Shown: positions 1 to 36,687, counted from the first letter of the stretch. The stretch: DNA of 36,687 bases from a bacterium (GCA_030693295.1 JAUYAT010000016.1:1-36687), one strand, 5' to 3'. The notes: generated from the letters alone by a model not told the origin. Numbers and translations: made by a program.

Positions 1-237
1 GTCCGCCGCCTCAAATTTCAGTTGGTGACAATTTGACACCGACTCATTTCCCTCTTTTTTAAGCCTTTCTTTAAGCTTATTCCAATACTTTCTGGCTGTT
101 TGATAATCGGCTTGCTGAATTAACGCCTGAATAATATCCACTACTGAAAAATACCATTTTTCTTCTTTTTCATCCCATTCGCGCCGCACAGATTGATTAT
201 TAAAAATTACAATTGATTTATTTTGTTTTTTTGCCAT
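1..237 (-). CDS. BRO-N/phage-antirepressor-like protein, N-terminal part (runs off window edge)
   Basis: Reverse-strand translation from ATG at 237: MAKKQNKSIVIFNNQSVRREWDEKEEKWYFSVVDIIQALIQQADYQTARKYWNKLKERLKKEGNE..., open to base 1. The WYFSVVDIIQAL...ARKYWNKLK pattern matches BRO family N-termini. Confidence 0.75.
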   Translation of the reverse strand, partial: MAKKQNKSIVIFNNQSVRREWDEKEEKWYFSVVDIIQALIQQADYQTARKYWNKLKERLKKEGNESVSNCHQLKFEAAD

Positions 238-337
238 ATTTTAATTATTGATTATAAATTAGCAAAAAATACGGCCAAAGTCAAATAAAAAAGGCCTTTA
301 GATTGAAATTTAATTAAATCTATACTATAATAAAGTT

Positions 338-1414
338 ATGAATCTGGACAATATCAATAAAATTAAAAAATTGGACAGCGGACGGGTGGCTGAATCTATT
401 TCCGCTTTGCCGTTTCAAATAAGGCAGGTTTTGCATGAAGCCCGCTTGATTAAAATTCCCGCCGAGTACGGCAAAGTAACGCAGGCGGTGGTTAACGGCA
501 TGGGCGGCTCCAACATCGGCGCCGGCATTGTTAAATCTGTTTTTAGCAACGAGATTAAAGTCCCGATCAGCATTACTCCGGGCTACGGCGTGCCGGCTCA
601 TGTCAATGATAAAACATTGTATGTTGTTTCTTCCTATTCGGGAACAACCGAGGAGCCGCTGAGCGCTTACGGAGAAGCGAAAAAGCGCGGAGCGAAAATA
701 ATGGCCATTACTTCGCACGGCGCGAAAAACAAGCTGGAAAAAATAATGATTAAAGATAATATCCCGGGCTATATTTTCAAGCCGGAGCACAATCCTTCGG
801 GCCAGCCCAGATTGGGGCTTGGCTATTCAATTTTCGGCATGGCCGTGATGATGGCCAAGGCGGGGCTGTTCAAGATTGATGTCGGAGAAGCGGAGAATGT
901 GATCGCCAGTTTGGAAATCTGGGACCGCGAATTAAGACCGGCGGTTAATTCAAGGAGCAACGCCGCCAAACAATTGGCGCTGAAACTGCCGGGCAAACAG
1001 ATTGTTTTGGCCGCGGCTGAATTTTTAATCGGCAATGTTCGCGCCATGCGCAACCAGTTTTGCGAAAACAGCAAGCATTTCGCCACTTATCTGGCTTTGC
1101 CCGATTTAAACCATTTTGCCATGGAAGGGCTGGCTAACCCGAAAAACAATAAAAAAGATTTAGTCTTCCTCTTTTTTGATTCGGAATTATATCATCCCCG
1201 CGTGCAAAAACGAAGCCGATTGACAAAAGAGGTGATAAAAAAGAACGGCATAGAAGTGTTGAGCCATAACCTTACAGGCAAAACAAAATTGGCGCAGGCG
1301 TTTGAGATGCTGCAATTAGGGTCCTGGACTACTTATTATTTAGGCATGCTTAATAAAGTTAATCCCGTGAAGATTCCCTGGGTGGATTGGTTTAAAAAAG
1401 AATTGGGCAAATAG
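338..1414 (+). CDS. Bifunctional phosphoglucose/phosphomannose isomerase (SIS domain)
   Basis: 358 aa; GMGGSNIGAGIVKS and VVSSYSGTTEEPLSAY SIS motifs; family-typical C-terminus. Confidence 0.88.
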   Translation: MNLDNINKIKKLDSGRVAESISALPFQIRQVLHEARLIKIPAEYGKVTQAVVNGMGGSNIGAGIVKSVFSNEIKVPISITPGYGVPAHVNDKTLYVVSSYSGTTEEPLSAYGEAKKRGAKIMAITSHGAKNKLEKIMIKDNIPGYIFKPEHNPSGQPRLGLGYSIFGMAVMMAKAGLFKIDVGEAENVIASLEIWDRELRPAVNSRSNAAKQLALKLPGKQIVLAAAEFLIGNVRAMRNQFCENSKHFATYLALPDLNHFAMEGLANPKNNKKDLVFLFFDSELYHPRVQKRSRLTKEVIKKNGIEVLSHNLTGKTKLAQAFEMLQLGSWTTYYLGMLNKVNPVKIPWVDWFKKELGK

Positions 1415-1421
1415 CGATAAA

Positions 1422-1464
1422 GTTAACCCCCGCCCCAGTTTATTAAAACTGGGGCGGGGTTTAT
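1422..1464 (+). terminator. Rho-independent terminator
   Basis: GC-rich stem CCCCGCCCCAGTTT...AAACTGGGGCGGGG followed by TTTATTTT, just after the isomerase stop codon. Confidence 0.8.
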
Positions 1465-1535
1465 TTTCAGAATTCTTTTTTATCCTTGCCAAAATCTAAA
1501 TTTTGCTTTATAATAAACCGCATTGAAATTACTAT

Positions 1536-4424
1536 ATGCTTAACTCAATAAAAATCAAAGGCGCGCGGGTGCATAATTTAAAAAACATTGACGTTGAAAT
1601 TCCGCGCGATAAATTCGTGGTGATTACCGGACTGTCCGGCTCGGGAAAATCGTCATTGGCCTTTGACACGATTTACGCCGAGGGCCAGCGCCGCTATGTT
1701 GAGTCGCTTTCCGCTTACGCCCGCCAGTTTGTCGGGTTGATGGACAAGCCGGATGTTGACTCAATTGAAGGGCTGTCTCCGGCCATTTCCATTGACCAAA
1801 AATCAACTTCGCATAATCCCCGCTCCACCGTCGGCACGGTAACGGAAATTTACGATTACCTGCGCCTGCTTTACGCGCGCGTCGGCATTCCGCATTGCCC
1901 GAAATGCGGCCGGAAAGTCAAACCCTATACCATTGATGAAATCGTCAATCGGGTTATAAAGTCTTATATCGGCCGAAACATTGCCATACTTTCGCCGATT
2001 ATAAAAGACAAGAAGGGCGAACATAAAAATATCTTGCAGGGCATTGCCAAAGCCGGCTACAGCCGGGTAAGGTATGATAATAATATTTACCCGTTGGAAG
2101 AAATTGAAGATATGAAAGTTGATAAGCATAAAAGGCATAATGTTGACATAGTGATAGATCGGGTGATTATAACGAAAAACAAAGACGACATGGCGCGCTT
2201 AACCGAAGCCGTGGAAAAAGCGCTGGATTTGTCCAACGGCTTGGTAATTATATCCCCTGAACCTGTAGGGGCGATGCGCGCATCGCCCATGGCGCCGGAA
2301 AAAACATATTCCAAGCTATTCGCCTGCCCGGATTGCGGCATTCATCTGCCCGAACTGGAACCGCGCAACTTTTCCTTTAACTCCCCCCACGGCGCCTGTC
2401 CCGAATGTTCGGGTTTGGGCACGAAACTGGAAGTTGACCCGGATTTAATATTGAATCCTAATCTGACGATAGCCCAGGGCGCGATCAGGCCATGGGCGCA
2501 TACTCCCTCCGGAGGGCAAACCTGGCTGCTGCGCATTCTGGGAACCGTGGCGCAAAAGCATAACTTTGACTTGAATACTCCGGTAAAAGATTTGACAAAA
2601 AAACAATTGGACATCGTCTTATACGGCGCCGGGGGCAGAAGCTACAATGTTGAATATGAAAGCGACCGGTTCAGCGGGGAATTAACAACGGAATTTGAAG
2701 GAGTGATACTGAATCTTGAGCGCCGCTACCGGCAAACCGAGTCCGATTATATAAGGAAAGAAATTGAACAGTATATGCGCGTGCTTGTCTGCCCGGCCTG
2801 CCAAGGCAGGCGGCTTAAGCCGGAAATGCTGGCGGTAAAAATCGCCGAACATTCAATTTATGATGTTTCCGGCAAGACGATAGACAGGGCAAAAGAATTT
2901 TTCAGCGATTTGGAAAAATCAAACAAACTGTCCGCCCGCGAAAAAAAAATTTCCAGCTTGATAATCAAGGAAATCGGCGCGCGCCTGAATTTCCTGTCCA
3001 ATGTCGGGCTTGACTATTTAACCCTTGCCCGGGCCGCCAACACTTTGTCGGGCGGAGAGGCCCAGCGCATTCGGCTGGCAACCCAAATCGGCTCGGCTTT
3101 AATGGGCGTTATTTATATTTTGGACGAGCCGTCAATCGGCCTGCACCAAAGGGACAATCGCAAGCTGATTGAAACTTTGAAAAAATTGCGCGATTTGGGC
3201 AACACGGTTCTGACCGTGGAGCATGATGAAGCGACAATGCTGGCGGCCGATTATATAATTGATGTCGGGCCCGGAGCCGGGGAGCGCGGCGGAGAAATTG
3301 TCGCAGTCGGAACTCCGGCGCAGATAAAAAAATCCGCCAAGTCCTTAACCGGCCAATATTTAACCGGCAAAAAATCAATACCGACGCCGAAAAAATACCG
3401 CCAAGCTAACGGCAAAAAATTAAAAATAATCGGCGCGAGCGAGCATAATTTAAAAAATATTGATGTTGAATTCCCCTTGGGAACATTCATCGCCATTACC
3501 GGCGTGTCCGGCTCGGGCAAGTCAACCCTGATGACCGACATCCTGGCCAACGCTTTGAACAAGAAATTCTACCGCGCCAAAACAGAGCCGGGCGCGCATA
3601 AAGCGATTGAAGGCCTCGGATTTATTGACAAAGTGATTAATATTGACCAGTCGCCGATCGGCCGCACCCCTCGCTCCAATCCGGCGACTTACACCGGCGC
3701 GTTTACGCCTATGCGCGAATTATTTGCCGAACTGCCTGAAGCGAAAATCAAGGGCTATAAAGCCGGGCGCTTTTCCTTTAATGTTGTCGGCGGCAGATGC
3801 GAAGCCTGCGCCGGCGACGGGATGGTGAGAATTGAAATGCAGTTTCTGCCGGATATTTATGTTGAATGCGATGTCTGCCACGGCAAGCGCTACAACCAGG
3901 AAGCGCTGGAAATTTATTACAAGGGCCACCGCCATGACGGGGCGGGGAAAAACATTTCCGATTGCCTGAATATGACCGTTGAGGAAGCGATGAATTTTTT
4001 TAAAAACATTCCGGCGATTCATCAGAAGCTGGCAACGCTTCACGAAGTCGGCCTTGGCTACATTAAGCTGGGCCAAAGCGCCACCACGCTTTCCGGCGGA
4101 GAAGCGCAGAGAGTTAAGCTGGCGACCGAACTGGCGCGCCGGGCAACCGGCAAAACTCTATATATTTTGGACGAGCCGACAACCGGCCTGCATTTTGACG
4201 ACATTAAAAGATTGCTGCAAGTACTCAATCAGCTGGTTGATAAAGGCAACACGGTTTTAATTATTGAGCATAACCTGGATGTGATAAAATCCGTTGACTG
4301 GATTATTGACCTGGGCCCCGAAGGCGGGGACAAGGGCGGAGAAGTGGTTGCGGTCGGCACGCCGCAAGATGTGGCAAAAATTAAAAACAGCTACACGGGG
4401 CAATACTTGGCGAAAATATTGTGA
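1536..4424 (+). CDS. uvrA: Excinuclease ABC subunit A
   Basis: 962 aa; two Walker A ([25 protein letters not shown]), CPKCG / CPDCG / CEACAGDG zinc motifs, two LSGGEAQR signatures. Confidence 0.97.
2269..2288. repeat. 20-bp perfect palindrome embedded in frame in uvrA
   Basis: GGGCGATGCGCGCATCGCCC equals its own reverse complement; encodes part of [14 protein letters not shown]. Confidence 0.7.
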
Positions 4425-4446
4425 AAATTTTATAAATCAGCGGAAT

Positions 4447-4566
4447 ATCAGCGCCGCGCCCGACTTCGCCTTGACCGTTTTAATTTTAGCAAAATATTTC
4501 CAGCAAAACTTTCTATAATACTGAATTATAATAGCCAACTGCGAAGTCAAGGCGGGCGGGTATTAA
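4447..4566. repeat. Intergenic repeat element, copy A (related to 35778-35896)
   Basis: Shared blocks atcagcgccgcgcccgacttcgccttgacc ... atatttccagca ... gcgaagtcaaggcgggcgggta with copy B. Confidence 0.8.
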
Positions 4567-4577
4567 TCAGCGTTAAT

Positions 4578-6254
4578 TCAGCGGTCGCCAAACACCTGCG
4601 CTGTAAATACTTTCAATTCCACATCCTTATCTTTATAGCAATCCGGCGCCAAGCCGGCTTTCTGGAAGCAGAGCTGTGATAAAAATTCCTCTTTGCTCCA
4701 GCCGGTTTCGGCGGCGACTTGCGGCAAAAAGACTCCTCCCTGAAAACCTTTTTGCGCGATTACGCCATGCTTGCCTAATTCAATATCCTGCCAATTATCA
4801 ATCTTTTCCGGCGCGGACAAAACGGTAATTTCATAATCAATTTTATCCAATTCGCCTTTATTTACCGGATTGAAGCGATCATCTTCGGTTGCCGCGGCAA
4901 TCGCCATGTCGCGCACAACTTGCCGTAGCGGCTTGTCGCTCGGCTCGATCCGGCCGATGCAGCCGCGCAGTTTTCCGCTATTGCGCAAAGTAACAAAAGC
5001 CCCTTCTTTCCAATTCAATCTTTCATCATTAATATTAAATTCAGCTATTTTCCCCTCTTCAATATAAGTTTCTACCGCGATTCTTGCAATTTTGATTAAT
5101 TGTTCTTTTTGTTCCGAATTTAATACAGCAAAATCGATTTTAATTTTTGCATTGTCATTTTGATTTTTGATTTTTACATTTTGATTTTGCGTAAATACAA
5201 CCGCCCCATACCCCACCACGCTGTCTCTGCCTCCAATCGGAACATCGCCGCTATTGGCGTATTTTAAAATTTCAATTTTATCCCAACCCAACAAATTATA
5301 CAATTCCATCGCGGTTTTAACTCCGTCAATTCCGCAAAGCAAAGTCTGCTCATCGGGTATGTCCTGATTTTCTGTTTCTTTAATATGATTTTCTAATTCG
5401 GCGATATCGCCGGTTTTGATTATCTCCAAAGTTTCTCTGTCAATTTCATTTGCATCCCTGTAGCTCGGGTAATGCGACATATCGCTGGAGATAACGACAA
5501 TATCATCCTTGCCTAAATTATCCGCCAATGCCTTGGCCAATTTTTTATAATCATCATTACGGGTATTGCCGAACAATATGGGAACGATTTTAAATTCGCC
5601 GCTTAAAACCGTCTGCAAAAACGGCAATTGCACCTCTAAAACATGGTCTGTTTTATGCGCCCCGCTGTTATATTTAATCGCGTCATCAGCTTTAACAAGC
5701 TTGTCTGCCAAATCCTTGTCAACCTCAACTAATCCCAAGGGCGTCTGCCAACCGTCTGAATCGTCAACGGCAATGCCGTCAAAATAACTTGAATGCGAAT
5801 TGCAGATTATTACCGCCGTATGAATTTTTCTGCCCTGTAATTGTTTATAAGCGTAAGCCGCCACCGGCGCGCTAAAATCATAGCCGGCATGCGGCGACAT
5901 AATCGCTTTAACTCCGCCACCCCTCGCAAGGGGGGTTAGGGGGGATGTAGCCCCCTCTCCTTGCGAAGGAGAGGGTTGCCTGTCCGCCGAAGCCTCGGCG
6001 AAGGCGGAGTGTGAGGTAGCTTCCCGCAAATATTTCTCAATTTTATTTTTTAATTCGCTGGCGTCAGCCGGATAAAATTGCCCAGCAACAGCCGGCTGGC
6101 GGATATTTTCATATTGCTTCATATATTTATCGCCTTGTTTAACGCAGGCGGTTAATAATAAAATACAAAATGCGAAAATTAAAATGCGAAATAATAATTT
6201 AAAATTCAAAATGTTTGATATTTTTCTTTTTATTTTTACATTTTGAATTATCAT
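4578..6254 (-). CDS. MEMO-family domain fused to AMMECR1 domain, putative lipoprotein
   Basis: MEMO part (RQPAVAGQFYPADASEL, SPHAGYDFSAPVAAYAY, VVISSDMSHY) then AMMECR1 part (GAFVTLRNSGKLRGCIGRIEPSDKPLRQVVRDMAIAAATEDDRF). N-terminal hydrophobic stretch with LLTAC lipobox-like site. Confidence 0.88.
   Translation of the reverse strand: MIIQNVKIKRKISNILNFKLLFRILIFAFCILLLTACVKQGDKYMKQYENIRQPAVAGQFYPADASELKNKIEKYLREATSHSAFAEASADRQPSPSQGEGATSPLTPLARGGGVKAIMSPHAGYDFSAPVAAYAYKQLQGRKIHTAVIICNSHSSYFDGIAVDDSDGWQTPLGLVEVDKDLADKLVKADDAIKYNSGAHKTDHVLEVQLPFLQTVLSGEFKIVPILFGNTRNDDYKKLAKALADNLGKDDIVVISSDMSHYPSYRDANEIDRETLEIIKTGDIAELENHIKETENQDIPDEQTLLCGIDGVKTAMELYNLLGWDKIEILKYANSGDVPIGGRDSVVGYGAVVFTQNQNVKIKNQNDNAKIKIDFAVLNSEQKEQLIKIARIAVETYIEEGKIAEFNINDERLNWKEGAFVTLRNSGKLRGCIGRIEPSDKPLRQVVRDMAIAAATEDDRFNPVNKGELDKIDYEITVLSAPEKIDNWQDIELGKHGVIAQKGFQGGVFLPQVAAETGWSKEEFLSQLCFQKAGLAPDCYKDKDVELKVFTAQVFGDR
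5914..6022. repeat. Compound palindromic repeat inserted in frame in the MEMO gene
   Basis: CCCTCTCCTTGCGAAGGAGAGGG and TCCGCCGAAGCCTCGGCGAAGGCGGA hairpins; encodes low-complexity HSAFAEASADRQPSPSQGEGATSPLTPLARGGG. Confidence 0.75.
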
Positions 6255-6266
6255 TTTAAATTGCGG

Positions 6267-7100
6267 CTAAATCGTTTGTAAAATATTTAAAATATTTTGA
6301 TGCGCCAATCCGTTGCTCGCCGCGACATCTCCGCTGCCTATTCGCCACTCTTTGCCGGCAAAATCCGTAACAACTCCGCCTGCTTCGCGGACCAGCAACG
6401 CGCCGGCCGCGACATCCCAATCATTCGCCATGGGAGCAACGAATGATTCAACCCGGCCGCATGCTAAATAAGACAACTCAATCGCGGCCGAGCCAAACTG
6501 GCGGCAGTCAAATCCGGCCAATTTTTGTTTACGGTAATATTCTATAGCTTTTTTAATACCAGCCGGCCTTTTGCCGTTGCAAAAAATATTTAATACCTTG
6601 CCTTTATTTATTTTGGAAACTTTTATTTTTTTGCCGTTTAAATAAGCGCCTTTGCCATATTCGGCAACATACAGTTCATCGAGCATTGGCGCGTAAACAA
6701 TTCCGGCGACAATCTCCAATTTATCATTATTGTTTTTCGCGACAGCAATGGAAATAGACCATAAAGGATTATGCATTGAAAAATTAGTCGTACCGTCAAT
6801 CGGATCAATTATCCAAGTGTAGTCGGAAATTTTTTTACTGCTTCCGGCTTCTTCGGATATTATATTATGCTCGGGAAAATTTTTTCTTATCTCGCCGATG
6901 ATAATTTTTTCGGACGCCAAATCGGCTTTGGTTAATATTTCATGCCGAGCTTTCAACATCACATCGGCGCGGTCAAAACGCTTGTATCTTAAAATCAGCA
7001 TTTTCCCGGACTTTTTCACCGCTTCAATTGCGATTTGTTTTATTTTGCTCATAGTGTACAAATTAAAATACAAAATAACAAAATTAATAAATACTTGCAT
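6267..7100 (-). CDS. Inositol monophosphatase family protein
   Basis: EEAGSS, WIIDPIDGTTNF and ANDWDVAAGALLVREAGG motifs. The start is probably internal (MSKIKQIAIEAVKKSG). Confidence 0.92.
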   Translation of the reverse strand: MQVFINFVILYFNLYTMSKIKQIAIEAVKKSGKMLILRYKRFDRADVMLKARHEILTKADLASEKIIIGEIRKNFPEHNIISEEAGSSKKISDYTWIIDPIDGTTNFSMHNPLWSISIAVAKNNNDKLEIVAGIVYAPMLDELYVAEYGKGAYLNGKKIKVSKINKGKVLNIFCNGKRPAGIKKAIEYYRKQKLAGFDCRQFGSAAIELSYLACGRVESFVAPMANDWDVAAGALLVREAGGVVTDFAGKEWRIGSGDVAASNGLAHQNILNILQTI

Positions 7101-7157
7101 AACCCAATCCTTTTCATATTAATAAGACTATTGAATAATTAAATTTGCCTTCTCTAT

Positions 7158-7330
7158 TGTCATTCCCAGCTTGACTGGGAATCCAGGAGCGAGAAGTAAA
7201 AATGTGAATTATTGTTAATCGTTTTTATCGCTGATAATGTTTTATCCGAATTATTATTCCTGCGGTTTACACCTGGATTCCCGCTTTCGCTCGCCTCGCT
7301 GAAGCTCCGGCGAAGCGGGCGGGAATGACA
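7158..7330. repeat. BIME-like paired inverted REP element
   Basis: Terminal inverted TGTCATTCCC / GGGAATGACA with internal GGAATCCAGGAG ... CTGGATTCCCG; intergenic. Confidence 0.75.
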
Positions 7331-7354
7331 GAAGTGAGTTATTCAACGCTCTTA

Positions 7355-7846
7355 TTATATGATTTCCAATACTTTTAACTCCAACGCCCCGCTCTCACTG
7401 TCCCATGCCGCGAATGTCGCTTTCTGAAATACGGCGCCCAAGGTACCAGGATTAACCGTTGTAATACTATCTTGCTTCTCTGTCCACGGCGCGTGCGTAT
7501 GGCCGTAAAAAATAATATCGCATTCCCCTTGTTCCAAAATTTTTTTAATCAAAAACGGCTCATGGCAAATGCCGACATTCTTGCCATTAATCTCCGCCCT
7601 GCCGACCCTGCCGTAATATTTTATATTGCCGTACCGTTCAACTTCTTTTTCGCCATAAATTTCCATATTGCCTTTGACCAAATGAACTTTGCCTGTAAAA
7701 TTTCGCGATAAAAATTCCAGAGTCTCGCTATTGGTTACATCGCCGCAGCAAATCAATTCTTCAATATTATTCTCCTCGCACCAATTCAAGCACTTTTTTA
7801 AATTTATCAAATTATCGTGAATGTCGGAAATAATGGCTATTTTCAT
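7355..7846 (-). CDS. Metallophosphoesterase (YfcE/MJ0936-like)
   Basis: IISDIHDN, CCGDVTN, VKGNME, CHEPF, YGHTHAPW motifs. Confidence 0.9.
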   Translation of the reverse strand: MKIAIISDIHDNLINLKKCLNWCEENNIEELICCGDVTNSETLEFLSRNFTGKVHLVKGNMEIYGEKEVERYGNIKYYGRVGRAEINGKNVGICHEPFLIKKILEQGECDIIFYGHTHAPWTEKQDSITTVNPGTLGAVFQKATFAAWDSESGALELKVLEII

Positions 7847-7849
7847 AAA

Positions 7850-8986
7850 TCATCTTAACACCGCCCAAATTTCATAAATCAACCCTAAAATAAACAATAA
7901 AGATAAAAAATAAGCAAACGGCTTGCTTAAATTATTGCTTATAATCGGCGCAAGTTCTTTTTTCCTCTTCACCTTAAAAACCAAGCAAATAACAACAATG
8001 CCTAATACGCCTCCAACTACAGCTCCTGTCAAGCTTATAACTTTAATTAAATTCTGAAAACCGATTAAATACAAAAAATACGGCACAATGCATGACAGGC
8101 CCCAGGCAAGTTTTTTATTCATGCCCAAATCCCACCAATAAACCTCTTTAACGGCCTGAGCGAGCACTAAAAAAGAAGTTATAATCGCCAGCAAGCCGAA
8201 GATCAAGGCGAAAACCACCACGCCATTTCCGATGATTGAATTTAAACCGGCTAAAGTATCGGGTGTAGTATTGTTTCCGGTAATCCCCACAGCCAGAACA
8301 GTAAAAAAAAGCATAACCGCAACGGGAATAAATGTTCCCCAGCATATCGCGCTTTTTATTTTTTCTTTTTGCCGCGCCAGCAATCTGCATACCGAGGGTA
8401 TGGCGGCTTCGCCTCCAACCGCGAAAAAAATCGGGCCGTAAGGCAAAAAAACATTGCTCCAATCAATTAAGCTGTAATTGTCCAAATTAACATAACCCCA
8501 GCCGCGCCAAGTTATAAGAGCAACCATCAGAAGCAATAAGCCGACCATTATTAATTCCGCCGAAGCCAAAAGCTTCATCCCCATCAAGACTGCCGCGGCT
8601 TCCAAAATAAATAGGGCTGTGGAATAAAAAAAAACATTTCCGCCAAAATAAGGGCCCAGCAGCTGCTGCAGAAAAATTCCTCCGACAATAATATAAGCGA
8701 GCAAACCGCCGTAATTGCCAATTAAAACCAATACTAAGGTTATTTTTTTGCCGCTTTTGCCAAAATATTTTTCAGCGTAGCCGGGAAGCCTGTGCCTTTC
8801 TTTGGTTGACAGAATAATTTCGGCGTAAAGTTTATGCAAAAAATATTGAACTATGCCTAACAGCGGCAAATAAACAAAAAGCAAAATAATTCCCGATTTA
8901 CTAATGACATAAGGAATGGCAAATATGCCGACACCGATTATGGTGCCGATTAAAGTCGCGACGGCATGGAAATAATTTTTAGACAT
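7850..8986 (-). CDS. Amino acid permease (aromatic amino acid/HAAAP-like)
   Basis: 378 aa multi-TM; N-terminal ATLIGTIIGVGIFAIPYVISKSG. Confidence 0.75.
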   Translation of the reverse strand: MSKNYFHAVATLIGTIIGVGIFAIPYVISKSGIILLFVYLPLLGIVQYFLHKLYAEIILSTKERHRLPGYAEKYFGKSGKKITLVLVLIGNYGGLLAYIIVGGIFLQQLLGPYFGGNVFFYSTALFILEAAAVLMGMKLLASAELIMVGLLLLMVALITWRGWGYVNLDNYSLIDWSNVFLPYGPIFFAVGGEAAIPSVCRLLARQKEKIKSAICWGTFIPVAVMLFFTVLAVGITGNNTTPDTLAGLNSIIGNGVVVFALIFGLLAIITSFLVLAQAVKEVYWWDLGMNKKLAWGLSCIVPYFLYLIGFQNLIKVISLTGAVVGGVLGIVVICLVFKVKRKKELAPIISNNLSKPFAYFLSLLFILGLIYEIWAVLR

Positions 8987-8990
8987 GATC

Positions 8991-9563
8991 TTAATTTCTC
9001 CTAATCTTTATTTCATAATCAATCTGCTCAATCTTTCTTAAATTGGTTTTTGCCTGATCGTATTTGGTGCGCAAATAGCCGGTCATATCAAACTCAACCA
9101 ACTCGGCTAAAATGCCGTTGATGGCTTCTTTTATCTTTTCAACTTCTTTGAATTTTCCTCCAGCCGCCTGATTGATGGCGAACCGCACCATCTCGCCGGT
9201 CGTATCGCAGATGCCGCCCAAATAGCTGTCATAGCCAAGATTGGCTTCTTTTATTTCGTCCAGCTTCTTGCCTTTTCTGAACAAATAAAACATTTTCGCC
9301 TCAACATACTCTTCAACTCCGGCTTTGTAAGCGCCTTCTTCGGCCAAGCGATTATAACCGAATTTTTTTCCCAAATTTTGCAGCGTTTTTTCTATTTCTT
9401 TCAGTTGCGCTTCGCTGTTTTTTATATCATCGCGATGCAAAGCGAAAATCACCCGTTTTGAATCGTGCAGAACAATATTAGACAGGCTGATAATCTGCCG
9501 CCTTTCGCTTTCCCGCTTTTGGTAATCCTTCTTTAACTTTTGGATAAACTTTTTATTCAACAT
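8991..9563 (-). CDS. Translin-family protein (putative ssDNA/RNA-binding)
   Basis: 190 aa, all-alpha composition; EEYVEAKMFYLF, YLGGICDTTGEMVRFAINQA and a C-terminal LRTKYDQAKTNLRKIEQIDYEIKIRR resemble translin/TRAX family patterns. Confidence 0.72.
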   Translation of the reverse strand: MLNKKFIQKLKKDYQKRESERRQIISLSNIVLHDSKRVIFALHRDDIKNSEAQLKEIEKTLQNLGKKFGYNRLAEEGAYKAGVEEYVEAKMFYLFRKGKKLDEIKEANLGYDSYLGGICDTTGEMVRFAINQAAGGKFKEVEKIKEAINGILAELVEFDMTGYLRTKYDQAKTNLRKIEQIDYEIKIRRN

Positions 9564-9673
9564 AATATTATATAATGGCGCAAAATTATGGTAAAATTAT
9601 CCTATGAAAATTTTTTAATAAAAATTTTCATTCCATAATTTTTAATTTTGATTTTTTAATTTTAAATTATTTT

Positions 9674-11389
9674 TTACTCCGCCACCCTAAACACCTCGTC
9701 AACACTGGTAATACCGTCAAGGGCTTTGAGCAAGCCGTCCTGCGCCATGGTAACCATGCCGTTCTTGGCGGCTATCTCCCGCATATCATACTCGCTCACA
9801 TTGCCTGACAAAATCAATTTTTCAACTTCGCTGTCCATTGCCATTATTTCATAGATTCCGATTCGGCCTTGGTAGCCGATGCCTTGGCATTCTTCGCACC
9901 CCTCGCTTTTATAAAATTTCAAATTATTAAAATCAATTTTCTTTTTATTTTCCGCGGGCAAAGCATTTAGAATTTTCTTTACTTTTTCCATAACCTCTTC
10001 GCCAAGCTTGATTTCCTTCTTGCATTTCTCGCAAATTCGCCTTACTAATCTTTGGCCAAGCATGGCGTTAAGAGCCGGCGCTAGCAAAAACGGCTTAACG
10101 CCCATTGATAAAAACCTCGGCACGGTGCCGGCGGCGTCATTGGTGTGGATGGTTGACAAAACCAAATGGCCGGTCAAGGACGCCTGAATTGATATTTCCG
10201 CGGTGTCCAGATCCCGTATCTCTCCGACCATAATTATATCGGGGTCCTGGCGCACGATAGAGCGGAGCCCTTGGGCGAAAGTGTATTTATCGCTGGTCTG
10301 CGATTGGTTCACGCCCTGCAGTTGATATTCAATCGGATCTTCAATGGTTATTATCTTGGTTTCAGGATTGTTTAATTTCTTTAAAATCGCGTAAAGAGTC
10401 GTTGTTTTGCCCGAACCGGTCGGACCGGTGGTGATAATCATGCCGTTAGGGCGCTCTACCTCCCGTTTAAGCTGTTCAAAGGCCTGTCCGCGAATGCCCA
10501 AATCTTCAAATTCCAAACCGGCGGCGCTGGAGCGCAGCAGCCGCATTACCACGCTTTCGCCGAATGCCGTCGGCAAAAACGACGCCCTAATATCCACTCT
10601 GTCGTCTTTTAAATAAATTGACACGCGGCCGTCTTGCGGCTTGTCGGAAATATTAATTTTTACTCCGGCCAAAACTTTTATGCGGGAAATAAACCTTTTC
10701 CAAACCTCCTTGTTTAAAACAGCGGCGTCATGCAATACGCCGTCAATCCTGAATCTTATCTTTATCTCCTTTTCTTCCCCTTCAATATGAATGTCCGAAG
10801 CGCGCGACTTAATCGCCGCCGCCATAACCATTACCACCATTTCAGTAACCTGAACTTTGTTGATCTGCTCCTGCAAATCTTTAAGGCTGGAAAGCCGGTC
10901 GCTGTATTTATTCAGCTCTTCATCATTAATCTTAACGCCTTTTATCGCTTCTTTAAGCATAGGCAGCGCTTGATAAAGCTTTAAAGCGAATTCCAAGCTA
11001 TGGTCGGAAATTAAATAAACAGCGCCTTGGCAAAAATATTTTTGCTTCATTTGGCTGAACAGCGCCTGGATTTCTTCATTATGAGGTTTTGTCGCGGCTA
11101 GACGTATATTTTTTCCGTCATAATAAAAACAAACAACGGAAAGCTTTTTGGCGTCTTCCTCCTTAATAAGCGACAAGGCTTCAGGGCTAACGGCAAAGCC
11201 GATCAAATTGATATAGGGAATGCCTGATTTGGCCGCTTTTTGCCCGGTAAATCGCTCTATATCTTTTAATTTGATTTCTTCCTGCTTCTCTGCGAATTTA
11301 GTCTGCGCGTTTTCATCGCCTTTAAATTCGCCTCTTGATGAAGCAATTAAGTCTTCAATTGATTGTGTTGATTTATTATCGTCCTGCAT
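9674..11389 (-). CDS. GspE/PulE/PilB-type secretion/pilus assembly ATPase
   Basis: GPTGSGKTTTLYA Walker A, SDIHIE, DPDIIMVGEIRD Walker B, STIHTNDAAGT, CEKCK/CEECQ zinc motif. Confidence 0.95.
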   Translation of the reverse strand: MQDDNKSTQSIEDLIASSRGEFKGDENAQTKFAEKQEEIKLKDIERFTGQKAAKSGIPYINLIGFAVSPEALSLIKEEDAKKLSVVCFYYDGKNIRLAATKPHNEEIQALFSQMKQKYFCQGAVYLISDHSLEFALKLYQALPMLKEAIKGVKINDEELNKYSDRLSSLKDLQEQINKVQVTEMVVMVMAAAIKSRASDIHIEGEEKEIKIRFRIDGVLHDAAVLNKEVWKRFISRIKVLAGVKINISDKPQDGRVSIYLKDDRVDIRASFLPTAFGESVVMRLLRSSAAGLEFEDLGIRGQAFEQLKREVERPNGMIITTGPTGSGKTTTLYAILKKLNNPETKIITIEDPIEYQLQGVNQSQTSDKYTFAQGLRSIVRQDPDIIMVGEIRDLDTAEISIQASLTGHLVLSTIHTNDAAGTVPRFLSMGVKPFLLAPALNAMLGQRLVRRICEKCKKEIKLGEEVMEKVKKILNALPAENKKKIDFNNLKFYKSEGCEECQGIGYQGRIGIYEIMAMDSEVEKLILSGNVSEYDMREIAAKNGMVTMAQDGLLKALDGITSVDEVFRVAE

Positions 11390-11416
11390 AAATATATCAT
11401 ACCAAAATATCCAAAA

Positions 11417-11449
11417 TAAATAAAGAAGGGCGATGCCTTCTTTATTTTT
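11417..11449 (-). terminator. Putative terminator after the 11469-12464 gene
   Basis: AATAAAGAAGG/CCTTCTTTATT stem followed on the minus strand by TATTTT. Confidence 0.6.
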
Positions 11450-11468
11450 AATTTCAAATTACGAATTG

Positions 11469-12464
11469 TTATATAATCCTGCTCATCAATCTTACTATCT
11501 TGCTGGAACCGCCCTTGCCCACAAGCTCAATGAATAATCCGGTCCAGGATGATATTTGAAAAACGGCAAGCGCCGAACCCGTAAGAATAATGAGAGCTAA
11601 AATAGCGGCAATGGCCGTAACCACAACCAGCCAAAAAACAAAAATTGAAGCCAGCTTGAAAGAAAATATCGCCAATAGCGCGAAAGGCATCGCTAATGTT
11701 AAAATAACCAAGCTTAAAGTTAGCCCGACAAACAAATTAACAAAAAATAAAATTATTGCCATTTCCAAACTAACCAGCCAATTTTTAATAAACAGCCGCC
11801 ACCCCTGCTTGACTGATTCCAAAAAGCCGCTGCCGCGGATCACGACATAAGCCATTGAATATTTTATCATTAAAGCAAAGCCGAGCGCGAGAGGCACGAG
11901 AATTAAAAATAAAATCAAATAAATAAAATTAGCCGTTGCCGCGCCAATCCCGCCGGCCGCCAAAATAATAGGCAAGCTAAGCAAAGAAAAGATTATGAAT
12001 ATAACAGCTTTTATCAAAATATTCAAGCCGAATACCGGCCAAAAATTTTTCATGCCGCTTGCCACGCCGCTTTGGATGCTCATGGCTTTAAGCTTTTTGC
12101 CGGCCATAATATCAGCCGAACTGTTGATTAAAGCGGCTTGCGACACTACCGCCAGCCAAATTAAATACGCGAATAAAATAAGCATCAACAACCCAACGGC
12201 TAACAGCGCGAAAAGCGAAAACGGATCCTCGGACATAATTTTTCCGATATTGGTTAAAGTTTCGCCGCTGAAAACGCCGGTTTCAATAATTTTTTGCAAA
12301 TTCGGAAAAAAATTCCGCGGAGCGCCGCCGCTTAAAATTTGAGACAGCGCCTCGTATTCAACCGCGTTGCCGAGCAAAGAAGCGAATAGGCCGAAAAACC
12401 ATAAATATTTATGGCGCCAGGCGATTTCCATGGCTTGTTTTAAAATTTTACGGTATAGAGTCAT
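11469..12464 (-). CDS. Multi-pass membrane protein of unknown function
   Basis: 331 aa, several hydrophobic segments; no family recognised. Confidence 0.7.
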   Translation of the reverse strand: MTLYRKILKQAMEIAWRHKYLWFFGLFASLLGNAVEYEALSQILSGGAPRNFFPNLQKIIETGVFSGETLTNIGKIMSEDPFSLFALLAVGLLMLILFAYLIWLAVVSQAALINSSADIMAGKKLKAMSIQSGVASGMKNFWPVFGLNILIKAVIFIIFSLLSLPIILAAGGIGAATANFIYLILFLILVPLALGFALMIKYSMAYVVIRGSGFLESVKQGWRLFIKNWLVSLEMAIILFFVNLFVGLTLSLVILTLAMPFALLAIFSFKLASIFVFWLVVVTAIAAILALIILTGSALAVFQISSWTGLFIELVGKGGSSKIVRLMSRII

Positions 12465-12632
12465 ATTTTTTTCCTCCTTTAATTTAATAATTAACTGTTA
12501 ATATTATAACATAATATTTTATACAATACAAAAAATCATATAAATCATTTAATTTCTACGATCAAAAAATTATTATTTTTTTGCTCCGTCGGCTCCATGG
12601 TCCCGAGAAGTAAGGGTGTGGAGCCGTTACGA

Positions 12633-12794
12633 TTATAATAATCTGCAAGACCTTTTAATTTCAGAATGGTTTAAGACTTTGTACTGCCCTTTAATTTCCA
12701 ATTTATAAAATATCCCATACTTTCCAGAATGTGGATCTTTGTTTTTGTGAATATTGCAATAATCAGACGGCAAAATACTGCTTTTATTTAACAT
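12633..12794 (-). CDS. Small 53-aa ORF overlapping the upstream stop codon
   Basis: ATG at 12794 inside ...GATGTTAAATAA; MLNKSSILPSDYCNIHKNKDPHSGKYGIFYKLEIKGQYKVLNHSEIKRSCRLL*. Absent from the ORF track (under 60 aa). Confidence 0.4.
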   Translation of the reverse strand: MLNKSSILPSDYCNIHKNKDPHSGKYGIFYKLEIKGQYKVLNHSEIKRSCRLL

Positions 12795-13719
12795 CCCCTA
12801 CCTCTATCTTCCTAACATCGCTATTCGTAATCCCTAATCCTAATTCCCGCATAATCCTAAATGCGTCTGCGGGCCGGCCGAGATAATACGCTTTTTTGTC
12901 TTTGGGGTAGATATAATACGCTTCACCGTTTTGTTCAACATCTAATAATATTTTTCCCAAAACATAGTCGGGGTAAATCGTGTGGCTGATTATAAACTGA
13001 TGCGTTGCGCCTAAGCCCAGTTTTCGCATTATGTCGAATGCGTCCGCCGGCCTGCCAAGATAATATTTCTTTTTATCGTCTGGATAAACATACCAGCCCT
13101 CGCCTTTCTCTTCAACCTGTAATAATATTTTACCCTCTATCTTTTTTATTAAATTATCATCCTTTTTGCTAAATAACCATTTTTCTCTTTCAACAGCAGC
13201 AGCATTAATTACAGCATTCTGGGCATGAGGCGCGCTATTTTGAATTAAATAGTCATCTTCCGAAATACACTTGCCGCCGCTCATTGTATATCCATAACCG
13301 CATTCGCAGATTTTATTTAAGCTATTATAACTTGAATGGTATCCGTATTTGTCACTGCAATAACTATTGCCGGATATACAGGATTCTTTTCCTAAAAAAT
13401 CTTTGCCAACAACATAGCCGTAATTGCACAAACAACTTTTAGAAATAGAATCGTAATAAGAGCTAAACGGGCAGGATGGAACAGGCGGAGGGCTGTATGA
13501 TGGGTAAGATGGGGTTGGTGTATAACCTCCGGAGCACCAAGGATAGTAAGGAGCGCATGTTGCCGACAATGATGTGCCGTCGCAACAAGAACACCCGCAA
13601 ACTCCACCGTGCCAAGAGCAACAACCGCTGCGAGCTTCTGCGGTTTCGGGAAAATAAAACCAGCCAATCACTACTACTAAGCAAATAATTAAACAGGTTA
13701 TTTTAATAAGATTTTTCAT
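12784..13719 (-). CDS. Secreted Cys-rich protein with two C-terminal YYLGRPADAF repeat domains
   Basis: Signal peptide-like N-terminus, Cys-rich region (GCCSWHGGVCGCSCCDG), tandem GKILLQVEEKGEGWYVYPDDKKKYYLGRPADAFDIMRKLGLG / GKILLDVEQNGEAYYIYPKDKKAYYLGRPADAFRIMRELGLG. Confidence 0.75.
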   Translation of the reverse strand: MKNLIKITCLIICLVVVIGWFYFPETAEARSGCCSWHGGVCGCSCCDGTSLSATCAPYYPWCSGGYTPTPSYPSYSPPPVPSCPFSSYYDSISKSCLCNYGYVVGKDFLGKESCISGNSYCSDKYGYHSSYNSLNKICECGYGYTMSGGKCISEDDYLIQNSAPHAQNAVINAAAVEREKWLFSKKDDNLIKKIEGKILLQVEEKGEGWYVYPDDKKKYYLGRPADAFDIMRKLGLGATHQFIISHTIYPDYVLGKILLDVEQNGEAYYIYPKDKKAYYLGRPADAFRIMRELGLGITNSDVRKIEVGDVK

Positions 13720-13793
13720 AATTTTTCTTGTCGCCTTACTTTAAATTTACTATTTTTTTATTTTTCAATCAACAAAATCACAAAATCCTAAAA

Positions 13794-15098
13794 TCATTCT
13801 GTAATTCCTTGATTAAATATAATCTCTAATAATTGAACTCCTTTTGAATAAATTATAGGTGGATTTCCTATTCCTTTATACCAATTAGAAAAATTGGGGT
13901 AAAAATTATAATCTCCTGAACTTACCAATTTTGTTTTAAAAAATTTCTCTGCCACTAAATAAGAAAAATAGATTTTGCCGTCCTCTGGTCGTTCCTTCGA
14001 AAAATTATATTTTTTTTCACTTTCCATCCAGACAATATACGGAATATTGTTTTTATCTGTTGCTATGCTTGGGAAAAACTGATAGGTATTTGACGGGGCG
14101 ACAATAATAGATTTTGACCATTTGCCATTTTCAAAATACGAATAATGTATTTGCGTTTGGTCGCTATTGCTTGTTTTAGATCTCCAGACAACATGCAAAA
14201 CTCCTTTCCGATCAACACAAGCGCTAATATGTCTAGCGTCAAAAGACGAATTAGAAACATTTTGCCAAACGCTCCAATTATTTCCACCATCGTTTGAATA
14301 AGAACGCCAGACTTGCTGTATCGGCTCGCCCAAAGAGGAATACATCAACACATGCAACATTTCCTTGTTGTCTTGCAAAATGCTGGGGCGGGATTGAGAG
14401 TTATTTGGCGAAATACCAATGTTAATCCACTTACCCCATGATTGTCCTTCGTCGACAGATTTAATAAATTTGACTTGCTGATTTTTATTTTCTGAATCTT
14501 TTCCTTCCCACACTACATATAATTTGTCATCATCTCCAACAAAAATATTTGGGTGTTCTTGCCAGTAATCATCGCTAGAATATCCAAAAACCGGCGAGAT
14601 GTTTTTCCATTCATTCCAAGTGTTTCCGCCGTCAGTTGATTTCGAGTACTTTATTTGTCTGTTGTTCGATTCATTTTGAAAATCAGAACCATACCAAACA
14701 ATATGAAGGAAGTCCTTTGAATCTATCGCGATAGACGGCACTCGTTGATCAGATTCTATGAAAGCAATCGGTTTATTTGTCCCCGAAATTATCCATTCGC
14801 TATCTTGCGCTTTGCTTAATTTAGCGACAAAAATTTGATAGTAGCCGTCATATTTTTTGCGATAAGCAACATAAAAATTGCCGTTTTTGTCTTCTGCTAT
14901 TTTTCGCTGTCCCGGGTAGCCAAGTGCCGCGATGTCTTCTGTATTATCAACTATAATTTGTTTGGGCTCGGTATGATTTATTTGTAAGTCTTGTTTAACT
15001 TCTGATTTGCTTAAAAATTCTTTAGACAAAATAATTAACAAAATTAAAATAACGACAAGTAAAATTAATTTATTGTATTTTTTGAATAAGATTATCAT
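13794..15098 (-). CDS. Membrane-anchored Asp-box (BNR) beta-propeller, sialidase-like fold
   Basis: N-terminal TM helix, then STDGGNTWNEW, SVDEGQSWGKW, SNDGGNNWSVW Asp-box motifs. Confidence 0.8.
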   Translation of the reverse strand: MIILFKKYNKLILLVVILILLIILSKEFLSKSEVKQDLQINHTEPKQIIVDNTEDIAALGYPGQRKIAEDKNGNFYVAYRKKYDGYYQIFVAKLSKAQDSEWIISGTNKPIAFIESDQRVPSIAIDSKDFLHIVWYGSDFQNESNNRQIKYSKSTDGGNTWNEWKNISPVFGYSSDDYWQEHPNIFVGDDDKLYVVWEGKDSENKNQQVKFIKSVDEGQSWGKWINIGISPNNSQSRPSILQDNKEMLHVLMYSSLGEPIQQVWRSYSNDGGNNWSVWQNVSNSSFDARHISACVDRKGVLHVVWRSKTSNSDQTQIHYSYFENGKWSKSIIVAPSNTYQFFPSIATDKNNIPYIVWMESEKKYNFSKERPEDGKIYFSYLVAEKFFKTKLVSSGDYNFYPNFSNWYKGIGNPPIIYSKGVQLLEIIFNQGITE

Positions 15099-17880
15099 TT
15101 GCCTCGTTTAATTTAATTTCTTCTTTATTATAGCCATTTTTCAAACTGTCTTTAATCAAGTTGCCAACAACATTTTTTATATAAACTCCTTTTATATTAT
15201 CTTTAATAAAATTACTTACAATAAAATTATTATCGGCGTTATCGTAGAGAAATATGCCGTTTTCATTAGCTGTAATTTTATTCTGCTCAAGGTAATTTCC
15301 GGAAGAATTAACATTGGCGCGAATACCGCTTTCGTTCTCTCTAATTTCGTTATTTCTAATCAAATTATTGTGAGAATCATAAATAGCGATACCATCAATA
15401 TTGCCGTAAGTAATATTATTCTCTATGAGATTATTATTTGACTGCCTGTCAAGCATTATACCATGAAGTTTATTATTATAAGAAGTATTATTTCTAAAAA
15501 TATTATTAAAACACCTTTTTGAAATAATTATCCCATGATTTCCATTATCATAAGAAATGTTGTCTTCTATAATGAAATTATTTGAATCATCGTGTGGATC
15601 AAAACCATACTGAACATTATCATAAAATTCATTATTTCTAAAAATCATTCCTGTAGCGCCAAATGTATAAATTCCAAAATAATTATTATGAAATTTACTG
15701 TTTATTATATTGCCTGTAATTAAATAGTTCTTAAATGAACCGTTGGGAATTTTCCACGAAACACCATATGAGCCACCGAAAGGTTGCCCTTGAAGATATG
15801 CTCCATAATAACCGTACCCTAAAAAAGCTAATTCAGAATTTATAACATCCATTCTGCCATCATGCTTTGCCAATATCAAACTACGCCCATCTTCGGGGTT
15901 GCTATCTGGCTTTTGCTTATCTTCGTCCCATGAAGTTATTTTAGTATTTTTTATTAAAACTCTCCCATTATAAGAACGAATAACCACAAAATTATTTTCG
16001 TTGCTTAATAACTTTAACCATGATACTTCACCTCCATCCAATACGAAAGAAACATCTCTGTCTATAAAAAGATTAGCTCTTAATACCCATTCTTTATTTT
16101 CCAGTTTTTCAATAATTTGTTTATCATTTAAAATATTGTAAATTTTTGAAAGTGTTACTATACTTCCTTCTCTTTTAACATAAACAGTGTTATCGGATTC
16201 ATCAAAAAAAATTTCAGGCTCTATATGGAAAACTAATTTATCTTTTTCAAGTGTGTTTCTTAATTCTGAAACAGGAATCACAATTAACTGCCCCAGTTCT
16301 ATGTGGTTAGGATTTGGAATGGTTTCTTTATTCGCTTCAATGATTGCTGATAAATTACCATTATATCGCCAAGCAATTTTTGATAAAGTATCACCTTTTT
16401 TAATTATATAATATCCAAATTGTTCATTTTCTAATTTATTAAGAATATCCTGTTTATATTTATCTGTATCTATATCTATATCGCTTGTACCGTTAAAATT
16501 AACATTATTCGCAATATTAACGGAAACAACGGCATTTCTGTTTTTCATCGTACTTATATTTTGAGCATCGTCGGCAACGACATTTTTATAGCTCACTACG
16601 CCAAAACTTAATAATAATAATATTGAAGCAGTAGCTGTATACGGCATAAACGATTTTAACAGTCCCCAAAAACGACTTCCATTGGATTGTAAACGGCTTT
16701 TGTCCCATCTTGTTATCCAACCTTGTTGCCTAATTGTAACCATCGCATAAATTTTTAAAACCGCCAATAGATAAGTAGTGGCGATGTAAACGGGTAATAT
16801 CAGAATATCTGCCGGACGATGTTTTAAATGAGGATATAATTTTATGCCACGGCTAAAATGCCACCATGTAAATAATATAACTGCTATCAGCCAGTGCCCC
16901 CAAATAATGGAAAGCGCAAAATAAATGGGGCCAAGAATAAGTGTAAGCGGTTGAGTGAATCTATCAATCATATGAAAAGCCAAAAATTTCTCTCTTTTCC
17001 ATATCCATTTACTTGTCAAAGATTTAAGGTCGGATCTATAGGTATTTCGCGTCCATCTCATTTGCTGTTTTAATAAAGTAAGCACATCGGGGGCGCCCGG
17101 AGTAAGCACAAGCGCATTGCCCTGATATCTAACTTTCCATCCATCTTGCTGGACTAGTCTGGTAAGACATTTATCGTCTCCACTAATACACTTAGCGCCC
17201 AAAAAAGTTTCATTTTCAAGATCATCGCATAAATTTTTAATGGCGCTTGCTCTATATATCGCCGTTCTGCCGGAAATGCATGTTAAACCATTTGCGACAG
17301 TGGCAAGATATGTCATTTCATCATAATATCTATGGTCAATATGAATATTAAATAATTTGCGGGCAAGCGTATTGATACTTAGAACATCTTGTCTTGGCCC
17401 AACTCCGCCTACCGAAGGATCTTTAAAGGGAGCCAACATAATTTTTTTTATATTCGGTTCCCAAATAGTGTCACTATCTACAAGCGCAATAATATTATAT
17501 TTAGCTGCTTTTATGCCGTCTGACAAAGCTTCTCTTTTGCCTGGCCTTTTTGTAATAATAAGTCTACCAATTTTATTTTTATTTTGGAATTTTTTAAATT
17601 CTTCTACGCAGGTTTTATCAGTGTAATCTATCACAGCAATAATTTCGTCTGGGTTATTATTTTTCCAAGACTCTAAAGCTCTTTTAAAAATATCTCTATC
17701 TTCATTATATACCGGAACCACAATTGACAATGTGTCCATATAGCCATTTTCTTGGATTGGCTTATACCCTGAGGCGATTATTTTTTTAATAGACCAAATA
17801 AACCAACGCCAAATACCAATAATACCCAATGGAAAATAGGGAGTAAGAATATGAAAATAATTGTTTAACTGTTCAAACAT
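15070..17880 (-). CDS. Processive GT2 polysaccharide synthase fused to LysM and AlgG-like right-handed beta-helix
   Basis: GT2: SIVVPVYNE, DSDT, SGDDKCLT, KQQMRW. LysM: YYIIKKGDTLSKIAWRYNGNLSAIIEANKETIPNPNHIELGQLIVIP. Beta-helix with YGFDPHDDSNN...HGIIISKR...SYNNKLHGIMLDRQSNNN resembling the AlgG DPHD region. Confidence 0.88.
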   Translation of the reverse strand: MFEQLNNYFHILTPYFPLGIIGIWRWFIWSIKKIIASGYKPIQENGYMDTLSIVVPVYNEDRDIFKRALESWKNNNPDEIIAVIDYTDKTCVEEFKKFQNKNKIGRLIITKRPGKREALSDGIKAAKYNIIALVDSDTIWEPNIKKIMLAPFKDPSVGGVGPRQDVLSINTLARKLFNIHIDHRYYDEMTYLATVANGLTCISGRTAIYRASAIKNLCDDLENETFLGAKCISGDDKCLTRLVQQDGWKVRYQGNALVLTPGAPDVLTLLKQQMRWTRNTYRSDLKSLTSKWIWKREKFLAFHMIDRFTQPLTLILGPIYFALSIIWGHWLIAVILFTWWHFSRGIKLYPHLKHRPADILILPVYIATTYLLAVLKIYAMVTIRQQGWITRWDKSRLQSNGSRFWGLLKSFMPYTATASILLLLSFGVVSYKNVVADDAQNISTMKNRNAVVSVNIANNVNFNGTSDIDIDTDKYKQDILNKLENEQFGYYIIKKGDTLSKIAWRYNGNLSAIIEANKETIPNPNHIELGQLIVIPVSELRNTLEKDKLVFHIEPEIFFDESDNTVYVKREGSIVTLSKIYNILNDKQIIEKLENKEWVLRANLFIDRDVSFVLDGGEVSWLKLLSNENNFVVIRSYNGRVLIKNTKITSWDEDKQKPDSNPEDGRSLILAKHDGRMDVINSELAFLGYGYYGAYLQGQPFGGSYGVSWKIPNGSFKNYLITGNIINSKFHNNYFGIYTFGATGMIFRNNEFYDNVQYGFDPHDDSNNFIIEDNISYDNGNHGIIISKRCFNNIFRNNTSYNNKLHGIMLDRQSNNNLIENNITYGNIDGIAIYDSHNNLIRNNEIRENESGIRANVNSSGNYLEQNKITANENGIFLYDNADNNFIVSNFIKDNIKGVYIKNVVGNLIKDSLKNGYNKEEIKLNEANDNLIQKIQ
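15589..15600 (-). other. DPHD motif codons in the AlgG-like beta-helix
   Basis: gatccacacgat on the minus strand = D-P-H-D. Confidence 0.75.
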
Positions 17881-17894
17881 TGATAATAAAATTT

Positions 17895-17925
17895 GGGAGA
17901 TAGCCTGTTAATCAAGCTATCTCCC
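17895..17925 (-). promoter_or_regulatory. Intercistronic hairpin between dehydrogenase and synthase
   Basis: GGGAGATAGC ctgttaatcaa GCTATCTCCC, 10-bp perfect arms, ending 14 nt before the synthase ATG (17880). Confidence 0.6.
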
Positions 17926-17933
17926 TTAATGAA

Positions 17934-18809
17934 TTATTTCAAACCATTATATTTTTCCTTTATGGTTTCGTTTACTTTAATAATCGCTTTTAGTAAAGGC
18001 ATTGGATTTTTCAATTCATCCCTAGCCCACGCAGAAAAAGCAGTCGTATCTTTGGGAAGACAACTTCCACCATAAGGACCAAAATCTCTAATCCCGTATT
18101 TTGGATTCCATGAAGCTTCGGCGCTTTTTTCCACTAATTCAAAAACTTTATCGGCGTCTACATTAATTGCTTCGCAAACCATTCTCATTTCGTTGAAAAA
18201 TGAGATTTTGCAGGCATTAAAGAGATTATGCGCGTATTTTTGAATTTCAGCCTCTTTCAGAGACACATGGACTATAGGGCAACTGCTGTGATTGCATATT
18301 TCTTCCAGCATCTCGCCGGATCTGCAATCCAATTCTCCGATAGTGAGAATCCACGGATTTTTAAAATCCTCTTCATTAGAAACTTCCCGCAGATATTCCG
18401 GGTTCATGCAAACTCCGAAGTCTTTGCCCGCTTTTTTGCCGGAATATTTTTCCAAAATTGGAATCAAGACATCTTCTGTAGTCCCAGGCGGCACAGTGCT
18501 CCTTACGACAATTAGACAATAGGCGTCAGTTCGCTCCTTAAGCCCCCCCCCTAAATTAGCAACGGCAGATTTGAGAAAATTCAATTCAATTTTACCATCA
18601 ACCGTCGGGGTAGAAACTGTTAAGAAAAAAGCTTCCACTTCTTCTCTCGCAAGCGAATCAGGCAAGCAAACACAATGTCCCTCATTTTTCAATTTTGCCA
18701 AAGTGTCAGGGTTGATATCGCAAAAAACGACATCGTGCCCTTTGGCAATAAGCCCTTTTCCTGTGGCTTGTCCAACGACTCCACTTCCGATTATTGCTAT
18801 TTTACTCAT
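17934..18809 (-). CDS. UDP-glucose/GDP-mannose dehydrogenase family protein, short form
   Basis: IIGSGVVGQATGKGL NAD site, VRSTVPPGTT, MNPEYLRE, GPYGGSCLPKDT catalytic Cys; only 291 aa. Confidence 0.9.
   Translation of the reverse strand: MSKIAIIGSGVVGQATGKGLIAKGHDVVFCDINPDTLAKLKNEGHCVCLPDSLAREEVEAFFLTVSTPTVDGKIELNFLKSAVANLGGGLKERTDAYCLIVVRSTVPPGTTEDVLIPILEKYSGKKAGKDFGVCMNPEYLREVSNEEDFKNPWILTIGELDCRSGEMLEEICNHSSCPIVHVSLKEAEIQKYAHNLFNACKISFFNEMRMVCEAINVDADKVFELVEKSAEASWNPKYGIRDFGPYGGSCLPKDTTAFSAWARDELKNPMPLLKAIIKVNETIKEKYNGLK
18543..18551 (-). repeat. G9 homopolymer inside dehydrogenase CDS
   Basis: Plus strand CCCCCCCCC; minus strand TTA GGG GGG GGG CTT = LGGGL. Confidence 0.9.
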
Positions 18810-18859
18810 AATGTTCTCCTTTCTGTTTTTAAGGTTAATATAATGGTTTACAATGAACT

Positions 18860-18889
18860 GCTCTAACTAAAAAAAGCCCTTTTTAGAGC
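18860..18889 (-). promoter_or_regulatory. Leader hairpin upstream of the dehydrogenase operon
   Basis: GCTCTAA ... TTAGAGC arms enclosing an A/T-rich loop, in the 5' region of the dehydrogenase gene. Confidence 0.45.
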
Positions 18890-18900
18890 ATTTATAACAA

Positions 18901-18927
18901 TATTGCATATTTAACCGATTATGTCAA
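18901..18927 (-). promoter_or_regulatory. Candidate sigma70-type promoter for the polysaccharide operon
   Basis: Minus strand TTGACA...TATTGT with about 19-nt spacing, downstream of ftsH and upstream of the dehydrogenase leader. Confidence 0.35.
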
Positions 18928-18975
18928 TACAGCCAAGAATAATTTCTGTCTTGGCTGTTTTTTAAAAAGTAAAAA

Positions 18976-20799
18976 TCAACTCTTCTTCTTGCCCACAATC
19001 TTTTCAAATTCCTCCCTTTCCAATGTCTCTTTTTTAATCAGCGCCGCGACAACCTTTTCCAGATCGTCCCGCTTCGCCCTGATTATACCCCTGGCCCGGT
19101 GAACCGCTTGCTCTATAAAAACGGAAATCTCCTTGTCTATCTGTTCGGCGATTTTTTCGCTGTAATCCCTTTGCTCATGGATTTCGCGCCCCAAAAAAAT
19201 CATTTCTTCTTTGTCGCCGAAAGTTCGGGGGCCTAAAGTTTCGCTCATGCCGAAATCAGTTATTAACTTTCGCGCCAAGCTGGTGGCGCGGCGCAAATCC
19301 GAAGTTGCTCCGGTTGTAATCTCGCCGAAAACTTCCTGTTCCGCCAGGTAGCCGGCGAGAAGAACGGCGATTTCCTCCACAAACTCGGATTTCGTGTGCA
19401 AATGCTTATCCTCAATCGGCAATTTTATGGTATAGCCGGCGGCTTGTCCGCGCGCGATAATGGAAATCTTCTGCACCGGATCGGTGTGGGGAGAATTATG
19501 GGCGACAATGGCATGGCCGGCTTCATGATAAGCGGTGATTTTCTTTTCTTTTTCGGATAAAATCCTGCTTTTGCGCTCCGGCCCCAGCATCACCCTTTCA
19601 ATTGATTCGTAAAGCTCGTCCATCTCAATCACTTTTTTGTCGCGGCGCGCCGCCAAAATGGCGGCTTCGTTAAGCAAGTTGGCTAAATCGGCTCCGCTAA
19701 AACCCGGTGTTCTTTCAGCAACGCGGCGCAAGCTCACTTCTTTCGCCAAGGGTTTTTTTCTGGCGTGAACTTTTAGAATCGCTTCCCTGTCCGCGATGTC
19801 CGGCTCGTCCAAGGTTATGCGGCGATCAAACCTGCCCGGCCTTAACAAAGCGGGATCAAGCACATCGGGCCGGTTGGTCGCGGCCATAACTATTACGTTG
19901 GCATTCGGCTCAAAACCGTCCATCTCCACTAAAATCTGGTTTAAAGTCTGCTCGCGCTCGTCATGCGAACCGCCCAAGCCGGATCCCCGCCTGCGGCCGA
20001 CAGCGTCAATTTCATCAATAAAAATTATGCAGGGAGCGGTTTTTTTTGCCTTCTTGAACAAATCGCGAACCCGGCTCGCTCCGACTCCGACGAACATTTC
20101 AACGAATTCCGAGCCGGAAATGCTGAAAAAGGGCACGTTCGCCTCGCCGGCGGTTGCCCGCGCCAGCAATGTTTTTCCCGTGCCCGGACTGCCTAAAAGC
20201 AAAACGCCTTTGGGAATGCGGGCGCCCAGTTCGGTGAATTTTTTGGGATACTTCAAAAAATCTACCACTTCCTTTAATTCTTCCTTGGCTTCCTTCACGC
20301 CGGCCACATCTTTAAATGTAACCTTGTCTTTGTTATCCTTGCCGGCTTCTCTGGCTTGCGACTGGCCGAACATCATCGCGCGCGTATTAGCCCCTTGGAC
20401 CGAACGCATCATAAAATATATAAAAACGCCTATCAGCAAAAAGGGAATTAAAAACGGCAGAGTCGCGGCCAGCCAGAAATCAAGGCCGGACTGGTCTTTA
20501 ACTTCAATTTTAAGATTCGCGATTTTAGCCGGCTCAACATTGAAATTCTTGAGCAGTTCTGACAGCGATTCGCCCGGCTCTTTTTTAACCGTTTCTTCCC
20601 TGCCGTCTTTCAGCGCGACTTTTAATTCATCTCCCTCTATGACAATGCCGGCGACTTCTTCGTTGTTAATTTGATAAATTAATGTTTCTATGCCTACTTT
20701 ATCGCTTTTCTGCCCGCTCGCGCCGTACATGCTGAACAGCGCCGCGATAAACAGAAAAATTATAAAGAAAATTATAAAATTTTTAATTAGATTTTTCAT
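18976..20799 (-). CDS. ftsH: ATP-dependent zinc metalloprotease FtsH
   Basis: [29 protein letters not shown]-like [25 protein letters not shown] zinc site. Confidence 0.97.
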
Positions 20800-20846
20800 A
20801 GTTTTACATTTTGATTATATAACATAATAATCTATTTGGCAAATCT

Positions 20847-20880
20847 AAAAAGGATTATGCGATGGCGCATAATCCTTTTT
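20847..20880 (-). terminator. Terminator after the S1-domain gene
   Basis: AAAAAGGATTATGC / GCATAATCCTTTTT arms with flanking A/T runs on both strands. Confidence 0.75.
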
Positions 20881-20882
20881 TA

Positions 20883-22238
20883 TTACTTGCTTTTTTCTTT
20901 TTTCTTATCTTCGCTTTTCTCTTTCTCGCTTTCCTTTTTGCTTTTCACTTCTTTCTTTTTCTTTGCTTCCTTTTCTCCGGGCTCTTCTTTCTTTTTGGGC
21001 TTTTCAACTTTCTTTTCATCAGTTTTTTTCTCCTCCGCCTTGGGCGGATTCCCCTCGCCAAGTTTTTCTTCCGCCTTCTTCGCGTCCTTTTCTTGTCCGC
21101 CTTGGGCGGATTCTTTTTTCACCACCAGCCCCAGGCGATGCTCTTTCGGCTCAATTGATATGATCGTGAACTCTTTTTTTTCTCCCGGCTTAAAACAGTC
21201 GCTAATCTTCTGGCCCGGAGCCAGATCAAGCTGGGTGATGTGCGCCAGCCCGTGGATATCACTGTCCAGTTCCACAAACAGCCCGAAAGGGTTGATTTTT
21301 AAAATAGTCCCGGCGACAACTTGCCCTTCTTTGTATTTTTTAGCCACATCTTTCCACGGGTCGCCAAGCAATTTTTTCGCCGACAAGAAAATTTTTGAGC
21401 CGTCAATTGAAATAATCTCGGCCTTGATTTTATCGCCGACTTTAAACAAGTCAGCCGGGTCGTCAATGCGCTGCCAGGCCAGCTCGCTGATATGTATCAA
21501 TCCTTCAAGATTTTCGCCGAAGCTCACAAAAACGCCGAAATCGGTTATGGCGGTGATTTCCCCCTCAACCACGTTGCCGATTTTGTGCTTGATGATTACG
21601 TCTTTCTGTTTTTCCTGCCAGGCGTCCTTCTCGCTCACGATAACCTTCTCTTCTTTCCTGTCCAGATTCATGACCTTGACTTCAAATTCATTGCCGATAT
21701 ACGATTTCAGCTTTGATAAAATCTTGCCTTTGTCGCCGCCGCTTACTCTCGGATAATTTTCCGGCGCCAACTGCGATACCGGCAAAAATCCCGAAATCTG
21801 CCTGTAGCTCGCCAGCAAGCCGCCCTTATTGGCGTCCGTGATCTTAACTTTAATGATTTTTTTGTTTTCATAGGCGTCAAACAGCGTACTCCATGCCTTT
21901 TCTTCCCCGGCGCGCCTAAAAGACAGCTCCAGCTCCCCGTTCTCGTTTTCTTCCTCTACCACGGTGGCCTCAATTTCATCTCCGGGCTTAAGATTGGCGT
22001 ATTCATCCGCTTCATGGTAAAGCTCGCGCCCGCGGACAACACCGATGGTTATGCCGCCGATATCCAGCCGCACTTCCGCTTTGGAAGAGGATAAAACGGC
22101 GCCAATGACAATATCCCCGACTTGGGGAATCCGGGTATCGTCTTTTTTCAATAATTCGGCAAAGTCCTCATTGCTTGCCCCGATGGGGCTTGCCCCCGCG
22201 GGGTTGGATGTTTCGCCGATTGTTTTTTCTTCAGCCAT
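20883..22238 (-). CDS. S1 RNA-binding domain protein (ribosomal protein S1-like) with long K/E-rich tail
   Basis: About four S1 domains (VVEGEITAITDFGVFVSFGENLEGLIHISELAW, VVAGTILKINPFGLFVELDSDIHGLAHITQL). Start placed at MAEEKTIGE (22238) with an AGGAG upstream, rather than the track's 22301. Confidence 0.9.
   Translation of the reverse strand: MAEEKTIGETSNPAGASPIGASNEDFAELLKKDDTRIPQVGDIVIGAVLSSSKAEVRLDIGGITIGVVRGRELYHEADEYANLKPGDEIEATVVEEENENGELELSFRRAGEEKAWSTLFDAYENKKIIKVKITDANKGGLLASYRQISGFLPVSQLAPENYPRVSGGDKGKILSKLKSYIGNEFEVKVMNLDRKEEKVIVSEKDAWQEKQKDVIIKHKIGNVVEGEITAITDFGVFVSFGENLEGLIHISELAWQRIDDPADLFKVGDKIKAEIISIDGSKIFLSAKKLLGDPWKDVAKKYKEGQVVAGTILKINPFGLFVELDSDIHGLAHITQLDLAPGQKISDCFKPGEKKEFTIISIEPKEHRLGLVVKKESAQGGQEKDAKKAEEKLGEGNPPKAEEKKTDEKKVEKPKKKEEPGEKEAKKKKEVKSKKESEKEKSEDKKKEKSK
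21034..21110. repeat. Two copies of palindrome TCCGCCTTGGGCGGA inside the S1 gene tail
   Basis: 21034-21048 and 21096-21110 are identical; translated in different frames (NPPKAEE versus SAQGGQ). Confidence 0.8.
22172..22203. repeat. Palindrome-rich segment near the S1 gene 5' end
   Basis: GCCCCGATGGGGC and CCCCGCGGGG side by side; encodes NPAGASPIGAS. Confidence 0.6.
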
Positions 22239-22256
22239 AAAAAAAATAACTCCTAA

Positions 22257-22304
22257 CCTTCCCAATCGCTTGGGAAAGCTCTTTGGCCGCCTGAAAACCA
22301 AAGA
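22257..22304 (-). promoter_or_regulatory. Two-hairpin 5' leader of the S1-domain gene
   Basis: Minus strand TCTTTGG...CCAAAGA (7 bp), then CTTTCCCAA GCGA TTGGGAAGG (9 bp with one G-U and a GNRA loop), just upstream of the ribosome binding site. Confidence 0.55.
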
Positions 22305-22408
22305 ATTTGTTAAAGGCGATATTTAGTTTTAATAGCTTTACATTAGCAGATAGCTCTAAAAAATGCAAGGACGGGATAAAAAAATTTTGTCTTCGCAATT
22401 CGCGAAAA

Positions 22409-23575
22409 TTATATTTTTTCACTCATAGCAATGGCCTCTCTCAACTGCTTAAGGGCGTATTCTTTCTTTTCTCCGTCCAAACTATTCAAGCACATCGCGA
22501 AAGAGCGAAACTTTGCCAAATTTATTACCGCTTCGGCCGCCGCCGGGTCGTCTTGCCGATAATGCTCTTTTACTTCTTTTTCTATGCCTTTTATAAAATC
22601 ATCCGTGCCTTGCAAAGATTCGGTGTTTTCCAGCTTGTCAGCCATTATTTCACCAAGGTCATAGACTAAAGAAAGCTCCTTGTTCTGAGTGGTGCCGGCG
22701 CGCTTCCAGTCGGAAAGCAGGGCTTTTCCGTCTTCCGTGTAAATAACAGTTTCCAAATTGCAATTGCCGTGCGCTAAACTGTATTCATGCCCTTCCAGCT
22801 GCCTGCTTTCTATTGTTTTCCGATAGCGCTCCAAAGCTTTGGCGATTTCATCCTTAATGTTATGCTCAACTTCTTTCAGTGTTCCAGTTGTGTTTTCCTT
22901 GTAGCCGTCAAAATGGTCAAAATAATCCTCAAAAATTTTCTGCTCCAGTTCCAGCTTAGTCTTAATGTTGTTTTCCGACATAATTTCGCATACCATATCG
23001 GTGGCGCGCAAATTATTCTGCATATTTAACAAAGTTTCAGCCACCGCTCTCCCTTCCTTCTCGCCGTAAAGCTCCGGATCGCCGCGTTGCTCCCGGCTTT
23101 TTTTCAACAAATACAAATCGCCTGCCTTGATGTCGCGATTCGCTTCAACCGTTTCATCGGCTGAAATATTATCTCCCTTGTTAAATTTTTCTAATTTCTC
23201 GTTAACTATGATTTCCCTGTTCAGCCACCTGATAGCTTCTTCGCGCGGATTTAAATCCCAATCATCATAATTCTTTTCCCTGTCGGGATTAAAATTTTCT
23301 TCGTACTGGCCGGCTAAACGGAGTTTGGCCGGCTCCCCGCCTATGGCAGCTTCAAAATCAGCGAACATGTCGCCCTTCCCCTCCTCTCGCGGATTTAATT
23401 CTTTAAGGGTTTGCCCGGCTTGCTTCTCGTCAAATTCAGCTCCGCGGCTTCCTAAAATTTCGCGGGCTTTGCCAAGCAGCCCAGCCTTAAATTCCCTGAT
23501 CTTCTCAGCCATGCTTTTCTCCTTCTCCCGGCTGGAAGCCGGCGGCGGAAATTGGCCAAAATTTTCAATAGTCAT
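22409..23575 (-). CDS. Uncharacterised protein with an APH/choline-kinase-like C-terminal segment
   Basis: 388 aa; SLAHGNCNLETVIYTEDGKALLSDWKRAG resembles the HGDxxxxN...D region of APH-fold kinases. Confidence 0.5.
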   Translation of the reverse strand: MTIENFGQFPPPASSREKEKSMAEKIREFKAGLLGKAREILGSRGAEFDEKQAGQTLKELNPREEGKGDMFADFEAAIGGEPAKLRLAGQYEENFNPDREKNYDDWDLNPREEAIRWLNREIIVNEKLEKFNKGDNISADETVEANRDIKAGDLYLLKKSREQRGDPELYGEKEGRAVAETLLNMQNNLRATDMVCEIMSENNIKTKLELEQKIFEDYFDHFDGYKENTTGTLKEVEHNIKDEIAKALERYRKTIESRQLEGHEYSLAHGNCNLETVIYTEDGKALLSDWKRAGTTQNKELSLVYDLGEIMADKLENTESLQGTDDFIKGIEKEVKEHYRQDDPAAAEAVINLAKFRSFAMCLNSLDGEKKEYALKQLREAIAMSEKI

Positions 23576-23620
23576 ACTTTTAAATTAGTAATTTAATAAA
23601 CGTTAATATAGTCATTATAG

Positions 23621-23648
23621 CAAAAATCGCCGTAAATGGCGATTTTTG
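23621..23648 (-). terminator. Terminator after the radical-SAM-like gene
   Basis: CAAAAATCGCC gtaaat GGCGATTTTTG perfect stem with a T-rich 3' arm. A TGCTATAAT extended -10 for the downstream gene overlaps its end on the minus strand. Confidence 0.65.
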
Positions 23649-23671
23649 TGGTATGATTTTTGCCTTTTAGA

Positions 23672-24529
23672 TTATACGGTTAATTGCGCCTGTTTCAAGC
23701 TGTACAATTTTAAACGATCGGGACTCTGGCTCCTAAAAATCTTTTCTGTTTTTTTATCATCTTTCTTCTTAGTGCCGTATTTAATGTGATAATCAATGCC
23801 ATGGTTATCGCAAAAATTTATCACAGTGTTCGCGCGTTCCTCGTAAAAATCTTTGTTATCCTGAAATTCAGTAACTTTAACATTGTAATTCAATTTGCCG
23901 AAAATAATTTTGTCCGTAAAACTGATTTTATCTAAAATTTTAATTAGCTCCTGTTTAACCAAATTCGGCGTTGGATACGGCTCCATACTGACCCATGTCT
24001 TTAATCCTTTATCATGCAGATATTTTAAGGATTTTATTCTTTCTTCATAAGGAGCGGCGCCAGGCTCAAAACTTTTTTTAAAATCTTTATCCAGAGAAAT
24101 CAAAGTAATGCTGTATTCGTTGTTTTTGCCGTATTTATCCGTGTCAGCCAATTCTTCGGGATAAACGCCTTTGGTTAAAACCGTGCATCTTATATTGTCA
24201 TCGTTCAAGCGCTTAATAATTTTCAAAGTCAAATCGCTAACCTCTTTTTGCTTGTACATAAAGGGGTCGGTGGTAAAGCAAAGATGGACAACTTTTATTT
24301 TATGCTTTAATTTCGGTATTTCCTTGTCCAATAGTTCTAAAGCGTTTCCGACTATTTTCGGCTTTATCCAATCGTTATAATCTTTTATCACCCCGCATCT
24401 TTTTTTCATCATCATGGCGTAGCATGGAAACCTACAGCCGTGCGAACAGCCCTCAATATGGTTAAGGCAATAATCGGCGTATTCCACGCCGCTTTTATAC
24501 AACAGCGATTTTCGTGTTATTTTAAGCAT
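23672..24529 (-). CDS. Radical SAM-like protein (spore photoproduct lyase-related superfamily)
   Basis: 285 aa; EGCSHGCRFPCYAMM three-Cys motif, VHLCFTTDPFMYKQ, CTVLTKGVYPEEL, LISLDKDFKKSFEPGAAPYEERIKSLKYLHDKGLKTWVSMEPYP. Confidence 0.8.
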   Translation of the reverse strand: MLKITRKSLLYKSGVEYADYCLNHIEGCSHGCRFPCYAMMMKKRCGVIKDYNDWIKPKIVGNALELLDKEIPKLKHKIKVVHLCFTTDPFMYKQKEVSDLTLKIIKRLNDDNIRCTVLTKGVYPEELADTDKYGKNNEYSITLISLDKDFKKSFEPGAAPYEERIKSLKYLHDKGLKTWVSMEPYPTPNLVKQELIKILDKISFTDKIIFGKLNYNVKVTEFQDNKDFYEERANTVINFCDNHGIDYHIKYGTKKKDDKKTEKIFRSQSPDRLKLYSLKQAQLTV

Positions 24530-24582
24530 GGATATTTTTGATTTATCTTTATGCTTTTATTATAACATTTTTAAACCCTTTG

Positions 24583-25533
24583 TTAAACTTTAAAATTATT
24601 ATGCAGTTTTAATTGTTCTTTTGGGCCGAAGAAACTTCTTTGCCCTTTTAAATTACTTTCCTTACTTTTAGCATATACTTGACTTACAATTTTAATTGCA
24701 TTTTTATTCCGAGAAGCAAATAACAAATAATAAATTGTGTCGCTTTTATTGGGATATGGCATATTAAACGCTATGACATCTAATTTATTTTTTGAATTAA
24801 CATTTTCATTATTACTCTTTAAAATATTTTCTACATAATATTCCAAAAATTCAACATCGCTACTATCAATTATTTCTAGACATTCATCTCCAACAAAATC
24901 AGTTAAATTTGTTATTGTTTTAATTTCTTTTAAGGTTATATCTTTGGCTTTTTTATCCATGCATTTTTTTGCTAATCCAGCGATTCTAACTACTCCTTCA
25001 TTAATATAATTCAATAAAATATCTTTTGCGCCCGGTTTATTAACAATACTTAAAACACTTTTCTTTTTAAGCGATTTAATCCCGTGAGGGTCAATAAAAA
25101 ATAAAACAGGCTTATAACCTATTTCTTTTAATACATCTCCAATAGTATTGTTAAAATCATCATTGATTATTTGAAAATCTACATCATTAATATAAGCGGC
25201 TAATAATTTTTCTAAACTTTTGCAATATTTTTTATTTTCGTCAATAAATCTGCATTTAATTTTAAAGTTTCTTTTATTTTTTATTTTTTTGTTGTCAAAA
25301 TCATCCTGAAATTTTTTAGCTGCCTTTACAGCTATTAGTGGCGAGCCGTCAGCTCGATCTCCTTTTTCCTTATACTCGCCACGCCCAGCAAAACAATCAA
25401 CTATAAACACTTCTTCATAATATTTTTGGTTTAAAAAAATTGCGCACCACGAGTCCAAGTATTTTTTATAAATTTCTAATTTTAATTTTGTATGCGGTCT
25501 ATTTGTTAAATCCCAATAATCGTTTTTAGACAT
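24583..25533 (-). CDS. Three-Cys-motif partner protein (TcmP-like), Rossmann/MTase-like
   Basis: 316 aa; HTKLKLEIYKKYLDSW, VFIVDCFAGRGEY...DGSPLIAV, PVLFFIDPHGIK match the TcmP pattern. Confidence 0.8.
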   Translation of the reverse strand: MSKNDYWDLTNRPHTKLKLEIYKKYLDSWCAIFLNQKYYEEVFIVDCFAGRGEYKEKGDRADGSPLIAVKAAKKFQDDFDNKKIKNKRNFKIKCRFIDENKKYCKSLEKLLAAYINDVDFQIINDDFNNTIGDVLKEIGYKPVLFFIDPHGIKSLKKKSVLSIVNKPGAKDILLNYINEGVVRIAGLAKKCMDKKAKDITLKEIKTITNLTDFVGDECLEIIDSSDVEFLEYYVENILKSNNENVNSKNKLDVIAFNMPYPNKSDTIYYLLFASRNKNAIKIVSQVYAKSKESNLKGQRSFFGPKEQLKLHNNFKV

Positions 25534-25546
25534 AAATTTTAATTAT

Positions 25547-26737
25547 CTAATTATTTGTAGTGGGATTGTTAAGGCGAAATGCCCTTATAGCTGATAACCT
25601 CTCTGAAATCCGAAATGAATGCTCATCAAGTCCATCAACAAATATTTCAATTTTTTCAAGCAATTCTTTGGAAAATGCTGAATGTTCAAATCTTAATAAT
25701 CCATCTAATAATCTAAGAGAGTCACTAAAACCATAACTCGAATCTTTATATAACTTTTCTTTGGCAATATCAAACGTCATTTCAAGCTTATTAATTCTAA
25801 ACATCGCTAAAAATATCAAATATCCAACGGGAGCATATTCTTTATCTTTTGATAACCTATTAAGCAAGGAATTAATAAATATAGATTTATCATTGGCATT
25901 TCCTAATTTATTATACAAATTCATCAAAGCTTGTGCGTTATCCGAAATAATATATTCCTTTTGCGGATTCATTTCAATGGATTGGTTAATTGGAGAATCG
26001 GCTTTTCTCCATTCAGTTCCAATTCCTGGGCTATCAGAACCTTTAAGATGTACGCTCCCTAAACCCCCGACTCTTCGCCCGCACTCTTTATATCTTTCTA
26101 CCTCAACTTTAAGTATAGAAACAACTTCTTTTTCAATTTCATTTTTTATTTTATAGATTGCCTCTTTTGTCGCTTCTATTGCTTTATCATTTATTGCTGG
26201 TAGTCTTTTTTTATTATTGCTTTCAAACAACAATCCCTTGACTTTGTGTCTATTACCAAATTGATCAGTTAATACTATCGTTAATTTTAAGTCTTTTTCT
26301 TCACTGATAATCAAGGGTTGAATCCAAAAATCAATAGATATTTCGCTTGTTAAATTTGGTATCAATTCATAACTGCCATAAATATTATTTCTAGAATGAC
26401 GGGTTAAAACATCATTGCGAACGCAATTTTTTCTTGCCTTTTTGGGATTTATTATTTCAACCGAGAGAACACGGACATTATTATCAGATATGTTAGTCGC
26501 ATATAAATGGCCGTTTATTTGCATTGCGGGTTTTTTATTCATTTTGCCTAAATTCCACCAGTTTCCTCTTCTATGCCTAACTACTCTTATAGTTTCGCGA
26601 GGCACGTATGGTTTGTGTCTTGTAAAAAAATGCCACAATCGTATCACTTTTTTTCTTCCCCAATCAAGCCAACAAAAAACTACTGCGAGTGCAGTTATTA
26701 TGGCGCATATTAAAAAAATTAGAGTTATTTTAGTCAT
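25547..26737 (-). CDS. Hypothetical N-terminally membrane-anchored protein
   Basis: 396 aa; N-terminal TM (ITLIFLICAIITALAVVFCWLDW); no family recognised in the rest. Confidence 0.65.
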   Translation of the reverse strand: MTKITLIFLICAIITALAVVFCWLDWGRKKVIRLWHFFTRHKPYVPRETIRVVRHRRGNWWNLGKMNKKPAMQINGHLYATNISDNNVRVLSVEIINPKKARKNCVRNDVLTRHSRNNIYGSYELIPNLTSEISIDFWIQPLIISEEKDLKLTIVLTDQFGNRHKVKGLLFESNNKKRLPAINDKAIEATKEAIYKIKNEIEKEVVSILKVEVERYKECGRRVGGLGSVHLKGSDSPGIGTEWRKADSPINQSIEMNPQKEYIISDNAQALMNLYNKLGNANDKSIFINSLLNRLSKDKEYAPVGYLIFLAMFRINKLEMTFDIAKEKLYKDSSYGFSDSLRLLDGLLRFEHSAFSKELLEKIEIFVDGLDEHSFRISERLSAIRAFRLNNPTTNN

Positions 26738-26769
26738 ATCCTATGTTAATGCTAATTAAATTTTAAAAA

Positions 26770-29679
26770 TTACAAAACCCTTTCATTGATCCTCTTCCTC
26801 TTCTCCTCCGTCAATCCATACAACTCAAAAACCCTCTCATCAATCTTCCCATCCGTTTTCTCAATCTCCTCCTTAATCTCCTTATACTCCTTATCATCCA
26901 TAATCGGATCTAATTTTTGTAATTCCTTATTTAACTTGGTTGTTTTATCAACTGACTTTGTAATTTCCTTAAGTTTATTTTTATTTTCTGGAACAAAAAT
27001 CGGAATTTGAAGTAATGGACCTTTATCAATCTGTAATAAATCACCAAGTTGCTTTCCTTTATTTTTTAACCAAAAATGGATTAAACTAGAATTTAGTAAT
27101 CCTGCTAAATACTTTAAATCAATTCTATCTGTTTTGATAAAATTTAAAGCTCTTGAGCCATAATATTCATTTTCTGTATAATAAAAATTTGGACTTTGCG
27201 CTCTTATACCGCAAACTATTTTAGGGCCTTCTTTAAAAAATTTTTCATCTCTTTCTCTATGTAAATAAAAATAAGATTTGTTTGGAGTGCCATATTTTCT
27301 TTTAGCTTTTTTTAATATTAATTTATAAGGCTCAAAGTGATTTTTTATATTTGGGAAATTATTTAAATTTTCGCCATTAAAATTTTTATCAGAAATATAA
27401 AATATACAATTTTTAGATAAACCGCTACTAAATTTTCCTGAGGATGTATAATATTTTTTAATAAACTTTTTTTCCTCATCATTAAAATTATTTAAATTCC
27501 TTACTAAAAAATATTTATCAGGCGCGGCTACTATACCCTGTCCAACTTCTTCTGGGGTTAATTCAAAATTTTTATGAGCCTCTATTTTGTTTAAAATATC
27601 ATTCTTTTGAGAATTAATAAAAGTAATATTTTTACCAACAAATTTTTGCGGCTCAATTATTGTATTAAAATTTTCAATTTCTGGAAATTGTAACTGGCAA
27701 TTTGATTTTAAAAATTTAATTAAATCTTCTTCTTTAATATTTTTATCAATAATCTTGGAATATTTTATTTTATATTTTTGTCTTGGCCTGCATTTTCTAA
27801 ATACAAAAATCATTGTTTGTATGCCTGCATCTTGAAAAATTTTATAATCGCCAAAATCAATAAAATTTACAATCTCGCCCTCTCTCAAGATTTTATTTCT
27901 AAAAATACTAGCGCCTGCATTAGTTAACCAATTATTAGGGGCAATAAAACTAAAACAACCGCCATCTTGCAATAAATCAATAGCAATGCAAGCAAACATA
28001 GTCCAAATATCCATTTTACCTTGATAATATGGGCTATCGTGCAAACCATCAAAAGCAGACTTATCAACGAATTCTTTTATATATGGCGGATTTCCGATAA
28101 TTATATCAAATCCGTTCTTTGCTTCAGAAAATCTTTCTCTCCACTCAAACGGCTTTTTCTCTTTCCAGCGCTTGCCAAAATATTTTTTCAGTTCTTGCTC
28201 GCTTCCGGAAATCAAAGAATTGCCTTCTTGGACATTATGCGACAGCTTTGGCAGTTTGATTTGGCTGTCAACCATTTTTAAAAGCAAATTCAATTTAGCA
28301 AACTCCACGGCCTCCCCGTCCAAATCAACGCCGAAAATATTGTTAAGCAAAATTCTCATTTTTTCCGGCGAAGTTAATAAATCGCCGTTTCGTTTTTTAA
28401 ACGCTTTTTCTAAATCTTTAAACTTGCCGTTTTTCTCTTTCTGCTGCTTTCTTTTTTGATTCTGCCAATAATCAATTAAGGTTTGATAAGCCGTAATTAA
28501 AAAAGATCCGGAACCGCAGGCGGGGTCCAATATTTTTAGATTTTTAATTTCGGCCGAAGTTTTGCTTTTTAAAACTTCTCCCAAAGTATTTTGCGCGATG
28601 TAATTCACGATATAACGGGGCGTATAATAAATGCCCTGCGATTTTCTTTTGCTTTGCTTTTCAGCTTTTGTATCTTCTTTTTGGATATAGCCCAAATACT
28701 GCTCGTAGATATTGCCGAAAATATCAGCCGGAATGTCGGCAAAATTATATCTAATGCCTTTGCTTTTAGTCCTATACAATTCATTAATAACATCTACGAA
28801 GGTATTATCATCGGCCTCTATTTTCTCGCCCAAAAAATCGCAAGCGCATTTTTCAAACAAGCCGCTATTATAGGTTCCGTCAATTTTACGGAAAATTTTG
28901 TTTAGGTTAAATAATAATTGATCCGCCTTAACGCCTTTCTTTTGCTCCCAGTCCCTGATTAATGGCTGTAAAATAACATCTTCAATTTTCCTGTCTTCAA
29001 GCGTCCTGATAAAAATCAGCCGATCTAAAATTTTTTGCACATACTCGGAAATCTTTTTCGGGTCAATGCTTGGATTATAACCGCATAATTCCTTAAACAT
29101 TAATTCGCGCCACCTGATTAAATCATTAGCCAATTGCTCGTCAATAATTTTCTTGGGCCTTTTGCCGACCTCATCCGCCTTTTTGTCTAAAACGCCTTTT
29201 TGAAAAGCTTCCCGCGACAGCCACCATAATTTCTCGCTGGTCAAAAATTCAGTCCACGGTATTTCAATATATCTGCAACTTTGGATATCCGGCTCGTCCC
29301 ATTCAGTATTAAAAACTTTAACCGCCTCAAAATCAGTTAAAACCACCCATGGCACTGATTTATGCCATGAATAATTTATGGCCTGCTCCGCCCATCTTTC
29401 CTCGTCCAGATTAACCGGTATGGATTTGGCTTCCAGATAAAACTTTGTAATCCCGTCAATCTTAAAAGCGTAATCAACCCTTTTGCCGGACACATCGGTT
29501 TCAGGCCAGACATCGGCTTCAAAATCCCAGCCCAACAGCTCAAACAAAGGCCGGATAAAATGGTCCTTGGTTTGCTGTTCGTTGTATTTTTTCTTCTCCG
29601 CGTCAGACAATTTTTCGTACCTCTCAACCAATTTTTTAATCCCGAATACTCGGGATTCTTTGGCTTTTTGCTTGTCCAT
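26770..29679 (-). CDS. Type IIG restriction-modification enzyme (Eco57I-like)
   Basis: 969 aa; N-terminal nuclease-like DYAFKIDGITKFYLEAKS, MTase LDPACGSGSFLI and IIGNPPYI motifs, C-terminal target-recognition region. Confidence 0.92.
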   Translation of the reverse strand: MDKQKAKESRVFGIKKLVERYEKLSDAEKKKYNEQQTKDHFIRPLFELLGWDFEADVWPETDVSGKRVDYAFKIDGITKFYLEAKSIPVNLDEERWAEQAINYSWHKSVPWVVLTDFEAVKVFNTEWDEPDIQSCRYIEIPWTEFLTSEKLWWLSREAFQKGVLDKKADEVGKRPKKIIDEQLANDLIRWRELMFKELCGYNPSIDPKKISEYVQKILDRLIFIRTLEDRKIEDVILQPLIRDWEQKKGVKADQLLFNLNKIFRKIDGTYNSGLFEKCACDFLGEKIEADDNTFVDVINELYRTKSKGIRYNFADIPADIFGNIYEQYLGYIQKEDTKAEKQSKRKSQGIYYTPRYIVNYIAQNTLGEVLKSKTSAEIKNLKILDPACGSGSFLITAYQTLIDYWQNQKRKQQKEKNGKFKDLEKAFKKRNGDLLTSPEKMRILLNNIFGVDLDGEAVEFAKLNLLLKMVDSQIKLPKLSHNVQEGNSLISGSEQELKKYFGKRWKEKKPFEWRERFSEAKNGFDIIIGNPPYIKEFVDKSAFDGLHDSPYYQGKMDIWTMFACIAIDLLQDGGCFSFIAPNNWLTNAGASIFRNKILREGEIVNFIDFGDYKIFQDAGIQTMIFVFRKCRPRQKYKIKYSKIIDKNIKEEDLIKFLKSNCQLQFPEIENFNTIIEPQKFVGKNITFINSQKNDILNKIEAHKNFELTPEEVGQGIVAAPDKYFLVRNLNNFNDEEKKFIKKYYTSSGKFSSGLSKNCIFYISDKNFNGENLNNFPNIKNHFEPYKLILKKAKRKYGTPNKSYFYLHRERDEKFFKEGPKIVCGIRAQSPNFYYTENEYYGSRALNFIKTDRIDLKYLAGLLNSSLIHFWLKNKGKQLGDLLQIDKGPLLQIPIFVPENKNKLKEITKSVDKTTKLNKELQKLDPIMDDKEYKEIKEEIEKTDGKIDERVFELYGLTEEKRKRINERVL
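29638..29657. repeat. Palindrome in frame near the start of the R-M gene
   Basis: AATCCCGA ATAC TCGGGATT; encodes part of ESRVFGIKK. Confidence 0.6.
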
Positions 29680-29748
29680 ATTGTATTTAATATTTTATTT
29701 ATTCTTAATTTTAATATACCACCCCAGCCCCCAAATATCAATTACTGC

Positions 29749-29780
29749 AAAAGGAGCAACTTCTCGTTGCTCCTTTTTTA
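29749..29780. terminator. Bidirectional-type terminator hairpin
   Basis: AAAAGGAGCAAC ttctc GTTGCTCCTTTTTT. Confidence 0.7.
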
Positions 29781-29813
29781 CTAATCTTACATAATAATAT
29801 TCGTTCTGTGCTT

Positions 29814-29855
29814 TATGTTCTATGTTCTATGTTCTATGTTCTGTGTTCCATGTTT
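29814..29855. repeat. Heptamer tandem repeat (TATGTTC)n
   Basis: Four perfect TATGTTC units followed by TGTGTTC and CATGTTT. Confidence 0.9.
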
Positions 29856-29861
29856 CACGAA

Positions 29862-30842
29862 CTACCCGCCGCAACCGCCGCCTGAATCTGAAGCCGCGCC
29901 TTCGCCGAACCCGGCTGACGGAGCTGTTGAAGATAGAGTTTGACTGCATGCTTCCGGCTGATTATTAAAAGCCGAGCAAATTACTTTCAATAAGCCGGCT
30001 GAATCCCTGCTGGAGCTGGCTTGCTGGCCGTTGATTATTAAGGATGGAGAACCCTTGACGCCGTACTTGCCGGCATCGGCTTTGTCCACGTCAAATGTTG
30101 GAAATTGGCCGCTTGACCAGGTGGTTTTATCGTTAAATTTCTCGGTAACTTTATATTGCTTGTCGGTCTCGCTTACGCAGGATTGCAGTTTCGCGCCGTC
30201 AACACCAACTTCTTTTATACAGCTTCCTGAATCGTCTGCTTTAAGAAAGCATTTTAAATAAACGATTAGCTTATCAAGCCCTTCTTGCTGGATGCAGTGC
30301 TGGGTTAATTGCTCATCCAATTCTTTTTTGCCGTGCATGGCGTAATCGCAGAACTTTAAAGTAAAATCAATTTTATCGCCCAGCGCTTCCACAGCCGGAA
30401 TTATTCCTTTTTCAATCTGCGTGCCGTACGGGCAATGGCTCATAACAAATAGCTCCACTTTCGGCTTGTCGCTTTTTTCAACAACGCTCGCGGCGCTGTC
30501 GGCCTCGGCAGCCGGCGCGTTGTTTTTCTCTTCATTTTTCTTTTCTATTTCCGCGATATCCAATGTCTGCGGAAAAAATTTCTTGCCGTCCTTGGTCATA
30601 TAAGAAGGGATTTCCTGGCCGTTTGACATAACCACCGTGATTTTATAAAGATCGTTTTCCTCAACCGCTTCTTTAATCGTTACATTGCTGCCCGGCTGCA
30701 TTAAATTTTCATTGATGAATTTTTCCGCTTTTTGCTTGGCGGCTTCCAGCCCGATTACTACCTGGCCGGTTTTCGGCTTAATTAGGCTGCAGCCGCTAAC
30801 CGCGAAAACCAGCAACAAGCCGAGAATAATTATTTTTTTCAT
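29862..30842 (-). CDS. Thioredoxin-fold (DsbA/GILT-like) lipoprotein
   Basis: Signal with VSGC lipobox; ELFVMSHCPYGTQIEKGIIPAVEAL active-site region; GVKGSPSLIINGQ cis-Pro loop; Cys-rich C-terminus GGGCGG. Confidence 0.82.
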   Translation of the reverse strand: MKKIIILGLLLVFAVSGCSLIKPKTGQVVIGLEAAKQKAEKFINENLMQPGSNVTIKEAVEENDLYKITVVMSNGQEIPSYMTKDGKKFFPQTLDIAEIEKKNEEKNNAPAAEADSAASVVEKSDKPKVELFVMSHCPYGTQIEKGIIPAVEALGDKIDFTLKFCDYAMHGKKELDEQLTQHCIQQEGLDKLIVYLKCFLKADDSGSCIKEVGVDGAKLQSCVSETDKQYKVTEKFNDKTTWSSGQFPTFDVDKADAGKYGVKGSPSLIINGQQASSSRDSAGLLKVICSAFNNQPEACSQTLSSTAPSAGFGEGAASDSGGGCGG

Positions 30843-30880
30843 AACTTTGTAATAATTTTAAATTATGAAACACGCCAATT

Positions 30881-31069
30881 TGTCATTCCCGCCCGCTTCG
30901 CCGGAGCTTCAGCCCGCTTCGACGAGTCGAAGACGAGGCGAGCGAGGCGAGCGCAAGCGGGAATCCAGGAGAGAGCTGTAAAAACATTAATTAATCGCAT
31001 ACAAAAACACAACGGCAATATGGTTCACTCCTGGATTCCCGATAGGCCTTTGGCCTTCGGGAATGACAG
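30881..31069. repeat. BIME-like paired inverted REP element, second copy
   Basis: TGTCATTCCCGC ... GGGAATCCAGGAG ... CTCCTGGATTCCCG ... CGGGAATGACA; same layout as 7158-7330. Confidence 0.8.
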
Positions 31070-31158
31070 AATAAGATATTTCACAATTTATAAAAATAAG
31101 TTAATTAAATGATAATAAAATATTAGCAAAACCGCCGTAAAATGTCAAAATTATTTCC

Positions 31159-31710
31159 TCAATTCCAGCTCGGCGCGGCGAGTATCATTTTTAAAACAAC
31201 GGGTTGATTTTTATTATTTTCATATTTATTAAAACCGGCTTTAGTAAAGCCGCACTTTTCATAAGCTTTGATGGCTCGTATATTATCAGGCCTTACTTCT
31301 AAATAAGCCTTTTTATAACCAAGTATATTAAAACCCATATCTAAAGCTTTTTTTATAGCTATCGTACCAAGGCCGAGGCTTTGATATTTTTTTTCGCCGA
31401 TAACTATATGAATTTCAAAAATAGTTCGGCTCTTTCTAGTCAAAGAAATATGGCCAATTATTTTTTTATTATAAATTATCATAAAATGCTCGTTATTTTT
31501 TGCAAGCATTTTATTAAATAAATTTTGTAATATTTTTTCCGATTCAATATAAATCCCGCTGGTTAATTTTATCAGCTCTTCGTCGCGCCACCACTTTAAA
31601 AAGCAATTTAAATCGCCTTTGTTTATATTTCTTAATTTAATTTTTTCCTGCTTCTTCATATACTTATACACAGGCCGCTTTGGCAAAGGTACAATAATAA
31701 CCTTTTTCAT
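31159..31710 (-). CDS. GNAT acetyltransferase (RimJ/RimL-like)
   Basis: LRNINKGDLNCFLKWWRDEE, GEKKYQSLGLGTIAIKKALDMGFN, YLEVRPDNIRAIKAYEKCGFTKAG. Confidence 0.9.
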   Translation of the reverse strand: MKKVIIVPLPKRPVYKYMKKQEKIKLRNINKGDLNCFLKWWRDEELIKLTSGIYIESEKILQNLFNKMLAKNNEHFMIIYNKKIIGHISLTRKSRTIFEIHIVIGEKKYQSLGLGTIAIKKALDMGFNILGYKKAYLEVRPDNIRAIKAYEKCGFTKAGFNKYENNKNQPVVLKMILAAPSWN

Positions 31711-31907
31711 ATACCCCTCCTTTCCGCCTCCGAAATTATTGCTTTAAAGAATTTCGGAGACTAATTTTTAAGAGTTCGTCTGTCATCGTTTGATATTGCC
31801 CACATACTTTAGACTTAACTATTATGCCTTGATTGTATCTTGGCATACTGTCTAAATTTTGGGGCGAGGCTTAAGGGGGTGAATGCCCAAAATCAAAAAC
31901 TTCTTGT

Positions 31908-33026
31908 TTATCTATCTGTTTTCAACCTAGTTTCCTTCTTGTATCTATCAATCGCTAATCTTATTAGCTTATCTATAAGTTTGGAATATGAAATACCGCT
32001 TTTTTCCAATAACTTTGGGTACATACTAATTAATGTAAATCCAGGAATAGTATTGATTTCATTAACAAATATCTTGTCTTTTTCAGTTAAAAAAAAATCA
32101 ACCCGGCCCATACCCTCGCAGCAGAGTGTTTCAAATGTTTTGATAGCCAACATTTGAATTTTTTCAACCAGCGGTTTAGAGATATTCGCTGGGATTGCCA
32201 TTTTTGCTCCGTTTTCATCCAGATATTTTGCTTCATAAGAATAAAAATCAAGAGTAGGAATTATTTCGCCCGGAATTGAAGCAATCGGCTTCTCGTTACC
32301 CAAAACCGAGCATTCAATTTCTTTGCCTTTAATAAATTCTTCAATAATTATTTTGTTATCAAAAGAAAAAGCGTTTTTTATGGCTGCAATAAATTCATTT
32401 TTGATTTTGATTTTGCTAATTCCAACCGATGATCCGAGATTAGCCGGTTTAATAAAAAATGGCGCGCCTAAACTTTTTTTAATTTTTTCAAATGAAATTT
32501 CACCTTTTTGATTTTTTTTATAAACCATAAATTTCACCACCGGCACCCCCGCTTCTTTCAGTAGTCTTTTGGAAACATCTTTGTCCATGCCAATTGCCGA
32601 ACCTAAAACGCTTGAACCGACAAAAGGGACATTATAAAGTTTGAGTAAACCTTGAATCGTGCCATCCTCGCCGAAAGGTCCATGCAAGATTGGAAAAACT
32701 ACATCAATGATTTTTTCAACTTTTCCGATTTTTAGATAGAATTTATTATTTCTTGTGTATGGTATAACAGCTTTTTCGCTTGGTGTTTTTTCTTGGGATG
32801 ATATGCTTTTTAGCGAAAACATTTCTTGCTCGCCAATTAATAACCATTGGCCGCTCTTGTTGATGCCGACATAGGTTAAGTTATATTTTTTTCTATTTAT
32901 CGTTTTGGCGATATTTTGCGCTGATACAATTGAAACTTCGTGCTCAGCTGATTTACCGCCGAAAATTAAAGCAATATCAATTTTGTCATTTTTCATCATA
33001 TTTTTAATGTTATTATAATATAGCAA
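31908..33026 (-). CDS. ddl: D-alanine--D-alanine ligase
   Basis: ALIFGGKSAEHEVSIVSAQNI, HGPFGEDGTIQGLL, KPANLGSSVGISK, EINTIPGFT. Confidence 0.95.
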   Translation of the reverse strand: MLYYNNIKNMMKNDKIDIALIFGGKSAEHEVSIVSAQNIAKTINRKKYNLTYVGINKSGQWLLIGEQEMFSLKSISSQEKTPSEKAVIPYTRNNKFYLKIGKVEKIIDVVFPILHGPFGEDGTIQGLLKLYNVPFVGSSVLGSAIGMDKDVSKRLLKEAGVPVVKFMVYKKNQKGEISFEKIKKSLGAPFFIKPANLGSSVGISKIKIKNEFIAAIKNAFSFDNKIIIEEFIKGKEIECSVLGNEKPIASIPGEIIPTLDFYSYEAKYLDENGAKMAIPANISKPLVEKIQMLAIKTFETLCCEGMGRVDFFLTEKDKIFVNEINTIPGFTLISMYPKLLEKSGISYSKLIDKLIRLAIDRYKKETRLKTDR

Positions 33027-33044
33027 ATTTTGGAAAAATGTAAA

Positions 33045-35762
33045 TTATTTTCTCAGCTCCAGCTCGGCGCGGCTAACCGCCTTGTCTTCCGTTATTTTAA
33101 AGCCCCTTTTTTCCAAAATATGGCGCATAATTTTATTATCTTTTAAAAATTGCGCGCAAACTTTTTTTATTTTTCTTTGCTTGGCGATGTCTAAAATATA
33201 ATCGGTTAATTTTTTGCCCAGCCCTTGAAAATGCCAGGGATCGCCCACGGCAACGGCGAATTCGGCTGTTTCGCCGTAAGAATCGGCTATCAATCTTGAA
33301 ACGCCGGCGAATTTCTTTTCCCCTTTTTCGGTTATTTCGGCGACTATCGCCATTTCCCTGTCGTAATCAATCTGCGTGTATCTCACCAGCATTTCATGGG
33401 TAATATCCTTAATCTGCCCGAAAAATCTCTGCCTTTGCGTTTCCTTGGAAAAAGTTTTAATCAGCGCGGCTTCCAGCGGTTCATCCTCCGGCCTGATCGG
33501 CCGCAGCAGGGCCGTCTTGTTGTTTTTCATTTTAAACCTGCCGATATATTCTTTAGGATAAGGGGAAATAACAAGATGGGAATAGGGCTTGATTTCTTTC
33601 TCCGCGATCTTTTTATCCAAAATAACTTTGGCGTCAAGAACTATGCCGCCGTTTTCGTCAACGGCGAAAGGATTAATGTCAATCTCTTTTATTTCGGGAA
33701 AGTCAGCGACCAAATAGGCGAATTTGTAAAGCAGGAATTGTATTGAGCCGATATCAACTCCGGGCATGCCGCGATATCCTCTGAGCAATTTATAAATTTT
33801 TGTGTCTTCTATTAATCTCATAGCCAAGGACATATTCAAGGGAGGCAGGCCGACATTGATATCTTTAAAAATTTCAACCGCCACTCCGCCCATGCCAAAG
33901 ACAATTGCCGGGCCGAAAATCGGATCTTTTTTGCAGCCGATGATGAGCTCATATTTTTTCTTTACCATTTTTTCAATAAACACTCCTTGGATAGCGGCTT
34001 TGGGGAAATGCTTGCGCCCCGCTGACATAATCTCGCCAAAAGCGGTTTCGGCCTCCTTGGCTGAATTAATGTTAAGCTTAACTCCGCCAATATCGGTTTT
34101 ATGCAGGATGTCGGCAGACAATATTTTCATTACAACAGGAAAGCCGATATCAGCCGCTATTTTGCCTGCATGGCGCGGGGCGCCGGCAACGGCGTGCTCA
34201 ACAACCGGAATGCCATAATTGTCTAATAATTTTTTTGCTTCCGGCTCGGTTAAAGTAAATCTGTTTTGTTTTAATACATCCTTGATTAATTTTTTATTTT
34301 CTTTAGTTTTTGGCTTAAAAGCGTGTGGAATAGTGGCTGGAGTCTCGTAAAGCAACTCCAAATTTTTTGAATAGCTGTAAACATTGATAAAGCATTGCAC
34401 CGCCTCCTCGGGAGCGCGGTAAACCGGAATGTTTCCGCTTTCTAAAATTTTTCTGCCTTCGGCGACATCGTCGCCGCCCATCCAGCTCGCTAATATCGTC
34501 TTGGCCGGCTTGAGGGACTTTCCCTTGAGGCAAGCTTTCCTGTTGCTTACGGCCACAATTTCTTTCGCCGCCGCCGCGGGTTCGGTCATTGACTGGGGAG
34601 TTAAGATTACCAATACGGCATCCGTATTCTCGTCATCTAAGCAGATCTCAAGAGCTTTACCGTAGCGGCCCGGATCCGCATCCCCTAAAATGTCAATCGG
34701 GTTGCCCTTGCTCCAAGCTGGCGGCAAGCATTTATCCAATTTATTCAAAGTTTTTTGCGAGAGATCGGCAAGCCGGCCCTGAAGCTCAATCAGGGTGTCG
34801 GTCGCGAGCACGCCCGGCCCTCCGGCGTTGGTGATAACGGCGATCCTGTTGCCTAATGGCCTTGGCTGCATAGCCAGGGTTTTCGCGGTATGGAAAAGGC
34901 CGATTATCGTGTCAACGCGGATTATGCCCGCGCGCTTGAAAGCCGCGTTAAAAACAATATCGTTTCCCGCCAGCCCTCCGGTATGCGATTTCGCGGCTTT
35001 CGCCCCTTCTTCGCTTTTTCCGGCCTTAAGGAGTATAATCGGCTTGTTTCTGACGCAGGCGCGGGCGGCGCTTAAAAATTTGCGGGCGTTGGCCAGCGAC
35101 TCCATATATATCAAGATGCTTTCTGTTTTTTCGTCTTGCGCGAAATAGTCAATTAAATCGTGAAAATCAACATCAATCATCTCGCCGACGGAAACGAAAT
35201 GGCTGAAGCCGACATTATTTTTTACCGACCAGTCCAAAATGGCGGTGCATAAAGCCCCGCTTTGCGAAATAAAAGCGAGCTTTCCGGGCAGGGCCATTTT
35301 ATTGGCAAAACTGGCGTTGAGATGAAGCGACGGCTTTATGAAGCCGAGGCAGTTGGGGCCGATGATTCTCATTTTATGCTTTCTCGCCGCGTCAACAATT
35401 TCATCGCACATTTTCTCTCCCTCTTCCCCGATTTCTTTAAATCCGGCGGATATTATAACGGCTCCGGCAACTCCGGCCTGCCCGCATTCTTCCACGATTT
35501 GGGGAACTGCCGCGGCCGGAGCGGCGATTATCGCCAAATCTATTTTATCGGGAATATCTTTAACAGAAGGATACGCTTTAACGCTTTGCACGCTTTCTCT
35601 TTTAATGTTGACCGGATAAACAGCGCCCTTGAAGCCGCAGCCGATTAAATTTTTAAACAAGCCGTAGCCGACGCTGCCTTTCCTGTCGCTGGCGCCTATT
35701 ACCGCTATGGTTTCCGGATTAAAAATTTTATCTAATTGCTTCATATAAAATAATTTCAACAT
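33045..35762 (-). CDS. ADP-forming acyl-CoA synthetase (alpha+beta) fused to a C-terminal GNAT domain
   Basis: IFNPETIAVIGASDRKGSVGYGLFKNL CoA-binding, ATP-grasp domain (FPVVMKILSADILHKTDIGGVKLN), C-terminal GNAT (FAVAVGDPWHFQGLGKKLTDYILDIA). The real start is probably MKQLDKIFNP. Confidence 0.92.
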   Translation of the reverse strand: MLKLFYMKQLDKIFNPETIAVIGASDRKGSVGYGLFKNLIGCGFKGAVYPVNIKRESVQSVKAYPSVKDIPDKIDLAIIAAPAAAVPQIVEECGQAGVAGAVIISAGFKEIGEEGEKMCDEIVDAARKHKMRIIGPNCLGFIKPSLHLNASFANKMALPGKLAFISQSGALCTAILDWSVKNNVGFSHFVSVGEMIDVDFHDLIDYFAQDEKTESILIYMESLANARKFLSAARACVRNKPIILLKAGKSEEGAKAAKSHTGGLAGNDIVFNAAFKRAGIIRVDTIIGLFHTAKTLAMQPRPLGNRIAVITNAGGPGVLATDTLIELQGRLADLSQKTLNKLDKCLPPAWSKGNPIDILGDADPGRYGKALEICLDDENTDAVLVILTPQSMTEPAAAAKEIVAVSNRKACLKGKSLKPAKTILASWMGGDDVAEGRKILESGNIPVYRAPEEAVQCFINVYSYSKNLELLYETPATIPHAFKPKTKENKKLIKDVLKQNRFTLTEPEAKKLLDNYGIPVVEHAVAGAPRHAGKIAADIGFPVVMKILSADILHKTDIGGVKLNINSAKEAETAFGEIMSAGRKHFPKAAIQGVFIEKMVKKKYELIIGCKKDPIFGPAIVFGMGGVAVEIFKDINVGLPPLNMSLAMRLIEDTKIYKLLRGYRGMPGVDIGSIQFLLYKFAYLVADFPEIKEIDINPFAVDENGGIVLDAKVILDKKIAEKEIKPYSHLVISPYPKEYIGRFKMKNNKTALLRPIRPEDEPLEAALIKTFSKETQRQRFFGQIKDITHEMLVRYTQIDYDREMAIVAEITEKGEKKFAGVSRLIADSYGETAEFAVAVGDPWHFQGLGKKLTDYILDIAKQRKIKKVCAQFLKDNKIMRHILEKRGFKITEDKAVSRAELELRK

Positions 35763-35777
35763 TATTATCCGCGACCA

Positions 35778-35896
35778 ATCAGCGCCGCGCCCGACTTCGC
35801 CTTGACCATTTTAAGTTTTGCAAATATTTCCAGCACTACTTTCTAAAATACTTTTATTATATAGTCAGTAGCGAAGTCAAGGCGGGCGGGTAATAA
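35778..35896. repeat. Intergenic repeat element, copy B (related to 4447-4566)
   Basis: Shared end blocks with copy A (see above). Confidence 0.8.
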
Positions 35897-36069
35897 TCCG
35901 CGTATAATCCGCGGACAACCGTTTTAACGCAGAATTAACGCTGATAACTACGCGGATATTACGCGGAATAAAATTCGTTTATATTATTTATTTTATCAGC
36001 ATTTAACAAAACCCGCAATTTTTATGCTATAATATACTCATAACCTAATTAATTAACAAGCCAACCAAT

Positions 36070-36378
36070 ATGCTAAACTATGCCTATTTCATAATTTATT
36101 TAATAATTTCATTTTCTCTCGCTTGGTTTTTATTTAAAAAATATCCACTGTTCAGAAAGGTTTGGGGCTGGCTGATTTTATTGAACTGCTTTATGGTCGC
36201 GGCATTCATCCACAATCTTGTTTCCGGCATCGGCTTTCTTTTCGGCGCCAATATTGAAGAGCCGTTCTTTTTTATCATCGCCCTTCTGTCTTTGGGCGCT
36301 TCTTTTTTTATGTTCTGGCTCTGGCTGATTGATAAAATTAGAGAAAAAATTCCAAAAGACAAGCAAGAAAACAGCTGA
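36070..36378 (+). CDS. Small membrane protein of unknown function (102 aa)
   Basis: Several hydrophobic segments; charged C-terminal DKIREKIPKDKQENS. Confidence 0.6.
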   Translation: MLNYAYFIIYLIISFSLAWFLFKKYPLFRKVWGWLILLNCFMVAAFIHNLVSGIGFLFGANIEEPFFFIIALLSLGASFFMFWLWLIDKIREKIPKDKQENS

Positions 36379-36409
36379 TTATATAAACAATTTTTCTACA
36401 TCCTAATAT

Positions 36410-36517
36410 ATGCGTTTTTGGCAAAAAATTATCATCGTCATCGCCCTGTTAAGCGCCATAACGGCTTTTATTATTTTTATTTTAATACAACATATAATGA
36501 TGAAAAAATCTCTTTAA
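36410..36517 (+). CDS. Putative 35-aa single-TM peptide
   Basis: MRFWQKIIIVIALLSAITAFIIFILIQHIMMKKSL*, directly downstream of the 102-aa membrane protein. Confidence 0.35.
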   Translation: MRFWQKIIIVIALLSAITAFIIFILIQHIMMKKSL

Positions 36518-36569
36518 AGCTGACTACATTCAATATCCGGCATATCCATTTTATGGTATAATAACATTA

Positions 36570-36687
36570 GTTAAAAGTTAAAAGTTAAAAATTCAAAATT
36601 ACAGTTAAAAGTTTAAAGTTTTTACTATTTATAACTTTTAACTTTGCATTGCAACTTTTAACTTTGCATTTTGAACTTTGAACTAAA
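36570..36687. repeat. Degenerate heptamer repeats (AGTTAAA / TTTAACT) in inverted arrangement
   Basis: gttaaaagttaaaagttaaaa...cagttaaaagtttaaag...cttttaactttgcattgcaacttttaactttgc. Confidence 0.75.

Follow-up and report, generated by a model that had tools for sequence, protein, structure and literature searches.

The window, by which we mean the whole stretch of DNA analysed here (36,687 nucleotides), is part of a 1.06-Mb genome in 62 contigs that belongs to the Patescibacteria (CPR) and shares its class with the Candidatus Falkowbacteria genome of locus L021, discussed below. On the minus strand lies a single ORF in which a GT2 synthase, a LysM domain and an AlgG-like beta-helix are joined (Table 1). 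A preliminary description had placed a 936-aa ORF with GT2, membrane, LysM and beta-helix parts here, leaving out the strand, and the ORF and every motif are indeed present: DSDT (residues 135-138), SGDDKCLT (233-240) and KQQMRW (271-276) in the synthase, and YGFDPHDDSNN (758-768) and HGIIISKR (782-789) in the helix, where Pfam also finds a beta-helix match at residues 724-822 (4.6e-24).

Table 1. Features of the fusion cluster and short dehydrogenases of related clusters (window positions unless a locus is named; residues are those of the fusion protein)
Feature	Position	Strand	Basis
GT2 synthase - LysM - AlgG-like beta-helix fusion, 936 aa	15070..17880	-	translation, Pfam, NCBIfam, homologous fusions L021, L022, L036, L037
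GT2 catalytic core, residues 51-279 (DSDT, SGDD, QQMRW)	17044..17730	-	Pfam PF13641, 1e-23; hyaluronan synthases are the best PDB matches
Membrane segments, residues ~11-36, 310-344, 358-380, 411-436	16573..17850	-	hydropathy scan
LysM, residues 491-536	16273..16410	-	PF01476, 1.8e-12
AlgG-like right-handed beta-helix, residues ~560-936	15073..16203	-	AlgG sequence match, AlphaFold2, Foldseek
Putative catalytic motif Y758-G-F-D761-P-H763-D764 (AlgG Tyr314 ... DPHD, His319)	15589..15609	-	alignment with P. syringae and Rhizobium AlgG
K788-R789, position of AlgG Arg345	15514..15519	-	alignment
GDP-mannose-6-dehydrogenase-like enzyme, 291 aa	17934..18809	-	Pfam; best PDB match GMD 1mfz; tree
Membrane-anchored BNR-repeat protein, probable beta-propeller	13794..15098	-	Pfam BNR_4; N-terminal membrane segment
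Short two-domain dehydrogenases, catalytic Cys motif kept	window 17934-18809; L021 7076-7930; L022 7055-7936; L037 8875-9786		

Because a K/R-rich stretch (WITRWDKSRLQSNGSRFWGLLK) precedes the last membrane segment of the fusion (411-436), the positive-inside rule would put the LysM domain and the helix outside the cell. The full-length AlphaFold model is poor (pLDDT 52.7), so the topology rests on hydropathy, by which both domains are predicted to be extracellular. The hydrophobic, signal-like starts that hydropathy reveals in separate homologous epimerases of L021 and the Candidatus Nomurabacteria locus L022 agree with an outside helix.

The dehydrogenase gene lies 53 bp upstream of the fusion and the BNR gene overlaps the end of the fusion gene by 29 bp, a spacing consistent with an operon. 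A homologue of the BNR protein with 43% identity is found in the fusion cluster of genome G340 (L037 9831-11204), where the gene order is BNR, dehydrogenase, fusion; the two share the invariant motifs DYWQEHP, YVVWEGKDS and DARH. Among PDB sequences the BNR protein matches just Asp-box sialidases, with E values of at least 0.01, and it is possibly a beta-propeller lyase or a polymer-binding protein. Window positions 12784-13719 encode a putative surface protein with two KILLxVExxGExxYxYPxDKKxYYLGRPADAFxIMRxLGLG repeats, a Cys-rich N-terminal half and no Pfam match.

Homologous fusions are carried by four other Patescibacteria genomes, with 43-67% identity over most of their length: 67% for L021, 63% for L022, and 45% and 43% for L036 (genome G417) and L037, which represent two genera of one family in the same phylum. 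The L022 fusion has a truncated helix, and Pfam detects no LysM in that of L036. The fusion is rare and patchy in distribution. It occurs in three of 384 genomes in a draw from the phylum (the window included), in two of 30 in the order of G340 and in two of 384 in the class; it is absent from 97 other members of the window’s order, and the viral contigs hold no relative. The preliminary description had raised the concern that the ORF might be a chimera joined in assembly. A chimera of unrelated genes could come from assembly or gene calling, and GC content along the window is uneven enough to invite this (28.6% in LysM and helix and 35.8% in GT2, against 45-49% in flanking housekeeping genes, the ftsH-like gene being at 49%). 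However, the same fusion recurs in the four other genomes, one of them a single 897-kb contig, and the low GC of the cluster is consistent with horizontal acquisition. A chance arrangement and a chimera are both rejected on these grounds, and we give the chimera practically no credence.

The best PDB sequence match of the helix is P. syringae AlgG (1e-31 with the single sequence, 3e-37 with a profile), a match that spans ~290 residues. The NCBIfam AlgG model NF038177 matches residues 575-855 of the fusion (1.1e-37) with 129.9 bits, under its full-length equivalog cut-off of 700 bits, as is the 287.5 bits of a Rhizobium AlgG from a canonical operon. When the AlphaFold2 model of the helix (pLDDT 88.6) is compared by Foldseek, AlgG 4nk6 is again the best match (6.5e-22, TM 0.76), followed by AlgE4, with NosD at rank 45. 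A generic NosD/pectate-lyase helix, the outcome against which the preliminary description had set its own proposal, is rejected since sequence and fold both favour AlgG by far; the Pfam NosD match on the fusion is a reflection of the helix repeats.

In AlgG the His of the DPHD motif abstracts the proton, Tyr314 is the water/proton donor and an Arg neutralises charge (PMC4444821). Our alignment pairs Tyr314, Asp317, Pro318, His319, Asp320 and His339 of P. syringae AlgG with Y758, D761, P762, H763, D764 and H782 of the fusion, and the Tyr, the DPHD and the second His are likewise kept in the L037 and L036 fusions. Arg345, which we take to be the carboxylate-neutralising Arg of AlgG, is not kept: its place is occupied by Lys in the window (K788, with R789 adjacent) and in L037, by Val in L036 and by Gln in the separate epimerases. 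The likeness to the AlgG catalytic region noted at the outset thus extends to the Tyr, the DPHD and the second His and stops short of the catalytic Arg. We infer epimerase activity of this AlgG-like helix from the aligned catalytic residues.

The fate of this site differs among the relatives. It reads H-G-L-N-I-H-N in the fused helix of L021 and Y-G-I-D-I-R-N in that of L022, and in both clusters the next gene after the fusion codes for an AlgG-like secreted protein whose motif is DPHD or DTHD. Site loss is limited to these two, and the three fusions that retain the Tyr, the DPHD and the second His (window, L036 and L037) have no separate epimerase gene nearby. One catalytic-looking site is retained per cluster, which we take as strong evidence, albeit from only five genomes, that the activity of the epimerase site matters; in L021 and L022 the epimerase task may have shifted to a separate secreted paralogue while the fused copy decayed. 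These observations bear on a different role for the helix, in which it would be a polymer-binding scaffold or a lyase that trims the chain. Such a role would suit the unconserved charge-neutralising Arg, the motif lost from the fused copies of L021 and L022, and the match of the helix model to 8ja4, an alginate epimerase/lyase fold. However, 8ja4 is a much poorer match than AlgG, the Tyr, DPHD and second His are kept jointly in exactly those fusions without a nearby separate epimerase, and the separate copies retain DPHD or DTHD where the fused site is lost. We regard a helix that is no epimerase as decidedly unlikely and favour an AlgG-like epimerase.

The synthase domain has the features of a processive GT2 of the HAS/NodC type, namely DxD, GDD, QxxRW and membrane segments, and its closest NCBIfam match is NodC. 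Its identity to Alg8 is 22% (7e-7); a Streptomyces GT2 (33%) and hyaluronan synthases are better matches. In a GT2 tree all five fusions fall into a single clade, apart from that of Alg8, which has a long branch. Alg8 orthology is rejected on both counts, the kinship being no closer than the general GT2 level, and no Alg44-like copolymerase was seen among the clusters read. A related GT2 occurs on a Curtobacterium plasmid, in an operon (L048 7917-12488) that also encodes a glycosyl hydrolase and a nucleotide-sugar dehydrogenase of full length; the operon is probably another polymer synthesis locus.

A short dehydrogenase is encoded directly upstream of the fusion in the window, L021, L022 and L037; none was found in the ~3.3 kb examined upstream of the fusion in L036. 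The window enzyme matches GMD in the PDB at 1e-45 versus 2e-38 for the best UGD, and a profile of the four short dehydrogenases matches GMD at 1.4e-58 versus 4e-45 for UGD. In a tree in which reference alginate operons were recognised by Alg8 orthologues beside a GMD gene, a branch with 97/94 support unites the short dehydrogenases, which make up one side of it, with GMDs from the alginate operons of three alphaproteobacteria, apart from the UGDs. Among named enzymes NCBIfam scores the window dehydrogenase best as UDP-glucose 6-dehydrogenase AglM, and in BLAST against plasmids an AglM-annotated enzyme scores nearly equal; the tree nevertheless disfavours a UDP-glucose dehydrogenase as the partner. 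All four short dehydrogenases are missing the C-terminal nucleotide-binding domain (UDPG_MGDP_dh_C, PF03720), which is absent also from the searched sequence of the window’s genome. A second short dehydrogenase, only distantly related, is encoded at G000:C19 (L063 3977-4951).

For precursor supply, the window’s genome encodes a bifunctional GMP/PMI (TIGR01479, 494.6 bits against a cut-off of 373) and a phosphohexomutase of the phosphomannomutase/phosphoglucomutase family; GDP-mannuronate is the probable precursor. In three of the five genomes (G340, G417 and that of L022) no GMP/PMI was found; these bacteria may obtain GDP-mannose by another route or use another substrate. Indeed, the synthase might make some other uronic-acid polymer, for example a hyaluronan-like one or glucuronan from UDP-GlcA, which the helix would epimerise or bind. 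The kinship of the GT2 to hyaluronan synthases (PDB) and NodC (NCBIfam), the AglM ranking of the dehydrogenase and the three genomes without GMP/PMI speak for this. However, the dehydrogenase groups with alginate-operon GMDs, the helix match is specific to mannuronan epimerases, and the L022 cluster includes a gene for a PL7 alginate lyase (PF08787, 3.3e-40). We consider another polymer unlikely. A uronic-acid polymer as the product, as initially proposed, gains support from the GMD-clade dehydrogenase and the PL7 lyase, and because of these two we narrow it to mannuronan, that is, alginate.

Besides its lyase domain, the PL7 protein (L022 12211-13635) carries an F5/8 C-type domain and, at its C-terminus, a membrane segment. 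In the L021 cluster, a beta-helix protein (13043-14617) is 53% identical to one (L050 21990-23105) encoded beside the alginate operon of Rhizobium sp. T136, and this secreted protein may be an unrecognised part of alginate systems. In that canonical operon, too, AlgG is part of a fusion: it makes up the C-terminal portion of a 1255-aa protein (L050 9601-13368), whose N-terminal ~700 residues have no Pfam match.

Taken together, we think it probable that the fusion is an Alg8-independent mannuronan (alginate) synthase with its own C5-epimerase, which would move alginate across the one membrane that a monoderm cell has. GDP-mannuronate would be supplied by the GMD-type enzyme encoded just upstream and polymerised by the cytoplasmic GT2, and the chain would pass, by analogy with the HAS family mechanism, via the protein’s own membrane helices. 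The LysM domain, to judge from its family, probably holds the fusion to peptidoglycan, and the tethered helix outside would convert mannuronate to guluronate on the emerging chain. The monoderm fusion would take the place of the separate Alg8, Alg44 and AlgG that Gram-negative alginate systems have, and of their components for export through the outer membrane. Points that count against this model are the unkept Arg345, the truncated dehydrogenase, the GMP/PMI missing from three of five genomes, the distance of the GT2 from Alg8, the lack of a dehydrogenase in the stretch examined upstream of the L036 fusion, the clusters' want of an Alg44-like copolymerase and the poor full-length structure model.

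In known alginate makers polymerisation and epimerisation are carried out by separate proteins, and the known bacterial systems employ about a dozen proteins across two membranes, the polymerase being Alg8. We know of no alginate production in reduced-genome bacteria of this kind, and a search of the open-access literature, whose coverage is incomplete, turned up no account of a fusion like this one or of Patescibacteria that synthesise alginate. From the genes it would appear that a single chain with a non-Alg8 synthase unites polymerisation, inner-membrane export and epimerisation. In brown algae the mannuronan synthase is unidentified and the algal GT2s are without homology to Alg8 (PMC11468063), and for this reason the fusion deserves a test. 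Were the polymer mannuronan, its GT2 would be a second synthase type and a direct lead to the brown-algal enzyme. We put at about even the chance that these proteins of single-membrane Patescibacteria make alginate and represent a second class of bacterial mannuronan synthase, one that is independent of Alg8 and carries its own C5-epimerase, and that they offer a template for finding the brown-algal synthase. If true, they would also offer a compact enzyme for alginates of set composition.

Compared with known systems, the fusion combines features that are otherwise found apart. It shares with the Alg8-Alg44 complex the expected substrate GDP-mannuronate, a processive GT2 reaction and a linked GMD gene, but its GT2 lies outside the Alg8 clade, and Alg44, AlgE, AlgK and AlgX were not seen in the cluster. 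With the hyaluronan synthase/NodC/PgaC GT2s it has in common DxD, GDD and QxxRW with their spacing and C-terminal membrane segments followed by a W-x-T-R motif; it differs from them in the membrane segment, LysM and beta-helix added at its C-terminus and in a partner dehydrogenase that is GMD-like rather than UGD-like. That partner resembles GDP-mannose 6-dehydrogenase (AlgD, 1mfz) in its GGSCLPKD motif, its conserved Glu, Lys and Asn and its position in the tree, and is distinguished by having just the NAD-binding and central domains. The beta-helix and the YG-x-DPH motif are common to the fusion and the AlgE4-type epimerases, which, however, are secreted, Ca-dependent and built with multiple R-modules, and which match the fusion helix less well in sequence and fold. 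The helix is closest to AlgG (P. syringae 4nk6), with whose fold, Tyr314, DPHD with His319, and His339 it agrees; whereas AlgG is a separate soluble periplasmic protein with Arg345, the corresponding domain here has Lys at that position and is joined to its polymerase via a LysM spacer.
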